Source: Gemmatimonadota bacterium (lineage in GTDB: Bacteria; Gemmatimonadota; Gemmatimonadetes; Longimicrobiales; Gaopeijiaceae). Taken from it: DNA of 64,000 bases. The stretch spans positions 2,501 through 66,500 of the forward strand of contig JAJCZZ010000059.1 of NCBI GenBank assembly GCA_029262115.1, written 5' to 3'. Numbering within the stretch: the stretch's first letter is position 1; every line of letters starts with the position of its first letter. A program made the translations under genes and the position numbers. The notes below the pieces were generated by a model, which was not told the DNA's origin, searched no databases, and worked only from the letters and a program-made list of their open reading frames with translations. Shown in pieces: positions 1 through 64,000 of the stretch.

Positions 1-50
1 CAGCTTCTGATGCCCATGGACCGCCGGCCCCCTCGTCCGCAGACGAACAC

Positions 51-88
51 GGCCCCGGAGCTGGACCAAGTTCTGGTCCGCCGGGGCC
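51..88. other. GC-rich hairpin, possible terminator
   Basis: Bases 51-58 (ggccccgg) pair perfectly with 81-88, and ggacc at 63-67 pairs with ggtcc at 75-79 around a short loop. There is no T-tract on either strand, so it is either a factor-dependent terminator structure or simply a hairpin. No gene can be placed in 1-284. Confidence 0.35.
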
Positions 89-123
89 GCGGGAGCCCGT
101 CCGATCACGGCACGGGCACTAGA

Positions 124-286
124 AGTGTGGTGCTACGAAAGTGTCTCGGCCATTCGAGAGCCGATGCATCCGGCCCTGGGTCGTTGCTCCTCCTCGAAAT
201 AGCGGTGCTATTCCTCGTCGTCGCGCCTACCAGGATCCGGCGCCTCGACCCTCTCGGTGGCTCGCGAACTTTCGCAACACCACACT
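124..286 (+). repeat. MITE-like intergenic repeat, copy A, with terminal inverted repeats
   Basis: The ends are imperfect inverted repeats of 19 bases: agtgtggtgctacgaaagt at 124-142 and its near-complement at 268-286 (17 of 19 match). The trinucleotide aga flanks both ends (121-123, 287-289), which could be a target duplication. The interior matches, with gaps, the reverse complement of 5561-5679, including a 24-base exact stretch ending in ggccattcgag. It abuts the stop codon of the lipoprotein gene at 285. No coding capacity was recognised. It could be a non-autonomous mobile repeat or a conserved 3'-end structure. Confidence 0.5.
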
Positions 287-1130
287 AGAACAACTTCTTC
301 AGGCTCTTCGGCCAGTTCTTCTCGAAGTCGATGCTCAACTGAAAGATGACTCCACTCTGCTTGAGGTCGCGACACCTCACGCCCTGGAGTGTCCCTGCGT
401 CCTCGGCTTCGGCCAGGAGCTTATTGACACGGGTGATCGCACGAGGCGTGCCGCCGTGCGACGTCCCATGGACGACCTGCGGATTCGGGTGGTTGGCCGG
501 GATCGGCCCCAGAGGCTCATTGAGCAAGTCGATACCTACCTTGTTTACCGGAGGGCTACCATCTTCGGGGTAGCTACCGGGCTCCGGCTCCGCTCCATCC
601 AGCCACCACAGGAGCTCCGCCACCTCCGCCGACATGTTGCCGGTCTCCGCGTAGGTCGGAAAAACGACTCCGGCCACGGTGCTATTCACGGTGCCCGGTG
701 TCCCCACGCCGTCGATCCCGGACCACCAGAACGTGCCATCCCAAACGGCGCGCCCGATGTGGGTCACGTACCTTGGACCGCCAACGGGGTTTTCCTCCTT
801 GATCAGGACGAAGCCGTCCTTCTCATTGACGTCGTCTTTTCGATAGGAGATGCCGTCGGGCGACAGATTGTAAAAGTCGTTCCCGTCGAGGTCTTCGTAC
901 GAATTCGCCTGGCAGAACCGGTGCCACTCCAACGTCTTGCGGTTCTGTTCCCACCTCTGAGGCTCATATACGAATTTGGCGGACTGCCCGACCTTCTTTC
1001 CCGCCTCCGCGGTCACAAGGAAGTCGTCGGGCACCAGAGGCTCGACACCTGAGTCTGTCGTGCAACCTACGGAAAACAGAAGGGGGATAGCGAGGAGGAT
1101 GGCACCTCCGCGCGAGGGGGGTCTTGGCAT
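285..1130 (-). CDS. predicted lipoprotein of unknown function
   Basis: A 281-residue protein with an N-terminal lipoprotein signal: a basic start, a hydrophobic stretch and the lipobox FSVGC at about residues 18-22. It is therefore likely tethered to a membrane outside the cytoplasm. I chose the ATG at 1130 because it places the signal peptide at the N-terminus; an upstream in-frame start would add 14 non-signal-like residues. The mature part has Trp- and Gly-rich segments (residues about 100-160) and ends with a basic, Leu-rich tail. I recognise no domain or catalytic motif. Its stop codon touches the MITE-like repeat at 124-286, and tRNA-Arg lies upstream. Confidence 0.7.
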   Translation of the reverse strand: MPRPPSRGGAILLAIPLLFSVGCTTDSGVEPLVPDDFLVTAEAGKKVGQSAKFVYEPQRWEQNRKTLEWHRFCQANSYEDLDGNDFYNLSPDGISYRKDDVNEKDGFVLIKEENPVGGPRYVTHIGRAVWDGTFWWSGIDGVGTPGTVNSTVAGVVFPTYAETGNMSAEVAELLWWLDGAEPEPGSYPEDGSPPVNKVGIDLLNEPLGPIPANHPNPQVVHGTSHGGTPRAITRVNKLLAEAEDAGTLQGVRCRDLKQSGVIFQLSIDFEKNWPKSLKKLF

Positions 1131-1255
1131 GCATGCGCTCCATGGGGGAGACCGACACCACCAAGGTACCAAAAAGGGCCGGCCGCTCCAAGGTTTTTTT
1201 TTGGCGCCAGACGCGCCTGCTCCGGCCTGGAGCCATGCTCGATTCCTGCGTTGAA

Positions 1256-1329
1256 TGCGCCTGCTGGGACTCGAACCCAGGACCCTCGGCTTAGAAGGCC
1301 GATGCTCTATCCAGCTGAGCTACAGGCGC
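1256..1329 (-). tRNA. tRNA-Arg (anticodon TCT)
   Basis: A 74-base cloverleaf on the minus strand. The acceptor stem GCGCCTG (1323-1329) pairs with CAGGCGC (1257-1263), with discriminator A at 1256. The anticodon stem TCGGC/GCCGA encloses loop CTTCTAA, giving anticodon TCT (complement of 1293-1295). The T-arm CTGGG-TTCGAGT-CCCAG is canonical. CCA is not encoded. It reads AGA codons. Confidence 0.95.
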
Positions 1330-1426
1330 CCACCGCGCACGCGCGGCTCGCCGCAAACTAGAGTCCCGTCACCAAGTACTCAACGATCCGTGTTGGGAAG
1401 CGGCCAAGACTGCTCCCCCCGAGGCT

Positions 1427-1888
1427 CTAACCAGATATCCGAAAGACCACCGTGCCCTCTTCCTGGCCCGTACAGTCATCCGCGACCAATCGACCGTCGA
1501 CCCGATCCCCATAGCCTACCGATCGAGCGTCGATTCGGATTTCCCCGGGACACTCGGACCCGTACTTGAGCGCGAGTCGGAGCCGGTCGTCCTTCAGTTC
1601 TCCACCTCCATTCGCGGTAACCGACAACGCCGGGATGGCGAGTGACGCGATCAGTTCGGACGGCGGACCGTAGATCCGGAGCGTGACGGGGAGGGATGTC
1701 CCCTGGATGGCGACCGTCCCGTCGTAGTTCCGCTCCACCACCCGTCGGTCGGTTGGACTCGAGACCGGTTCGATCTCACCGATCTCCGGAGCGCCGGATC
1801 CGCAGCCGACCGCCAGGAACAGAGTCGACAGAATGGCGGCACGGCAGGGGAAGTTCAACGGGTAGCTCCAGGCACGATAGTTCATCAT
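1427..1888 (-). CDS. small predicted lipoprotein, unknown function
   Basis: A 153-residue protein. The start is placed at the ATG at 1888 (a second ATG follows at once) because a lipoprotein signal begins there and ends with the lipobox AVGC near residue 27. The mature domain, from about residue 55 onward, alternates hydrophobic and polar residues and reads like a small all-beta domain (strands around VAIQGTSLPVTLRIYG and EGTVVFRISG). No family was recognised. It stands alone between tRNA-Arg and the integrase region on the same strand as tRNA-Arg. No strong Shine-Dalgarno is visible. Confidence 0.6.
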   Translation of the reverse strand: MMNYRAWSYPLNFPCRAAILSTLFLAVGCGSGAPEIGEIEPVSSPTDRRVVERNYDGTVAIQGTSLPVTLRIYGPPSELIASLAIPALSVTANGGGELKDDRLRLALKYGSECPGEIRIDARSVGYGDRVDGRLVADDCTGQEEGTVVFRISG

Positions 1889-2271
1889 GAGGGAATGGCC
1901 CTGCAGATGACGTGCCACGGGGCGGCCGGATCGACTGCGGGCGTCGCTTCGCGACGCTCCTCGTCCGTTCGGGGGTCGACATACGGAGTCGCCCACCACT
2001 TCTGCCCCGAACGCCGAACCTACGGTTCTGGTCCGCGATTCCTCGCGGACCGCGGCCTTTTCAGGGCCGCTGAATCCGGCCGCCCCCTGCTCCCAAAGCA
2101 TGAGAATGCGCCCTTAGCCGGGTTCACTCCGATTCACGGCGCACACCCTCTCTCCTTGCCGTACCTGGGGTTTAGGCCCAATACTGTACCGTCGTTGAGC
2201 TTCACTCTGGTTCTCTGCGTCTTGTGCAAGGTGCGTGCAATGCGGGGAACCCCTCCCGTGGAGGGACGGGC
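1889..2271. other. gap without a gene; holds the left attachment remnant and the integrase upstream region
   Basis: About 380 bases without a supportable gene. Both-strand reading frames through it are shadows. It contains the tRNA-Pro-like remnant at 2076-2100 and, presumably, the integrase promoter, although no convincing -35/-10 pair was found. Confidence 0.6.
2076..2100 (-). repeat. left attachment-site remnant matching the tRNA-Pro anticodon arm
   Basis: Bases 2076-2100 match 5402-5426 of the intact tRNA-Pro at 23 of 25 positions; the last 18 (ccccctgctcccaaagca) are identical. This is the 3' side and anticodon loop of the tRNA. The match stops at 2100, where the tRNA would continue into its 5' half, as expected of one end of an integrated element. 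It lies 171 bases before the integrase start. Confidence 0.7.
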
Positions 2272-3564
2272 ATGGCTCGGCTTACGAAGCGGATGGTGGA
2301 CGCGGCAACGGCGGAAGGGTCAGGGTGGACCTGGCTCGGCGATGACGAGGTGCCGGGCTTCGGCGCGCTCGTCTACCCGAGCGGGACGAAGACCTTCGCG
2401 CTCCGGTACCGGACCCAGGCGGGACGGCAGCGGATGCTCAAGCTGGGGCACTTCGGCGAGCTGACGGTTCAGCACGCACGCGACATCGCCCGGAGGGAGA
2501 AGGTCCAGGTACTGGAGGGCAAGGATCCTCGGGCCGAGCGAGAGCGAGAGGCGGTGGGCATCCGCACGGTTGCGGATCTCATGACCCGCTGGATCGAGGA
2601 CTACGCGAAGGCACACCGGAAGGCGTGGGCCGAGGACCAGCGCCGGGTGGACTCCCGGATCCGCCCGGCCCTCGGCCGCCTACACCTGGAGGATCTTACG
2701 CCGGACCGGCTGGCGAGCTGGCACCGGGCCCTCGGCCGGGAGGCGCCGGTGGAGGCCAACCGCTGCCTGGAGACCCTCCGGGCGGCCTGGCGGTGGGCGC
2801 ATCGCCAAGGGCTTCTGGCCGAGGGCCTCACTGACCCTACCGGGAAGGTGAGGCGCTTCCGGGAGCGGAGCCGGGACCGCTGGCTTCGACGGGAGGAGCT
2901 GGAGCGTCTCATGGCCGCGACGGGCAAGCAGGAGGATCCCTACGTTCGAGCTGCGATTCCGCTCCTCCTTCTCACGGGGCTCCGCAAGAGCGAGCTGTTC
3001 TCCGCCCGCTGGGAACACGTGGAGCTGGAGCGGGGCGAGATCCGCCTACCGGAAACGAAGAGCGGGGAGGCTCAGGTCCGCCTCCTCCCCCCGCAGGCGG
3101 TTGAGATCCTCCGGGAGCTGCCCCGCTACAAGGAAAGCCCGTTCGTCTTCCCCTCTCCCCAGGATCCCAGGCGGCACCCCCGTCGCGACTTCAAGCCGCA
3201 GTGGAAGGCGATCCGGGCGGAGTCCGAGCTGAAGGATGTGACGCTCCACGACCTGCGGCGCACGGCCGGATCCTTCATGGCTCAGGCGGGCGTACCGCTC
3301 CAGGTGATCCAGCATGTCCTCGGGCACTCGCACCCGGGGGTCACAAAGCTCTACGCCCGGCTGGCGTCGGAGAACGAGCGGGAGGCGCTGGAGACGCTTG
3401 CCGGGGAACTGAGCGGAATCCTTGGCAACGGAAATGGGGTCAAGCGAAGGACCAAGAGCCCTCGCAGCCTCGAGGATCGCCTGGAGTCCCTCCTGGCGAC
3501 GAACGAACCGGCTGAGACCCTGGCGGCGCGGCTGCGGGCGCTGGCCTCGGAGCTGGAGGGATAG
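2272..3564 (+). CDS. P4-type tyrosine recombinase (site-specific integrase)
   Basis: A 430-residue integrase. The first 80 or so residues form the arm-DNA-binding domain typical of P4-like integrases (pattern ending in KLGHFGELTVQHAR); a core-binding SAM-like domain follows at about 100-200 and the catalytic domain at about 205-375. The active-site set is complete: Arg238 (TGLRKSEL), His326 and Arg329 (LHDLRR), His352 (LGHSH) and Tyr361. The start at 2272 has a strong site ggaggg just upstream, while an upstream in-frame ATG does not. It should cut and join DNA at tRNA-Pro, given the att repeats. A basic, low-complexity C-terminal tail (about 385-430) extends beyond the usual domain. The next gene begins 4 bases after its stop. 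Confidence 0.93.
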   Translation: MARLTKRMVDAATAEGSGWTWLGDDEVPGFGALVYPSGTKTFALRYRTQAGRQRMLKLGHFGELTVQHARDIARREKVQVLEGKDPRAEREREAVGIRTVADLMTRWIEDYAKAHRKAWAEDQRRVDSRIRPALGRLHLEDLTPDRLASWHRALGREAPVEANRCLETLRAAWRWAHRQGLLAEGLTDPTGKVRRFRERSRDRWLRREELERLMAATGKQEDPYVRAAIPLLLLTGLRKSELFSARWEHVELERGEIRLPETKSGEAQVRLLPPQAVEILRELPRYKESPFVFPSPQDPRRHPRRDFKPQWKAIRAESELKDVTLHDLRRTAGSFMAQAGVPLQVIQHVLGHSHPGVTKLYARLASENEREALETLAGELSGILGNGNGVKRRTKSPRSLEDRLESLLATNEPAETLAARLRALASELEG

Positions 3565-3568
3565 CCCG

Positions 3569-4291
3569 ATGGAGCGCCGAGAGGATGATTTCAGCGAGGG
3601 CCGTCTACGGGATCTCCTGGAGAAGGCGAAGCCGTTCCGCCGAAACCTCACGCCAACCGAAGCCGAGCGACGTGCTTTGGACGTTCTCCGAAGGGCGGCC
3701 GTTGAGCCCAGCCTTTCCTTGCAGGCGAAGGCCCGACTGGCGGCGCTCGAAATCGTCCGGCAGTCGTGGACCACCTACGTGGCCACCTCCGGAATGATCT
3801 CGACCGGCCTGGACCGGGAGACCTTCATGGGACTGAAGCCGGGCGAGCCGATACCCATCTCTCCGGAGACCGCCGAAGGATTACCGATCGCTCGCGGCAC
3901 ATCCGACGGTTTGGACCGGCTGCAAGAGTGGATGCGGTCGAACCTGCGCGAGGCGGAAGCGCTTGAGGCCGAAACGGAGCGAAGAGGGATCTTTCTGGAC
4001 CCGGAGCGACTGGCCAGGAGCAAGGTTCAGACCGGCGAGAGGGGTGCCAATCGGATGCTCCTCACCGAGCACGTCAGGGCTCTCCTCCGTGAGCAATTCC
4101 CCGGCTGGGAGGACGGCACCCCCTTCCCCGGAGCCAACACCTCCGAGTTGCGGGGTGCCCTCAGGGCGAAGCTCATGGCTCTCGTCGGATCCACGCAGGC
4201 GGGCGTTGATTCCGGCGCCGTGCTACTCGACCTGTGGAAGACATCGACGCCCGGCGAGGCGGCCCGCTCTACAACATCATCAACAACCTGA
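3569..4291 (+). CDS. integrase-coupled protein of unknown family, probably frameshifted near its 3' end
   Basis: A 240-residue charged, helical, soluble protein (no signal peptide or membrane segment). It starts 4 bases after the integrase stop, with ggaggg inside the end of int acting as its ribosome site, so the two are very likely translationally coupled. No domain was recognised. The last 20 or so codons lose the strong G/C third-position bias. In the neighbouring frame, from about 4233 to a stop at 4306-4308, the bias returns (20 of 24 codons) and the peptide ends plausibly in GPLYNIINNLKNPGR. I infer a small indel near 4225-4233 that altered the native C-terminus. It may be an accessory DNA-binding protein of the element, but nothing proves this. 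Confidence 0.7.
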   Translation: MERREDDFSEGRLRDLLEKAKPFRRNLTPTEAERRALDVLRRAAVEPSLSLQAKARLAALEIVRQSWTTYVATSGMISTGLDRETFMGLKPGEPIPISPETAEGLPIARGTSDGLDRLQEWMRSNLREAEALEAETERRGIFLDPERLARSKVQTGERGANRMLLTEHVRALLREQFPGWEDGTPFPGANTSELRGALRAKLMALVGSTQAGVDSGAVLLDLWKTSTPGEAARSTTSSTT

Positions 4292-4337
4292 AGAATCCGG
4301 GGCGTTGACCACTCAGCGCCACCTGGCCGCGCCGAAT

Positions 4338-4664
4338 TCAATCCGCACCTCCCTCCCGGGACGTTCCGTCCTGTCGCGACTTCGAATTAGGGACTGCCTC
4401 TTGCGCCGCTCCATCAAGGTCCACGGAGAGTGGAGGCACTTCCTCCGCAGATGACTCCCCCCACAGCATTTCCCAAGACGGGGAGTCCGTGATCAGTCGC
4501 TCCGTCGGACGAGAAAACGCCGAAGGGCCATTCGTAGACATGTTCTCCAGGCGATAGAATTCGAGCGGGAGCACTCCTTCAGGGGCAGCGGACGAGGTGC
4601 ATCCACTCAGGATCATCGTCACCACGACGAAGAACCCCAACGGGAACCTGGTTCTCGCACCCAT
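4338..4664 (-). CDS. small lipoprotein, possibly a truncated PrcB-like protein
   Basis: A 108-residue protein with a clear lipoprotein signal (hydrophobic residues 8-20, lipobox LSGC at 19-22) and a good ribosome site (aggggga) upstream of the ATG at 4664. Residues about 57-72 (RLITDSPSWEMLW) resemble the start of the small C-terminal domain found in PrcB-type secreted proteins, but the usual following strands and Gly-rich motif are missing and the final 30 residues are polar and repetitive. It may be truncated or frameshifted. The upstream membrane-protein gene overlaps its start if read through its own frameshift. Confidence 0.5.
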   Translation of the reverse strand: MGARTRFPLGFFVVVTMILSGCTSSAAPEGVLPLEFYRLENMSTNGPSAFSRPTERLITDSPSWEMLWGESSAEEVPPLSVDLDGAAQEAVPNSKSRQDGTSREGGAD

Positions 4665-5319
4665 AGGTCATCTCCCCCTAATTCGCGGCCGCTGCGTGAT
4701 TGACGAGTCCATTTCCAGAACCGCTCCAGGCGAGCGGCGTGGCCGTCGACATCAGCCGGTTCAAGGCGGGGCAGCACGATCTCTTCCACGCCCCTGACGG
4801 CCTCATCCACCATCTTCCCGAATGGATCCTCCTCGGGATCGTCCCTCGCTCGGTAAACAACCTCCTCAGCCCTCTCCAGGCGGGCAAGGTCACTAGCCCT
4901 GGGCACTCTACCTGCTCGACGCTCCGCGTCCCGCCGGATCCGAACCAAAGGACTTCCGCCTCAATCACCTCCAGTTCCGACCAGGCATCGATGACGAGTC
5001 GTAGCCTTCGCTGGTAGACGACTTCGTCGGTCCGGGGATCCATCAAAGGGCCGTTCCGCTCCTCAGCTTGTCCGAGTTCCGCGAACGCTGTCGTTGCCTC
5101 TCCGGGAGGAATCAACGGGCTCCGGGCTGATCGTAGCTGGTTCCTGAAGTGGTAGACCTTCCTGAGAAGCCGACGACTCAAGTCATGTTCGTCCCGCCCT
5201 CGTAACTGACGCCGCCACTCGCTGACCCCCTTCCAGGCCGCATAGGCGCCCACGACGGCCGAAGCCGTGAGGACGGCGTTGAGCAGCACCGTGACGACCT
5301 GGACTATGTCGACGTCCAT
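4619..5319 (-). pseudogene. membrane-anchored protein of unknown family, apparently frameshifted
   Basis: The gene starts at the ATG at 5319 (residues 1-12 MDVDIVQVVTVL). It has one N-terminal membrane helix (about residues 8-30), then a basic, helical cytosolic part (WRRQLRGRDEHDLSRRLLRKVYHF) that resembles small single-helix proteins common in bacteria, for which I know no function. Read straight through, the frame continues to 4678, but after about 4950 its sequence turns Trp/Pro/Ser-rich. From there the adjacent frame carries a convincing acidic helical peptide (DLARLERAEEVVYRARDD) that runs to 4619. A one-frame slip near 4930-4955 therefore probably splits the gene. A sequencing error is the alternative. 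Confidence 0.55.
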
Positions 5320-5381
5320 TCCCGCGAGAACTCCCGTGCAATCTTGGTGCAATGCCGGGAATCACGATTCCCACTCCGCAA

Positions 5382-5455
5382 TCGGGGCGGCCGGATTCGA
5401 ACCGGCGACCCCCTGCTCCCAAAGCAGGTGCGCTACCGAGCTGCGCCACGCCCCG
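5382..5455 (-). tRNA. tRNA-Pro (anticodon TGG), integration target
   Basis: A 74-base cloverleaf on the minus strand. The acceptor CGGGGCG (5449-5455) pairs with CGCCCCG (5383-5389), with discriminator A at 5382. The anticodon stem CCTGC/GCAGG encloses loop TTTGGGA with anticodon TGG (complement of 5419-5421). The T-arm GCCGG-TTCGAAT-CCGGC is perfect. CCA is not encoded. Its anticodon loop region is the common core of three repeats (2089-2100, 5415-5426, 8104-8115), and its whole 5' half is duplicated at 8104-8146. Confidence 0.96.
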
Positions 5456-5560
5456 TGTGTGTACCTTATTCCCTCCGAATCATACCTTGTCTGTCTGCAC
5501 GCTGGTAGGTCCGAACCACCGTTTTCGTCGGCTTTCAGCGATCGAGGACGGCTACGCGGT

Positions 5561-5679
5561 GAGCCACCGAGAGGGCCGAGGCGCGACCCAGGTCTTAACG
5601 ACCCGGGGCCGGACGGATGCGGGCACCGCTCGAAGCGTGGTCCCCTCGAATGGCCGAGACACTTTCGTAACACTACACC
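5561..5679 (-). repeat. MITE-like intergenic repeat, copy B (partial)
   Basis: On the minus strand this reads as a gapped match to 124-266, including an exact 24-base block (acgaaagtgtctcggccattcgag), ccgggtcgtt-like and ccctctcggtggctc blocks. One terminal arm (5661-5679) is kept; the other is not recognisable. Like copy A it sits just 3' of a minus-strand gene (stop of the TauE gene at 5689). Confidence 0.5.
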
Positions 5680-5688
5680 AGCTTAAGC

Positions 5689-6549
5689 TTAGGCTTGTGC
5701 GACTCTCCACAACATGAGCATGCCAACCAGAGCGAACACGACTCCGAGCGTCCTCTCCAGGGTCTCCTGCGGGAGTCGGCTCGCGACGATCGGGCCGAGC
5801 TGTCCTCCTACGATGACCCCGGGGACCGTGAAAAGACACACATTGAGTACGGTCGGGAACGCACCTCCTCCGATCTGGGAAAAGCGCCACAGATGGATCG
5901 TCGCGGCCGAAAGCGCGGTGACCGCGACAACGACGACGCCCGTGCCCACCGCCACTCGACTCGGGACCCGACACCGCCGCAGCAGGAAGTACCCATTGAG
6001 TTCCCCGAGCCCTGTCGAAACCATACCCATGAACAGGGCGCCGAGGCCGGCGAGGAGTTGGCCCTCGGTCCGGTTGCAAACGGTATAGGAGATCTCTTCA
6101 CCTTCGGCCGTCACAAGAGACGTCTCCCCAACGCCAGCTCCGAAGTCCGCCTCCACCCCCTGGTCCAGCCGCTCCAGCTCCTCATGGTCGGGTGCGCGCA
6201 GGAAGGTGAGTGCGACGGCAATCAGCCCCATGCCGAGAACCGCTTCCAGCGCCTCCGTGCGCACGACTCCGGTCAGAAAGCTCCCGATGACCGCTGCCGG
6301 GACGGTGACCATCAGCAACGACCCCGCCAGTCCATAGTCGATGAGCTTTCGGCGTACGTAGGCGGTCACCCCGCTCGCGAATCCGAAGACCTCGGTCACG
6401 AGCCCGATTCCGATCGCCACCTCGGCGGGGAGCCCGAGCAAGAGCAGGAAGATCGGCGCGAAGAAGGTCGCGCCCTCGACGCCCGACGCCATGGCGACCG
6501 TCGCCACGCCGATGGAAACGGGAAGCATATACCAAAATTGAAGAGTCAT
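5689..6549 (-). CDS. TauE/SafE family membrane transporter (sulfite/organosulfur exporter type)
   Basis: A 286-residue integral membrane protein with about eight hydrophobic helices and the two-half layout of the TauE/SafE family (the N-terminal half carries GVEGATFFAPIFLLLLGLP, the C-terminal half STGLGELNGYFLLRR). Family members export sulfite, sulfoacetate or related anions from the cytoplasm. The substrate here is unknown. A roughly 35-residue acidic cytosolic loop lies between the halves (about 130-165). It stands alone on its strand in the tRNA-Pro-flanked segment, so it is likely cargo. The ATG at 6549 starts directly with the first helix. Confidence 0.85.
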   Translation of the reverse strand: MTLQFWYMLPVSIGVATVAMASGVEGATFFAPIFLLLLGLPAEVAIGIGLVTEVFGFASGVTAYVRRKLIDYGLAGSLLMVTVPAAVIGSFLTGVVRTEALEAVLGMGLIAVALTFLRAPDHEELERLDQGVEADFGAGVGETSLVTAEGEEISYTVCNRTEGQLLAGLGALFMGMVSTGLGELNGYFLLRRCRVPSRVAVGTGVVVVAVTALSAATIHLWRFSQIGGGAFPTVLNVCLFTVPGVIVGGQLGPIVASRLPQETLERTLGVVFALVGMLMLWRVAQA

Positions 6550-6758
6550 GGAGACGGTCCCTGGAGTGGTGCTACGGCGTCTCGATGTTGAACCGCCTCG
6601 GTGTGCGCCGGGGGCAGCCTGGTCCGTAGGCCCGTGCGCTGGCGCTCTCTGGCCTGAGAGAATCGAGGCCGCGCCGGTGTCTCTCGCGTGTGTCGCAAGC
6701 CCAAGCGCGAACGCTGCAAGAGCCGCTGCCTACGCCCGGGGCGGTCGGAGCCACCGGG

Positions 6759-7619
6759 TCATGGCTGCCCACCGAGCAGGTCCCTCATGGTCGCGACGGC
6801 CGACCGGAGGAAGGTGTCGGTCTTGGCGGTCCGCTCCGCCCCGTCGCCCGCATCGAGGACGTGCTGGCGAGTAAGAACCGCACCAAACCAGCCCTCGGAG
6901 TTCCACTGGCCGCCGCCCGGTAGTCGCGGAAGCAGGGTCACGGCTGGTCTCGGGTGGGCGTTCACATACCAATACGGCTGATCGATGAGGGCATCGCCCG
7001 GACTGAACCCGACACCCACACTCCTCCCGGATTCGGCCCCGAGTGTGGGGTCCAGAAGGATCAGCGTGGCCAGGTCGAAGTGGTGCGGCCAGCAGCGCAC
7101 CGGAGTCGCGTGTTCCTCGCTTCCGTGAACGCGTGCCAAGGTCTCGGCCGCATAGGCGAACCACGTCCCCAACTCGTCGAGAGCAGGCCTGATGTCATTC
7201 GAGAACGGTCTCCCATGCGCTACCGGATGCTCCGGCAGGTCGTAGTCGGGGCGAACCAGGTGTACACGCGCATCGCCACCGAACACCCGCCCTACCTGGG
7301 ACTCCGCCCACGCGTAGAGGGCTTCGACATCTCCAGAGGCGAACGTCGCTTCGCACGTCGTCTCTCCCTGTTCGACAAGCGTCATTGCCAATCCCGGAGA
7401 CAGCCCCAGCCTGAGCCCACGCCCTTCGGACAGGAAGCGAGAGCCTCGCGCGTCCCAGGTCAAGCTTCGATGACTGTCGTCGTCCCTCGGACCCACGAAG
7501 GTCGCTCCAAAAGCGGCCAGCGGCTGGACCGCGTGATGTAGCTGCAGTCGCGCCTCCCTGAGATCGGCCGATGGGACTGCCCCGAGATGACTGGCCGAGC
7601 CGCTGCTCATGTGGACCAT
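6759..7619 (-). CDS. conserved protein of unknown function, about 286 residues
   Basis: A soluble protein without signal or membrane helices. It begins with a short Ser/Gly stretch, then LHHAVQPLAAFG and a DDSH motif (about 45-48) followed by LTWD; later come RCWPHHFDLATLI (about 180) and a Gly/Pro-rich segment with SVGVGFSPGD and PYWYVNAHP. I have seen this arrangement in uncharacterised bacterial proteins but can name no activity; the His/Asp-rich motifs might bind a metal. The ATG at 7619 is chosen because coding character is lost further upstream; ATG 7610 is an alternative. It lies in the segment between the two tRNA-Pro repeats. Confidence 0.7.
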   Translation of the reverse strand: MVHMSSGSASHLGAVPSADLREARLQLHHAVQPLAAFGATFVGPRDDDSHRSLTWDARGSRFLSEGRGLRLGLSPGLAMTLVEQGETTCEATFASGDVEALYAWAESQVGRVFGGDARVHLVRPDYDLPEHPVAHGRPFSNDIRPALDELGTWFAYAAETLARVHGSEEHATPVRCWPHHFDLATLILLDPTLGAESGRSVGVGFSPGDALIDQPYWYVNAHPRPAVTLLPRLPGGGQWNSEGWFGAVLTRQHVLDAGDGAERTAKTDTFLRSAVATMRDLLGGQP

Positions 7620-8103
7620 GACCCGCCAGGGAAATCGAGGGGGTGCCGGGCCAGCGGGAGCACCCCGAGGGGGACGTGTCCCCCGGCCAAGGGGAGCGCA
7701 GCGAAGGCCTCCGCACCATTCCCGCCGTCCACTACGCCCGTGCGTGTCGCCACAGGGCGAAACGCGGTCAGCCCGCTCATGCCTGGTGAGGCCATCAAGG
7801 TCGTTCCTTGCGTCCCATGTCGATCGTGGCGGCTCGTTGCACGTCGCGGGCTCCCGCGAAAGGCCAGGGGCGGTCTCCCCCGAGTCGATACGGTGCCCGT
7901 TGGAGATAGAGCCGTAGGGCGGACTTCGGGTTCCAGGTTGGCCCGAATCGTCGGGGCGCCTTCGACAGGCGCCGCGCCGAGAGCCGCCGTATCGGTCGCC
8001 CGTCCACGCAGAGGCCTTCGAGAACGTACGTGGAACGCGCACACCTGGACCATGGCTTCCCCGGCGGACCCGCGCCAACGCCCAATGATGACGCCAGTCG
8101 GTG
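7620..8103. other. gap without an intact gene; possible gene debris
   Basis: About 480 bases with no frame that has a signal, start site and convincing codon bias. One minus-strand frame over about 7610-7738 reads VVDGGNG...VPLGVLPLARH, faintly like the nucleotide-binding loop of diacylglycerol/YegS-type lipid kinases. This would fit a degraded remnant, but the match is weak. No tRNA, hairpin or promoter was recognised. Confidence 0.3.
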
Positions 8104-8146
8104 GCTCCCAAAGCAGGTGCGCTACCGAGCTGCGCCACGCCCCGTG
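8104..8146 (-). repeat. duplicated 5' half of tRNA-Pro
   Basis: Bases 8104-8146 are identical to 5415-5457: the anticodon loop, D-arm, 5' acceptor strand and 3 bases upstream of the tRNA. The T-arm and 3' acceptor strand are absent, so this is not a functional tRNA. It marks the right-hand limit of the accessory region; housekeeping genes start at 8196. Confidence 0.85.
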
Positions 8147-8195
8147 AGCGGCACGGTAATCCCGACCGCGCGCGGCTGGACGCGGCTAACTCGGA

Positions 8196-8513
8196 TCAGG
8201 CCTCGGGTTCCTCGTCCAGACGCCGCAGATACTCGAACGGATACAGCCCCGTCGAGTGGCCGTCGCTCCACATGAACTGGAGGGCGTAGCGGCCAATGTA
8301 GTGGATCGCGGTGGGGTACACGTTTTCGGATACCATCTCCGGGGTCAGCGTCCGGACGCCTGTCATTTCGTCGACGCAGCCGGCGCAGGGACACATCAGG
8401 CGAAGACGGCGCGGAAGAAATTCGGACTCGTGACCGTCCTCCCACAGGATGCGCAGGCGGGACCCGTCGGCCGTCGGGCCGATGTCGCTGGGTGTATGTC
8501 GTGGCGCGGCCAT
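8196..8513 (-). CDS. DUF971 (GBBH-like N-terminal domain) protein
   Basis: A 105-residue protein consisting of one domain of the DUF971 / gamma-butyrobetaine hydroxylase N-terminal type. It shows the usual order: LRILWEDGHESEF, then RLMCPCAGC with three Cys, and near the end ALQFMWSDGHSTGLYPFEYLR. The family binds a metal through Cys/His and also occurs fused to Mrp-type iron-sulfur carriers, so an iron-sulfur role is often proposed. Its ATG overlaps the rdgB stop (TGATG), so the two are coupled. It is the last gene of the long minus-strand run. Confidence 0.88.
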   Translation of the reverse strand: MAAPRHTPSDIGPTADGSRLRILWEDGHESEFLPRRLRLMCPCAGCVDEMTGVRTLTPEMVSENVYPTAIHYIGRYALQFMWSDGHSTGLYPFEYLRRLDEEPEA

Positions 8514-9145
8514 CAGGGCCGGCCCGCCACTGCTTCAGCCAACGCACGGAACGCCTTGCCGCGGTGGCTCCGGTCGTCCTTTTCAAAGGGACTCAGTTCG
8601 GCGAAGGTCTGTCCGGATTCCGGGTCGATGATATACGGATCGTACCCGAAGCCTCCGCTTCCCCTCGGTTCGAGCGTGACGACTCCCTCCGCTTCGCCCC
8701 GGACGACCAGCGGTTCGTGTTGGCCGTCGAGCAGCACCGCGACACAGACGTACCGTGCCGTTCGCTCGGCTGTCGGGACCCCTTCCAGCCGTTGGACCAG
8801 GCACCGGTTGTTGGCCTCGTCGACGGTGGGGAAGTTGGAGGGGTCCAGACCCTCGTCCACGGCGAACCGCTTGCTACGCACGCCCGGCGCGCCGCCGAGG
8901 GCGTCGACGACGAGACCGGAGTCGTCCACGACCACCCGGTCGCCGATCTTCGCGTGGAAGTGCCGCGCCTTCGACAGAGCGTTCTCTTCGAAGCTGTCGA
9001 ACGGTTCGAGGTCTTCCTCGACGGGGTCGTACTCGACCCCGGCCGCGTCCAGTCCGATCACTTCCCAGTCCACTCGCTCCGCTAATATACTGCGGATCTC
9101 TGCGAGTTTGTGCTCGCTTCGCGTTCCCACGACCAAGCGCGTCAC
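8513..9145 (-). CDS. rdgB: RdgB/HAM1 family non-canonical purine NTP pyrophosphatase
   Basis: A 210-residue enzyme that hydrolyses dITP, XTP and ITP to monophosphates, cleaning the nucleotide pool. N-terminal [10 protein letters not shown] is the family nucleotide-binding loop, [15 protein letters not shown] holds the conserved metal/catalytic Asp region (about residue 73), and [10 protein letters not shown] and HRGKAFRAL near the C-terminus are diagnostic. Length is typical. Its start overlaps the end of rph by 4 bases, and its stop overlaps the DUF971 start. The rph-rdgB pairing is common in bacteria. Confidence 0.95.
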
Positions 9146-9861
9146 GAGAGGCCCAGGGCCTCGGCTTGCTGCCCGAGAAGCGTCTCGATTCCGGACATGG
9201 CCAGATCGAGCATCCGATCGAGTTCCGCGCGCTGAAAGGGATCACCCTCGGCGGTGCCCTGAACCTCCACCAGGCCGCCCCCCTCGGTCGCGACGACGTT
9301 CATGTCGACCTGCGCGGACGAATCTTCCGCGTAGTCGAGGTCGAGGCACGGCCGTCCGTCGACGATCCCGACGCTGATGGCCGCGACTCGCTTCGTGACC
9401 GGGTTCGTCTCGCAGCGGCCCTCCCCCACCAACCATACTCCCGCCAGCGAAAGCGCCACACATGCCCCGGTAATCGAGGCCGTGCGGGTTCCGCCGTCCG
9501 CCTGGATCACGTCGCAGTCGATGGTCACCGTGTTGGGACCGAGCGCGGCCATGTCCGTGACGGACCGGAGCGAGCGACCAATCAACCGTTGGATTTCCTG
9601 GGTGCGGCCCTTGGGACCATTCCGCTCCCGTCCCGAGCGCGTGTGGGTGGCTCGCGGCAGCATCGCGTACTCGGCGGTCACCCACCCCTCGCCGCTCCGC
9701 TCGCGCCATCGCGGGACACCGGCCACCACGGACGCCGTGCACAGGACGCGGGTTTGCCCTGCGGAGATGAGGCAGGAGCCCTCCGCGTAGGGAGAAACCC
9801 CGAGTTCGATCGATACCGGGCGAAGCTGGTCGTCACTCCGACCGTCGGCTCTATCTGTCAT
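9142..9861 (-). CDS. rph: ribonuclease PH
   Basis: A 239-residue phosphorolytic 3'-5' exoribonuclease that trims tRNA 3' ends. Family landmarks are present in order: [25 protein letters not shown] at the N-terminus, [11 protein letters not shown] (about 70, phosphate and RNA binding Arg), the IGRSLR motif, [20 protein letters not shown], and [22 protein letters not shown]. Length matches the family. It overlaps rfaE2 upstream (11 bases) and rdgB downstream (4 bases), which implies one transcript. Confidence 0.96.
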
Positions 9862-10429
9862 GCGATCCCTCTTCGATAGTTCGAATTCGATGCAGCAGCG
9901 ATGTCGTCGAATACCCTTCCACGAACGGAAGCACCTCCACGCGGCCCCCGAATGCCTCCACTTCCGCGCGCCCGGCTACGTCTTCGATTCGGTAGTCGCC
10001 ACCCTTCACAAGTATGTCGGGAAGCAGCTCCGCAACGAGTGCGGCCGGGGTGTCCTCGTCGAACAAGCACACGGCGTCCACGGTGCGCAACGCGGCCAGC
10101 ATCGCCGCGCGGTCGAACTCCCGGTTGATCGGCCGATCCTTGCCCTTTCCGAGCCGCCGCGCGGAGGCATCGGAGTTGACCGCGACGACGAGCCGATTGC
10201 CGAGCCGACGAGCCCTCTCCAGGTAGTCGACATGCCCGACGTGCAGGAGATCGAACACCCCGTTCGTGAACACGAGGACGTCGTCCCGTGGTCGACCGTG
10301 CCGTGCGACGAGCAGTTCCCGGGTTAGAAGTTTCTCGTGATACCCGCCTGGCGGCGCGGCGGCAGCGCTCAACGTTCCCGCCGGCCGGGCGCCGTCACCG
10401 GGCCAGGTAGAACGTGATGTACCCGACAA
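9851..10429 (-). CDS. rfaE2: D-glycero-beta-D-manno-heptose 1-phosphate adenylyltransferase
   Basis: A cytidylyltransferase-fold enzyme making ADP-heptose for the LPS inner core. The HxGH-type signature is clear ([16 protein letters not shown]), as are [20 protein letters not shown] and DILVKGGDY. As listed (ATG 10429) it is 192 residues and overlaps the antiporter gene by 35 bases. A TTG at 10372 would remove about 19 residues and the overlap and may be the true start. The kinase half, rfaE1, is a separate gene at 31200-32228, so the HldE functions are split here. It lies at the end of the Mrp run. Confidence 0.9.
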
Positions 10430-12107
10430 GGAGAATCGCCACCCACAGGAGCATGCTCCCGGTCGGCCACGTGCGTGCGAGCAGGCCCTCTCCGGCGTGG
10501 TCGCGGGACCCGACGGCGATGACCCGGCGCGCCGCGGACACGGCCGTCCCTCTCACCGCACCGTCGATGCGACTCACGAGCGAGCCGACCCCTCCCACAA
10601 TGCGCGGGGCCACCCAGCGGTAGAGCCACTCGACGTCGATGTTGATCGAACGCAACTCCGCGGGATAGATGTGGAACTTCTGAAGGCCGACGAAAGCCAA
10701 CGCGCCAAAAAAGAGCAGTTGTGTCTGGGTCAGCACGTGCGTCACGTCGTACGGGTGATACCCTCCCTCGAACGGGAGAATCCGGTAGAGGGTCTGCTCG
10801 GGGAAGGTCCCGATGACGATGCAGAGCACGGCCGATATCCCCATGGCCACCAGCATGTTCTTCGGCGGATCGGTCGTACGGATTCCCGAGTCGTGTCCGT
10901 AGAACGCGAAGAACGGGATCTTGATGCCGGCATGGTGGAAGACGCCCGCAGCCGCGAACAAGAGGACCAGCCAGACGATGGAATGACCTTCTTCGAGGGC
11001 GGCAGCCATCACCATCGACTTCGACGCGAAGCCGCTGAAGAGGGGGAAGGCGGAGATCGAGGCGGCCCCGACGATGCAGAACGCCGCGGTCCACGGCATC
11101 GTCTTGTACAACCCACCGAGGTCCGATCCATTGATACGCCCGGTCTGTCGGAGCACCGACCCCATCGTCATGAACAGGAGACCTTTGAAGATGACGTCGT
11201 TGAAAGCGTGGGCTACGGCGCCGTTCACGCCCAGGGCGGTACCCAACCCAATACCGGTGACCATGAAGCCGATCTGGTTGATCATGCTGTAGCCCAGCAC
11301 GCGGCGCAGGTCGTTCTCGATGACGGCGTAGAAGATCGGGAAGGCCGTCATGACGGCACCGATGTACACCAGCATCTCCGTGCCGGCGTACCCCCGTGCG
11401 AGCCCGTAAATGGCCACCTTGGTCGTGAATGCGCTCAGGAAGACGGCGCCGGTCGCGGTGCTCTCGGGATAGGAGTCCGTCAGCCAGTTGTGCGCCAGCG
11501 GGAAGGCCGCCTTGATGCCGAAGGAAATCAAGATCAGCCAGGCCCCGAGCGACCCGTCCAGGCCGATGTTGCCGAACTCGATCGAACCGGTCTCCTGCGC
11601 GCGGATGATCGCGCCGGACAGGAGGAGCACACCCGACAGCACGTGGATGACCAGGTATCGGAAGCCCGTGCGGTACGACCGTTCGGTGCCGCGCGCCCAG
11701 ATCAGGAAGACCGAGGTGAACGCGAGCAGCTCCCAGAACACGAACATCGTGATCAGGTCACCGGCGAAGACCGCTCCCAGCGCGCTCCCCGCATACAGAA
11801 GCGCCGAGGAGTGCTGGAGGGTCGCGCCTTCCTCGTCCGTGAGGTGGAGCGCGAACAGATTCCCGATGAATGCGGCGAGGTGGAACAGGTAGCCGAAGAG
11901 AAGGCTCAGCCCATCGGGACGGAACAGCGTAAGCGTCTGCCCCGCGACCTCGTACTGGAACCTCGCCCCGTGCTCGACACCGATGAGGTTGAGGCCGCCG
12001 AGAATCGGCACCGCCAGCATGATGCTCTTGCGGAGCGTGCCCCTCGTGACCGCCGCGAGGACGCCCCCGACGAACAGCAGAATGAACGGAGGGAGGTCAA
12101 TCCACAT
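10395..12107 (-). CDS. Mrp-type Na+/H+ antiporter D-like subunit (third, 570 residues)
   Basis: A polytopic protein of the NuoL/M/N-MrpA/D family, with about 14 hydrophobic helices. The family core runs from FRPDGLSLLFGYLF through FWELLAF (conserved Glu) and SFGIKAAFPLAHNW (Lys) to the NDVIFKGLLF region. A soluble segment (about 475-530) precedes a final helix, a tail not seen in the shorter D subunits. It is one of three such subunits in this cluster and should form part of the proton/sodium path. It overlaps the small gene upstream by 11 bases. It cannot be assigned as MrpA because the C-terminal MrpA domain is a separate gene. Confidence 0.85.
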   Translation of the reverse strand: MWIDLPPFILLFVGGVLAAVTRGTLRKSIMLAVPILGGLNLIGVEHGARFQYEVAGQTLTLFRPDGLSLLFGYLFHLAAFIGNLFALHLTDEEGATLQHSSALLYAGSALGAVFAGDLITMFVFWELLAFTSVFLIWARGTERSYRTGFRYLVIHVLSGVLLLSGAIIRAQETGSIEFGNIGLDGSLGAWLILISFGIKAAFPLAHNWLTDSYPESTATGAVFLSAFTTKVAIYGLARGYAGTEMLVYIGAVMTAFPIFYAVIENDLRRVLGYSMINQIGFMVTGIGLGTALGVNGAVAHAFNDVIFKGLLFMTMGSVLRQTGRINGSDLGGLYKTMPWTAAFCIVGAASISAFPLFSGFASKSMVMAAALEEGHSIVWLVLLFAAAGVFHHAGIKIPFFAFYGHDSGIRTTDPPKNMLVAMGISAVLCIVIGTFPEQTLYRILPFEGGYHPYDVTHVLTQTQLLFFGALAFVGLQKFHIYPAELRSINIDVEWLYRWVAPRIVGGVGSLVSRIDGAVRGTAVSAARRVIAVGSRDHAGEGLLARTWPTGSMLLWVAILLVGYITFYLAR

Positions 12108-12438
12108 CGTAGTAGTCCTCCGACCGCATCAGCACGCGCCGCATCTGCTTCGCGATGACAACAAGCATCCAACACGCCGCAAAGCCGTACCACGCGTGGA
12201 AGCCGAAAATCGCTTCCCACGGGTGATACTCGTGTCGGTCGACGACCAGTTCGAGGAGGACCAGCACCGCGCACGCGATGTAGAACCCGATCAGGAGCTT
12301 CCGGACATTGGCGGGGTCGTCCCAGATGCGCGGACGCTCGGCCGCCGGATGCGACCACCACGCGTACGGCCCGAGCGGAGGACCTTCGGGTCGGCTCCCG
12401 TCCATCCGGTCCGGATGGAGACTCTCGTCGTGACTCAT
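12097..12438 (-). CDS. small two-helix membrane protein in the Mrp cluster
   Basis: A 113-residue protein with a polar, Pro-rich N-terminus (1-45), then two membrane helices (about 48-65 and 76-95) and a charged tail ending EDYYDVD. The helix-joining loop carries DRHEYHPWEAIFGFHAWYGF, rich in His, Trp and aromatic residues. Its start overlaps the upstream D-like gene by 4 bases and its end overlaps the next by 11, so it is translated as part of the antiporter operon. No named Mrp subunit matches, so it may be an extra accessory subunit. Confidence 0.75.
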   Translation of the reverse strand: MSHDESLHPDRMDGSRPEGPPLGPYAWWSHPAAERPRIWDDPANVRKLLIGFYIACAVLVLLELVVDRHEYHPWEAIFGFHAWYGFAACWMLVVIAKQMRRVLMRSEDYYDVD

Positions 12439-13901
12439 GGGGTCACCAGTAGGGTCATGAGCTCGTGGAACGGCCCGGGATTCACGAAGAGGGCAACGGT
12501 CGCGGTCGCGGTGATTCCGATGGCGATCAGGACCGGAAGGGGCGCCTCGTGCACGTCGTCTGGACGGCGGCTATCCGGAGGCGGTGGGCTGAAGAACGCC
12601 CGGATCGGCACTTCCAGAAGGTACACGAGGCCCAGAAGGGAACTGACCATCAGCACGGCGAGCAGCCCCACCTGGCCGGCCTCCATCGTGCCCATCCCCA
12701 GGTACCACTTGCTCCACGACCCACCCGCCGGCGGAACGCCGATGATGCTGAGCGAACCGATGAAGAAGGCACCGAAGGTGAATGGCATCGTGCGGCCCAG
12801 CCCGTGCATACGGGAGATCTTTTTTTCGTGCGCCGCGACCATGATGGCGCCGGCCGCGAAGAAGAGCGTGATCTTTCCGAACGCGTGCATGGCGATGTGC
12901 ATTCCACCGCCTATGATGCCGTAGGCGTTGGCGAGCATCGCACCAAGCACGATGTAGCTGAGTTGGCTGATGGTCGAGTACGCGAGCCGGGCCTTCAGAT
13001 TGTCCTTCGTGAAGGCCACCAACGAACCGATCAGGATGGTGGCCGCGGCCGTCCAGGCCAGCCACGGCGTCACAGCCAGCTCCCCCATCAAGTCGAGGCC
13101 GAAGACGTACACCGCGACCTTCAACACCGTGAACACGCCGGCCTTCACCACGGCCACCGCGTGGAGGAGCGCGGACACCGGCGTCGGGGCGACCATCGCG
13201 GCCGGGAGCCACCGGTGAAAGGGCATGACGGCCGCCTTGCCGACCCCGAAGACGAACAGCACGAGCAACACGTTCAACACCAGGGGCGACGCCGTTCCCT
13301 CGAGGAAGCCGCCCCGCACGAAGTCCACGGTGCCTGCGACCTGCCAGGCCCAGATGATCGCGAGCAACTGAAACGCGATGGACGTCGTGAGCAGGATCCC
13401 CAGGTAGATGCGCCCCGCGTTGCGGGCTTCCTCAGTCTGGTGGTGGGTGACCAGCGGGAACGTGCAGAGCGTCAGGACCTCGTAGAACGCGAACAGCGTG
13501 AAGAGGTTGGCGCTGAACGCCACGCCCATCGCGGCCCCGATGGAGATCGCGAAGAAGGTGAAGAAGCGGGTCTGGTTCTCCTCGTGGTGCCCCCGCATGT
13601 ACCCGACCGCGTACAAGGTCGTGACCGGCCACAGAAACGACGCCACCAGCGCGAACAGGACGCCCAGCGGCTCGATATGCAGCGCCAGGTCGACACCGGG
13701 GACGACCTCGATCAGGGAGTAGCGAACGACCTCTCCCGAGCGGACAACGTCCATCAGCGAGTAGATCATCGCGAACAGAGCCGTTCCGGTCGCGATCGGC
13801 ACGGCTTCGCGAAGGTTCGGCCACCGACCCAGGAAGAGGACCAAACCCGCGGCGAGCACCGGGAGCAGAACCGCCGCGAGAATCACGGTGACCGGACTCA
13901 T
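12435..13901 (-). CDS. Mrp-type Na+/H+ antiporter D-like subunit (second, 488 residues)
   Basis: A NuoL/M/N-type proton-translocating membrane subunit with about 14 helices. Family features include FYEVLTLCTFPLV (conserved Glu in a mid-protein helix), GVGKAAVMPFHRWLPAAMVAPTPVSALLHAVAVVKAG (the classic antiporter signature with Lys and His) and KDNLKARLAYSTISQLSY. The ATG at 13901 overlaps the previous stop by 4 bases (ATGA). Upstream codons in this frame are not protein-like, so the short start is right. It is paired with two other D-type subunits in the operon. Confidence 0.9.
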   Translation of the reverse strand: MSPVTVILAAVLLPVLAAGLVLFLGRWPNLREAVPIATGTALFAMIYSLMDVVRSGEVVRYSLIEVVPGVDLALHIEPLGVLFALVASFLWPVTTLYAVGYMRGHHEENQTRFFTFFAISIGAAMGVAFSANLFTLFAFYEVLTLCTFPLVTHHQTEEARNAGRIYLGILLTTSIAFQLLAIIWAWQVAGTVDFVRGGFLEGTASPLVLNVLLVLFVFGVGKAAVMPFHRWLPAAMVAPTPVSALLHAVAVVKAGVFTVLKVAVYVFGLDLMGELAVTPWLAWTAAATILIGSLVAFTKDNLKARLAYSTISQLSYIVLGAMLANAYGIIGGGMHIAMHAFGKITLFFAAGAIMVAAHEKKISRMHGLGRTMPFTFGAFFIGSLSIIGVPPAGGSWSKWYLGMGTMEAGQVGLLAVLMVSSLLGLVYLLEVPIRAFFSPPPPDSRRPDDVHEAPLPVLIAIGITATATVALFVNPGPFHELMTLLVTP

Positions 13902-15373
13902 GACGTCACTCCCATGAGAATCTCGGCCGCCCGCGTCGCCACTTCCGTCGTAAGCCCGGCATTCACGCCGAAGTAGACGTTGGCCGCGACCAACACCCAC
14001 AGGGGGATCAGCATCGCGAGCGGTGCCTCGGCCACCCCGTCCCCGTCCGGCGCCGGAGACAGGTAGGCCACTTCGACCACCCTCCAGATATAGATGACGG
14101 CCATGAGAGACCCGACCATCACGAGCGCGGCCACCCACCAGAGTCCAGCGGCCAGCGCGGCCTGAACCAGGTACCACTTGCTGATGAAGCCCACGGTGAG
14201 CGGCACACCGATGATGCTCAGCCCGCCGACGACGAAGGCTGCCATGGTCCAGGGCATCTTCTTGCCGAGACCCGCCATGGCGTCGATACGCACGGAGCCG
14301 ACCCGGTACATGACACACCCCATTGCCATGAACAGGGCGCCCTTCATCAGGGCGTGATTGAACAGATGCAGGAGTCCCGCTGTCAGACCCGCAACGGATG
14401 CGAGGCTGACGCCGAGGATCATGTACCCGATCTGGGCCACCGACGAGTACGCAAGCAGTCGCTTCACGTTCTGCTGGTGGATGGCGACGAGCGACGTCGA
14501 CAGGATGGCCACCAGAGCCAGCGGCAACAGGATCAAATCGACCTGCATGACGTCGAACGCGAACGCCGCCCCGAACACCGTGAAGAAGAAGCGGAGCATC
14601 ATGTACACCGCGACCTTCGTGGCCGTGGCCGCGATGAACGCGGTGACGGCGGACGGCGCGAACGTGTAGGCGTTCGGTAACCACAGGTGGAGCGGGAACA
14701 GCGCCAGCTTCAGGCTGAAGCCGACCGTGAGGAACGCGAACGCCACCGGGATGGCCCGCGTGTCCATGACTGCGGGGAGCCGCTCGGACAGATCCATCAT
14801 GTTCAGCGTGCCCGTCATGATGTACATCAGCCCGATGCCGATCACGATGAACGTGGCGCCGATCGAACCCATGATCAGGTACTGATACGCCGACGTGAGG
14901 GCCCTACGGTCCTGCCCCAGGGAGATCAGCGCGTAAGCCGACAACGACGAGATCTCGAGAAAGACGAAGACGTTGAACACGTCCCCGGTCACGGAGATGC
15001 CCAGAAGCCCCGTCAGACACAGAATCCACGCCGAGTAGAACAGGGACACCCGGTCCGACTCGACTTCCCGTCGCACGCTCTGATACGCGTACGGAGTGGC
15101 CACCGACGCGATCGCGGCCACGATCAGGATCACCCAGGCGTTGACGGCATCGACGCGGTATTCGATCCCGTACGGAGCGGGCCACCCGCCGAGGGCATAC
15201 GAGATGACCTCCCCGCCCCTGACCCGGCTGAGCAGTCCCCAGGCGGCGTACAGCGCCCACCAACTGGCCCCGCACGCGATGAGCCACGACAGCCGCACGC
15301 TACGGATCAGGGCCGCGATCGGAGCGGCGATGAGGGGCACCACCACCAGAAGCACCGGAAGGTGATCGCTCAC
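13898..15373 (-). CDS. mrpD: Na+/H+ antiporter subunit D (MrpD)
   Basis: A 491-residue polytopic protein. VFVFLEISSLSAYALI contains the conserved helix-5 Glu; FSLKLALFPLHLWLPNAYTFAPSAVTAFIAATATKVAVY carries the conserved Lys residues of the discontinuous helix region; LAYSSVAQIGY follows. Of the three D-type subunits this is closest in order to classical MrpD, directly after MrpC. The GTG start at 15373 overlaps the mrpC stop by 4 bases. It forms the complex with MrpA-C-like, B, C, E, F and G subunits at the inner membrane. Confidence 0.92.
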   Translation of the reverse strand: MSDHLPVLLVVVPLIAAPIAALIRSVRLSWLIACGASWWALYAAWGLLSRVRGGEVISYALGGWPAPYGIEYRVDAVNAWVILIVAAIASVATPYAYQSVRREVESDRVSLFYSAWILCLTGLLGISVTGDVFNVFVFLEISSLSAYALISLGQDRRALTSAYQYLIMGSIGATFIVIGIGLMYIMTGTLNMMDLSERLPAVMDTRAIPVAFAFLTVGFSLKLALFPLHLWLPNAYTFAPSAVTAFIAATATKVAVYMMLRFFFTVFGAAFAFDVMQVDLILLPLALVAILSTSLVAIHQQNVKRLLAYSSVAQIGYMILGVSLASVAGLTAGLLHLFNHALMKGALFMAMGCVMYRVGSVRIDAMAGLGKKMPWTMAAFVVGGLSIIGVPLTVGFISKWYLVQAALAAGLWWVAALVMVGSLMAVIYIWRVVEVAYLSPAPDGDGVAEAPLAMLIPLWVLVAANVYFGVNAGLTTEVATRAAEILMGVTS

Positions 15374-15750
15374 AGCGACTCGTCCCGGTTGTGGATGACT
15401 TCTTCTTCGACGGTACCGTACGCCTCGTTGATTCGCACCACGAGCGAGAGCCCGAGCGCCGTGGTCGCGATTCCGACCACGATAGCCGTGAGGATCAGGA
15501 CGTGCGGAAGCGGATTCGAATAGAGGACGTGGCTTGCGGCTTCGGCGGCCTCACCATGGTCGTCGATCAGAATCGGAGCGGTGCCCCCTGTGATCTTCCC
15601 GGCGGAGATGTACAGGATGAAGACCGACGTCTGGAACAAGCTGAGTCCGATCAGCTTCTTCACGAGATTCCCGCGGCTGATGACGGTATAGAAGCCCATC
15701 ATCATCAGGACGATGACGATCCAGTAGTTGAAGTGCCCGAGGATGTTCAA
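15370..15750 (-). CDS. mrpC: Na+/H+ antiporter subunit C (MrpC, NuoK-like)
   Basis: A 126-residue, three-helix protein homologous to NuoK. It shows GNLVKKLIGLSLFQTSVFILYISAG and PLPHVLILTAIVVGIATTALGLSLVVRI, the characteristic final helix pair. A polar insertion (about 60-85) separates helices 2 and 3. It begins with TTG at 15750, overlapping the mrpB stop by 4 bases. It stays within the operon's usual C-D order. Confidence 0.93.
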   Translation of the reverse strand: MNILGHFNYWIVIVLMMMGFYTVISRGNLVKKLIGLSLFQTSVFILYISAGKITGGTAPILIDDHGEAAEAASHVLYSNPLPHVLILTAIVVGIATTALGLSLVVRINEAYGTVEEEVIHNRDESL

Positions 15751-16172
15751 CCGTCCAGACTCCGTCGACCAGCGAAGGCGTAGAACATTCCGAGCATCAC
15801 CCCGAACACGGTGATGAGCACGCCCAACTCGACCAGCAGGATCCCGTAGTGCTGCCCATGCTCCGGGTCGTGCGCGAGAACGTTGTAGTTCAGGTATTCG
15901 GAACCGAGGGCCATGGTCACCACACCGACACCGGCGTACAACAGGACTCCGGCCGCGCCGCAGGCCAGGGTGACCCAGGGGGGCATGACCTGGACGGTCC
16001 TGCGCAAGCCGAAGACCAGCGCATAGAGCACGAAGCCGGCGGCGAAGATGACGCCCGCCTGGAAGCCGCCACCCGGCCCGTAGTCGCCGTGGAACTGAAC
16101 ATAGAGCGCGAAGACGAGAATGAACGGAATGAGCGTCTTCGCCGCCAAGCGAAGGATGATCTGATCATCCAT
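15747..16172 (-). CDS. mrpB: Na+/H+ antiporter subunit B (MrpB / MnhB domain)
   Basis: A 141-residue, four-helix MnhB-domain protein. It has the family motif YVQFHGDYGPGGGFQAGVIFAAGFVLYALVFG (residues about 24-54) and a final ELGVLITVFGVMLGMFYAF helix. The ATG at 16172 overlaps the end of the MrpA-C-like gene by 8 bases. As a standalone gene, with the MrpA C-terminal region also standalone, it shows that the large MrpA of Bacillus-type clusters is split here. Confidence 0.93.
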   Translation of the reverse strand: MDDQIILRLAAKTLIPFILVFALYVQFHGDYGPGGGFQAGVIFAAGFVLYALVFGLRRTVQVMPPWVTLACGAAGVLLYAGVGVVTMALGSEYLNYNVLAHDPEHGQHYGILLVELGVLITVFGVMLGMFYAFAGRRSLDG

Positions 16173-16827
16173 TGGCGCTGCCCCCTTCCGGCGAGTCGCT
16201 CTCGAATGGGCCGTCGCCCTCGAGCGTTTCGTCGTCCTCGTCCTGGAGCTGAGGGTCGTCCCACTTCGTCGACCAGCGGTCGCCTTCCCACACCCTGCGC
16301 GGGTGGGGGCCGTGCGCCAGCAGAAGCAGGACGCCAACCAGTGCTGTGAAGATCACGGTCGCCTCACCCATCGTGTCGTAGCCGCGGTACGAAGCGAGGA
16401 CCGACGTCACGATATTCGGGATGCCGATTTCGTGACCGGACTCCTCGATGTAGCGCTCCGCAATCGGGGATTCATGGACCGGATTGGTCGCCACGCCGAA
16501 GGGGGGAAGGTCCGACGTTCCCCAGACGAGTGCCCCACCCGTGAGCACGACCACCACCAGAGGAAGAATCGGCTGGTGTGCGGGCTTCTCCTCTTCCCAC
16601 CCCACGAGCGCGAGCGTGCCGAGGAACAGCACCGTCGATATCCCGGCCCCGACCGCCGCTTCCGTGAACGCGACGTCGACCGCGTCGAGCGCGGTGAAGA
16701 GCCCGGCCGACACCAGACTGTAGATCCCCGCCAGCATGACCGCCGCGAAGAGGTTGCGCGTCCGGATGATGGCCAGGGCGGTAACCGCGAGGAACGTCAG
16801 AAGCGTGATGTCGATCACGGTGGACAT
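16165..16827 (-). CDS. split MrpA C-terminal subunit (DUF4040 / MbhD-E-like)
   Basis: A 220-residue membrane protein matching the C-terminal portion of MrpA or the hydrogenase subunits MbhD/E. Helices lie at about 4-20, 26-45, 55-75 and 84-105, with AFTEAAVGAGISTVLFLGTLALV as the DUF4040 hallmark; after a loop, YRGYDTMGEATVIFTALVGVLLLL matches the MbhE-like end. The last 45 residues are an unusual acidic tail (QDEDDETLEGDGPFESDSPEGG). The ATG at 16827 overlaps the mrpG stop as TGATG. Confidence 0.88.
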   Translation of the reverse strand: MSTVIDITLLTFLAVTALAIIRTRNLFAAVMLAGIYSLVSAGLFTALDAVDVAFTEAAVGAGISTVLFLGTLALVGWEEEKPAHQPILPLVVVVLTGGALVWGTSDLPPFGVATNPVHESPIAERYIEESGHEIGIPNIVTSVLASYRGYDTMGEATVIFTALVGVLLLLAHGPHPRRVWEGDRWSTKWDDPQLQDEDDETLEGDGPFESDSPEGGSANG

Positions 16828-17147
16828 CACGGGGTCTCCTTCGGCGCCGTCCGCACCGGTTCGACCTTCCCGATCAGGGCGGACCGAGCCAGGGCGTGGC
16901 TGCTGACCGGGCTGGTCACGAACAGGAAGACATAGACGAGGAAGAGGCGGGCGGTCGTGAGCCCGAAGTCGACCTGGAAGGCCAAACCGAGCAGGATCAG
17001 TCCCGCGCCCATCGTATCCGTCATGCCCGCGGCGTGGAGGCGCGTGTAGATGTCCGGCATTCGTAGAACACCGACCGCACCGACCACAACGAAGAACAAG
17101 CCGCCAGAAATGAAGACCCAACTGAGGACGTCGAGGACGACTTCCAT
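16827..17147 (-). CDS. mrpG: Na+/H+ antiporter subunit G (MrpG)
   Basis: A 106-residue, three-helix protein of the MnhG/PhaG family, with GVLRMPDIYTRLHAAGMTDTMGAGLILLG as the diagnostic block (about 26-54) and a final helix around LFLVYVFLFVTSPVSSHALARSA. The ATG at 17147 overlaps the mrpF stop (TGATG); a TTG one codon upstream is an alternative. It is a small structural subunit needed for complex assembly. Confidence 0.93.
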   Translation of the reverse strand: MEVVLDVLSWVFISGGLFFVVVGAVGVLRMPDIYTRLHAAGMTDTMGAGLILLGLAFQVDFGLTTARLFLVYVFLFVTSPVSSHALARSALIGKVEPVRTAPKETP

Positions 17148-17437
17148 CAAGCATCCTCGCTGTTCGAAATCCGTCTCTCGTACGCGAGATCCCCGAACTC
17201 GAAGAACTTCAGGATGGCGATGGTCCCGATGAAGTTGATCAGAGCGTACACGAGCGAGAGATCGAGGAAGTCCGGCCGACCGGTCAGGAAGCCCATGACC
17301 GCGATCAGCAAGACCGTCTTCGTGCCGAACATGTTGACCGCCATCACCCGGTCGTAGACGGTGGGCCCCTTGAGGGCCCGGATCATGGCCAAAGCCATGG
17401 CTACGAGGATGCCGGCGGCAGCGACGGTGAACATCAT
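17147..17437 (-). CDS. mrpF: Na+/H+ antiporter subunit F (MrpF)
   Basis: A 96-residue, three-helix MrpF/PhaF protein. RALKGPTVYDRVMAVNMFGTKTVLLIAV carries the family's GPT.DR..A.N signature, which includes the conserved Asp, and the last helix is LSLVYALINFIGTIAILKFF. The start at 17437 overlaps the mrpE stop by 4 bases. Family subunits of this type are implicated in bile salt or cation efflux when alone, but here the context is a complete antiporter operon. Confidence 0.93.
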   Translation of the reverse strand: MMFTVAAAGILVAMALAMIRALKGPTVYDRVMAVNMFGTKTVLLIAVMGFLTGRPDFLDLSLVYALINFIGTIAILKFFEFGDLAYERRISNSEDA

Positions 17438-17913
17438 GTCCAGGCGCCCTCCAGCCGGGTCACACGGGTGTCCATCTCATCCTCTTCGCGCCCGTCTACG
17501 TCGACCCAGGTAAGGGAGTGGATCTCGAGTTCATCGCCTTTGACTCGGGTCGTGATCGTCCCCGGAGTGAGCGTGATCGAGTTGGCGTAGATGACCCTTC
17601 CGAGATCCGTGGTCTGCGTCGCCCGATACATGACCATGACCGGGCTGATCGGCAGGCCCGGTCGGAGGATGATGCTCGCCACGTGGAGATTTGCCACGAA
17701 GATCTCCTTCACCAGCCAGGCAAGATACCCCATGCCGTGGGACAGCGCTTCGAGTGGCACGCCCTCCTCGTCGATCACCCCCATGCGGCGGGACAGGTAG
17801 ACGACCAGAACGACCGAGGCGAGGCCGAGTGTCAGGAGCAGAGGCGTGTAGTGACCCGAGAGCGCCAGCCAGAAGGCGTACAGGATGGCACCCAGTCCGA
17901 AGGCTCGGAGCAA
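17434..17913 (-). CDS. mrpE: Na+/H+ antiporter subunit E (MrpE)
   Basis: A 159-residue MnhE-family protein: two N-terminal helices (about 5-45), an amphipathic region with LAWLVKEIFVANLHVASIILRP, and the soluble domain ending NSITLTPGTITTRVKGDELEIHSLTW, the family's conserved block. It starts with TTG at 17913, supported by ggag seven bases upstream. It is the first mrp gene; lptE ends 62 bases upstream with no strong terminator seen, so readthrough from the lipoprotein genes is likely. Confidence 0.92.
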   Translation of the reverse strand: MLRAFGLGAILYAFWLALSGHYTPLLLTLGLASVVLVVYLSRRMGVIDEEGVPLEALSHGMGYLAWLVKEIFVANLHVASIILRPGLPISPVMVMYRATQTTDLGRVIYANSITLTPGTITTRVKGDELEIHSLTWVDVDGREEDEMDTRVTRLEGAWT

Positions 17914-17975
17914 CGTGTCTCCAGGGGGCTGTTAGAGGGTCGTGTGGGCCGATTTGGGGGTAGCGGCGGCGCAAT

Positions 17976-18494
17976 CTACCAGTTGGACTGCGCGCCGTCC
18001 ACAATCTTCTGAACCAGGATCTCGATCGCGTCCGCGCGCCCGTCCTCCTCGTTCCCGCTGGCCTCCAGGAACTGTCCTTCCGCCCGCACTCCGCGGTTCT
18101 CCCAGAGAATCACATTCTCCACCAGGTCGATAATCTGGATCTCGACCGTGATGTTGACCTGACGCTGGAGGACCGTCGCTGCCTCGCCGGCATTCCCCGC
18201 CCGATAGTTCGGCGCCACGACATCGTAGCCCCGAATGACACCCCGCACCACAGCGTCCGCGACGTCGGCCCCAGCCGTCCTGATCCCGAGAGCACCTGGC
18301 AGATCACGAATAAGCTGCGCATGAATCTCGCCACCGATGTCGAATCGGTCCGTCTCATTTTCGAATGGCTCGATGGCGATCGTCCGTATGTGCTCCGGAG
18401 GGAAGGTCCCCGCGGTGAACGAGTAGGCGCACGCGGTCGTCGCCAGGAGCGCCCCCGCGAGCACGGACGCGGTCAGCACCGCATCCCGCCTCAT
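17976..18494 (-). CDS. lptE: LptE family LPS-assembly lipoprotein
   Basis: A 172-residue lipoprotein: signal peptide with lipobox TTAC (about 19-22), then YSFTAGTFPPEHIRTIAIEPFENET, the LptE-type opening in which a predicted periplasmic lipoprotein sets up a small alpha/beta domain. RQVNITVEIQIIDLVENVILWENRGVRAEGQF is the typical second half. It would plug the LptD barrel during LPS delivery to the outer surface. The ATG at 18494 overlaps the upstream lipoprotein gene by 4 bases (ATGA). LptD itself is not in the window. Confidence 0.82.
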   Translation of the reverse strand: MRRDAVLTASVLAGALLATTACAYSFTAGTFPPEHIRTIAIEPFENETDRFDIGGEIHAQLIRDLPGALGIRTAGADVADAVVRGVIRGYDVVAPNYRAGNAGEAATVLQRQVNITVEIQIIDLVENVILWENRGVRAEGQFLEASGNEEDGRADAIEILVQKIVDGAQSNW

Positions 18495-19189
18495 GGTCGC
18501 CGGCCCAAGCGAGAGGCGGGATCCCAGATGTCGGGGGGGAACGACTCCACCGTCTCCACCGACTCCCTGGTGAGCTTGAGCTCTCGGAACGCACCCACGT
18601 TGCGGTACGTCGCTTCCACGGGGAATCGGTCCCCTGGCTCCAATCGTAATTCGACTCGCTCCGCCGTCCGGCCACCTTGGAGGACTTCGATGCCGCGCAC
18701 CCGTCCACCCGTGACGAAAAAGTGGAGGTCGGATGCATCCGGATACCGGTATCGGAGCCTGAGATCTCCTCCTTCCAGCCGGTCCGCACCCATCATCTCG
18801 ATGCCGAACTGGGGTCGGAACACGCCCAACACTCCCCACAGGAGATCCGCAGGCGGAAGCAGTTCCTCCCGTCCGCCCGGGGGCAACCGAAGCTCACCTT
18901 CGACGAGCGCCGCCCTCACCACCGTCTCGCCACCGCCAAGGAACAGATCGAGCCGCGCGCGATACGGTGGCTCGACCCGCGCCACCCCCCGCCCGCCGAC
19001 CCGAACGCCCGCCTCGTTGAGCTGCCAATCGAAGACGATCCGACGGGGGCCGGTCAGGGCCGATCGGTCTTCCAGAGCAAGGGCGAGTTGCTCCGGGTCG
19101 ACGGCGGGCGCCACCACGGCAGGTGGGGGCGTACTACACGCCGAAATGGCGAGCAAGAGTGCCGCGAAGGTGGCGGGTTTCGAAAGCAT
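18491..19189 (-). CDS. LolA/LolB-like periplasmic lipoprotein
   Basis: A 232-residue lipoprotein with lipobox ISAC at about 15-18. The mature part looks like the half-barrel of the LolA/LolB superfamily: GVARVEPPYRARLDLFLGGGETVVRAALVEGELRL, then a Pro-rich loop and RYRYPDASDLHFFVTGGRVRGIEVLQGG. Such proteins carry lipids or lipoproteins across the periplasm. The assignment is by pattern, not by a diagnostic residue. The start is ATG 19189; GTG 19195 is equally possible. It is coupled to lptE and diverges from lpxH. Confidence 0.65.
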   Translation of the reverse strand: MLSKPATFAALLLAISACSTPPPAVVAPAVDPEQLALALEDRSALTGPRRIVFDWQLNEAGVRVGGRGVARVEPPYRARLDLFLGGGETVVRAALVEGELRLPPGGREELLPPADLLWGVLGVFRPQFGIEMMGADRLEGGDLRLRYRYPDASDLHFFVTGGRVRGIEVLQGGRTAERVELRLEPGDRFPVEATYRNVGAFRELKLTRESVETVESFPPDIWDPASRLGRRP

Positions 19190-19284
19190 GGTCACGGAGT
19201 TCGGTGGGAGATCGGCGTTCCTACCCCGCCCTGCTGCCCCGGTTCGTTGTGGCTGTCCCCGGCATTTGGGTACCTTCCCGCCTC

Positions 19285-20022
19285 ATGGACTCCCGCCCGA
19301 TCTTCATCGCCTCCGACATCCATCTCGGGGCTACCGCCCCCGAGCAGGAGAAGGCCTTCCTCACGTGGCTGGCCGACGTGCCCGATGTCGCGTCGCGGTT
19401 GATCCTGAACGGAGACCTCTTCGACTTCTGGTTCGAATATCCCCGGGCGATCCCTCCCGGCCACGAGCGCTCTCTCTCCGTCCTCCGGGAGGCGGTGGAC
19501 GCGGGGTTGCCGATCACCTTGATGGGTGGAAACCACGACTGGTGGGGAGGACGCTACCTCGAGGAAGAGATCGGACTCGAGTTCCTTCGCGATCCGGTGG
19601 TTCGCGACCTGAACGGTTTCCGCACGCTCATTGCCCACGGTGACGGACTCGACACGTCGGATCTGGCGTACCAGGCACTTCGCGTGGTGCTTCGGAGCCG
19701 CCTCACGCGGTGGGCCTTCGGTCAATTGGGTCCGAAGCTGGGGGGCCGGGTGGCCGGACAGGTATCACAAACGGAAAAACGCTGGGTCGAGCCGGATGAG
19801 AATACCCGGAGAAAGTCACGCCACCTCGAAGAGTGGGCGGCGACGGCCCTCGCCGACGACCCGACGCTGGATCTCGTGGTGCTCGGGCATACCCACCTGC
19901 CGGTCCTCTCGGAGGTCGAGCCGTCGCGCTGGTACGCGAATTCGGGCGACTGGGTGTTCCACCGCACGTTCGTCGCGCTCACCCAGGGCCAGCCCCCCGA
20001 GTTGCGGGAGTGGCGGGGGTAG
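19285..20022 (+). CDS. lpxH: UDP-2,3-diacylglucosamine diphosphatase (LpxH-like)
   Basis: A 245-residue calcineurin-like metallophosphoesterase. Metal ligands appear in order: Asp11 and His13 (SDIHLG), Asp44 (NGDLFDFW), Asn83-His84 (GGNHDWW), the HGD of LIAHGDGLD and LGHTHLP. LpxH cleaves UDP-2,3-diacylglucosamine to lipid X in lipid A synthesis, and this fits the neighbouring LPS genes. The FDFWFEY stretch and overall length match LpxH better than generic phosphoesterases. It is transcribed divergently from the lipoprotein-lptE-mrp run. Confidence 0.85.
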   Translation: MDSRPIFIASDIHLGATAPEQEKAFLTWLADVPDVASRLILNGDLFDFWFEYPRAIPPGHERSLSVLREAVDAGLPITLMGGNHDWWGGRYLEEEIGLEFLRDPVVRDLNGFRTLIAHGDGLDTSDLAYQALRVVLRSRLTRWAFGQLGPKLGGRVAGQVSQTEKRWVEPDENTRRKSRHLEEWAATALADDPTLDLVVLGHTHLPVLSEVEPSRWYANSGDWVFHRTFVALTQGQPPELREWRG

Positions 20023-20040
20023 GGAGACCGCCCCCGCGGC

Positions 20041-20667
20041 TCAGCGGCCTGGCCACCCAACGGAAAGGGACAACTCCACCCGACCATCCGGCGTGGGCAT
20101 CGCATCGAGGTTGAGCGGCTCGGGGAAGTCTCGGAGGTGCGCCGACACATAGGCGTCCGCACCGCTGAGAAAGACCAGAAAAATTCCGAGAGCGATCCAG
20201 TCCTCCTGCTGGCCCTCGCGGGCGCCCACCAGCCCGCGCAGATCGTCCAACACGTCGTCCTGATCAAGGAACTCGTCGAGCTCTTCGCCAGAGAGCCCCT
20301 GGGCCGCAGCGTCCTGCCGGAGTACCCCGTCACGGAAGTCGGCCCGCGAACGTGCGTCGCCGAGCCGAAGGCGCGTCCGGATCAGGCCGTACGCGGTAGC
20401 GCTCTCCGCGAGGAAGTAGAATCCCGCCCTCCCCCATGCGCCGATGGCCGCGTGGCCCCACCCCGGGACGGCCACTGCCCGAAGGAAGGCTCCGCCGGGC
20501 GAAACACCGGTCGACCCGGCCGTGGGCGCCACCGCGGGCACGTTCGCCGAGGTCGGTACCTGCCCGAATAGCGCGACCTGCGCGGGCGCCCCCACGAGCG
20601 CAGCCAAGGCAACCCCCCGGACGGCCCGGCGAATCAGTCGCGTCGACAACGAGAGTGAAGAGGACAT
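20041..20667 (-). CDS. DUF5683-like membrane protein
   Basis: A 208-residue protein with an N-terminal signal or helix (about 8-30), a Pro/Ala/Thr-rich linker, then ALRAVAVPGWGHAAIGAWGRAGFYF, which resembles the conserved P-G-x-G-Q/H region of DUF5683 proteins, and a helix around IALGIFLVFLSGADAYVSAHL. The final strand-like segment RVELSLSVGW is outer-membrane-like. Function is unknown. It converges with lpxH (18 bases between stops), and tRNA-Sec lies upstream on the same strand. Confidence 0.65.
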   Translation of the reverse strand: MSSSLSLSTRLIRRAVRGVALAALVGAPAQVALFGQVPTSANVPAVAPTAGSTGVSPGGAFLRAVAVPGWGHAAIGAWGRAGFYFLAESATAYGLIRTRLRLGDARSRADFRDGVLRQDAAAQGLSGEELDEFLDQDDVLDDLRGLVGAREGQQEDWIALGIFLVFLSGADAYVSAHLRDFPEPLNLDAMPTPDGRVELSLSVGWPGR

Positions 20668-20764
20668 TGCGAAGGAAGGCCCGTAGGCCGGAGTCAGGGA
20701 CTGAACTCGGTTGTCAGTGGCCGGCCGGCCCAACCCGTAACCCGGTGGACCGGCCCGCCGTCGA

Positions 20765-20861
20765 TGGCGGGAACGTGTGGGAATCGAACCCACCCACCCG
20801 GGTTCTAGCCGGGCTGCACGGTTTTGAAGACCGCCGAAGACACCAGTCCCCCTCCGCTCCC
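20765..20861 (-). tRNA. selC: tRNA-Sec (anticodon TCA)
   Basis: A 97-base minus-strand tRNA including encoded GCCA. The anticodon stem CGGT/ACCG encloses CTTCAAA, so the anticodon is TCA (complement of 20825-20827). It has the long variable arm of tRNA-Sec (CCCGG...CCGGG), an extended acceptor helix (GGGAGCG with CGTTCCC), discriminator G and T-arm GTGGG-TTCGATT-CCCAC. The long arm, TCA anticodon and G73 together distinguish it from tRNA-Ser and from suppressors. It implies SelA/SelB/SelD elsewhere; none of their genes is in the window. The 20668-21032 gap otherwise holds nothing I recognise. Confidence 0.95.
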
Positions 20862-21032
20862 GTCGGCGGAAGCTCCCGCGCTCGGGCCGCAGGGTCAAGG
20901 TACTCGGGTGTATCGGGGCGTGATGCCTCGCGAACTTCACCCTCGATGTCTTCTCCCCGCTGGTCGATCCGGGTGCCGGACGGGGCGTAACGCGCCGTCG
21001 CGGCTCGCACCGACGACGGGCGATCCGGCGTC

Positions 21033-21425
21033 TCAGCGCCGCCGAACGATGGTGTTGTTGGGATTCTGGGGGATGGAGATCTCGATGATGTCTCCGGGCG
21101 AGACATTGATCCGCATCGTGTTGTGCTGGCCGCCTGCCAGGAACTCCAGGCGGAAGCGGATCTCATCCAACTGACGCCACTCCAGCCTAAAGTCGGACTG
21201 AGATCGACCCCCGACCTGGCCGAGGGACTGCGGCCCGCGCGTCGTGACCGCGTAGATACGGAGGTCGTTGAAGTTCTGGTTGTCGACCACCACGCGGAGT
21301 TCGCCGATCGACTCGCCATCGAACGGGCTGGGCGCCGTGCGTTTGGAGCACGCACCCACGGCCACGATCAGCGCCACCACCACCAGGCCGACGGCTCTCC
21401 GCCGCCGGCGCGATGTGGTCCTCAT
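21033..21425 (-). CDS. small lipoprotein of unknown function
   Basis: A 130-residue protein with an Arg-rich start, hydrophobic core (about 11-23) and lipobox VGAC near residue 26. The mature domain is beta-rich: LRVVVDNQNFNDLRIYAV, then SDFRLEWRQLDEIRFRLEFLAGG and DIIEISIPQNPNNTIV. The NQNF-D-IY pattern recurs in small secreted proteins of related bacteria, but I can name no function. It lies between the sortilin-propeller gene and tRNA-Sec. Confidence 0.65.
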   Translation of the reverse strand: MRTTSRRRRRAVGLVVVALIVAVGACSKRTAPSPFDGESIGELRVVVDNQNFNDLRIYAVTTRGPQSLGQVGGRSQSDFRLEWRQLDEIRFRLEFLAGGQHNTMRINVSPGDIIEISIPQNPNNTIVRRR

Positions 21426-21513
21426 GTCGTCTCCGGCGGGAGGGGAAGGTTCGACCGGTCGGACGCGCCGGGCGGAGGCTCTAGCAAAACGAGATCTCCG
21501 CCCGGCCGACCGG

Positions 21514-24500
21514 TCACGTAATGAGTCGATCCGTGTCGATCGGATCCAGGCCCAGCTCTCTCAGAAGCTCGTTCAGCCGCGCGACATCCTGCTGGATGAT
21601 GAGCCTCATCTGCTGAAGCTCAACGTCCAACTGACCGGACAACATGTCGAACACCTCGTACGACTGGTCCGTGGGTCGGCTTTCCGCACCCTCCACCTGG
21701 TTCAAGAGCGCGGCAATCTTGTTGTTGAGCTTGATCGGGTAGTTGAGCGGGTCCTGATTCGATTGGTTCTGGACCTGGTAGATCTCGGACTCCACCCCCC
21801 CGAGACGATCCTTGACCGTGCCCCCCAACGACTCGAGCTGTGCGTTGTCACTCTCCTCCAGGCGGTCGTCGACCTGGCTCTTGATGTTGCGGATCCGAAT
21901 CACGGCCTCGTTGGCTTCGGTCACCCGGTCGCGGATGCGCTCCGCCAGTTCGTACCGCTGCCGCAAGTGTGCGAGCGTGACGCCGGACGCCGCGGCCCGC
22001 GGGTTCATGTGAACCTCGAAGTCCCGCGTCTGGCTCTCGCCGTCGACCGTCATGCGCACCTGATACCGACCGGGTAGCACCGCCGGCCCGACGTTTCCGG
22101 CCGCCCAGAAGATCCGCCCGTCGAAGTCCGTCCATCCCTCCGTCCGCATGTTCCACCGGAACCGGTTGGAGCCCGCGATCTTCGACGGCGTCTGAGAGCC
22201 CCCACCGCCGAAGAAGCCACCACCACCACCGCTGTCTTCCTCTTCGTCGTCCTCGGACGACTCATAGGAGGCGAGGACGTTACCGGAAGCGTCCATGAAG
22301 TCGACGGTCACCTGGTCCGCGTCGTCTTCCAGGTAGTAGTGCAGGTCGGTGGCGAAGTCGAAGCCGCGCACCGGGTCCTTGGGGTCGAACAGCCACCAAT
22401 CGGCGTCGGCCACCTGCGGTGTGAGCTGCCGGATGGGTCCGATGTCGCGCATGACCCAGAAGGACCGCCCGTGCGTTCCGATGACCAGATCGTTGTCCTC
22501 GACCACGAGGTCGGAGACCTGAACCGTCGGCAGATTCATCGTGAGAGGCTGCCAACTCGCGCCGTCGTTCCACGACACGTACACCGTCCGCTCTGATGCC
22601 GCGTACAGGAGGCCCGCACGCGTCGGGTCCTCGCGAACGGCCCGGATGAAGTCGTCCTTCGGGATGCCGTCGACGATCTTGGTCCATGTGCGACCGTAAT
22701 CGGTGGTTTTCCAGACGTACGGCGAACGATCGTTCTCGACCAGGTAGCGAATTCCCGACACGTAGGCCTTTCCAGGCGTCGTCGGAGACGCCTCGATCGT
22801 GTTGATTCGCACGAAGTCGGGGGCGTCCGGAGGCGTGACGTTGGTCCAGTCCGGGCTGGCCGCCCTCCCGTTTCGGGTGATCCAGACGTACCCGTCATCG
22901 GATCCGGCCCAGATCACGTCCGGCTCGTGGTGCGACGGCGCGATCGCGAAGACGGTCGCGTAGGTCTCGACACCGGTCTGGTCCCGGGTGATGGGCCCTC
23001 CGGACGGCCCGATCGTCGACGGGTCGGCCCGCGTGAGGTCCGGGCTGATCTGCTCCCAGCTCTGACCTTCGTCCCTCGTGCGCCAGACCTTCTGGGTGCC
23101 GGTGTAGAGGAGTCCGGCGTCGTGGCGGTCGAAGACGATCGGGAACGTCCACTGCACCCGCTCCCTGAGATCCTCCGCCGACTGCCCCATCGGGTTCTCG
23201 GGCCAGACGTTGATGGATCGGGTGAGGCCCGTTTCGTGATCGTGCCTCGACAGCGAGCCGCCGTAACAGCCCGCGTAGAAGACGTCGGTGTCCTCGGGGT
23301 GCGGCGCGATGTATCCGCTCTCACAGCCGCCGACGGAGTAGAAGTGGCTCCCGCCGCCGAAGCCACCGGCCGCCGACAGGTGTCCCCATCCGCCCGAAGG
23401 CGTGCACGCGGTGGAGTTGTCCTGCTGAGCCCCGCAGATGTGGTACGGCTCGTGTTCGGTCGTGATGACACGGTAGAACTGTGCGGTCGGATAGTCCTGC
23501 TCCGTCCAGGTCTGCCCGCCGTTCACGGAAACGTTCCCACCGCCATCGTTCGAGTTGATCATCCTCTGCGGATCGTCCGGCGAGATCCACAGGTCATGGT
23601 TGTCACCGTGCGGGACGCTGATCGTCGTCGGGAAGGTCACTCCACCGTCGGTCGACTTGTAGAAGCCGGTATTGAGGGCGTACACGACGTCTTCGTCCTG
23701 AGGATCGGCGTAGATCCGGGTGTAATAGAATGCCCGCTGGCGGAGCTTCCGCTCGTCATTGACCCGCTCCCAGCTACGTCCGGCGTCATCGGACCGGTAG
23801 ACGCCGCCCTCGGGCTCGTGCTCCACGATGACCCACACGCGGTCGGAGTTCGCCGGTGAGACCGCGACGCCCATCTTCCCGATGAGGTTTCCGGGGTCGA
23901 GGCCGAGATTGGCCGTGATCTCCGACCAGGTTTCGCCTGCGTCCGTGGACTTCCACAGACCCGAGTCGTCACCGCCGGACGACGCGCCCCAGCTCTTCCT
24001 CCAGGCCTCCCACACGGTCGCGTAGAGGATGTTCGAGTCGTTGGCGTCGACCACGAGGTCCACGGCGCCCGCCTCGTCACTGACGAAGAGCGTCTTGTCC
24101 CAGGAGTCCCCGCCGTCCGTCGTCTTGTAGACCCCACGCTCGGGGTTCGAGGTGGAGTGGACGCCGAAGGCAGCCACCCACGCCGTTTCGCAGTCAGTGG
24201 GATGGATCCGGATGCGCGCGACGTTCTGCGTGGCCTCCAGACCGAGGTGCTCCCACGTCGTCCCGCCGTCCGTCGTCCGGTAGACGCCGTCGCCCTGCTG
24301 GATGTTGCCGCGAATCTGCGTTTCGCCCGTGCCGATGTAGACGATGTCGGGATCCGCGGCACAGACGGCGACCGCACCGACCGAAGCACTGGTGATCTTC
24401 CCGTCCGTCACCGGCCGCCAGGTCTGGCCGCCGTCGGTCGTCTTCCAGAGCCCTCCTCCGGTCGCACCGAAGTAGTATTCGAGAGGGCGCTGGTCGCTCC

Positions 24501-24669
24501 CGGCCACGCCGATGGAGCGTCCGCCTCGTGGCGGACCGACGTTGGTCCAGGAGAGTGCGTCGAAGATCTCCTCGTCGAACTGCTGGGCCGATAGCCCGGC
24601 GGTGCCGACGAGGCCAGCGATGGCAAGAAGAGCGGTAAAGCTGGATAGGGAGCGGGGGTTGCTGCGCAT
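21514..24669 (-). CDS. sortilin/VPS10-type propeller exoprotein
   Basis: A 1051-residue secreted protein. Signal peptide at about 1-28 ending LSAQ; then repeated TxDGGxTW blades (GGGLWKTTDGGQTW, GVYRTTDGGTTW, GVYKTTDGGDSW, GLWKSTDAGETW and more) over about 50-720, forming the large sortilin-type propeller often annotated as a glycosyl hydrolase in these bacteria. A beta-domain follows, with a Gly-rich acidic insert (EEEDSGGGGGFFGGGG), and the C-terminal 160 residues are coiled-coil-like. True catalytic activity is unproven; no glycosidase residues can be named. Start at ATG 24669 places the signal peptide first. Confidence 0.85.
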   Translation of the reverse strand: MRSNPRSLSSFTALLAIAGLVGTAGLSAQQFDEEIFDALSWTNVGPPRGGRSIGVAGSDQRPLEYYFGATGGGLWKTTDGGQTWRPVTDGKITSASVGAVAVCAADPDIVYIGTGETQIRGNIQQGDGVYRTTDGGTTWEHLGLEATQNVARIRIHPTDCETAWVAAFGVHSTSNPERGVYKTTDGGDSWDKTLFVSDEAGAVDLVVDANDSNILYATVWEAWRKSWGASSGGDDSGLWKSTDAGETWSEITANLGLDPGNLIGKMGVAVSPANSDRVWVIVEHEPEGGVYRSDDAGRSWERVNDERKLRQRAFYYTRIYADPQDEDVVYALNTGFYKSTDGGVTFPTTISVPHGDNHDLWISPDDPQRMINSNDGGGNVSVNGGQTWTEQDYPTAQFYRVITTEHEPYHICGAQQDNSTACTPSGGWGHLSAAGGFGGGSHFYSVGGCESGYIAPHPEDTDVFYAGCYGGSLSRHDHETGLTRSINVWPENPMGQSAEDLRERVQWTFPIVFDRHDAGLLYTGTQKVWRTRDEGQSWEQISPDLTRADPSTIGPSGGPITRDQTGVETYATVFAIAPSHHEPDVIWAGSDDGYVWITRNGRAASPDWTNVTPPDAPDFVRINTIEASPTTPGKAYVSGIRYLVENDRSPYVWKTTDYGRTWTKIVDGIPKDDFIRAVREDPTRAGLLYAASERTVYVSWNDGASWQPLTMNLPTVQVSDLVVEDNDLVIGTHGRSFWVMRDIGPIRQLTPQVADADWWLFDPKDPVRGFDFATDLHYYLEDDADQVTVDFMDASGNVLASYESSEDDEEEDSGGGGGFFGGGGSQTPSKIAGSNRFRWNMRTEGWTDFDGRIFWAAGNVGPAVLPGRYQVRMTVDGESQTRDFEVHMNPRAAASGVTLAHLRQRYELAERIRDRVTEANEAVIRIRNIKSQVDDRLEESDNAQLESLGGTVKDRLGGVESEIYQVQNQSNQDPLNYPIKLNNKIAALLNQVEGAESRPTDQSYEVFDMLSGQLDVELQQMRLIIQQDVARLNELLRELGLDPIDTDRLIT

Positions 24670-24904
24670 GAACACGATGCCTCTCGAAGGGACGGAGCGA
24701 TCCGCGCCGGGTCCAATCGACCCCAGGCGCACTGCCGGAGCGTACGAACCCCCAGGTGGGTGCGCAAGCGGTATCCGGCGGCGTAGCCCCAGCGGGTGGT
24801 CGACCGGCAAACCCAGCCGAACGGGCGAGTACGCTCCCGCCGACCGCCTCAGGGGGAGCCGGCCGTCTGCCCGGCCCTTCGAAGGGGAGCGCGGTTATAC
24901 CGCG

Positions 24905-25408
24905 CTAGTGCCCGACCAACTTGAGGATCGCGGCAAAGATCGGGTCGATCCGTAGAGAGTTCGTGGTCGAGCCCCCGTTGCCACCCCCGTCGCCCCCTGT
25001 GCCAGTGGTCACATCGAGGAGCGCCTTGGCCAGGCCTGCGGTGCCGGCTGCGATGAGAACCCCAAGAGCAATCGTGCGGGGTTGTGAATACACCTTCTCG
25101 TCGATCGCCATCAACGAGCGTGTCGCCACACGCACCGTGTCGAACCGAACGATCTCGCGAAAAGCCGCCCCCGTTTCAGTTCGGCGTTCCGTAGCCAGGA
25201 CGAGCGAGTCCCCGGACGAGACGACCACACCCTCGATCGTATACGTCTGCGGAGCACGATTGCGATCCTGGACGACGTTCGTGACCGGAACGGTGACCCG
25301 GACCGGCGTCAGGGGGGCCGGTAACTCCACGGGAACGTAGGTATAGCATCCAGAGAGGACGACCGCGGACATACACGGAAGCATGAGGCGGAGGGCGTGG
25401 CGGATCAT
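24905..25408 (-). CDS. predicted lipoprotein with C-terminal Gly-rich segment
   Basis: A 167-residue protein. Lipobox LSGC at about residues 18-21, mature domain with PLTPVRVTVPVTNVVQDRN, then VVVSSGDSLVLAT and a hydrophobic helix (about 117-137). A Gly/Thr-rich run (TTGTGGDGGGNGG) precedes the end. The ATG at 25408 overlaps the previous gene's stop by 4 bases, so the two lipoproteins are coupled. No family was recognised. Confidence 0.62.
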   Translation of the reverse strand: MIRHALRLMLPCMSAVVLSGCYTYVPVELPAPLTPVRVTVPVTNVVQDRNRAPQTYTIEGVVVSSGDSLVLATERRTETGAAFREIVRFDTVRVATRSLMAIDEKVYSQPRTIALGVLIAAGTAGLAKALLDVTTGTGGDGGGNGGSTTNSLRIDPIFAAILKLVGH

Positions 25409-25833
25409 ATCAGTTCGATGACCAGTGTGGTGGGTGCGTTGAACATGAACACCCACCGGAAGGGCGGGTCGGCCAGCAGGTTTCCAGACTGGTTGAAACG
25501 ACCCCGGCCATCGATGTCGATGCGCAAGCTGACGGGGAGCGAATCGGCTCCAACAGGCACCGCTTGCATGAAAAAGCGTTGCTCCACGGCGATGTTCATG
25601 GCCGTGTCGACCGGAAGCCGCATCCGGACGGTGTCCGAGCTCAGGACGGTGACCTCCGTGACGCCCTGCTCGTTGATCCCTGCCAGAAAGTTCTTGGTCA
25701 AAAGGAGGTCAACCGGTTCGCCGGCGGGGCCGTCGATCCGGAGATTCAGCACGTTGGGGCGGAGGTCATCGAAACAACCCGAGAGCCCGGCGGCGGCAAG
25801 AGTCAGAAGAGCGAGGATTCTTCGAGTTGTCAT
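25405..25833 (-). CDS. small predicted lipoprotein
   Basis: A 142-residue protein with signal peptide and lipobox LSGC at about residues 17-20. The mature part alternates beta-like segments (VTVLSSDTVRMRLPVDTAMNIAVEQRFF and PVSLRIDIDGRGRF) and ends FMFNAPTTLVIELI. No family was recognised. It follows the susCD pair after a hairpin terminator and is coupled to the next lipoprotein gene by a 4-base overlap. Confidence 0.62.
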   Translation of the reverse strand: MTTRRILALLTLAAAGLSGCFDDLRPNVLNLRIDGPAGEPVDLLLTKNFLAGINEQGVTEVTVLSSDTVRMRLPVDTAMNIAVEQRFFMQAVPVGADSLPVSLRIDIDGRGRFNQSGNLLADPPFRWVFMFNAPTTLVIELI

Positions 25834-25868
25834 AAGAAAAGGGATCGTGGAGACAGGCCCTAAAGGCG

Positions 25869-25899
25869 AGGCGCACCCGCACTAGGTACGGATGCGCCT
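25869..25899 (-). terminator. hairpin downstream of susD
   Basis: aggcgca at 25869-25875 pairs with tgcgcct at 25893-25899 around a 17-base loop, 43 bases beyond the susD stop. The T-tract is weak, so the call rests on position and stem. Confidence 0.4.
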
Positions 25900-25941
25900 G
25901 CCTTCAGTTACTTCTTCCTACCGCCTCGGTTCAGAGGCTGC

Positions 25942-27270
25942 TCAGCCGCCGCAGCCCAGTCCGTTGAGGTGGCAGTTCGCCCGGATCTCGATGATCGTGA
26001 TGGGCAGGAGCGTTCCGGGATTCGCCATAGCGTCTCCGTTCGGCTCCCACCTGGGATCGGTGAGCCCGAAGCGGTACATGTCCGCCAGACGCTGACCCAT
26101 GAACAGGGTGTTGACCCTGCGCTCATGGACCAGGATGTCCTTGTTGGAGATCTGGCCAGAGAACGGGGTCAGATCGTCCAGGGCCCGGACGTGGTTGACG
26201 TGTGTGGTGAAGCCGGCCGTGTTGCCGTTGGCCAATTCCGCCTCGGCCAGGATCAGGTGCATCATCCTGGTGGTCACGAGGTCGAGCGGCGCATACCGTC
26301 CGCCGGCATCGGTCACCTCACCCTGCTTCCACCGCTTGACCTTAGCCGTCACCACCGGGTCTTCGATGTCGTCGATCGGATCACGCAGGGCGATTCCCGA
26401 GACATCGTTGGCGGCGTTGACCGTGACCAGACTCAGATCCATCTGGTTCTCCTTCCGGTCGTTCACGTTCTGCGAGAAGTCATTCGTGAGCGTGCCCGCC
26501 GAGTAGGTGAACTCGTACTTCCAGTCGGACGACGCGTTGGCGACGACGAACGCTGCATCGTCGTTCCCAGCCGCGACGTACGGCGAACTGGTGTTGGGCG
26601 TGGGCTTGATCTTGTCCCACACCGCTCGGCTGTGCTTGGCCCGTGCACGAACGGCACGAGCACGCAGCAGGTTGTCGGAGTCACCCAACTCCGTGAAGCC
26701 GCTGACCGCCGCGTCCAACCGCGAGATCGCCTGATCGAAGACACTCTGCATGTTGGTCGGTCCGACCGGCGCACCGTCCTCTCTCTTGTCCGAGAACGCG
26801 AAGTCCTCCTGCACTTCGCCGACCGTCATGTAGACGATGCCGGAGTACAGGTTGGCCCGAGCCAAGTCCGTCTTCATTCCCGTGTTGCTCGGGTCGTTGG
26901 CATTGTGCTCGGTCAGGATCTCGACCGCCTCGTCCGCCATCCAGCGAGCCTGCGCAAGGTTCGGGAAGGCGGCATCGGTGAACTCGTTGTTCGCGTCGCC
27001 GATGAAGCCCTGATCCAGCGATCCCCACGCGTCCCGCGAACCGATCCAGTAGAACTCATCGGTCGGTACCAGATAGACCTGCCACATGTTCGACAGAGCG
27101 TCCGCGGTCAGAGACAGAGCCCCGTTCACTACGGCGTTGGCCGCCGCCTCCTGGCGGATCGACTCCTCCACCAGGCTGTTGGGGTTGTCCACGTCCAGCA
27201 GGCTGTCACAGGCGCTCACGGAGAGCGCCGCGAAGAGCGCGACCACCGGTCCTTTCATTCGTTTCGTCAT
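25942..27270 (-). CDS. SusD/RagB-type outer-membrane lipoprotein
   Basis: A 442-residue lipoprotein paired with the SusC barrel just upstream. Signal and lipobox SVSAC (about 18-22), then DSLLDVDNPNSLVEE, the opening typical of SusD-like proteins after the lipid Cys. A helical, TPR-rich fold is evident (NLAQARWMADEAVEILTEHN and the later MHLILAEAELANGN, where LAEAE is a SusD hallmark). It caps the TonB-dependent channel and binds the nutrient. The start at 27270 has a strong ribosome site (gaggaga). Substrate is unknown; no sugar-processing genes adjoin. Confidence 0.9.
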   Translation of the reverse strand: MTKRMKGPVVALFAALSVSACDSLLDVDNPNSLVEESIRQEAAANAVVNGALSLTADALSNMWQVYLVPTDEFYWIGSRDAWGSLDQGFIGDANNEFTDAAFPNLAQARWMADEAVEILTEHNANDPSNTGMKTDLARANLYSGIVYMTVGEVQEDFAFSDKREDGAPVGPTNMQSVFDQAISRLDAAVSGFTELGDSDNLLRARAVRARAKHSRAVWDKIKPTPNTSSPYVAAGNDDAAFVVANASSDWKYEFTYSAGTLTNDFSQNVNDRKENQMDLSLVTVNAANDVSGIALRDPIDDIEDPVVTAKVKRWKQGEVTDAGGRYAPLDLVTTRMMHLILAEAELANGNTAGFTTHVNHVRALDDLTPFSGQISNKDILVHERRVNTLFMGQRLADMYRFGLTDPRWEPNGDAMANPGTLLPITIIEIRANCHLNGLGCGG

Positions 27271-27281
27271 GGTCACTCTCC

Positions 27282-30200
27282 TCAGAACGTGATGCGGGTG
27301 GAGAGCGTGAACCGCTTGGGAATCGGAATTCCCCAACCCTCCGTGCCCTGGAGGAAGTTGCAGTTCAACTGCGTCTGAGCATTCGTCACGGAGCCGTTGC
27401 ACCGTCCGTTGACGTTGCCCTCGGGATCCATGCCCGGATAGTCACCGCCCATGAACAGCGCCAGGTTCCGCGCGCCGACGTTGATCGTCGCGGTCGACAG
27501 GCCCCAACTGTCCACGAAGTCCGACGGAATCCTGTAGCTCAGGGACAGCTCCCTCCACCGGACGTAGCTGGCGTCGTAGATGCCGTTCAAGCCCGACATC
27601 GGCGACAGACCTTCCTGAGTAGCGACCCACTGGAGCGCGGCGTCGAGACGCTGCTCCGCCGTGGATCCGGGGTTCTGCATAATCGCGTTGAGACGCGCCG
27701 ACTCCGGCGTGTTGCGGCCGATAACCGCGTTGGCCCGACGGAACATGCCCGACAGGTCCTGATGGAAGAAGTCGCCCATCTTGTACTCGAACAGCGAGCT
27801 CAACTCGAAGTTGTTCGCGAAGGCCAGGTTGAAGCCCGTCGAACCCTGCCAATCCGGGTTCGGCTTGCCGAGGTAGGTCTCGAGCAGGCCCTCCCCGCAG
27901 TTGTGCGAGGCCAGCAGGCCATTCGCGTCGCCGAACGTATTGTTGCTCGCATCGTTACCGACGGCCAGCGGCTTGAAGCTGCTGGGATCACGCGGCTCGC
28001 TGAAGTACGCCAGCGCGGCTTCGCGCGTCGGCGCAAGGCAGCTTCCGTCGAAGTTGATCGGGATGTCGACGTCGGCGAGCTGCGCGCCGAAGAACGCGCC
28101 CGGGGCGAAGCCCTGGACCAGGAAGTTCCGGTAGCGCGGGTAGGAACCACCGGTCTTCAGCGCCGGTGCGCCACCCATGTCCGAGATCTCCTCGTTCGTG
28201 TACGCACCGTTCGCGAACACGTTCAGCGTCAGACCCTCACGCTGGATCAGCGTGCCCCGCGCGCTGATCTCCAGACCCCACGCGTCCATCGTACCGATGT
28301 TGTCGAGCTGCGTCTGCGTGAAGCCGCCCGTCACCGGGAACTGACGCGTAACGAGGGCGTCATTCACCGTCCGGTTCCAGTACGTGAAGTCGAGCGAAGC
28401 ACGGTCCTGGAACAGACCGAGCTCCGTGCCGGCTTCCCACTCCGTCGACACTTCGGGCTGCAATGCCTCGTTGCCCAGATTGCTCGGCTGTACGCCAGGC
28501 CCGTCGGACGACGGGAGCGACGAGAAGGTGGTGAACTTGTCGAACGCTCCTGGCTGCAGCCCTGACTTACCGATGGCCGCGCGCACACGGAACGTCGACA
28601 GGAAGTCGTTCTGCCAATCCAGACCCTGGCTCGGAACGATCGAGATGGACGCCTTCGGGTAGAAGGCCGTGCTGAACTCCGAGCCGAACGCCGAGTTGGC
28701 GTCCCAACGGCCACCGACCGTCGCGAAGATCCAGTCGTTGATGCCGAGCTGGTCCTGCAGGTAGCCACCGATCTGCGTGACACGCTGCCAGCTCTCGAAC
28801 GACGATTCGTTGGCCAACGCCGACAGCGTCTCCAACCCGGGGCCCGGGAAGTCCTGGCCGCTACCACCCGCGCTCTCGCGCTGGCTCAGGAAGCCCTGCG
28901 TACCGAAGAGGAACGTGTTCTCCAGGTTCTCACTGAACAACGTGATCAGAGAACCCTTCAGATCCGCCGTGATCTCCTTGCCGAGAAAAGAGGTCACGGT
29001 CCGGTTCCCGTCGGGCGTCGAACCGCTGAAGCCATCGACATTCCAACGGTACGGACGGAAGCCCACCACGTCGTCCGACGAGAAGTCCAGACCGAACGTA
29101 CCGTCCAGACGGAAGTTGTCCGTCGGCGTGAACCCGATGCTGGTCGAGCCCGCAAAGTGGGACGACTCCGTCTGGTTCAACTGATGCATGTTCTCTCGCA
29201 CCGTAGCGAACGCCGGGTTGCCCCACTGGTTCTGCTCGTCCGCGAGACGGAGCTGCAACATCAGCGCGGAGCTGAACGCCCCGTAGATGTTGTTTGCGTT
29301 GTCCGGCACGTGCTGCTCAACCTCGGCGTACAGCGTGCTCACGCCGATGCGGACCTTGCTGCTCGGAATGACCGTGAAATTCGCCGTGCTCTGCAGGCGA
29401 CGATTCGTGTCGTTCTCCGTCTCGAAACCCGGAACCGGAGCGAACGCGTCCGTCGTGTACGGACCGTCCTCATCCGTGAAACGACCGGACACGAAGTACT
29501 GGAACGCGTCCGAACCACCCGACACCGACGCCGAGTAGACCTGCCCGAAGCCCGTGTTCAGCAGCTGAGGAATCAGGTCCCGCTCGAACACCTCGTACGG
29601 CTGCACGTTCGTGCCCCAGTGCGAGTTGATCGACGCGGCCTGATCGGCGTCACGCGCGAAGTCCGCCAACGGCAGGATCCGGTTCGTCGGAACCGAGACG
29701 CCTGTGAACTCGGCCTGCGCCGTGAAGCGAGGCGCACCCGCGCGGCCACGCTTCGTGAAGATCTGGATGACGCCGTTCGACGCCTCCGTGCCGTACAGCG
29801 TCGCCGCCGCGGCGCCCTTCAGGATCTCCACCCGGTCGATCGACTCCGGTGGGATGTCGTCCAGACGCGAAACGTTGCCCTGCGAACCACCCGAGCCATT
29901 TACGGCGTCGGAGTTCATCCGGATGCCGTCGATGTAGATGATCGGCTCGTTGATCTGCGACAGCGACGACGATCCGCGGATCCGGATCTGCGCGCCCTCA
30001 CCCGTATACCCCGACGAAGGCAGCGCCACCACGCCGGGCTCACGCCCCGCGATCATCTGGCTGAAGTTCGTGATCGGAGCGTTGCTCAACGACGACGCAT
30101 CGATCGTGGCAATCGTGTTGCCCAGCTTCCGCTTCTCCGTGGCGATACCCGCACCCGTCACCACGATCTCGTTCAGCGTGATCGCTGTCTGCTGAAGTCC

Positions 30201-30530
30201 GAAGTCGGACACCGTCGACTGGCCCGCGACGACGGTCGCCGTCTGCGAACCCGCACGATATCCCACCAGCTCAGCCGCCAGCGTCACCTCGCCCGCTGGC
30301 ACGTTCAGCAGCAGGTACCGACCCGCTGCATTCGTCAGCGCACCGATTCCCGTGCCGCCGATGTACACCTGAACCGCGTCCAACGGACGCTGCGTCGCAG
30401 CATCCCGCACCGTTCCCACCAGCGTACCCGTTGCTTGGGCCGCTAGAGGGGCAGGTGCCCAGCCGACCGTGAGAGCCAATGCAATGGCCCCCAGGGTGGT
30501 GGTGATACGTCCTGACATTGGACGAATCAT
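27282..30530 (-). CDS. SusC/RagA-type TonB-linked outer-membrane transporter
   Basis: A 1082-residue protein: signal peptide ending PLAAQA, carboxypeptidase-like beta-domain (TGTLVGTVRDAATQRPLDAVQVYIGG, about 33-110), a plug domain containing the SusC signature GTEASNGVIQIFTKRG, then a roughly 800-residue beta-barrel ending KRFTLSTRITF with the terminal Phe typical of outer-membrane barrels. It should import an oligomeric nutrient using TonB energy. The TonB box (ITLNEIVVTG) lies at about 132-141. ATG 30530 has ggagg upstream. susD follows 11 bases later. Confidence 0.94.
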   Translation of the reverse strand: MIRPMSGRITTTLGAIALALTVGWAPAPLAAQATGTLVGTVRDAATQRPLDAVQVYIGGTGIGALTNAAGRYLLLNVPAGEVTLAAELVGYRAGSQTATVVAGQSTVSDFGLQQTAITLNEIVVTGAGIATEKRKLGNTIATIDASSLSNAPITNFSQMIAGREPGVVALPSSGYTGEGAQIRIRGSSSLSQINEPIIYIDGIRMNSDAVNGSGGSQGNVSRLDDIPPESIDRVEILKGAAAATLYGTEASNGVIQIFTKRGRAGAPRFTAQAEFTGVSVPTNRILPLADFARDADQAASINSHWGTNVQPYEVFERDLIPQLLNTGFGQVYSASVSGGSDAFQYFVSGRFTDEDGPYTTDAFAPVPGFETENDTNRRLQSTANFTVIPSSKVRIGVSTLYAEVEQHVPDNANNIYGAFSSALMLQLRLADEQNQWGNPAFATVRENMHQLNQTESSHFAGSTSIGFTPTDNFRLDGTFGLDFSSDDVVGFRPYRWNVDGFSGSTPDGNRTVTSFLGKEITADLKGSLITLFSENLENTFLFGTQGFLSQRESAGGSGQDFPGPGLETLSALANESSFESWQRVTQIGGYLQDQLGINDWIFATVGGRWDANSAFGSEFSTAFYPKASISIVPSQGLDWQNDFLSTFRVRAAIGKSGLQPGAFDKFTTFSSLPSSDGPGVQPSNLGNEALQPEVSTEWEAGTELGLFQDRASLDFTYWNRTVNDALVTRQFPVTGGFTQTQLDNIGTMDAWGLEISARGTLIQREGLTLNVFANGAYTNEEISDMGGAPALKTGGSYPRYRNFLVQGFAPGAFFGAQLADVDIPINFDGSCLAPTREAALAYFSEPRDPSSFKPLAVGNDASNNTFGDANGLLASHNCGEGLLETYLGKPNPDWQGSTGFNLAFANNFELSSLFEYKMGDFFHQDLSGMFRRANAVIGRNTPESARLNAIMQNPGSTAEQRLDAALQWVATQEGLSPMSGLNGIYDASYVRWRELSLSYRIPSDFVDSWGLSTATINVGARNLALFMGGDYPGMDPEGNVNGRCNGSVTNAQTQLNCNFLQGTEGWGIPIPKRFTLSTRITF

Positions 30531-30744
30531 TGTACGTCCTCCCGGTTTGGGGTTTGGACTACGCGAAACCACCCTCTATAACGATTCCGAGACGGGTCCC
30601 GCCTCGAAACAAGGGTGCAACCAGACCCGACCACCCCACCCCACCACCCGTTGCACTACCCACCCCTCGGATCCCGACCGTCCGGCCGGGAAGGGGCGTT
30701 CCTACCATGTAACGTGTTCAGGCAACCTTTTGAGACATCCCGGC

Positions 30745-30773
30745 ATCATACGACTCTGCACGTACCCTAGCAA
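30745..30773 (-). promoter_or_regulatory. sigma70-type promoter for susC-susD
   Basis: On the minus strand TTGCTA (30768-30773) is followed after exactly 17 bases by TATGAT (30745-30750), a near-consensus pair. Transcription would start near 30738, giving a leader of about 208 bases before the susC ATG. No riboswitch fold was recognised in the leader. Confidence 0.5.
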
Positions 30774-30817
30774 GTGACCGGACCCACCCGCGGTTTCACC
30801 CCGCCCGAACGAGACAT

Positions 30818-31207
30818 CTACCTCGTCACTCGGGCAACGCACTCGATCTCCACGTCGACCGCCTTGGGCAGCGCGGCAGCTTGGACGGCGGCTCGCGCCG
30901 GACGGTGAGACCCGAAGTGCCGGGCGTATACCTCGTTCATCTGGGCAAACGTACCCATGTCCGAGAGGAACACCGTGGTCTTGACGACACTGCCCATCGT
31001 CGCGCCCGCCTCCGCCAGCACCGCGGCGAGATTCTTCAGGACCAGATCCGTCTGGGCGGCCACATCACCATCGAGCAACTCCCCCGATTCAGGATCGATG
31101 GGAATCTGACCGGAGCAGAACACCCAACCGTCTGAAACGACCGCCTGGGAGTACGGGCCGATCGCGGCCGGTGCGGCATCAGTCTGGACCAGCTTCAAGT
31201 CACTCAC
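30818..31207 (-). CDS. ridA: RidA family enamine/imine deaminase
   Basis: A 129-residue Rid-family protein. Family blocks are AIGPYSQAVVSDGWVFCSGQIPIDPESGEL (about 15-44), TVFLSDMGTFAQMNEVYA, and the Arg of FGSHRPARAAVQAAALP that binds the substrate carboxylate (about 104), followed by VDVEIECVA. RidA hydrolyses reactive enamines such as 2-aminoacrylate released by PLP enzymes. The GTG start at 31207 overlaps the rfaE1 stop by 8 bases. It closes an operon that also encodes a PLP-dependent D-amino-acid lyase, its plausible partner. Confidence 0.93.
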   Translation of the reverse strand: MSDLKLVQTDAAPAAIGPYSQAVVSDGWVFCSGQIPIDPESGELLDGDVAAQTDLVLKNLAAVLAEAGATMGSVVKTTVFLSDMGTFAQMNEVYARHFGSHRPARAAVQAAALPKAVDVEIECVARVTR

Positions 31208-32228
31208 GTTGTTCGCCCTGTGATATGGATGGTTGGCTGCGCGCATCGTGCGCGCGAACGCTCTCGAGGATCTCGGCAGGGTCGACGGACGCCACCCCCG
31301 CCTTCCCGACCTCGACGGCCGCCGCATGATTGGCGAGCAAGGCCGCCTCGACCAGGTCCAGGCCAGCCCCGGCGGCCGCGGCCATCACGGCCGTCACGGT
31401 GTCGCCCGCGCCCGAGACATCATACACGTCGCGCGCGATGGCCGGAATCGAGGCAGAGACCCCACCCGCGCCACGGACCGCCATTCCGCGTTCTCCAAGT
31501 GTCAGAAGGAGTGTTTCGCATGCCAGACGCCTTCGGGTCGCCTCCATCCATCCGGCGTCCTCCGGATGAAGGAATTCCCCCAGCGCGTCTGCCAGCTCCT
31601 TCGCGTTCGGCTTGAAGACGGTGGCCCCGCGGTAGCGGAAGAAGCCCCGACGCTTCGGGTCCACCACGGTGGGAAGACCGGACCGCTGGCACTCGTCCAG
31701 GATCCTTCCGGTGACCGTCGGCGCAAGGACACCCTTGTTGTAGTCCTCGAGTACCACGACATCGACCACGTCCAACATCGCGAGCACCCGTTCGGTGACT
31801 TGGTCCTGAAACGGCTCATCGAGGTCACGCTCATCCTCGATGTCGTATCGGACGATCTGCTGACGCCGGGCGAGGACACGCGTCTTCACGCTGGTGGGCC
31901 GCCGCTCGTGGGAGACGACCGATTCCTTTTCCACCCCAAGGGAATCGAGCGCCCCAAGGAGCTCCTGGCCCGCATCGTCTTCCCCCACCACGCCGACCAC
32001 GGAGCAGCGGACTCCCAGCGCCGCCAGATTGGCCGCCACATTGCCCGCCCCTCCCACCGAGGAGGACTGGCTTTCGACTCGCACAACGGGAACCGGTGCC
32101 TCCGGAGAAATCCGATCGACCACGCCCGACAGATACCGATCGAGCATCAGGTCCCCAACAACCAGCGCGCGGACACCTTCGAGGCGTTGAAGGAGTTCGC
32201 TGGCGCGGCCGGCGCTCAGTCGGACCAA
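31200..32228 (-). CDS. rfaE1: D-glycero-beta-D-manno-heptose-7-phosphate kinase (PfkB fold)
   Basis: A 342-residue PfkB-type sugar kinase. Motifs: VVGDLMLDRYLSGVVDRISPEAPVPV (substrate binding, about 20-45), SSVGGAGNVAANLAALG, the second PfkB signature YDVSGAGDTVTAVMAAA with catalytic Asp (about 277), and ETLLLTLGERGM. The opening closely follows HldE domain I. It phosphorylates heptose-7-phosphate at C1; RfaE2 at 9851-10429 adds the ADP. I chose TTG 32228, giving family-length protein with a 13-base overlap to the upstream gene; the farther ATG at 32318 adds a basic non-homologous leader. Confidence 0.88.
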   Translation of the reverse strand: MVRLSAGRASELLQRLEGVRALVVGDLMLDRYLSGVVDRISPEAPVPVVRVESQSSSVGGAGNVAANLAALGVRCSVVGVVGEDDAGQELLGALDSLGVEKESVVSHERRPTSVKTRVLARRQQIVRYDIEDERDLDEPFQDQVTERVLAMLDVVDVVVLEDYNKGVLAPTVTGRILDECQRSGLPTVVDPKRRGFFRYRGATVFKPNAKELADALGEFLHPEDAGWMEATRRRLACETLLLTLGERGMAVRGAGGVSASIPAIARDVYDVSGAGDTVTAVMAAAAGAGLDLVEAALLANHAAAVEVGKAGVASVDPAEILESVRAHDARSQPSISQGEQRE

Positions 32229-33316
32229 GGACCTCGACCCCGTGCTTCCATGCGAACGGTGCGGTACTGGTTTCCGTCGGGTGCCAGAAGGTCGTCCTGC
32301 AAATTTGCGGAAACACACACATGATTCGGGACGATCCGTACCCTATCGCCGATGACTGGGCGCCACTCGGTTGCTGCGAGGTCGAGGATTCCGTGCTCCT
32401 CCGAGAGGGCCTTGATGCTCACCTTCGGTCGGTCGAGCACAAAACCGAAGCCCTCCCCTCCCCTCCCCTCTTTGGCCAATGCCTTCGACCCGGCGTCGAC
32501 AACTGCCTGCCCGGACACCGCCGTCGATACGACAGTCGTCAGCACCGTATACGCTACGTCCGATTCCTTCGCGACACCGACATCCACCGCCTCGCGGTCG
32601 AAAAAAATGCACGAACCCGATCGGATCTCCGTCAGACCCTCGATGCGATGGCTGTCCCACAGCGTCGGCGTGGATCCGCCGCTGACGACGTCCGCCGTGA
32701 GCCCAGCGTCCGCCAGCGCACCCAAGACATCGGCCAACCGCCGCGAGACCTCCTCGAGGTCGGAGAGTTGTTCGTCCCGCTTCATACGGATATGCCCCGG
32801 ATAGAATAGAATCCCGCTGAAGCTGGTACCCGCGGAGTTGCGCGCCTCTTCTGCCAAGCGCACAACGTCCGACGGACTCGATACCCCCACACGGCCGAGC
32901 CCGACATCCACTTCGATCAGACACCGGATGGGTCGGCCCGTGCCCGTTCCCACTCCAGCCACACCGAGAAGACACTCGCTCGAATCGAGGGCAATCGTCA
33001 GGCCAGCCCGTTCGACGACACCCCCCAGCCGCTCGAGCTTGGCGCGGCCGACCGGTGGGTACGCGAGCAGGAGGTCATCGGTGACCCCCGACATGACCTC
33101 TGCCTCGCGAAGGGTCGCCACCGTGAGGCCGTGCGCGCCGGCAGCGAGCTGCATACGAGCAATTTCCCGCGACTTGTGGGTCTTGACGTGGGGTCGCCAG
33201 GAAAGGCCCTGGCGGTCGGCGTACGACGCGACACGCGCAGCGTTTGCGCGTACCTTATCCAGGTCTACAACGCCGACCGGCGTCTCTATCGACTCCGAGG
33301 ATACCGCGACGCTCAC
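32216..33316 (-). CDS. PLP-dependent D-serine dehydratase / D-threonine aldolase family enzyme
   Basis: A 366-residue alanine-racemase-fold enzyme. RPHVKTHKS at 41-49 carries the PLP-binding Lys (Lys45), VVSGGSTPTLWD binds phosphate, and IVPNHVCVSANL near the end has His332 and Cys334, the H-x-C pair that binds zinc in the D-serine dehydratase group (D-threonine aldolases usually have H-x-D). This favours D-serine dehydration, giving 2-aminoacrylate, which the RidA two genes downstream would hydrolyse. D-threonine aldolase remains possible. Its start overlaps the TlpA stop by 4 bases. Confidence 0.85.
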   Translation of the reverse strand: MSVAVSSESIETPVGVVDLDKVRANAARVASYADRQGLSWRPHVKTHKSREIARMQLAAGAHGLTVATLREAEVMSGVTDDLLLAYPPVGRAKLERLGGVVERAGLTIALDSSECLLGVAGVGTGTGRPIRCLIEVDVGLGRVGVSSPSDVVRLAEEARNSAGTSFSGILFYPGHIRMKRDEQLSDLEEVSRRLADVLGALADAGLTADVVSGGSTPTLWDSHRIEGLTEIRSGSCIFFDREAVDVGVAKESDVAYTVLTTVVSTAVSGQAVVDAGSKALAKEGRGGEGFGFVLDRPKVSIKALSEEHGILDLAATEWRPVIGDRVRIVPNHVCVSANLQDDLLAPDGNQYRTVRMEARGRGPWSD

Positions 33317-33825
33317 TGAAGGGCATCCTCGACGGCATTCAGAAAGTCATGATCGGTCTCCCCGACGGGTCCGTAGCGCATCCACCGCACGACTCCTTCG
33401 CGGTCCAACAAGAAGGTGGCGGGTAAGCCAAGGACTCGATACACGTCCATCGCCCTCATCTGTCCATCATGCAGGATCGTGTACTCCACCTCGTATTCGT
33501 CGACGAAGTCCTGGATCAGGTCGACCTGATTGCCCGTGTCCATCGACACCCCCACCACCTCGAAGCCCCGGTCACGGTTCTCTTCATAGATCTGCTGGAG
33601 GAACGGAGTCTCGTGCCGGCACGGAGCACACCATGTGGCCCACAGGTTGAGCAACACGACCCGGCCGCGGAGCGACTCGAGAGTGACGCTGTCGCCCTCC
33701 AGAGTCACGGCTTGGTACTGCGGCGCCACCTCTCCGATCCTTGGGGGCGCCGGCGCGTCGGACGTAGCGCACGCCGTGACGAGCGCCGCCAGGACCGCGA
33801 CGACGGATTTCGATGTTGCATTCAC
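33313..33825 (-). CDS. TlpA-type thioredoxin lipoprotein
   Basis: A 170-residue exported thioredoxin. Lipobox VTAC at about 16-19; thioredoxin fold with LLNLWATWCAPCRHE (active-site Cys66 and Cys69), then VGVSMDTGN and the cis-Pro segment GLPATFLLD. It should reduce or oxidise thiols outside the cytoplasm. The GTG at 33825 has an excellent ribosome site (ggaggt) and overlaps the upstream propeller stop (GTGA). Tight coupling to a Cys-rich lipoprotein suggests that protein as a substrate. Confidence 0.88.
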   Translation of the reverse strand: MNATSKSVVAVLAALVTACATSDAPAPPRIGEVAPQYQAVTLEGDSVTLESLRGRVVLLNLWATWCAPCRHETPFLQQIYEENRDRGFEVVGVSMDTGNQVDLIQDFVDEYEVEYTILHDGQMRAMDVYRVLGLPATFLLDREGVVRWMRYGPVGETDHDFLNAVEDALQ

Positions 33826-35123
33826 TGCGGGACCTCCACGACAGCGGTAGAAATCATGGGTGACGGCCCGCTGCCCAGGTCCGTCCATGCGAAGAGAAGT
33901 GCGTGGTCATCGATCGACGCCATTCTGGGAAAGCCGCTGCTGCGTGCGCCGCTCGACACCGCGACGGCACTCTCCGGCCCGATTCGACCTTCAGGCCAGA
34001 CCCGGCGAACCCTCACTTCGGCCCCCTCGCCCCCGGTGCGCTCGAGCCAACTCACCACGACGGAGCCATCCGGCGACCGGAGGAGATCCACCCTTCCGGA
34101 CGGATCTCCCGAATCGACGACTACCGGTTCGCTGAAGGTTGCGCCGGCGTCTGTGGAAAACGCGACCTTCACGCGGGGTTCCTCGTTCGCCGCGGTGAAC
34201 CACGCGATGGCAACGTTATCTCCTTCGGCGACGATGGCGGGGCCGTTCACTGGGCAGCCTTCGATATGCCATCCATCGTCGTGAACGGCGCGCCCTTCGG
34301 TCCACTCGCCCGCCACGCGCCGGGTCACGTAGATGTCGCGGATCTCGTCCATCGACCGGTCGCGGTAGGTCACGACCGGGCCCTGCGAGGTCATGGCCGC
34401 GTCTGTCTGGCAACAGTCGCAGGTCCGGCCATCCAACAGGGTCTCAGAGCCCGCCCCCAGGGCACCCGCCGTACGGAAGCGCAGCGTCATCTCACGCGAC
34501 GCGGGACTTCCGTCGGGCCCATCGGAATACTCTCGTCCGTCGAGCCACACCACTCCGACGCCATCCTCCATCGGGAGCAACGTCACGAATCCGTGCTCCT
34601 GCGGAGTACCATCTTCGTGAGGCGTCCATGGCTCGGACCAACTCGCCCCGCCGTCGATCGACCGCGAGACACGGACGCCGTAATCGTACCCGCCGGCGTC
34701 GCCGCGTAGAAGCCAGTGGGCCCAGAGTGCTCCGGTGGCGTCCGTCGTCACCGACGGGAAGTCGGCCCAATTCACGAAGAACCGTTCACTCTCGGCCACG
34801 ACCGTGGGGGTCGCCCAGGACCCCGCCGCGAGGCGGGAGAGCATGAGCCGGTGTCCTCCGTCGGGTGCGGCTTGCAACCAACTCATCCAGACGCCGTCCT
34901 CCGAAGACGACAGGAACGGCTCGCCGCTCTCGGGCCCTGCGGGTGACTCGATGGGAGTGACCGTCGCGGCGCTTCCCTCCGCCGGCTCGTCACCCGGCTC
35001 GCACGCACCGAGAACCAGAAGAAGGATCGCGGTAAGTACACGCGAAAGGTGCGACAGGTCGGCGACGTACGTCGAGGCGAGCGCGGTGAGGTGGCGAGGA
35101 CGGAACCGTGTCGATCGTTGCAT
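33822..35123 (-). CDS. sialidase-like (BNR) propeller lipoprotein with a Cys cluster
   Basis: A 433-residue lipoprotein: lipobox LGAC at 38-41, then a six-bladed-type propeller with BNR/Asp-box-like repeats (SRSIDGGASW, FSTDAGATFSEP). A conserved-looking CDCCQTDAA cluster (Cys235, Cys237, Cys238) sits mid-propeller and IEGCPVNGPA adds a further Cys. Such clusters could bind copper, heme or a thiol partner. No glycosidase active site was seen, so sialidase activity is doubtful. The start is ATG 35123; a TTG at 35141 is possible. It leads a five-gene overlapping operon with TlpA next. Confidence 0.75.
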   Translation of the reverse strand: MQRSTRFRPRHLTALASTYVADLSHLSRVLTAILLLVLGACEPGDEPAEGSAATVTPIESPAGPESGEPFLSSSEDGVWMSWLQAAPDGGHRLMLSRLAAGSWATPTVVAESERFFVNWADFPSVTTDATGALWAHWLLRGDAGGYDYGVRVSRSIDGGASWSEPWTPHEDGTPQEHGFVTLLPMEDGVGVVWLDGREYSDGPDGSPASREMTLRFRTAGALGAGSETLLDGRTCDCCQTDAAMTSQGPVVTYRDRSMDEIRDIYVTRRVAGEWTEGRAVHDDGWHIEGCPVNGPAIVAEGDNVAIAWFTAANEEPRVKVAFSTDAGATFSEPVVVDSGDPSGRVDLLRSPDGSVVVSWLERTGGEGAEVRVRRVWPEGRIGPESAVAVSSGARSSGFPRMASIDDHALLFAWTDLGSGPSPMISTAVVEVPQ

Positions 35124-35363
35124 AGAAGTCGTGGGCGTCAACTGACATCGCCTTTCGAAGGGCCGAATGGAGGCAGGGAACTTGCGTCCAGCAAAGAAGG
35201 TCGGGGCTGAATGTCGGGCTGGCCGTCGGTCCGACGCAACGAGTGCCCGGAACGGGAGGCCGCTGTGCGGTGTTTCCTCGTTGAGACGTCTTCATTGTGA
35301 GCAGCCGCGAGATCCGGCCGGTAGAGGCCGCGAAGAATATCCTCTTTCTGAGGTGGTGACGAC

Positions 35364-38300
35364 ATGGAGCATCCTGGGCGGGCGCCGAGGCGAGTTCGAC
35401 AGGGTCTGGTGATTTTCGCGGCCGCGGTCGCGGGACTCGGCTCGATCCCGACCGATGTGACTGCCCAGTACTTCGGGCGGAACAAGGTTCAGTACGACGA
35501 TTTCGACTTCCGAACGCTCGACACGGATCATTTCGAGATCCACTACTACCCGGTCGAGGAGGAGGCTGTCGAAGACGCGGCGCGCATGAGCGAGCGCTGG
35601 TACGAGCGCTTCGCACGGGCGTTCCAGCACGAGTTCGAAGCCCGGAAGCCGCTCATCTTCTATGCGGACCATCCGGACTTCCAGCAGACCAACACGCTGC
35701 GGGGCTCGATCGGTGAGGGCACCGGAGGTGTTACGGAGTCGCTGAAGAACCGGGTGATCATGCCGCTCGCCCCCTCCTATTGGGACACGAATCACGTCCT
35801 GGGGCACGAGCTGGTTCACGCCTTCCAATACAACATCGCCCAGTCGCGGCGCGGTGGCGGCCTTCAGGGCCTCTCCGCCCTTCCTCTCTGGTTGATCGAG
35901 GGGATGGCCGAATATCTGTCCGTCGGGCGTGACTCGCCCCTCACGGCGATGTGGCTGAGAGATGCGATCCGGCGCGACGATATGCCGACGATCAAGCAGC
36001 TCACACGGGACCCGAAGTACTTCCCCTATCGTTTCGGCCAAGCGTTGTGGGCCTACGTGGGCGGGACGTACGGAGACGATGCCGTCATCCAGATCTACCG
36101 GCGCTCGCTTCGTGTCGGCTTCGAAAATGCCATCCAGCAGGTTCTGGGAATGCCCACCGATACGCTCTCCCTTCGTTGGAGGGAGGAAGTCGAGGGTGCG
36201 TACTTCCCGTTGATGGACGGCCGTGAGGCTCCCGAGGCACAGGGCGATCTTCTCCTGTCTCGCAACAACGGTGCGGGCAAGCAGAATGTGTCTCCGTCCG
36301 TGAGCCCGGACGGGCGCTACGTCGCCTTCCTGTCGGAGAAGGATCTCTTCTCGGTCGATCTGTATCTCGCCGACGCGGTGACCGGCAAGATCATTCGCAA
36401 GCTGTCCAGCGCGAACTCCAGCCCGCACATCGAGGCGCTTCGCTACATCGATTCCTCCGGCACCTGGTCGCCGGACGGCGAGTACTTCGCGTTCGCCGTC
36501 ACGGCCGGCGGGGGCAATCGTCTCGTCATCGTGCGCACGGACAACGGCGATACCTGGCGAGAGATCGAGTTCGACCAGATGGGCATGGGAGCCGTGAACA
36601 ACCCCGCCTGGTCACCCGACGGTCGGACGATCGCGTTTGCGGGATCGGTCGGCGGAATGACGGATCTCTATACGTACGACCTGGAGTCCGAGGCCCTCAC
36701 GCAGTTGACCGACGACAAGTACGCCGACCTCCAGCCGGCCTGGTCGCCGGATGGTCGGACCATCGCCTTCGCGTCGGACCGCGGCCCCGAAACCGACTTC
36801 GTGCGCTTGACCTTTTCCGAGTTCCAGTTGGCGCTGCTCGACGTCTCGACGCGCAGCATCCGGGTCCTGCCGGTGTTCGGCAACGTCAAGCACATGAACC
36901 CGCAGTATTCGCCGGACGGACAGAGCCTCTATTTCCTGTCCGATCAGGACGGCTTCGGCGACGTCTACGAACTGGACTTCCAGCGCGGCGATGTCGAGCG
37001 CATCACAAACCTGGCGACCGCGGTGAGCGGCATCACCTACCTGTCGCCCGCGCTCTCGGTCGCTTCGAACAGCGGACGGATGGTCTACTCCGTCTTCAAT
37101 GAGCAGGGCTTCGACATCTACGGGCGGGACCCGGCCACTGGAACGCTGGCCCAGGTTCCGAGCCAGCCCGAACTGCAACCCGGCCGGAAGCTGCCTCCGG
37201 TGGCGCCGGATCGCTTCAGCCGGGTTGCCACCTACCTGGCCGATGCGGACGTCGCGCTGCCGCCCGTTGGGATGTATTCCGCTGAGGAGTCCGACGACTA
37301 CGACTCGTCGCTCAGCCTCGACTATGTCGGACAGCCGAGTCTCGGCGTCGGGACCGACAACTTCGGCAACTACATCGGCGGGGGGGCGTCGGCGTTCTTC
37401 AGCGACATGCTCGGCAATCGCGTGCTCGGCGTGGCCGCCCAAGCCCAGGGCACGCTCAAAGACATCGGCGGACAGTTCTTCTACACCGACCTCTCAGACC
37501 GGTGGAACTGGGGTGTGGGCGCCGGGAGGACGCCGTATCAGATCGGGTTCTGGAACTTCGGCGCAGACGACGGCGGCCAGTTTCTCGAGCAGCGGCGCTT
37601 CCGGATCTTCATCAGCTCGCTGAACGGCCAGCTCTCCTACCCCTTCTCGTCCACACGCCGGCTCGAATTGGGCGCGGGGGTCACGCGGTACAGCTACGAC
37701 CTCGAGGCGGACAAGTTCTACCTGGATCAGTTCAATCGCGTCATCGACTTCGAGCGGATCCAGCTCGACGACCAGGAGCCAGACCCGCTCAACATGGTGG
37801 AGGCCTCGGTCGCCCTGGTGGGAGACAACTCCTTCTCCGCATTCGTCGGACCGATCCGAGGCGGTCGGTATCGCCTGGAGTTGCAGCAGACCACGGGGAG
37901 CGTCGACTTCACGACGGTCATCGCCGACTGGCGGCGCTACTACTCGCCGAGTACCAATCTCACGGTCGGCATGCGTGGACTGCATTACGGTCGCTACGGC
38001 TTGAGCGCGGAAGAAAACGGCGCGGATGGCTTCGGGTTGCTGAATCCGCTGTTCCTCGGGTACGAGACCTTCATTCGCGGCTATGCGTTCGAAAGCTTCA
38101 CCGGTGCGGAGTGCGCGCTGAGCGTGGTGGACGGTCAGGGTTCCTCGGGGTGTCCGACGTTCGACCGACTCCGCGGCCAGCAGATCGCCGTGGCGAACTT
38201 CGAGTTCAGAATCCCCTTCATTGGAGTGGAGCAGTACGGGATCATCAACTTCCCGTACCTCCCGACGGAGCTGGTGGCGTTCGCGGATGGTGGCCTCGCC

Positions 38301-38492
38301 TGGGACGGAGACAACCAGCCGACGCTCGAGTGGAGCAGGTCGTCCGCCGAACGTGTCCCCGTCTTCTCGACCGGGGTCTCGGCCCGCTTCAACGTCCTCG
38401 GGTTCATGATCCTCGAGGCGTACTACGCCTATCCGTGGCAGCGCCCCGACAAGGGGTGGCATTGGGGATTCCAGATGGCGCCCGCCTGGTAG
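35364..38492 (+). CDS. gluzincin protease - TolB-like propeller - outer-membrane barrel fusion
   Basis: A 1042-residue exported protein. After a signal peptide (about 12-35) comes a peptidase-MA-like domain with zinc motif GHELVHAFQ (His148, Glu149, His152) and the downstream Glu179 of LIEGMAEY. Residues about 290-620 hold WD40-like PD40 repeats of the TolB type (SPDGRYVAFLSEKD, SPDGRTIAFAGS, SPDGRTIAFASD, SPDGQSLYFLSD). From about 650 the sequence is a beta-barrel of surface-antigen type ending in a WHWGFQMAPAW strand. All three zinc ligands are kept, so it should be proteolytic. The ribosome site gaggtgg precedes ATG 35364. Confidence 0.85.
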   Translation: MEHPGRAPRRVRQGLVIFAAAVAGLGSIPTDVTAQYFGRNKVQYDDFDFRTLDTDHFEIHYYPVEEEAVEDAARMSERWYERFARAFQHEFEARKPLIFYADHPDFQQTNTLRGSIGEGTGGVTESLKNRVIMPLAPSYWDTNHVLGHELVHAFQYNIAQSRRGGGLQGLSALPLWLIEGMAEYLSVGRDSPLTAMWLRDAIRRDDMPTIKQLTRDPKYFPYRFGQALWAYVGGTYGDDAVIQIYRRSLRVGFENAIQQVLGMPTDTLSLRWREEVEGAYFPLMDGREAPEAQGDLLLSRNNGAGKQNVSPSVSPDGRYVAFLSEKDLFSVDLYLADAVTGKIIRKLSSANSSPHIEALRYIDSSGTWSPDGEYFAFAVTAGGGNRLVIVRTDNGDTWREIEFDQMGMGAVNNPAWSPDGRTIAFAGSVGGMTDLYTYDLESEALTQLTDDKYADLQPAWSPDGRTIAFASDRGPETDFVRLTFSEFQLALLDVSTRSIRVLPVFGNVKHMNPQYSPDGQSLYFLSDQDGFGDVYELDFQRGDVERITNLATAVSGITYLSPALSVASNSGRMVYSVFNEQGFDIYGRDPATGTLAQVPSQPELQPGRKLPPVAPDRFSRVATYLADADVALPPVGMYSAEESDDYDSSLSLDYVGQPSLGVGTDNFGNYIGGGASAFFSDMLGNRVLGVAAQAQGTLKDIGGQFFYTDLSDRWNWGVGAGRTPYQIGFWNFGADDGGQFLEQRRFRIFISSLNGQLSYPFSSTRRLELGAGVTRYSYDLEADKFYLDQFNRVIDFERIQLDDQEPDPLNMVEASVALVGDNSFSAFVGPIRGGRYRLELQQTTGSVDFTTVIADWRRYYSPSTNLTVGMRGLHYGRYGLSAEENGADGFGLLNPLFLGYETFIRGYAFESFTGAECALSVVDGQGSSGCPTFDRLRGQQIAVANFEFRIPFIGVEQYGIINFPYLPTELVAFADGGLAWDGDNQPTLEWSRSSAERVPVFSTGVSARFNVLGFMILEAYYAYPWQRPDKGWHWGFQMAPAW

Positions 38493-38506
38493 GCACCGGG
38501 ACGGGT

Positions 38507-38578
38507 GCTCGGGGAGCGGAGCCTCCCCGAGCGTAGCGACGAGGGGGGACGGACCGGTCGGTCCGTCCCCCCTCGTCG
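38507..38578 (+). terminator. double hairpin terminator with a perfect 19-bp stem
   Basis: gctcgggga (38507-38515) pairs with tccccgagc (38524-38532). Next, 38537-38555 pairs without a mismatch to 38560-38578 around a GGTC loop. The elements follow the protease-propeller-barrel stop by 15 bases. There is no clear T-tract; in GC-rich genomes such stems still mark 3' ends. Confidence 0.6.
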
Positions 38579-38641
38579 ATTGCTGGGTGCTACCGCCGCT
38601 GACAGGAGCATGAATTTCGGCCGTCGCTCCGCGGAGACGAA

Positions 38642-39417
38642 ATGCCGGGCCTCGGCACGCACCCGATCCTCCCCCCACCGGCCACGCCCTGGACGGCGCC
38701 GGACGGTGGCTTCCGGGCCGTCTACACGCGTGTCGCGGGCGGGCGGGTCCGCATGTTCTCGGCAGATGGCGGAAGCGCCGAGATCCTGGAGTCCAACACT
38801 GAATTCATCAGCGGTGACGTACAGTTCCGGGCCAGTAGCTACATCGAAATTCGGGACCGTGGTGACTCTGGATTCGTAACGAGCACCGACTCCATCGTCA
38901 CCGGATCAGAGAACCTGCTAGTGTCTGGGAGCTTTTCCGTCAAGCCCTTCGACATCTATCTGGAACAGCCGTCGTGCTTGAACCCGGACGGATCCAGCGA
39001 CTGCGTGCCCGCGACGCCGAACGCCTTCGATACGGCCACCTTCGGATCTCCGTACCAACTGATTCTTCCTCGGCTCTACGGGGGCGGGACACCACCATCT
39101 TCATAGCCCCAGAGGTCAGGGGCGGGACGCTCCTCGCTACCGTCGGACACGGCGAGTGCTCCGAGGGGACGTTCAAAGTCCGCTCGGCGGAGGGCCCGGC
39201 CGGAACCACCTGGCTCCGGATTTGGCACGACTATCCGCCCGTCCAAGTCGACCGTGAACTGTACCGCTACCGGAGGGTGGAGCTGGCCCTGCCCGAGGGA
39301 ACTCCAGACTCGGGCTCCCTCTCCCTCATGTACCCGAACGTCAGTGGCGACCCCGACGGCGACGACGGGAGGCCCCCGGGCCGTCCGGCATGGCCGTACG
39401 CGGACCGGCAGAGGTGA
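38642..39417 (+). pseudogene. hypothetical exported-type gene, probably frameshifted
   Basis: From 38642 one frame gives a plausible beta-rich peptide (YTRVAGGRVRMFSADGG, SSYIEIRDRGDSGFV, SFSVKPFDIYLEQP) that ends at 39106. From about 39085 the next frame carries equally good, G/C-third-position coding sequence (TTIFIAPEVRGGTLLATVGHG, WLRIWHDYPPVQVDRELYRYRR) to 39417. I infer a single frame slip near 39075-39095. The N-terminus is uncertain, no signal peptide can be fixed, and the function is unknown. Confidence 0.5.
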
Positions 39418-39454
39418 GACTCCGACTTCGAAAGAGCCCCGGTCGCTACGTGCC

Positions 39455-40663
39455 CTACAGCGCCCCTCCCGGCTTCTTCCCGCCACGCGGCTTCGCCTTG
39501 CGCCGGACCGGGCCACCAGACTTTGTCGAGGACCCACCCGTCGACGGAGACGCCGACGAGGAGCCGCCCGAAGACGAACGCCCCGCGCTGCTCCCGCCTG
39601 CCACGCCGCCCGTGCTCGCGCCAGATGAAGGCCGGCGGTAGCCGCGCCCTTTGATCACCCGGCCGTGGTTCTGGTCGTTCTGCCTCGGCTCGACAACGAT
39701 GATGGTCGGGCGATACCCGTACCCACCGTAGCCGTATCCCCCGTAGCCGTACCCACCGGACCCGTATCCGAGGGCGCCGTAACCGAAACCGTAACCGTAC
39801 GCGTACGGGCTGTAGCGGTACCGGCGGCTGTAGAATGGATCGCCGTAGTAGGCGCCCGGCGCGTACGCGGTCCGAACGGAGCCGCCGTCCGGTGCCATCC
39901 GCTCGGCATCACCGTCCGCCGCGAGCTGGAACACGCGAGGGTTCGAGACCGCCACGAGGACGTCGATCACCTCGCTCGGCACGCCCGCGTCATCGAGTGC
40001 CAGCAGCGTCGCTCCGTCCAGATCGAACGGATCGCCGGTCTCGGCCAACCATGCTTCGACCGCTTCGGTCGGGAGTAGCGCGGCCGCTTCCACCACATCC
40101 GCGATGTCGAGCTCGGTCATTGCGGCCGAACGCGCGGCTCGAACGCTCATTCCACGCTGAGCGAGGACTTCGGCCGCGCCGGAGTCCTGAAGAGGCTGCC
40201 CGTACGTGCGCGAGTACCGCTGGACCCAGGCGCTCGGCCGACCGTCGATCTCCAGGGTCCGAACGTCCAGCCATTCGTCGTCCTGGGTGATCGACATGAC
40301 GCCCGCACCCTTCTGGACACTCCCGTCCTCGCAGGTGTGCTCCGAGCTCAGAAACACCCGGCGACCATCCGCCGAGAAGGTTCCCCTTTCCCACCCCTCG
40401 CAGCCCTCTCGGACCGTTTCGTGGCGCTGCCCGTCGGCCCAGACCATCTCGCGAGCGAGGATCTCGGAGTCCGCCACGTGCAGGACCTCGACGCCCACCT
40501 CAGCCTCGGACGGGAGGACGCAGAGCGCCGAGTCGTCCTCGGCGCCTTCCACGGCCCAGCAACCCACCCACGGGAGCAGATTGGTCTGAGCGGACGCGCC
40601 CTGCACAGCTACCGCGAGCGCCAGAGCCGCAGCCGCGGCGACCGTTACGTTTCTTGATTTCAT
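39455..40663 (-). CDS. secreted protein with Gly/Tyr repeats and a Ser/Gly-rich basic tail
   Basis: A 402-residue exported protein: signal peptide ending ASAQ (about 24-27), then a Cys-containing domain starting NLLPWVGCWAVEG that resembles a small lipocalin-like or DUF-type secreted domain. From about 280 the sequence becomes low-complexity: YAYGYGFGYG followed by repeated GYGYGG units, then PTIIVVEPRQ and a Ser/Gly-rich, Lys/Arg-ended tail (SSSGGSSSAS, RRKAKPRGGKK). The start at 40663 has gaggag upstream. Function is unknown; adhesive or surface roles fit the composition only. Confidence 0.7.
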   Translation of the reverse strand: MKSRNVTVAAAAALALAVAVQGASAQTNLLPWVGCWAVEGAEDDSALCVLPSEAEVGVEVLHVADSEILAREMVWADGQRHETVREGCEGWERGTFSADGRRVFLSSEHTCEDGSVQKGAGVMSITQDDEWLDVRTLEIDGRPSAWVQRYSRTYGQPLQDSGAAEVLAQRGMSVRAARSAAMTELDIADVVEAAALLPTEAVEAWLAETGDPFDLDGATLLALDDAGVPSEVIDVLVAVSNPRVFQLAADGDAERMAPDGGSVRTAYAPGAYYGDPFYSRRYRYSPYAYGYGFGYGALGYGSGGYGYGGYGYGGYGYRPTIIVVEPRQNDQNHGRVIKGRGYRRPSSGASTGGVAGGSSAGRSSSGGSSSASPSTGGSSTKSGGPVRRKAKPRGGKKPGGAL

Positions 40664-40677
40664 GATGTCATTTCTCC

Positions 40678-41445
40678 TCAAAATCGGGCCGACAGACCAA
40701 CGGTGGCCTGGAAACCAGCCAGGTCCATCGCATCGAAACCTACGAAATCGGGACCCATCTCGCCGCTGGCGAGGCCGTACCGGCCTTCCAACGACAACGC
40801 GAGCGAGGGTCTGAGATTGTACTCGAGTCCCCCGAACGCCTGGACCGTCGGGGCACGGCCATCGTCATAGAAGCGATCCGGAAAGATGTCGAGCGTGTCG
40901 AAGTCGACGAAGTCGCCGACCTGCTCGAACTCGTACCAGACGAAGCCCGCGGCCGCGCCGGCAAACGCATTCCATTTCGCCGGGACCCAAGCGAAACGAC
41001 CGACCGACCGACCACGATCCTTGAGGTAGGCCTTCAACCCCAGAGTCGCCGGAATCCGCCGGAAGGACGTCACCTGCTCGATCGGCAGATCGTCGGCGTC
41101 CACCCAGTCGCGGAACTCCGACTTCACCTCCGAGTTGGCGTGCGCGACGGACAACAGCAGATCCACACGCGGAGCAATGCGGACGCCGATGTCGGCGCCG
41201 AGGGAGCCCGCATCGAAGTCACTTCTGGAAATCGTGAGCTGTTCCTGAGTGAACTCGAACAGATCCGATCCCGCGCGGGGCATCTGATACCCGACCTTCA
41301 ACCCGAGCGACACGCGCGGGTTGTTGAACAGGTACCCGTCGCCACCGACCTGTGCGGTCAGCGGTGCCGCCAGGAGCACCGCGGCGAGGGCCGCCACCCC
41401 TACTCCGAACGCTCGGCGTGGGGAGCCCTTCGAAAGAACCGTCAT
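40678..41445 (-). CDS. outer-membrane beta-barrel protein
   Basis: A 255-residue protein with signal peptide ending LTAQ (about 31-35), then alternating strands (NNPRVSLGLKVGYQMPRAG, LGADIGVRIAPRVDLLLSVAHANS, AFAGAAAGFVWYEFEQVG, FGGLEYNLRPSLALSLEGRYGLASGEM) and terminal VGLSARF, the Phe-ended final strand of outer-membrane barrels. I chose ATG 41445 because aggagg lies six bases upstream; ATG 41451 touches it directly. It ends 15 bases before the next gene's start. The ligand is unknown. Confidence 0.8.
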   Translation of the reverse strand: MTVLSKGSPRRAFGVGVAALAAVLLAAPLTAQVGGDGYLFNNPRVSLGLKVGYQMPRAGSDLFEFTQEQLTISRSDFDAGSLGADIGVRIAPRVDLLLSVAHANSEVKSEFRDWVDADDLPIEQVTSFRRIPATLGLKAYLKDRGRSVGRFAWVPAKWNAFAGAAAGFVWYEFEQVGDFVDFDTLDIFPDRFYDDGRAPTVQAFGGLEYNLRPSLALSLEGRYGLASGEMGPDFVGFDAMDLAGFQATVGLSARF

Positions 41446-41682
41446 CGCCATCCTCCTGTAGGCCCGACCGGGAGTCACCAGTCCTTCCAGGTTGCAAGCG
41501 ACATACCAGGGGGCGCCGGCTCAAACGCCTTTGTTGGCGCGGTTCTTCGTACCCCGAAATCACGAAGAGGTAGCGAATGTCACATCAGGAGGACAGACAC
41601 CGCCACCCTCAGAGCGCAGGCCTACCCACCACTCTCGGCTACGACGGGGCGAGTCCGACGATCGATTCCAGGACGATCAGTC

Positions 41683-42642
41683 CTAGAAGATGCTGACGCT
41701 GATGTACCGGCCGGGGTTGGCCTGGATGTCCGCGACCAGCGCGGCCAGGCTCTCGGCGGCTCGGTTCATGTTCACGTAGAGCGCGTCGTCGGTGGACAGC
41801 CGACCGAGCGTGCCCTGACCCTGGTTCATCCGGTCCATGACCGCACGGAGCGCCACGGCGGCCTCGTCCAGGGTCTGGCTGGTCACGGCCAGGCGAGCCA
41901 TGGCCGAATCCGCCCGGGCGATCGCCCGGGCCGCGTCCGGACCCGCGGCGCTGGCCTCCTCCAACCCCGCGGCGGACCGCGACAGGCTCGCCGTCAGCGC
42001 GCGCAAAGAGGCGCGCTGCTCCTGGATGGTGTTCGACATCTGCCCGATCACGACCTCGAGGTCCGAGGCGGTGCCCTGCACCGCCTCGATGGTGCCCGGA
42101 TCGAGAAGCGTTTCGAGGCTTCCGAGCACGTTCCCGGCCTGCTGTGTGAGCTCGTCCGCCGAGCCGAGCAGGCTCGCACCCCCTCCGTCAGCACCCGGAA
42201 TGGTATCGCTCTCGTCCACATAGCCGGAACCCGGTCCCGGGAGCACTTCCATGGTGCGACCGCCGAACAGACCGCTGGCACCCAGTCGCGTCGACGAACC
42301 TTCGGGGAGCTGCCACTCGCCTTCGAGCTCCATCGTGATGGCGACGCGACCATCCTCCATCATCTCGAAGCCGTTGATCCGCCCGATGATGACCCCGCGC
42401 ATCTGGACCGGGTCGCCCCGGCGCACACCACCCGCGTCCTCGACGGTCGTGACCACCATGTAGCGGCCACGCATGGTTGCTGGATCCGTCATCAGAAAGA
42501 GGATGACGACCAGCGCGATCAGGCCCGCGATGACGAAGACGCCGACCTTCGCCTCGTTACCGCCTCGGCTCTCTGGGAGGGTGGATTCGAGTTCGGCATC
42601 GGTCAGCCGTCGTCCTTCGGTTTGTTCCGAGGTGTCGTTCAT
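41683..42642 (-). CDS. mlaD: MlaD family phospholipid-transport substrate-binding protein
   Basis: A 319-residue MCE-domain protein: one N-terminal membrane helix (about 33-52), MCE domain with DAGGVRRGDPVQMRGVIIGRINGFEM (about 68-93) and LGASGLFGGRTMEVLPG, then a long Ala-rich helical C-terminus (about 155-300) expected to form the lipid tunnel. It is coupled to mlaF (TGATG) and lies in the order mlaE-mlaF-mlaD (5' to 3' on the minus strand). No MlaB or MlaC is adjacent. Confidence 0.9.
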   Translation of the reverse strand: MNDTSEQTEGRRLTDAELESTLPESRGGNEAKVGVFVIAGLIALVVILFLMTDPATMRGRYMVVTTVEDAGGVRRGDPVQMRGVIIGRINGFEMMEDGRVAITMELEGEWQLPEGSSTRLGASGLFGGRTMEVLPGPGSGYVDESDTIPGADGGGASLLGSADELTQQAGNVLGSLETLLDPGTIEAVQGTASDLEVVIGQMSNTIQEQRASLRALTASLSRSAAGLEEASAAGPDAARAIARADSAMARLAVTSQTLDEAAVALRAVMDRMNQGQGTLGRLSTDDALYVNMNRAAESLAALVADIQANPGRYISVSIF

Positions 42643-43409
42643 CAGAGTTGCGAACCGGTTGCAAGGGCGGCCTCTGCGGCGGCCCGATCGATGAATGCCT
42701 GGACCTTCTGGTCCTCCGACGCCCGGAACTCGTCCGGGGTCCCGCAAAAACGCAGAGTGCCCTGATCCAGCATGGCCACGCGGTCGCTGATGGCCAAACC
42801 GCCGTCGATGTCATGGGTGACGACCAGGGAGGTGACCTTCAACTCGTCAGAGAGCCGGCTGATGAGTTGCTCGATAGCCGCGGTGTTGATCGGGTCGAGT
42901 CCCGTCGTCGGTTCGTCCCAGAGGAGAACCTCGGGACGTCCGACGATAGCCCGCCCGATCCCTACCCGCTTCCGCATCCCTCCGGACAGCTCGGAAGGGA
43001 TCTTTCCCATGACCTGAGACGGATCGAGGTTCACGAGTTCCAGGGCTCGCCAGACCCTCCGCGCCACCTCGACGCGCGGGAGTGCCTTGAGCTCGGCCTC
43101 GGGAATGCCCATGCAGACGTTGTCGTAGACGTTGAACGAGTCGAAGAGGGCGGCATTCTGAAACACGTACCCCACCTTGCACCGCACGTCGGCCAGCGCC
43201 TTCTTCCCGCCGAAGAAGACCGAGACACCGTCCAGTTCGACGTCTCCCCGGTCCGGCGTGATCAGGCCGATGGTCGTCTTGAGAAGAACACTCTTTCCCG
43301 TGCCCGACGGGCCGAAGAGCGCAAACAGCTCACCCGTCTCGATTCTCAGGTCGACGCCGCGCAAGACCGGGTAGTCGAACGCTTTGTGGACGTTCCGATA
43401 ACGGATCAC
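42642..43409 (-). CDS. mlaF: MlaF-type ABC transporter ATPase
   Basis: A 255-residue ATPase: Walker A GPSGTGKS (33-40), Q-loop region YVFQNAALFDSF, signature LSGGMRKRVGIGRA (about 142-155), Walker B LLWDEPTTGLDP and switch His in VTHDIDGG. The LSGGMRKRV form and GKIPSELSGG context are typical of MlaF/Ttg2A phospholipid transporters. It powers lipid transfer between inner and outer membranes with MlaE and MlaD. Confidence 0.94.
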   Translation of the reverse strand: MIRYRNVHKAFDYPVLRGVDLRIETGELFALFGPSGTGKSVLLKTTIGLITPDRGDVELDGVSVFFGGKKALADVRCKVGYVFQNAALFDSFNVYDNVCMGIPEAELKALPRVEVARRVWRALELVNLDPSQVMGKIPSELSGGMRKRVGIGRAIVGRPEVLLWDEPTTGLDPINTAAIEQLISRLSDELKVTSLVVTHDIDGGLAISDRVAMLDQGTLRFCGTPDEFRASEDQKVQAFIDRAAAEAALATGSQL

Positions 43410-43457
43410 GCTACCGCTCCGGATTCCGAGCGCTTCAACGTCGAGGAGTGTCCCACG

Positions 43458-44273
43458 TCAGTTGAGCATGAGCGGCGGGAACATCGCGTCGAGGATCAGG
43501 ATCGTGAGCGTCATGAACATGACGGCTTGGGTGGTCGTAAGACCCACGCCCTCCGCGCCACCCTTGGTCCGAAGGCCCATATGGACGGAAATGAGGGGGA
43601 TCGCCAGTCCGAAGACGAGCGCCTTCGTCAGCGAGTACAGAAGGTCCCATGAGTGCCAGAAGAGCCGTGCACCGTAGAGGAAGGCCTCGTTGCCGAGTCC
43701 AACGGTCAGATTGGCCGCCAACATGCCGGCGAAGATGCCGACCGCGTCCGCGATCGCGACCAGCAGGGGCAAGACGATGACGCCCGCAATGACGCGTGGA
43801 GCGGCCAGAAGCTCGACCGGATCGCGCCCGAGCGACTGATAGGCGTCGATCTGCTCGGAGACCACCATCGTCCCCAACTCCGCGGTGATCCGCGCACCCA
43901 CCCGTCCGACGAGCACGATCGCAGTCAGCACCGGGCCCATCTCGAGAACCACGGTCTGCACCACCAAGCTGCCGAGGATGTAGTTGGGCATGGCGCTCGT
44001 CATCTGGTAGCCGCCCTGCTGGCTGGTCACGATGCCCGCCAGCGACCCGGTCACGAGCACGATCGGAACGCTCTGGATTCCCATGATGAAGAACTGCTCC
44101 ACCACGTCCCGGAAGTTTACTCGCAACCGCACGGTGGCGACCACGATCTTCCAGAACAGCGACCCCAACCCTCCGGCGTGCTCGACGGTGACGGACGCCC
44201 TCCGACCCGCGCCCGCGAACCAGCGGGTGAGCGGACCAGGATCGCGAGCGACCGTGGGCGTGAACGTGCTCAA
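43458..44273 (-). CDS. mlaE: MlaE-type ABC transporter permease
   Basis: A 271-residue integral membrane permease. A basic N-terminal segment is followed by the MlaE core: VEQFFIMGIQSVPIVLVTGSLAGIV, QMTSAMPNYILGSLVV, GPVLTAIVLVGRVGARITAELGTM (signature region, about 118-140) and DAYQSLGRDPVELLAAPRVIA. The TTG at 44273 is supported by aagga seven bases before it; the ATG at 44280 is in another frame. The gene starts the mla operon. Confidence 0.92.
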   Translation of the reverse strand: MSTFTPTVARDPGPLTRWFAGAGRRASVTVEHAGGLGSLFWKIVVATVRLRVNFRDVVEQFFIMGIQSVPIVLVTGSLAGIVTSQQGGYQMTSAMPNYILGSLVVQTVVLEMGPVLTAIVLVGRVGARITAELGTMVVSEQIDAYQSLGRDPVELLAAPRVIAGVIVLPLLVAIADAVGIFAGMLAANLTVGLGNEAFLYGARLFWHSWDLLYSLTKALVFGLAIPLISVHMGLRTKGGAEGVGLTTTQAVMFMTLTILILDAMFPPLMLN

Positions 44274-44546
44274 CGGACATCCTTATCGGGGATCGTCAGA
44301 AATGACGGAGAGGCGAAAAGCCACGAATGATCGGCCATTCCGCCAAGAGAATCAACCGGTTTCGTTGGCTGTTCCTGGCGTGTTCCAGATCCCGGAAGAC
44401 GTTCGGGAGCGTGGCAACCCCCGTACTGCCCTCACGACCGGGCGCCCGGTGCCGGCCGAAGGGAGTCCGGGAACGGTCGGAGGGTCGGCAGGTACGATGT
44501 CGCGTCCGTCGCCTGATACGCTCTTCCCTCCTGCACTCGGTCTTCA

Positions 44547-45839
44547 ATGGCTCCTCTTTCGCGCCTTCTCTCGCCCGTCCTGTCGTGCATGCTCCTGGTA
44601 TCCGCAGTCGATGCCGCAGCGGGCCAAACCGACCTGGCCGCCGAGGTCAGGGCCCTGGCCGGCCATCCCGCGGTCGCACGAGCCCTTGACCTGATCGAAC
44701 GCAATGATGCTCGCACGATGGCCGACCTCCGGGAGCTGACGGAGATTCCCGCACCCCCATTCATGGAGGAGGAGCGTGCCGCACGTTTTCTGGAACTGAT
44801 CCGTGAAGCCGGCGTCGATTCCGCATGGGTCGACACGGAGGGCAACGTCCTAGCCATTCGACGGGGGTCGGGCGACGGCGTGGTGGCCGTGACGGGCCAT
44901 CTGGACACCGTTTTTCCCGAGGGAACCGACGTGTCGGTACGAATGGTCGGTGACACCCTTTACGCGCCCGGTGTGGCGGACGACACGCGAGGGCTGGCCG
45001 CGCTCCTCGCGATGGTGAGGGCGATGAACGAAGCCGACGTCCGTACGGAGTCCGACCTGTTGATCGTGGCGACGGTCGGGGAGGAGGGTCAGGGCGACCT
45101 CCGCGGCGTGAAGCATCTCTTTCGGGAGGGCGGACCCCGAATCGATGCCTTCATCTCGATCGACGGGACCGGCCATTCGAGCGTCACGCACCAAGGCCTC
45201 GGCTCCCATCGGTACCGCGTGACCATGAAGGGCCCCGGCGGGCACTCGTGGGGCGCCTTCGGACTCGGCAACCCTGCCCACGCACTCGGGATGGCCATCG
45301 ACTACTTCGTCGCGTACGCCGACACACTCACGCGCTCCGGCCCCCGGACCAGCTACAACGTCGGGACCCTCGGCGGCGGCACCTCCGTCAATTCGATTCC
45401 GTTCGAGGCGTTCATGGAAGTCGACATGCGCTCGGAGAGCCCCGCCAGCCTCGAGCGTGTGGATTCGGCGTTCCAGAGAGCCATCCAGGACGCTCTGGCT
45501 GACGCGAACGCCATCCTACGGCGGGGTGAAGAGCTGACGGTCGACGTCGAACTCATCGGCGATCGTCCCTCGGGCGAGATCGCGGCGGACGATCCATTCG
45601 TCCAACGGGCTGTCGAGGTCAGCCGCTACCTCGGTGTCGAACCGTCTCTCGGTCGGAGTTCGACCGATTCCAATATCCCGATCAGCCGGGGAATCCCCTC
45701 CCTCACCATAGGGGGAGGGGGGGTCGGCGGCGCCGCACACTCCCTGCATGAGTTTTTCGTCAATCGGGACGGACCCCTCGGCATTCAGCGCGCCATGCTG
45801 ATCGCGCTGGCGCAGGCCGGCGTGACCCCGGTAGGGTGA
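44547..45839 (+). CDS. secreted M20-family metallopeptidase
   Basis: A 430-residue protein with a signal peptide (about 1-26, ending AAAGQ). Dizinc residues of the M20 family are seen: His118 and Asp120 (GHLDTVF), Asp145 (PGVADDTRG), catalytic Glu179/Glu180 (VGEEGQG); the final metal His is in GAAHSLHEFF. The dimerisation lid (about 215-330) starts at GPGGHSWG. It probably trims peptides outside the cytoplasm. The SDR gene follows after two bases, so they are likely co-transcribed. Confidence 0.9.
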   Translation: MAPLSRLLSPVLSCMLLVSAVDAAAGQTDLAAEVRALAGHPAVARALDLIERNDARTMADLRELTEIPAPPFMEEERAARFLELIREAGVDSAWVDTEGNVLAIRRGSGDGVVAVTGHLDTVFPEGTDVSVRMVGDTLYAPGVADDTRGLAALLAMVRAMNEADVRTESDLLIVATVGEEGQGDLRGVKHLFREGGPRIDAFISIDGTGHSSVTHQGLGSHRYRVTMKGPGGHSWGAFGLGNPAHALGMAIDYFVAYADTLTRSGPRTSYNVGTLGGGTSVNSIPFEAFMEVDMRSESPASLERVDSAFQRAIQDALADANAILRRGEELTVDVELIGDRPSGEIAADDPFVQRAVEVSRYLGVEPSLGRSSTDSNIPISRGIPSLTIGGGGVGGAAHSLHEFFVNRDGPLGIQRAMLIALAQAGVTPVG

Positions 45840-45841
45840 CC

Positions 45842-46594
45842 ATGAGCGAATCCTTGAAGGGCCGCGTGGCCCTCGTGACCGGAGCGTCCAGCGGCATCGG
45901 CGCCGCCGTGGCCGAAGCGCTCGCGGCGGAAGCGGCGATCGTCGTACTCATGGCGCGACGCGAGAACCGGCTGAAAAGTCTGTCGGACGCGATCGCGTCG
46001 AAGGGCGGTGTCGCGGAGGTCGTTCCGACGGATGTGTGCGAGCGGGGCGAGGTCGAGGCGGCCGTAGCGGGCGCGATGGAGCGTCATGGCTCCATCGACA
46101 TCCTCGTGAACAACGCCGGTGTCATGCCGCTCAGCCCCGTCCGCGAGGCACGAGTGGACGAGTGGGAGCGGATGATCGACGTGAACCTCAAGGGCGTCTT
46201 GTACGGTCTGGGAGCCGTCGTCCCGATCATGGTGAAGCAGGGCCGTGGACACATCGTGAACGTCGGGTCCGTGGCCGGTCGACGCCCCTTCCCAGGCGGC
46301 ACGGTGTACGCGGCAACCAAGTTTGCCGTGCGAGCCCTCTCGTGGGGCCTTCACCTCGAGCTGGGCGCCGAACACGGCATCCGTGTGACGGATATCCAGC
46401 CGGGCGTCGTTTCGACGGAACTCTTCGATCACATCACCGACGAAAGCGTGCGAGATAGCTTCAGCGCGGGCTGGAAGGACCGCCGCTCCCTTCAGCCCAA
46501 CGACGTGGCCCGGGCGGTCATTCACGCGGTGACCGCACCCGACCATGTGTCGGTCAGCGAGATCCTGCTCCGACCGACGGACCAGCCGACGTAG
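45842..46594 (+). CDS. short-chain dehydrogenase/reductase
   Basis: A 250-residue classical SDR: cofactor loop TGASSGIG (13-20), NNAG at 90-93, catalytic Ser143, Tyr156 and Lys160 (YAATK). The basic RR after strand 2 (MARRENR) favours NADPH. It matches the general clavaldehyde-dehydrogenase-like YdfG group, but no substrate can be assigned. It starts two bases after the M20 stop; a GTG two codons upstream is also possible. Confidence 0.9.
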   Translation: MSESLKGRVALVTGASSGIGAAVAEALAAEAAIVVLMARRENRLKSLSDAIASKGGVAEVVPTDVCERGEVEAAVAGAMERHGSIDILVNNAGVMPLSPVREARVDEWERMIDVNLKGVLYGLGAVVPIMVKQGRGHIVNVGSVAGRRPFPGGTVYAATKFAVRALSWGLHLELGAEHGIRVTDIQPGVVSTELFDHITDESVRDSFSAGWKDRRSLQPNDVARAVIHAVTAPDHVSVSEILLRPTDQPT

Positions 46595-46620
46595 CCACCC
46601 CCGGCCCGGTATCCAAGCGA

Positions 46621-46653
46621 AAGGGGTGCCCGGCTATTCGCCAGACACCCCTT
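46621..46653. terminator. hairpin between converging genes
   Basis: aaggggtg at 46621-46628 pairs with cacccctt at 46646-46653. It lies between the SDR stop (46594) and the M14 peptidase stop (46685), so it may end both transcripts. Confidence 0.5.
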
Positions 46654-46684
46654 CTGTGTTTCCCATGCGTCGACCACCCGCGCT

Positions 46685-49399
46685 TCAGTCCATGGCGGGA
46701 CGATTGTCGGCCGCGCCGTAGTAGATGCCGTTGAACAGGAAGGGGAACGTCCCGTGCGACTGGGCACGGAACGTGATCTTGGGCCCGAACAGGAACATCT
46801 TGCCACGACCGTAGTCCGCCTCGACTGCGGCCACACCATCCCGGAGGTGCTCCTGGCCCCACGCCCAACCGCTCCGGAGCGGCGCGGGTGAATCGAACCA
46901 ACCGATCCGGCGGATGCCCGTTGCGCTCGGATCGATCGAAAAGGTCGGGCTGTGGCTGAACAGGATGTCGGTCCGGTCGCCAATCCCGTGCGTGAGGGGA
47001 CTCACGTTCTCCACCTTCATGTCGAGAATGGAGCCCGGCGTGAAGTACTCCTCTCTCGTGAGCGGCTGGCCAGTCGCACCCAGAAGATGGTTGCTCACGC
47101 CCACCCCGGCGTGATACCCGAGGCTGGCGGACGAACCGATCGCGATGACCGAACCGCCGTCGCGCACATAGTCGAGAACGCGGGGGACCGTCGTGCCGAC
47201 GGTGACGCTTCCGAGACGGTCGCGGAACTCTGCCGGAATGGACGAGGCGTCCGGCTCACCGCCGAAGCCTCCCCCCGACCGGTCGGACTCCGGAATCGCG
47301 CCATCCTCGAAAACGAGCACGTCGAATCGCGAGAGGTCGCCGTTGTCCAGCTCCGGCGGATACACGACTTCGAAGTCGAACTCGAAGTCCTCCAGGATCA
47401 TGCGGGTCCACCCGGACGGCATGGATCCTCCGTACCGGTCCCACAGCCCCACCTTCACAGGCTCAAGCTCCATGACGTTACCCGCCGGGCGGCCCGGTAC
47501 GCCGTAGAAGTCCAGACCCTTGTCACGGGCGAGGGCCTCAATCGTGGCCCGGTCCGTCTCGAGGTAGAACGCACCCGGCCCGAACGTATGCCCCGCGGCC
47601 TGGAGGCCGTCGGTGTACCACCACGCCTTCCCGCCACGCGCCAGCACTCGGTTCACCGCGACGAACGCATCGTTCACATGATGCACCAGGTAGCCGCGCG
47701 CTCCATCGGCCGAGGCAATCCTACCCACGGGCGGCGACACGAGGTCTTCCGTCACACGCGTGAACGGGCCATCGAAGCCGTCGAGAATGCGGTCGAACTT
47801 CACATCCATCTGCCAGGCGAGCGTCCATCCGGTGTTGTCATACGGCGAAATGGGCGGACCACCCGGATACGCGAAGTCGTTCGGGTGCTCTTGGCGTTCA
47901 AACATGTCCATCACGTGCGGCGCGAACGCCTGGTCGGTCTTGACGACGAATGAACCGGCGGGGTAGCGGGTGCCCGCCACCGTGAACGCCGACGTGGCGC
48001 GGTGCACGTCGACGCCGCCCTTCAAGAGTGTATTCACGAACTTGTGCGCCGTCAGGAAGTCTTCCTGATCCGAGGGGATGATGAAGCCCCGGGGGTCCCG
48101 ATCCGCCGAAGCCTTGAGGATCCGCTCGTAGTCGGCACGGTCACCGCCGCGAGGGCCGAGGGCTTCCTCCGCGCGGTCGATCTCGAAGGGGAGCACCGTC
48201 CAGCTGTCCCTGCTCCCCCGCTCGATGGCGTTCGTGCCCATCTGCCAGCTGTTCTGAAGCAGGATGTCCTTGTTCCGGGACGCATAGTCCAGAACGGCCC
48301 AGTTCGCCGTCTGGGAATACTCGATCGATTGCCGGAAATGCCAGATGCCCGGCTCGATCGGCATCGGCAGGTCGCCATGCGAAAGCTGACGATCCGGCAC
48401 GAACGGGATCTCGATCGGCGTCGGGTGACCGATCGTCTCCGTCAGCAGACCGACCATGTTCTTGAAGTACGGTGTCGTCCGCAGCCCGCCGTTCCACCAG
48501 GTCGAATAGGGGGCACCCGAACGCATGGTGGTCCCGCCCTTCCCTTCCCGCAGCATGCGGTGATGCATGGACGAGCCGACCTGATCGAGGCTCGTGATGA
48601 TGAGCGGATCGAGGTAGTGGTTCGGCGGATCACGGAACGGGGGGGCGAACATCACCGTCCCGCGCGGACCCGTCTGGTGATGGTTGTAGACGATCTGGGG
48701 ATACCACTCCCGGTACATGGACCGGTTCATGTTCGTGGTCTCCGCGAGCGCCGACATGTAGAAGTCGCGGTTGTTGTCGTGGCCCGCGTACTTGTTGTAG
48801 AGCACCGGAACCGCCGACGAGGACCGTGCCATCGGATCGTCCTCGCGCATGTACCAGTCCGCGACGAGGTCGTGCCCGTCGGGGTTCGCGTGCGTGGCCA
48901 GGATGATGACGTCATCCAGGATCCGCATCGTCTCCGGATCCGTGTAGTTGTTGAGCCGGAACACCATCTCCGTGAGCTGCTGTGCTCCGAGCACTTCGGT
49001 GGCATGCAGCCCACCGTCGATCCAGATCACCGCCTTCCCTTCCTGGGCGAGCCGTTGCGCCTCCGCTTCGGAGATGCCTTCCGCCTTCGCCAACCGCCCG
49101 GCGATCTCACGGTACCGGTCCAGATTCGCGAAGTTGCTCGGCGCGGTGATGATGGCCTGGATGTGCGGGCGCCCCTCTTCGGTCAGTCCGAGGGTATCGA
49201 GCATCATCCGATCGGATTCGTTCGCCAGCTTGATCCAATACTCGTGGAGCTGCTGGTAGTTGATCAGTTGGTAATCGGCCCCGATCTCGAAGCCGAACTG
49301 CTGCTCCGGCGTCGTGACGCGGTTCTGCGCCCGAAGCGGAGACGCCACGACCATCAGTGCAGCCAGGGCGACGAAGAGACGGGATAGTCGGTTGGTCAT
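46685..49399 (-). CDS. secreted M14-family zinc carboxypeptidase with C-terminal extension
   Basis: A 904-residue protein with signal peptide ending PLRAQ (about 20-25). The M14 domain (about 45-340) keeps zinc ligands His132 and Glu135 (GGLHATEVLG), the NPDG loop at 172-175, a His pair at 240-241 (NHHQTG) and catalytic Glu321 (LLTETIGHP). The 560-residue remainder includes FVVKTDQAFAPHVMDMF and a late DYVRDGGSVIAIGSSASLG segment typical of a glutamine-amidotransferase-like end domain in these peptidases. It degrades peptides outside the cell or in the periplasm. Confidence 0.9.
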   Translation of the reverse strand: MTNRLSRLFVALAALMVVASPLRAQNRVTTPEQQFGFEIGADYQLINYQQLHEYWIKLANESDRMMLDTLGLTEEGRPHIQAIITAPSNFANLDRYREIAGRLAKAEGISEAEAQRLAQEGKAVIWIDGGLHATEVLGAQQLTEMVFRLNNYTDPETMRILDDVIILATHANPDGHDLVADWYMREDDPMARSSSAVPVLYNKYAGHDNNRDFYMSALAETTNMNRSMYREWYPQIVYNHHQTGPRGTVMFAPPFRDPPNHYLDPLIITSLDQVGSSMHHRMLREGKGGTTMRSGAPYSTWWNGGLRTTPYFKNMVGLLTETIGHPTPIEIPFVPDRQLSHGDLPMPIEPGIWHFRQSIEYSQTANWAVLDYASRNKDILLQNSWQMGTNAIERGSRDSWTVLPFEIDRAEEALGPRGGDRADYERILKASADRDPRGFIIPSDQEDFLTAHKFVNTLLKGGVDVHRATSAFTVAGTRYPAGSFVVKTDQAFAPHVMDMFERQEHPNDFAYPGGPPISPYDNTGWTLAWQMDVKFDRILDGFDGPFTRVTEDLVSPPVGRIASADGARGYLVHHVNDAFVAVNRVLARGGKAWWYTDGLQAAGHTFGPGAFYLETDRATIEALARDKGLDFYGVPGRPAGNVMELEPVKVGLWDRYGGSMPSGWTRMILEDFEFDFEVVYPPELDNGDLSRFDVLVFEDGAIPESDRSGGGFGGEPDASSIPAEFRDRLGSVTVGTTVPRVLDYVRDGGSVIAIGSSASLGYHAGVGVSNHLLGATGQPLTREEYFTPGSILDMKVENVSPLTHGIGDRTDILFSHSPTFSIDPSATGIRRIGWFDSPAPLRSGWAWGQEHLRDGVAAVEADYGRGKMFLFGPKITFRAQSHGTFPFLFNGIYYGAADNRPAMD

Positions 49400-49515
49400 T
49401 CTGTTCGCTCGACGGTGAAACGTAAGAAGGCGCAACACTTGAGTGTCTCTACGGCGCACGGCCGCCGTCAACTCACCACCCTATTTGGACACCGGCTCGC
49501 GGGTGCCCGTTGAAG

Positions 49516-50712
49516 TCAGCGAGCGGGGTCCATCTTCCAGAAAACAATGCCGCCCGCCTGCTGGCCCACCGCGGCGGACCCGACGAGCGCGAAGGTCGTG
49601 AGATCGTACACATCGACCTTGCCGGGCTCCGCACCCTTGCCTTCGACGCTCACGAAGGCGAAGCGGGAGTCCGGCGTGACGGCCACCCCGTGGGTGACCG
49701 TGGTGCTGCTCGGGATGACGGCCAGGCTCTCGCCGGAGCGCGCGTCGAAGAACTGCACGCTTGCAGCACCCTTGAGCGACGCGACAAGGATTCGACCGTC
49801 CGGCGTGAGCCCGAGGTTGTAGGGCGCCCTACCGGCGGGGAAGCGGCGGGCCAGCATCCACTCGGCCCGGTCGACGACCAGAATCTCATCGCTCTTGTTG
49901 CAAGCGATGAAAACTTCGTTGCCGTCCGGGGACGGCTGCGCCCAGGTAGGCGAACAGGTGGGCGCCATCGGCGTGTCGACTCCGCCGTGGTCCATGCCCT
50001 CATGCGCCTCGGCCGGCATCCGCATGCCCGTGGGGCCGGTCATGACCTCACCCGGCTCGTAGCCGTGGAGCGGACCCTCGCGGCCCGTGGCTACCGAGAA
50101 TCTCCTCGAAACCTCGAAGGTCCGCGTGTCGATCTCGACCAGTTGGTCGTCCATCATGCACATCGAGTAGGCGAAGAGGCCGTCGGGTGCCATGCGGAGG
50201 CCGTGCGGCATGGTACAGGTCGCGATCTGGTCCACTTCGATGAGGTCGGGCGTGTACACCACCGAGACCGAGGACGGCACATGCTCGCCGTGCAGGTTGA
50301 AGTTCGCCACGAGGGCGTACAAACCGTCCGGGGTGAGGTCGAGCGTTGCCGGGAAGTTTCCCAGGAGAATGGGCGCGGCTTCCAACTCGTGCGACTCGGT
50401 CGAGAACTTCCAGAGCTTCCCGTCCGGTACGCCGTGGGCGGTGGTCATGTAGAGGAAGGCGCCATCCGGAGACACATTCAGGCCGTGTGGCCCTTCGGTT
50501 TCCATGGCCATCTCCCCGACGGGGACGGTCTCATCCACGGACACGCCCTCCGGGCCGAGCCGGATGCGATGCACCAGATCCGCCGATTCGGCCCCGACGT
50601 AGGCATAGTAGACGTGACCGTCCGTGATGTCCTGGCCAGAGACGGCCGAGCCGGTAGCCAGAAGTGCGCACAAGGCAGCGAGAGGCCCGAGAAATCGGCA
50701 GCTGATGGTCAT
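49516..50712 (-). CDS. exported YncE-like beta-propeller protein
   Basis: A 398-residue protein with signal peptide ending AVSGQ. Repeated propeller units: GPHGLNVSPDGAFLYMTT, FPATLDLTPDGLYALVANF, MPHGLRMAPDGLFAYSMC, PYNLGLTPDGRILVAS, THGVAVTPDSRFAFVS. This is the YncE/lactonase-like seven-bladed pattern. A Met/His-rich insert (MRMPAEAHEGMDHGG) and CMMDD/ACNKS cysteines hint at metal contact but prove nothing. It diverges from the LVIVD-repeat gene at 50902. Confidence 0.8.
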   Translation of the reverse strand: MTISCRFLGPLAALCALLATGSAVSGQDITDGHVYYAYVGAESADLVHRIRLGPEGVSVDETVPVGEMAMETEGPHGLNVSPDGAFLYMTTAHGVPDGKLWKFSTESHELEAAPILLGNFPATLDLTPDGLYALVANFNLHGEHVPSSVSVVYTPDLIEVDQIATCTMPHGLRMAPDGLFAYSMCMMDDQLVEIDTRTFEVSRRFSVATGREGPLHGYEPGEVMTGPTGMRMPAEAHEGMDHGGVDTPMAPTCSPTWAQPSPDGNEVFIACNKSDEILVVDRAEWMLARRFPAGRAPYNLGLTPDGRILVASLKGAASVQFFDARSGESLAVIPSSTTVTHGVAVTPDSRFAFVSVEGKGAEPGKVDVYDLTTFALVGSAAVGQQAGGIVFWKMDPAR

Positions 50713-50901
50713 GATCGTCTCAAATAGGTTGCGAAAGTCGCTTCAGGAGTGCTTCGTCACCGGAGTCGACCGCGGCCGCACGATCGAACGGTGTCACGAG
50801 GTCCGTTGAACCCGCTGGGTCCTCACCCTCCAGTTACCGAGGCCCGTCTTGTTACTAATAGGTCGGTGGCACCCCGCCTTATCAAGGGAGCGTTGAGCGA
50901 A

Positions 50902-52917
50902 ATGAGGATGAAATTCTTTCCGGCGATGGTCTTTGGATCCCTACTACTCCTTCCCGTGAGTGGGACGGCGCAGGAGGCGACGCTGGAGTCTGGACTCGCC
51001 GTCCGGTCCATCCGCTTCGACCCTACGGTCGTATCGGTCGAGCTCGGGGGCACGGCCCCCCTCGCGATCACCGCGGTCGACGGGTCCGGCCGTCCCGTCA
51101 ACGCGCTTCTGCGAATTCGGGGACAGGGTGTGACGTGGGACCGGGGAGTGCTGCGCGGCGACCGACCCGGTGAGACGACGCTGGTCGTGTCGGTCACCGT
51201 GCCGAGCGGCACCGACGCGGAACCGGTCCGGGCGACGCTGCCGATCACGGTGACGATGCCACGTGTGGCCCGGGTCGACATCGAGTCGCCTCCCGGAAAG
51301 CGCCTGTATGTCGGTACGACTCTGCGCCACGCTGCGACGGCGGTCATGGCGAACGGCGCCCCCCGCCCCGCCGCCGTCGTCGGCTGGCGGTCGTCCAACC
51401 CCACTGTTGCATCGGTGGACGGTTGGGGGAACGTGACGGGGCGGTCGTCCGGGAGCGCCGTCGTCACGGCGTCGGTCGACGGCGTCGACGGTCGCTCGGA
51501 GGTCATGGTGACCAGACTGCCGGCCACCGACCTGGAGATCCGAGGGGGCGCCGCACAGGCCAGGCAGGGCGATGTGCTCACGTTCTCGGCAGTCGCCCGC
51601 GGGCCTTCCGGCACCGTCGACGACGCGAACGTCGAGTGGGCCGTCTCGTTCGTACCGGACGACACGATCAAGGCGCCTCGTGCGTCCGGCATCGTCCAGG
51701 AAGGGAAGTTCGTCGGTGAGACGCCGGGGCTCTACACGGTGTTCGCGTCGGCTGGTGGCCTCGTTGCCCGGACGACGGTCGACATCCGGCCGCGGGAGGC
51801 GGTGCGCGAGGTGGAGTTGGTGGGTCAGGGCGAAGTCCATGACGTCCACACCTCCGACCTCTGGGTGTTCGAAGGGGTCGACGGCCGTGACTATGCCGTG
51901 ACGGGCACGTGGGGCGCGTCCGGATGGGCGTATTTCTGGGACGTGACGAACCCGGGTGCCGTCATCAAGACGGACTCGATCCACGTGGACGCGAGGACCG
52001 TCAACGACGTGAAGGTGAGCCCGGACGGGCGCTATGCGGCGCTGAGCCGAGAAGGCGCGTCGAATCGTACGAACGGGGTCGTTCTCCTCGACCTTGCGGA
52101 CCCGGCGCACCCGGTCGTCGCGTCCACCTTCGAGAGCAACGGCGTGACGGGTGGTGTCCACAACATGTTCGCCACCGACGAATACCTGTTCGCGCTGGCG
52201 AACGGGGACAAGTACGTGATCATTGATGTTCGAGACCTGGCCAACCCGCGCTTCGTCAGCGAATACAACCATCCGAACAGCCGCGTCCATGACGTCTGGG
52301 TCCACGACGGGATCGCCTACAGCTCCGAGTGGGGCAACGGCGTGGTGGTGGTGGATGTCGGGAACGGTCGCTGGGGCGGGTCCATCCAGAACCCGGTCTT
52401 CGTGACCAACGTCCCCTACCCGGTGGGCGCCACCCATGCGGCCTTCCCGTACTTCCAGGAATCCACCGGAAAGTCGTACCTCTTCCTCGGCGACGAGATC
52501 ATGAACCGACGGGGGGCCGCGTGGAGCGGGGCCGGACTCGGAGACGGCCAGCCCGAGGTCACACGGGGATACGTGCACATCATCGACTTCACGGACCCGG
52601 AGAGCCCGGTGGACGTGGCCCGCTACGAGGTGCCGGAGTTCGGCACGCACAACATGTGGGTGGAGGACGACATGCTGTACGTGGCCTACTACGAGGGAGG
52701 CGTCCGCGTGGTCGACGTCTCGGGTGAGCTGATGGGCAACCTCGCGACACAGGGCCGGGAGGTATCCGTCTTCAAGTCGTTCGACCCGAACGGGGTCGTT
52801 CCCAACGCGGCCATGGCGTGGGGGCCGCAGCCGCACAAGGGGCACCTTTTCTTCAGTGACCACAACTCCGGGCTGTGGGCCGTGAAGGTCCAGCCGACGA
52901 CCCGGCCGGTGTCCTGA
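50902..52917 (+). CDS. exported Ig-like (BIG2) and LVIVD-repeat protein
   Basis: A 671-residue protein: signal peptide ending GTAQ, two to three bacterial Ig-like domains (about 25-300, with WRSSNPTVASVDGWGNVTG as the BIG2 hallmark), then a propeller of LVIVD-type repeats (VVLLDLADPAHPVVAS, YVIIDVRDLANPRFVSEYN, VHIIDFTDPESPVDVARYEVP, VRVVDVSGELMGNLA). Such propellers serve as surface or periplasmic binding scaffolds. The start is ATG 50902; ATG 50908 is two codons on. The ligand is unknown. Confidence 0.8.
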   Translation: MRMKFFPAMVFGSLLLLPVSGTAQEATLESGLAVRSIRFDPTVVSVELGGTAPLAITAVDGSGRPVNALLRIRGQGVTWDRGVLRGDRPGETTLVVSVTVPSGTDAEPVRATLPITVTMPRVARVDIESPPGKRLYVGTTLRHAATAVMANGAPRPAAVVGWRSSNPTVASVDGWGNVTGRSSGSAVVTASVDGVDGRSEVMVTRLPATDLEIRGGAAQARQGDVLTFSAVARGPSGTVDDANVEWAVSFVPDDTIKAPRASGIVQEGKFVGETPGLYTVFASAGGLVARTTVDIRPREAVREVELVGQGEVHDVHTSDLWVFEGVDGRDYAVTGTWGASGWAYFWDVTNPGAVIKTDSIHVDARTVNDVKVSPDGRYAALSREGASNRTNGVVLLDLADPAHPVVASTFESNGVTGGVHNMFATDEYLFALANGDKYVIIDVRDLANPRFVSEYNHPNSRVHDVWVHDGIAYSSEWGNGVVVVDVGNGRWGGSIQNPVFVTNVPYPVGATHAAFPYFQESTGKSYLFLGDEIMNRRGAAWSGAGLGDGQPEVTRGYVHIIDFTDPESPVDVARYEVPEFGTHNMWVEDDMLYVAYYEGGVRVVDVSGELMGNLATQGREVSVFKSFDPNGVVPNAAMAWGPQPHKGHLFFSDHNSGLWAVKVQPTTRPVS

Positions 52918-53100
52918 GGGACGGACACACGGCCCGTATATTGGTCGCGATCCGGGTGCGCACGAAATACTTACCGGAGGAGTAGCCCCTGTGCATCTGG
53001 CGGGAAGCTACCCCGCTGGCGCGGGCCGTTCCACCGGTTGAGCTTATGGACCCCCACACGGAACTGAAGGGGGCATCACACCAGCGAAGGAGTCGAAGAC

Positions 53101-53526
53101 ATGGCCGTACGGAGTGCAGAAGCCGAGTGGAAGGGTGACCTGAAGTCGGGGACGGGGACGATGCGGAGTGAAACCGGAACCGTCGACGGTCAATACTCCT
53201 TCGCATCGAGATTCGAGGAGGGGACCGGGACGAATCCAGAGGAGTTGATCGCGGCGGCACACGCCGGGTGCTATTCGATGGCCCTATCGAACATGCTTGC
53301 CACGGCAGGGCATACGCCGGACAGCGTCCACACGACGGCCCGCGTGCACATCGGACCGGTGGACGACGGAGTGGCCATCACGCGCATCGACCTCACCTGC
53401 CGCGCCGAAGTCCCCGGTCTCACCGCTGAGGCGTTCGCCGAGCACGCCGAGAACGCGAAGACGGGCTGCCCCGTTTCGGTCGCGCTCAAGGCCGTGGACA
53501 TCACGCTGGATGCGGAGCTGAACTGA
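53101..53526 (+). CDS. OsmC-family peroxide reductase
   Basis: A 141-residue thiol peroxidase of the OsmC/Ohr fold. Both active Cys are present: Cys57 (AAHAGCYSMAL) and Cys123 (KTGCPVSVAL). NPEELIAAAHAGCYSMALSN and the overall length identify OsmC rather than Ohr. It reduces organic hydroperoxides. Ribosome site aaggag lies eight bases before the ATG. Selenocysteine forms exist in this family, but here both positions are Cys codons. Confidence 0.92.
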   Translation: MAVRSAEAEWKGDLKSGTGTMRSETGTVDGQYSFASRFEEGTGTNPEELIAAAHAGCYSMALSNMLATAGHTPDSVHTTARVHIGPVDDGVAITRIDLTCRAEVPGLTAEAFAEHAENAKTGCPVSVALKAVDITLDAELN

Positions 53527-53549
53527 AGTAGTGCCAGGCCGTCCAGCCT

Positions 53550-55010
53550 TCAACCGGCCCGGGCGGGAGGCTCGGAGAGGGTCCCGCCATCCGGCGTGTG
53601 GTGACCCTCTCCGCAGCCTTCATCGGACGCACATCCGATCGTGAACGTCGAGCCCTGCCCTTCCGCGCTGACGACGCTCAGCGTGAAGCCCATTCCTTCG
53701 CAGAGCGACCGGGAAATCGCCAGCCCCAGGCCCGTCCCACCGAAGCGTCGGGTGGTCGAGCCGTCCCCCTGTTCGAACGCTGCGAATACCCGCTCCATCT
53801 GCTGGGGCGAGATCCCCACCCCCGTATCGGTCACGTCCACCGCAAAGGGCCGTCCACCGTCATCCGCTCGAATCGCCACCTGGATCCACCCGGACGGAGT
53901 GAACTTGATGGCGTTGCCGACCAGATTCACGAGGACCTGACGAAGCCGCACTTCATCCGCGCGGAGTGGAAGGAGCACATCGGGGGCCTGCACGGACATC
54001 GACGCGTTGCCACCGTGAATGCGGCTCTCCAACTGCGAGACGGTCTCCCGGACCAGGACTTCGAGGTCGACGGGTTCCATCTTGATATCGAGTCGACCGC
54101 GCTCGATCCGAGTGATGTCGAGGATATCGTTGATGAGAGCGAGCAGGTAGACGCCGTTGCTCTTGATCCGACCGAGATAGTCGCGCGCGATCTCGGGTGG
54201 TGTCGCCTCGCGCCGGAGGAGGAGGTTCGTAAAGCCCACCACCGAGTTCAGCGGCGTGCGGAGCTCGTGGCTCATGCGGGCCAGGAAATCGCTCTTGGCA
54301 CGACTGGCGGCCTCGGCCCGCCGGCGAGCCTCATCCAACTCAAGCGACTGCTCTTCGAGTTTCATGATGAGCGATTTCGCCGCCTGTGTCCGATCCTGCA
54401 CGTTCCAGGGTCCCTGGGCCGCAAACACGAGATACATCGTAAACGCCACCAGAGAACCGACTTTCACGATCTCCGCGGCAAGGTCCGGGCGCGCCCCCTC
54501 CACCATGCTCGTCCACATCAACAAGGCCAGATAGCACACGACGCCAAGGGCGCCCATCCAGGCCGCCCGAGCGCGCCCGATCCACAGCTGGTCGGCGACC
54601 CGCAGGACGTAGACCGGCCAGATCAGCGAGGCGTGCCCACCGGTCGCGTAGACGGCCAAGGTCAAAATCGGCACATCCGAAGCGAGAAACACGGTGCCCA
54701 GATGCACCCGCTTGCTACGTGCGAAGTATCGCCGGAGAACGACCCACTGGCCGACCGCATAGACTTCGATGAGCAGGACCATGATCGCGGTCGCAAGCCA
54801 CGACGCCCCCACGTCCCGCAGGGTGTTGTGGAGGAGAACGAAGGCGACCAGTAGTTGGAGTCCCAGCAGCCGGGTCCGGGGCACTTCGATCGCGTTCAGC
54901 CGGTGAAGTCCCGGCAGGTCCCTGCGATCTTCCGCCCCGAGACCCAGAACCTCCTCCACCGCTTCGGGTGACGGCAATTCCGTGAATGGAGGGGTTGGGT
55001 GCTGGCTCAT
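53550..55010 (-). CDS. membrane-bound sensor histidine kinase
   Basis: A 486-residue kinase: about five membrane helices (48-200), a coiled coil (215-238), dimerisation/phosphorylation domain with His248 in MSHELRTPLN, then the ATPase domain with N box (VNLVGNAIKFTP), D box (DTGVGISP) and G box (FGGTGLGLAISR). It lacks a PAS or HAMP domain; the membrane block may be the sensor. No response regulator gene adjoins, so its partner is elsewhere. It converges with OsmC and diverges from the CorC gene. Confidence 0.9.
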   Translation of the reverse strand: MSQHPTPPFTELPSPEAVEEVLGLGAEDRRDLPGLHRLNAIEVPRTRLLGLQLLVAFVLLHNTLRDVGASWLATAIMVLLIEVYAVGQWVVLRRYFARSKRVHLGTVFLASDVPILTLAVYATGGHASLIWPVYVLRVADQLWIGRARAAWMGALGVVCYLALLMWTSMVEGARPDLAAEIVKVGSLVAFTMYLVFAAQGPWNVQDRTQAAKSLIMKLEEQSLELDEARRRAEAASRAKSDFLARMSHELRTPLNSVVGFTNLLLRREATPPEIARDYLGRIKSNGVYLLALINDILDITRIERGRLDIKMEPVDLEVLVRETVSQLESRIHGGNASMSVQAPDVLLPLRADEVRLRQVLVNLVGNAIKFTPSGWIQVAIRADDGGRPFAVDVTDTGVGISPQQMERVFAAFEQGDGSTTRRFGGTGLGLAISRSLCEGMGFTLSVVSAEGQGSTFTIGCASDEGCGEGHHTPDGGTLSEPPARAG

Positions 55011-55134
55011 ATGGAGTGCGGAAGCCGGAGCCCTGGAGGAAGAGGCTCGAAGCTACACCTACCCTGCGCCCCTGCCAAGCGAAGGACGGACGCGCCTTGT
55101 CGGTCCCGGCTGGGGCCACGATAATGCGGGCGAT

Positions 55135-56376
55135 ATGACAGCCCTCCTGTGGGTCCTCGCGGCCACCCTGTCGACCTCCTTCCTCTGCTCGGTTCTGGAG
55201 GCCGTCTTCCTGTCGATCAGCCACTCGTATGTCGCCCTACTTCAAGAACGAGGCGAGTGGGCCGGTGAATGGCTGTCCTCGGCCATGAAGAAGCTGGATG
55301 AGCCGATCGCCGCGATCCTTACGCTCAACACGATCGCCCACACGATCGGAGCGACGATGGGTGGGGCGATGGCACTGCAGATCTTCGGAAGCGCGTGGGT
55401 CGCGGCGTTCTCGGCCGTCTTGACCCTGGCGATTCTCGTTCTGACCGAAATCGTGCCCAAGACGCTCGGTGCGACCTACTGGAAGCAACTCGCGATTCCG
55501 ACCGCGCACATCCTTCGCGTGATGACGGTGGGGATGAAGCCGATCATCGTTCCTCTCGGCTGGATTTCCGGTCTCCTCACTTCGAGAACCGAGGGCCCCA
55601 CCGTGAGTCGGGCGGAACTCGAGGTGCTCGCGGAGATCGGCCTTCGGGAGGGAGCGCTCGACGAGGACGAATGGAAAGTGATGTCCAACGTGATCCGCCT
55701 CGACGAGGTGTCGATCGGAGAGGTCATGACGCCGCGCACGGACATCATTGCCGTTCCGGTCGATGCGTCGCTCCGTGAGGCCATGGACCTCATGCTGGCG
55801 GAAGGCCACCTCCGGCTGCCGGTCTACAGCGAGAGCCTCGACACCATCGAGGGGGTCGTCCTGGCACGCGACGTGTGGCGGGCGGACCGTGAGGGCGTCG
55901 TGCGCGTGCGCGACATCGTGCGTCCCGTGCCGTTTGCGCCCGCCTCCAAGCCGGTGGAGGATCTCATCCCGGAAATGCGGTCCAAACGAACGAAGCTCGC
56001 GATCGTGGTGGACGAATTCGGCGGCACGGCGGGGCTGGTCACCCTGGAGGACCTGATCGAAGAGATCATCGGGGAGATCCAGGACGAGCATGAGGACGAC
56101 GAGCCGGAGGACTTCCATCCGATGCCCGGCGGGCGGTATCGGATCTGGGGCGGAGCGCCGCTACGCGAGGCGTCGGCCCGGTTGAACTTCACCCTCACGG
56201 AGTCCGAGCAGGAAGGCTTCGACACGCTGGGCGGCTTCGTGTTCGGCAAGGTCAACCGGATCCCCGTGGTCGGAGATCAGGTGGAGGTCGGCTCGGGCAC
56301 GCTGCGGGTGGTGCGGATGCGGGGGCGGCGCATCGAGTATCTCGTGTTCCAGCCGGCCGACCGAGGTCGGGAGTAG
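55135..56376 (+). CDS. CNNM/CorC-HlyC family transporter-like protein
   Basis: A 413-residue protein: N-terminal CNNM domain with four helices (LEAVFLSIS, LTLNTIAHTIGATMGGAMA, LTEIVPKTLGATYW), two CBS domains starting at VMTPRTDIIAVPVD and IVVDEFGGTAGLVTLEDLIEEIIGEI, and a C-terminal CorC_HlyC domain (GGAPLREASARLNF, DTLGGFVFGKVNRIP). The family is linked to Mg2+/Co2+ homeostasis. ATG 55135 is preceded by a weak site only. Confidence 0.9.
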   Translation: MTALLWVLAATLSTSFLCSVLEAVFLSISHSYVALLQERGEWAGEWLSSAMKKLDEPIAAILTLNTIAHTIGATMGGAMALQIFGSAWVAAFSAVLTLAILVLTEIVPKTLGATYWKQLAIPTAHILRVMTVGMKPIIVPLGWISGLLTSRTEGPTVSRAELEVLAEIGLREGALDEDEWKVMSNVIRLDEVSIGEVMTPRTDIIAVPVDASLREAMDLMLAEGHLRLPVYSESLDTIEGVVLARDVWRADREGVVRVRDIVRPVPFAPASKPVEDLIPEMRSKRTKLAIVVDEFGGTAGLVTLEDLIEEIIGEIQDEHEDDEPEDFHPMPGGRYRIWGGAPLREASARLNFTLTESEQEGFDTLGGFVFGKVNRIPVVGDQVEVGSGTLRVVRMRGRRIEYLVFQPADRGRE

Positions 56377-56391
56377 AACCGACTTTCCACA

Positions 56392-56937
56392 CTAGACCTC
56401 GCCGACGGTCGGAACACGTTCCGGCTCGGGTACCGCGGCGTCGTCCGAGCGGGCTGCCCTGGCGATCGCGTTCTCCTCCAGCCAGAAGGATATCGCGAGG
56501 AGGATCGCCCCACAGGTGATGGCCATGTCGGCCACGTTGAAGATCGGGAAGTCCCAGAAGCCGAGGTCGATCGGCCCGAGGAAGTCCACGACTCCGCGGC
56601 TCCACCGTACTCGGTCGTAGAGGTTTCCGAGGGCGCCGGACACGACGAGTGAAATCGAGGCGATACGGAGGTAGTCCCTGCGATCCGCTTGCTTGAACAG
56701 AACGCCCAGCAGGATCAGCGCGAGAATCGTCACGGGCACGAAGAACCAGCGGGAATCCTCTCCGATGCGGAGTCCGAAGGCCGCACCCTTGTTGAAGGCG
56801 AGGGTGAGCGGGACCAGGCCACCGAACAGTTCGCCCCGCTCCCCCGCGAGCGCTTCGAGAGCCCATCGCTTGGTGATCCAATCGAGCGCGGCGACCGGCA
56901 CCAGGATCAGGACGAACATGAGGAGCTTAGCGCGCAC
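56392..56937 (-). CDS. lspA: lipoprotein signal peptidase
   Basis: A 181-residue, four-helix aspartyl protease that cleaves prolipoprotein signal peptides, needed here for the many lipoproteins in the window. The catalytic pair is present: Asp108 in GNLYDR and Asp137 in FNVADMAI. FNKGAAFG (48-55) is the conserved first block. GTG 56937 is used; ATG 56919 would cut six residues before the first helix. A polar tail (about 155-181) is extra. It converges with the CorC gene. Confidence 0.95.
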   Translation of the reverse strand: MRAKLLMFVLILVPVAALDWITKRWALEALAGERGELFGGLVPLTLAFNKGAAFGLRIGEDSRWFFVPVTILALILLGVLFKQADRRDYLRIASISLVVSGALGNLYDRVRWSRGVVDFLGPIDLGFWDFPIFNVADMAITCGAILLAISFWLEENAIARAARSDDAAVPEPERVPTVGEV

Positions 56938-57030
56938 GTGAATTGTCCGACTCTGGTGGATGAATGCCCTGAACCCGCAAGTCTACAGGGGGCCCCTTCA
57001 TTCGTTCCCGGGGGGGACGGGAAAATTCCA

Positions 57031-58827
57031 TCAATAGTCGACCGGGCGGAGGTAGAACGAGCCGATCGCACTCGAGGAGAGAAGCGCCACCGTCGGCAAC
57101 TCCCGCTTCCAGTGCGTGCCGGAAAGTCGACGCGAAACCATGTCCACATCGTGCGGATCCATCCCCATGCTCACGAGGTCGTCCCTGGTATACCCCCGGA
57201 TCAACGCGTGAAGAATGGGATCGGCATCATGATACCCGATCCCGAGCTCGTCCTCGTCGTTGACGCCTTTGACGAGGTCGGCCGTAGCCGGCTTGTCCAC
57301 GATCACGTCCGGCACGCCGAGGTGCCGGGCCAGCGCCCACACCTGGGTCTTGAAGAGATCTCCGATCGGGTTGATCGGCGGCGAGTCGTCTGCGTGCCAC
57401 GTGAAGTATCCCAGCAGCCGTTCACTCTTGTTTCCGGTTCCCAGCGGCAGGGCGCGGAGTTTCGCCGACTGGTCGAACAGCACGACGGCGCGGAAGCGGG
57501 CCATCAGGTTGCCCCTACGTAGCGGGCTGGCATCGGGCTCATGCGCCTCGACATACCCGTCGACCGGCTCGCTGATATCGATGGTGCGCGAGTGGGCTCC
57601 CGTGGCGCCGAGCACCAGATCGGCGTGGTCCAGGCTCTCCCGGCTCGAGGCCCGGTAGGGCAGCCGGAAGCCGTACACGTTCTCCGGGCCGAGGGCCCGG
57701 CACGCCAGTTCGAGCGACACGGCCGAATCCACCCCCCCGGACACCCCGACAACCGCCCGCTCGAAACCCCTGCGGTCCCGATACTCCTCACGGATGAACC
57801 CGACGAGCGTCCGTTCGACCAGATCCAGGTCCAACTCCATCCCCGGAACGTCGAGGAAGTCGGGGGAGCGCGTGCCCCGCCCACCGAACGGGGGCGCCGG
57901 GGCTTCGGGACGGGTGTCCCCCTCGTCATCCGGCGGCCCCGAGTCATCGAGTCCAACCGCGTCGGACAGAGAGCGCTGAAGGTGGGGCAGCATCTGCTCG
58001 AGGTCCGCGAGGAGCGGCGCCGCCACGCGGGCGCGGTCGAGGGCGCTGGGATCCAGTGACGTCCGGGTGACCCCGGGCTCGGACAGCTGTCCCCGAGCGA
58101 GGATCGATCCGTCAGGACCGACGGCCAACGATCCCCCCGGAAAGATCTTTCCGCCTTCCGATCCGACGAGTTGGGACACGACGACGAACACGCCGTGCTC
58201 CTCTGCAGCCGACGGAGCAAGCCGATCCCAGCGGTCCAGATTCGCCGGACGACCCGACGTGCTCGGCTGGAAGTCGCGCGCCGGTGAGGCGCTGACCACC
58301 GCGATCAACTCCGCACCCGCCAGCGCGAGGATGGTGACCGGGAGGCTGTGCCACATCTCCTCGCAGATCAGCAGCCCCACCCGACCGAACCGTGTGTCGA
58401 ACGCACGCACGCTCGTGCCCGGTTCGACGAAGCGCGCCTCATCGAACACGCCGTATGTGGGCAGGAAGAGTTTACGATGAACGTGTTGAACGCTCCAGGC
58501 GCCCTCGGAGGGCGTGAGGTAGGCGGCCGAATTGTACAGCCGTCGGCGCCACCGCTCGTAGAAGCCGAGCACGACGTCGGGAGTCGCCTCGCTAGAGGGC
58601 CCCAACAAGCCGGAGACGGAATCGGCCGAAACGGCTGCTTCGGCCACGCCACCCTCGAGGAAGTACCCCGACAGGCACGCCTCCGGGAAGACCACGATGT
58701 CGGCGGACCCCGATTCGCCCTCGACCATCTCGCGGACGATCCGTGCATTCGCCTGGACGTCCCCTTTCATGGGGCGTATCTGCGCAAGCGAGACCCGCAG
58801 AGGAGCCTGGTCCGGCCCGAGTGTCAT
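57031..58827 (-). CDS. nadE: glutamine-dependent NAD+ synthase
   Basis: A 598-residue two-domain enzyme converting deamido-NAD to NAD+. The nitrilase-type glutaminase domain has its Glu49, Lys119 and Cys155 triad (FPEAC, HRKLFLPTYG, LLICEEMW). A Pro/Asp-rich linker (about 290-325) leads to the synthetase domain with P-loop SGGVDSA (363-369), LPLGTGNKSERLLGYFTWHAD and DLFKTQVWALARHLGVPDVI. Both active sites are intact. It diverges from the S41 peptidase gene. Confidence 0.96.
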   Translation of the reverse strand: MTLGPDQAPLRVSLAQIRPMKGDVQANARIVREMVEGESGSADIVVFPEACLSGYFLEGGVAEAAVSADSVSGLLGPSSEATPDVVLGFYERWRRRLYNSAAYLTPSEGAWSVQHVHRKLFLPTYGVFDEARFVEPGTSVRAFDTRFGRVGLLICEEMWHSLPVTILALAGAELIAVVSASPARDFQPSTSGRPANLDRWDRLAPSAAEEHGVFVVVSQLVGSEGGKIFPGGSLAVGPDGSILARGQLSEPGVTRTSLDPSALDRARVAAPLLADLEQMLPHLQRSLSDAVGLDDSGPPDDEGDTRPEAPAPPFGGRGTRSPDFLDVPGMELDLDLVERTLVGFIREEYRDRRGFERAVVGVSGGVDSAVSLELACRALGPENVYGFRLPYRASSRESLDHADLVLGATGAHSRTIDISEPVDGYVEAHEPDASPLRRGNLMARFRAVVLFDQSAKLRALPLGTGNKSERLLGYFTWHADDSPPINPIGDLFKTQVWALARHLGVPDVIVDKPATADLVKGVNDEDELGIGYHDADPILHALIRGYTRDDLVSMGMDPHDVDMVSRRLSGTHWKRELPTVALLSSSAIGSFYLRPVDY

Positions 58828-59000
58828 ATAGGAGTGTCCGTCTTCGCGTTTTCGGAGGATGAACCGGCTTCTGTCCGGTAGGTGGAAAGGTACGCCCCAT
58901 CTGCCGTATGTGCAGTGCCGGCCCGACCGTGCGGAACGCCGTCGGGCGAACAGGGGTTAGTACCACCGAGTCATTCTTCTTCCGACGATGCCGAGGGTGC

Positions 59001-60608
59001 ATGAGACGGTCCAACGCCTTTTTGATCCTCCTCTCCGCGCTCGCTCTGTCTCCCGCAGGGGCGCGGCACGCGGCGGCTCAGAGCGCGCAGACTCCCGAGG
59101 CCGAGGTGTTCCTCCGGGCATTGCAGGCGCTGTCTCAGATGCACCAGAACGCCGCGCCGGACTCGGCTCTTTGGGAGGCCGCGCTCGACGGGATGATCGC
59201 GTCGCTGAACGATCCGTATGCCGACGTCTTCACCCCGGTCGAGGCGGAGGCGTGGGAAGAGGAGACGACCGGAAACTACTCCGGGATCGGACTGCAGATC
59301 ACGCAGTTGAACGACGAAGTGACGGTCACGGCCGTCTTCCGGTCGACTCCCGCCGAGGACATCGGAGTGCAGGTCGGTGACGTGATCGTCGGGGTGAACG
59401 AGCACAATGCGACGGAGTGGAGCACCGACATGGCGGCGGACTCGATCCGGGGACCCGTCGGGAGTTGGGTCGAGGTGCGCTTCAAGCGCGCCGGGTACGA
59501 GACGCCGATCTCCTACGACATCAAGCGGGACAACGTCCACGTTCCAGCCGTAAACTATGGTATCCTGGACGGGAATATCGGCTATGCGATTCTCGATCGG
59601 GTGGCCCGGAACGCCGCCCGTGAGATGGACCAGGCCCTCCAGGAATTGCGGAACACACGCGGCCTGATCATCGACCTGCGCCGCAACCCGGGGGGCTTCC
59701 TCGACGAGTCGCTGATGCTCGCCGACCTGTTCCTGACCCCTGGGTCGACGCTTGCCAGCACCAGCCAGCGTACCGGCGAGGGTGCCGTGGCCGGCGGGTC
59801 GGGCGTGAGCACGGAGTCCTATCAGGACCGCTGGCCCGCCCGCGTACCGGGCCTTCCTGTCGTGATCCTGGTCGACCGCTTCACAGCGTCGGGCGCCGAG
59901 ATCCTCGCAGGAGCGCTCCAGGACTACGACCGAGCCGTGGTGCTCGGGGAGCGGAGCTTCGGAAAGGGCGTGGTTCAGACGGTGATGCCGCTCCCCCACG
60001 GACGGCGGCTGCGCTTCACCACGGGAGAGTGGCAGACGCCACTCGGACGTTCGCTTCACCGCGCCAGGGACATGCAGATGCGCCCCCTGGAGGAGAACCT
60101 CGATACTCTGCCCCGCGTAATGACGCCGGGAGGGCGTCCGCTCCTCAACGGTGGCGGCATCTTCCCCGATCTGGCGGTGGAGGGCGATACCCTCAAGACG
60201 GAAGAGCAGGATCTGATCCGCTCGGCGAATGAAGCCGAGTTCCCCCTCGGGCTGCGGATCGCTGAGTTCGCGCTCGAACAGGCTCGGGAACTCAAACAGG
60301 CCAATCGCCGGCCGTCGGTCGACGCGACCGCCTTCGTCGCGTTCGTGAACGCGATGGTGTCCGAGGGCCTTCCTCGTTCCGCGGTGGAGAGTCCGGTGGT
60401 CGTGGACTACCTGCGGTGGAGGGCTGAGGTCAGCGTCGCCCAGAGGATGAACGACATCGGCACCGAGGCGGAGTTCCGGATGGAGCGCGACCCCGTGCTC
60501 ACCGAAGCCGTCCGACTGCTCGAAGCCTCGTCCAGCCAGACGAGCCTCCTCCAGGTGGTTGCGGGCAAGCAGAACGGCACCAGCGGGAGCACGGCCAACC
60601 GCCGGTAG
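59001..60608 (+). CDS. S41 C-terminal processing peptidase
   Basis: A 535-residue exported protease. Signal peptide ends HAAAQ; PDZ domain at about 85-185 (NYSGIGLQITQLNDEVTV, IGVQVGDVIVGVN); peptidase core with DRFTASGAEI (catalytic Ser297) and FGKGVVQT (Lys322), the Ser-Lys dyad of tail-specific proteases. The C-terminal 150 residues are an added helical region (KTEEQDLIRSANEAEFPLG). It degrades or trims periplasmic proteins. ATG 59001 puts the signal peptide first. Confidence 0.92.
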   Translation: MRRSNAFLILLSALALSPAGARHAAAQSAQTPEAEVFLRALQALSQMHQNAAPDSALWEAALDGMIASLNDPYADVFTPVEAEAWEEETTGNYSGIGLQITQLNDEVTVTAVFRSTPAEDIGVQVGDVIVGVNEHNATEWSTDMAADSIRGPVGSWVEVRFKRAGYETPISYDIKRDNVHVPAVNYGILDGNIGYAILDRVARNAAREMDQALQELRNTRGLIIDLRRNPGGFLDESLMLADLFLTPGSTLASTSQRTGEGAVAGGSGVSTESYQDRWPARVPGLPVVILVDRFTASGAEILAGALQDYDRAVVLGERSFGKGVVQTVMPLPHGRRLRFTTGEWQTPLGRSLHRARDMQMRPLEENLDTLPRVMTPGGRPLLNGGGIFPDLAVEGDTLKTEEQDLIRSANEAEFPLGLRIAEFALEQARELKQANRRPSVDATAFVAFVNAMVSEGLPRSAVESPVVVDYLRWRAEVSVAQRMNDIGTEAEFRMERDPVLTEAVRLLEASSSQTSLLQVVAGKQNGTSGSTANRR

Positions 60609-60640
60609 GGAGACTCTGCTTAGGTGAGGCTCCCTGCGCC

Positions 60641-61543
60641 TCAGTCGGCTCGCGGGTGATGTCGTCGGTGGACATCGCGCAGGTACTCCCGGTCGACGTG
60701 TGTGTAGATCTGCGTCGTGGAGATGTCGGCGTGCCCGAGAAGCTCCTGAACGGCGGCCAGATCGGCGCCTCCCTCGAGGAGGTGGGTGGCGAACGTGTGC
60801 CGGAGCGTATGGGGCGACACCGTCTTCTCGATGCCGGCCCGTCGGGTGGCCACCTTCACCAGGTTGAAGATCGCCTGGCGCGTGGTCGGACGTCCGCGCG
60901 CGTTCAGGAACACGCGCCCCTGCCCGCTCCCGCGATCGAGGGTGGTGCGGACCTCGCGTAGATAGCGTGTCACGGCGCGGAGAGCCGGCGCGCCCACCGG
61001 GACCAGCCGTTCCTTCCGCCCTTTCCCGAAAACGGTCACGAACCCTTCGTCCAAGTCCAGGCCGACGAGGGTCAACTCCACCAACTCCGACACACGAAGA
61101 CCGGCGGCATAGAGCATCTCGAGTACGGCCCGGTCACGCCAGTACAGCGGTCGGGCCGGATCGGGCGCGTCCAGGAGGCGGGTGACCTCATCCCTCGTGA
61201 GGTGATCGGGCAACGGCCGGCCACTCCTGGGAGCCTCGAGCCGATCAGTTGGATCGGTGTTTACGATTCCCTCGGCGAGTAGGAAACCGTAATAGGTCCG
61301 GACCGCTGACCGAGCCCGTCGAATCGAGGAGCCGGCCAGGCCGGCCTCTTTGAGCGCATACACCCAACCTCGGAGGATCTCCGGCGTCACGTCGCCCGGA
61401 GCGTGGACGCCGGCCTCCACCACGTGCGCCATCCAACGCACGAGATCCCGGCGGTACGCCTCGAGGGTGCGATCCGAGAGGCCTCGCTCGAACGTCAGGT
61501 AGTCCTCGAACTGCTCGACCCGGAAGTCCCGGTCAGTGGGCAT
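60641..61543 (-). CDS. xerD: XerD-type tyrosine recombinase
   Basis: A 300-residue recombinase of housekeeping size. The N-terminal SAM-like domain (FRVEQFEDYLTFERGLSDRTLEAYRRDL) matches XerC/D, and the catalytic set is AAGLRVSELVEL (Arg), HTLRHTFATHLLEGGADLAAVQELLGHADI (His, Arg, His) and TQIYTHV (Tyr). It resolves chromosome dimers at dif. No att repeats lie beside it. The gene overlaps dedA by 11 bases and converges with the S41 gene. Confidence 0.92.
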   Translation of the reverse strand: MPTDRDFRVEQFEDYLTFERGLSDRTLEAYRRDLVRWMAHVVEAGVHAPGDVTPEILRGWVYALKEAGLAGSSIRRARSAVRTYYGFLLAEGIVNTDPTDRLEAPRSGRPLPDHLTRDEVTRLLDAPDPARPLYWRDRAVLEMLYAAGLRVSELVELTLVGLDLDEGFVTVFGKGRKERLVPVGAPALRAVTRYLREVRTTLDRGSGQGRVFLNARGRPTTRQAIFNLVKVATRRAGIEKTVSPHTLRHTFATHLLEGGADLAAVQELLGHADISTTQIYTHVDREYLRDVHRRHHPRAD

Positions 61544-62147
61544 CGTGTCGAGTCCGCCACCACCAGACGGCCACCGCCGCGAAGACGAGCAACGCAACAC
61601 CGAGAAGGACACCATTCACGTTGGACAGGGCGGATCGAACGGCAGGGAAGTTCCGCCCGGCGACCGTGCCCACGTACACGAGCGCTCCGTACCAGATGGC
61701 CGATGCCGCGGCCACCGGGAAGGCGACCGCCCAGAACGGCTGGTGGCTCACGCCCGCGAAGATGGGCACGACGCTCCGGAGGCCCGGGAGGAAGCGGGTG
61801 ATGAAGATGGCGGGTGTGCCCCACCGCTGGTAAAAACCCTGCATCCGGGCCATCTGATGCGCATTGAGGAGCCGCCCGCCCCAACCTCGGTCGAAGAAGC
61901 CCCTCCCGTACTTGAAGCCGATCCGGTACATGAGGAGCGCCGAAACCACGTTTGCAAGCCAGGTGCTCACGAAGACCCAGCGGCTGTGGATCCCACCCTC
62001 GGGCGCCGAGAGGAACCCGCCGAGAAGGACGAAGGTGTCCGCGGGCACGGCCGGGAATACGTTCTCGACGGCCGCACCGGCGCCCAGCACCAGATACACC
62101 ACGACCGGCGGCAGACCGGCCAGCCACTCGATCAGTTCCGAAAACAT
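61533..62147 (-). CDS. DedA family membrane protein
   Basis: A 204-residue DedA/SNARE-associated protein. It shows EWLAGLPPVVVYLVLGAGAAVENVFPAVPADTFVLLGG (conserved Glu and Asp), the YRIGFKYGRGFFDR basic block, and FITRFLPGLRSVVPIFAGVSHQPFWAVAFPV, where the Arg-Phe-x-Pro-Gly-x-Arg motif is conserved. DedA proteins are linked to undecaprenyl-phosphate or phospholipid flipping and proton-motive-force maintenance. Confidence 0.92.
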   Translation of the reverse strand: MFSELIEWLAGLPPVVVYLVLGAGAAVENVFPAVPADTFVLLGGFLSAPEGGIHSRWVFVSTWLANVVSALLMYRIGFKYGRGFFDRGWGGRLLNAHQMARMQGFYQRWGTPAIFITRFLPGLRSVVPIFAGVSHQPFWAVAFPVAAASAIWYGALVYVGTVAGRNFPAVRSALSNVNGVLLGVALLVFAAVAVWWWRTRHDAH

Positions 62148-62153
62148 GGCGAA

Positions 62154-62651
62154 TCAGGCGTCGGGCCCAGCGAACCCATCTGCCGAATCGATCAGGGCGA
62201 TCGCGTGGACCGCGACCCCTTCCCTTCGGCCGATCCACCCCATGGTCTCGTTGGTCTTACCCTTTACCGAGACGCCGCGCGGGCCGATGCGGAGCGCCTT
62301 TCCCAGCGCCGCCCGCATGGCGTCGACGTGGGGCCCGATCTTCGGCGACTCGCACACCACCGTCACATCCACGTTCACGACCTGGTAGTTGTGGGTCTCG
62401 AGTACGTGGACGGCTCGCCGCAGGAGCTCGATCGAGTCCGCGCCGCGGTACTGGTCGTCCGACGGCGGAAAGTGGCTTCCGACGTTTCCTGCGCCCGCGG
62501 CCCCCAGGATGGCGTCGATTACCGCATGCGCCACCGCGTCGCCGTCGGAATGCCCGGACAGCCCCGCGTGATCCGGAATGTCGACCCCGCCGAGGCGCAG
62601 CGGACGATCATCGGCGAATCGGTGTGAATCGTACCCTGTCCCGACCCTCAC
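62154..62651 (-). CDS. ispF: 2-C-methyl-D-erythritol 2,4-cyclodiphosphate synthase
   Basis: A 165-residue MEP-pathway enzyme. Metal ligands Asp8, His10 and His42 are present (GTGYDSHRF, SGHSDGDAVAHA), and the conserved HFPPSDDQYRGADS follows; the KGKTNETMGWIGRREGVAVHA ending is diagnostic. It makes the cyclic diphosphate precursor of isoprenoids. The GTG start at 62651 is 31 bases from the fabF stop. IspD is not in the window. Confidence 0.96.
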   Translation of the reverse strand: MRVGTGYDSHRFADDRPLRLGGVDIPDHAGLSGHSDGDAVAHAVIDAILGAAGAGNVGSHFPPSDDQYRGADSIELLRRAVHVLETHNYQVVNVDVTVVCESPKIGPHVDAMRAALGKALRIGPRGVSVKGKTNETMGWIGRREGVAVHAIALIDSADGFAGPDA

Positions 62652-62682
62652 CGCTCGGCCTCACGGCTCGAACCGAGGGGTA

Positions 62683-63954
62683 CTAACCCTCCCACCGGCG
62701 CAGAGCGAGACACACGTTATGTCCGCCGAATCCGAAGGAATTGCTCAGGGCCAAGGACACCGGCCGCTCCACCGGGCCGTCGTGTGCGTAGTTCAAGTCG
62801 CAAGCCGGGTCGGGCGTCTCGAGGTTGATCGTTGGAGGGATTCGACCCTCCCGGAGCGTCTGGATCGTGATGAACGCCTCCATGACCCCCGCCGCCCCCA
62901 GAAGATGGCCCGTCATCGACTTGGTCGAGCCCATGATGATCGAGTAGGCGTGCTCCCCGAGCACCTCCTTCACCGCAGCGGTCTCGATCGCGTCCGCCAT
63001 GGTCGACGTCCCGTGCGCGTTCACATAGTCCACGTCCGTGGCCTCGACACCGGCTTCCGCCAACGCCTGACGCATCGCGTGCTGAGCCCCGTACCCGTCG
63101 GGCGGCGGCGCGGTGATGTGGTAGGCATCCCCCGACAGCCCGTAACCGACCACCTCCGCCAGGATCGGTACGCCGCGAGCCTTCGCGCGCTCCAATTCCT
63201 CGAGCACCAGAGCCCCGGCCCCCTCACCCATTACGAAGCCGTCCCGCGTCAGATCGAAGGGCCTGCTGGCCCCTTCCGGATCGTCGTTGCGGGTGGACAT
63301 CGCCTTCATGGCGGCAAAGCCGGCCACCGTCATCGGGGTGATGGTCGCCTCGGTGCCACCCGCCAGCATCATGTCCGCCACACCGAACTGGATGTGACGA
63401 ACCGCCGCTCCGATGGCGTGTGCGCTCGACGCGCACGCCGACACCGTGGCGTAGTTGGGCCCCTGCAGATTCCAGCGCATGGAAATCAGGCCCGCGGAGA
63501 TATCCGGTATGAACATCGGGATGAAGAACGGGCTCACGCGGTTGGGACCCGACTCGATCAGCTTACGATGCTGTTCCTCGAACGTCCCGATCCCGCCGAT
63601 TCCGCTTCCGAACACCACTCCGAAGCGCTCAGGCGCCACGCCGTTCGGAACCCCGTCCTCCAGATTCGCGTGGGCCATGGCTTGGAACGCCGCGGCCAGC
63701 GCGAATTGAGAGACCCGATCGTATCGCCGGGCCTCCTTCCGATCCATGTACCGCTCCGGATCGAAGTCCTTCACCTCGCATGCGATCCGGGTCGCGAAGT
63801 CCTCTGTGGCGTCGAAGGCCCGGATCCGACCCGCACCGCTGACACCGTCCAGAAGGTTCTTCCAGGTCGTGGTCGCGTCGTTCCCCACCGGTGAAACAAC
63901 GCCCATGCCGGTGACCACCACCCTGCGACCTGGGTCGCCCGAACCGCCTCCCAT
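62683..63954 (-). CDS. fabF: 3-oxoacyl-[acyl-carrier-protein] synthase II
   Basis: A 423-residue condensing enzyme of fatty acid elongation. The Cys-His-His triad is complete: Cys174 (VSACASSAH), His314 (NAHGTS) and His350 (SMTGHLLGAAG), with Lys345. GVVSPVGND and the C-terminal SNSFGFGGHNV match FabF rather than FabH. ATG 63954 is used; acpP would normally lie upstream but the window ends 46 bases beyond. Confidence 0.96.
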   Translation of the reverse strand: MGGGSGDPGRRVVVTGMGVVSPVGNDATTTWKNLLDGVSGAGRIRAFDATEDFATRIACEVKDFDPERYMDRKEARRYDRVSQFALAAAFQAMAHANLEDGVPNGVAPERFGVVFGSGIGGIGTFEEQHRKLIESGPNRVSPFFIPMFIPDISAGLISMRWNLQGPNYATVSACASSAHAIGAAVRHIQFGVADMMLAGGTEATITPMTVAGFAAMKAMSTRNDDPEGASRPFDLTRDGFVMGEGAGALVLEELERAKARGVPILAEVVGYGLSGDAYHITAPPPDGYGAQHAMRQALAEAGVEATDVDYVNAHGTSTMADAIETAAVKEVLGEHAYSIIMGSTKSMTGHLLGAAGVMEAFITIQTLREGRIPPTINLETPDPACDLNYAHDGPVERPVSLALSNSFGFGGHNVCLALRRWEG

Positions 63955-64000
63955 AGCGCTCCCGACTCCCGGAGCCCGGCTCAGCTTTCCTGGGAGTGCT

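Follow-up and report, generated by a model that had tools for sequence, protein, structure and literature searches.

Overall, after analyzing the tRNA genes, the integrase and the flanking genes of a 64,000-nucleotide stretch of DNA (the window), we conclude, with a probability of about 0.85, that a small integrase island (2089-5415) occupies the anticodon core of the host tRNA-Pro gene and, less certainly, that a separate insertion (5458-8103) lies on the 5′ side of the same gene. The sole tRNA-Pro(TGG) gene found appears to be a composite, assembled from the two incomers; the other tRNA-Pro genes found in the 95.7%-complete assembly have the anticodons CGG and GGG. The working proline-tRNA gene therefore appears to depend on foreign DNA, with the cell's own halves displaced to either side. 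The features of the locus are as follows.

1256-1329, minus strand: tRNA-Arg(TCT) (ARAGORN), host flank; downstream of tRNA-Pro in relatives too
1427-1897, minus strand: lipoprotein-like gene, host flank; homologues between tRNA-Pro and tRNA-Arg in two relatives (L069, L070) and also on L129
1918-2086, minus strand: structured palindromic repeat ("tRNA-tail unit"), its closing stem repeating the tRNA-Pro 3′ end in inverted and in direct orientation
2083-2100, minus strand: displaced, truncated 3′ half of the host tRNA-Pro (nt 30-47, core included; attR); 18/18 match to 5409-5426
2224-2243, plus strand: arm-type sites on the integrase side, GTGCAA-N5-GTGCAATGC (motif search)
2272-3564, plus strand: complete P4-type tyrosine integrase (PF13356, 4e-16; PF00589, 8e-30)
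3569-4291, plus strand: ORF of 240 aa, 5 bp after the integrase gene; no known family; C-terminal frame possibly shifted
4338-4664, minus strand: small lipoprotein-like ORF of 108 aa (ORF list and domain search)
4678-5352, minus strand: ORF with an N-terminal hydrophobic stretch, probably frameshifted and continuing in 4619-4948, judging by the reading frames
5336-5355, plus strand: arm-type sites of the far arm, GTGCAA-N5-GTGCAATGC (motif search)
5382-5455, minus strand: intact, rebuilt tRNA-Pro(TGG), core at 5415-5426 (attL)
5458-8103, no strand assigned: segment A, integrase-less, flanked by the intact tRNA and the displaced 5′ half
5689-6549, minus strand: TauE/SafE-family permease gene in segment A (PF01925, 6e-27)
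6759-7718, minus strand: uncharacterised ORF in segment A
8104-8146, minus strand: displaced 5′ half of the host tRNA-Pro plus core; 43/43 match to 5415-5457
8196-8513, minus strand: DUF971/GBBH-like_N gene (PF06155, 3e-23), host flank; ahead of tRNA-Pro in relatives

The first-pass annotation of this DNA had proposed searching related genomes for an empty tRNA-Pro locus, and such loci exist: three family relatives (L068, L069, L070) carry an unbroken tRNA-Pro(TGG), that is, an uninterrupted attB, between the same neighbours and with no element at the locus. Their gene order, all on one strand, is the DUF971-like gene, tRNA-Pro(TGG), then tRNA-Arg(TCT) and tRNA-His, and in L069 and L070 the homologue of the 1427-1897 gene sits between tRNA-Pro and tRNA-Arg. 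In the window, the displaced 5′ half directly follows the DUF971-like gene, where the relatives have tRNA-Pro, and the lipoprotein-like gene and tRNA-Arg come after the displaced 3′ half. The flank genes are thus in the relatives' order, so both flanks are host DNA in ancestral order, and therefore all the DNA between 8104 and 2100 is either inserted or rebuilt.

Three occurrences of the 12-mer GCTCCCAAAGCA are present in the 64 kb, compared with 0.16 expected, when up to one mismatch is allowed; its third site belongs to 8104-8146, a perfect 43-base copy of the tRNA 5′ half. Upstream of the 5′ half of the working TGG gene is segment 5458-8103; downstream of its 3′ half is island sequence. The first-pass annotation had delimited a single element from a remnant near the integrase to the intact tRNA; the island itself stands at 2089-5415, but this extent is incomplete, having missed the third tRNA copy and segment 5458-8103. 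As that segment and the displaced 5′ half lie beyond the tRNA, the disturbance extends over 2083-8146, a wider locus than the element first described.

The integrase island and its relatives

The intact tRNA at the far end and the displaced 3′ fragment have the same orientation, with the fragment on the correct side and the integrase between them, as in a tRNA-gene genomic island. The integrase is complete, as first annotated (430 aa), with an Arm-DNA-bind_3 N-terminus and a Phage_integrase catalytic domain, and its R238, H326, H352 and Y361 are invariant in alignment A1, in agreement with a P4-type tyrosine integrase. The previously given spacing of 171 bases from remnant to integrase is right for the ATG at 2272, and the size of about 3.3 kb agrees with the 3,326 bp measured from core to core. 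As first reported, no excisionase or transfer genes were recognised among the ORFs of the element, and conjugation and virion genes, by which an ICE or a prophage would be known, had no family matches among the ORFs of 2089-5415. The 240-aa ORF has no Pfam or PHROG match and no relatives in viral contigs. Apparent frameshifts were seen in two island ORFs (4619-5352 and about 4258-4291), which suggests decay or sequence error.

The pattern GTGCAA-N5-GTGCAATGC has two matches only in the 64 kb, just inside each end of the island, where 0.07 would be expected with two mismatches allowed. The gap is five bases (a pattern with a six-base gap gave no match), and the core of the intact tRNA is 60-79 bp away from the far arm sites. 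Repeats before the integrase gene, examined in 26 cases, are spaced by 10-13 bp, mostly 11, and exceed shuffled controls in most cases, although the single-arm test of the window is not significant. These arm sites define the predicted attP, and they indicate how little an integrase island needs: an integrase, a core and two pairs of arm sites.

Used as a single-protein query against genome contigs, the integrase found no relatives, and an alignment of four integrases retrieved 80 loci from public genomes. Of the 79 loci with enough upstream sequence, 43 have an antisense tRNA 3′ half, cut at the anticodon, upstream of the integrase gene, compared with 0 of 229 control regions; the median distance between half and gene is 180 bp. 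Among the 30 closest loci, 28 have the cut 3′ half ahead of the integrase gene. The target tRNAs include Gly, Arg, Lys, Pro, Thr, Ala, Met, Asn and Val, each isotype being the best library match and approximate for distant cases. Two complete islands share the geometry of the window island: one of 2,533 bp at tRNA-Thr in an uncultured Lamprocystis (L145) and one of 4,494 bp at tRNA-Lys in a member of the Chromatiaceae (L147). In genome G029, the arm motif is present on both sides (the P arm on L087; L131:647, adjoining an intact tRNA-Val). A second proposed check, for the same integrase beside tRNA-Pro elsewhere, was borne out by G060, a genome of the same order but another family, in which a 45%-identical integrase occupies the same tRNA-Pro locus beside a 3′ half that is complete (46 nt); tRNA-Arg and tRNA-His come next. 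The islands of L145, L147 and G060 (contig C9) belong to the same integrase clade as the window island and share its orientation, core-to-integrase distance and 11-bp-spaced repeats before the integrase gene. In contrast, L145 and L147 differ in target tRNA and cargo, G060:C9 has the same target but other cargo, and all three carry full-length 3′ fragments where the window island has a truncated one; a further homologue (L088) also has a full-length fragment. Islands of this kind are therefore widespread, and the one in the window is small without being the smallest observed: its description as an unusually small, minimal unit did not hold, because the homologous island of L145 measures 2.53 kb. 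Separately, locus L128 (G115:C6) has a tandem pair of integrase genes with a third partial match alongside.

Integration at the anticodon core, bounded by the remnant and the intact tRNA, as originally claimed, is borne out by the arm sites at both ends, the empty loci of relatives and the geometry of homologues. The remnant was reported as 25 bases with 23 matches at 2076-2100. It is present as described, but its tRNA part is just 2083-2100 (18 contiguous exact bases), whereas 2076-2082 belong to the neighbouring palindromic repeat, the closing stem of which copies the tRNA 3′ end. One might accordingly regard the remnant as a chance or repeat-derived match with no element behind it, a reading that those repeat bases favor. 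However, we rejected it as having next to no probability, since it is contradicted by 18 exact bases in the expected place, arm sites at each end and the same geometry in 43 of 79 relatives.

The anatomy of the island is supported by the sequence layout and by relatives, and from these we infer the recombination reaction itself. A circular attP would consist of the P arm, the anticodon core, the tRNA-Pro 3′ half and the P′ arm. The integrase would join this attP to the anticodon core of the host tRNA-Pro(TGG) and split the gene, after which the island-borne 3′ half would restore the tRNA gene next to the far arm, with the host 3′ half pushed to the integrase side. Of the host 3′ half, nt 30-47 remain, and the rest is replaced by the repeat whose stem ends in the tRNA 3′ end. 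A deletion at a shared GGGG, fusing the 3′ half to repeat 1918-2086, would best account for this damage. Because the host 3′ half is cut short, excision would restore no working gene; loss of the island would leave no functional tRNA-Pro(TGG) and should be lethal, and the island is probably trapped in place. Repeated insertion at a single anticodon core could thus take over an essential tRNA gene and bar the exit of the island.

The segment on the 5′ side of the tRNA gene

With less certainty, segment 5458-8103 would have inserted independently at the same anticodon core, entering from the 5′ side: it would have supplied a 5′ half and an upstream region of its own, and the host 5′ half would have stayed behind at 8104-8146. 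This event seems to be younger than the island insertion, as suggested by a host 5′ half that is unchanged over 43 bases and a host 3′ half that is badly damaged. A different tyrosine integrase is encoded upstream of tRNA-Pro in G006 and G042, its gene starting a few hundred bases away; it therefore seems that the tRNA-Pro gene does receive insertions from the 5′ side.

Neither an integrase domain nor integrase remains were found in 5458-8103, and no arm sites are recognisable there; the 5′ fragment at 8104-8146 is consequently not separated from the tRNA by an integrase, as it would be in a 5′-fragment island. The segment might instead be ordinary chromosomal DNA, brought in when the tRNA 5′ half served for homologous or illegitimate recombination, or the product of an assembly join. 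The source assembly is fragmented (110 contigs), and a join may lie within the 43-bp repeat. This explanation concerns 5458-8103 only and is compatible with the island reading of 2089-5415. It agrees with the failure to find an integrase or arm sites and with the chromosomal position of one gene of the segment elsewhere in the family: the 6759-7718 ORF has matches in 21 of 117 family genomes, its own included (E<=1e-15), and in G007, G011 and G042 the homologue and the tRNA-Pro(TGG) locus are on different contigs. However, the anticodon core marks the exact end of the segment, the TauE gene is patchily distributed (matches in 5 of 117 family genomes, its own included, at E<=1e-30), and relatives have 5′-side integrases at the same tRNA. 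We consider a chromosomal or assembly origin a serious but somewhat doubtful possibility.

Alternatively, 2089-8115 could be one tRNA-dependent element of 6.0 kb with a 12-bp core, in which the host tRNA was not rebuilt and a complete replacement tRNA-Pro is carried inside. The two displaced remnants do share exactly the 12 bp GCTCCCAAAGCA, a complete tRNA-Pro does lie between them, and phages of such a kind are known (PMC10865867). Notwithstanding, the intact tRNA is formed at the 5415-5426 core with the far arm sites adjoining it, 60-79 bp away and not beside 8104; the 3′ half is carried in the usual manner by the homologues L145, L147, G060 and G029; and the two remnants have decayed very unequally. 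A single element of this kind is thus improbable, and we retain the reading of an island plus a separate 5′-side insertion.

Several other observations concern this region. On L072 and L129, tRNA-Pro(TGG) has a tyrosine integrase of a second family upstream, and a repeat of the GGCACAG type lies between the integrase gene and the tRNA. More tRNA-Pro 3′ halves are present in G007, G115 and G272 (L077, L079, L127, L137, L138), one of them about 2 kb from tRNA-Arg(TCT); insertions thus appear to recur at this locus. The window also holds an interspersed repeat at 124-286 (about 163 bp, with 19-bp terminal inverted repeats in this first copy), of which a second copy at 5552-5683 is inverted and partial.

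Structured repeats behind tRNA genes

Repeat 1918-2086 folds strongly (DNA fold z = -7.1) and a paralogue of it follows tRNA-Pro(GGG) elsewhere in this genome. Compensatory changes were found in 7 of 10 pairs of one helix of these tRNA-tail units, and the closing stem copies the 3′ end of the local tRNA, whether Pro TGG, Pro GGG or Cys. A covariance model identified nine places with E<1e-5 in 59 genomes, six of which are units used to build the model or their tandem partners; independent support comes from G014 (two units), G020 and the tRNA-Cys unit of G005. Of the nine, the window copy follows the displaced 3′ half, and each of the other eight comes immediately after a tRNA gene, either Pro(GGG) or Cys; one further place at 8e-6 has no tRNA nearby. 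Weaker matches (E 1e-5 to 0.01) were treated as chance, about seven of them having been scanned with ARAGORN and found to have no tRNA nearby. Rfam gave no match for the repeat, and nothing relevant on such repeats was found in the open-access papers searched, which is weak evidence of novelty. A reading as an attC site was dropped, since RYYYAAC/GTTRRRY boxes were not seen by eye.

We tentatively suggest, at slightly less than even odds, that 1918-2086 belongs to an undescribed family of structured elements that follow tRNA genes in this part of the Gemmatimonadota, which may be a tRNA-homing mobile structure or a regulator of tRNA 3′-end maturation. If real, tRNA-tail units would represent a novel structured element associated with tRNA genes. 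Structured units with an inverted and a direct copy of the tRNA 3′ end, some in tandem, were seen in the window and at L242 (G000:C106), L059, L057, L256, L257, L276 and L112. Short palindromic units of 45-75 bp also occur behind tRNA-Pro or tRNA-Ser (L065, L058, L043, L042, L052); each ends in the last ~15 nt of the tRNA, and L065 and L058 have a tandem pair.

Comparison with known systems

The position of the core is not unusual. Anticodon-centred cores are present in 2083 of the 3919 islands of the Islander database, in which tandem arrays and 5′-fragment islands are known as well (PMC4383910); the Islander search filter requires the displaced fragment to reach an end of the tRNA gene. The window shares with Islander tRNA islands an intact tRNA at one end, a displaced 3′ fragment at the other and a tyrosine integrase between them (PMC4383910). 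It differs from them in that the displaced fragment is truncated and that a 5′ fragment lies on the other side of the tRNA, beyond a segment lacking an integrase. As in the tRNA-dependent lysogeny of mycobacteriophages, the cell would rely on the tRNA of an incomer, and a short core is common to the remnants; unlike in those phages, the tRNA is rebuilt at the attachment junction rather than carried separately (PMC10865867).
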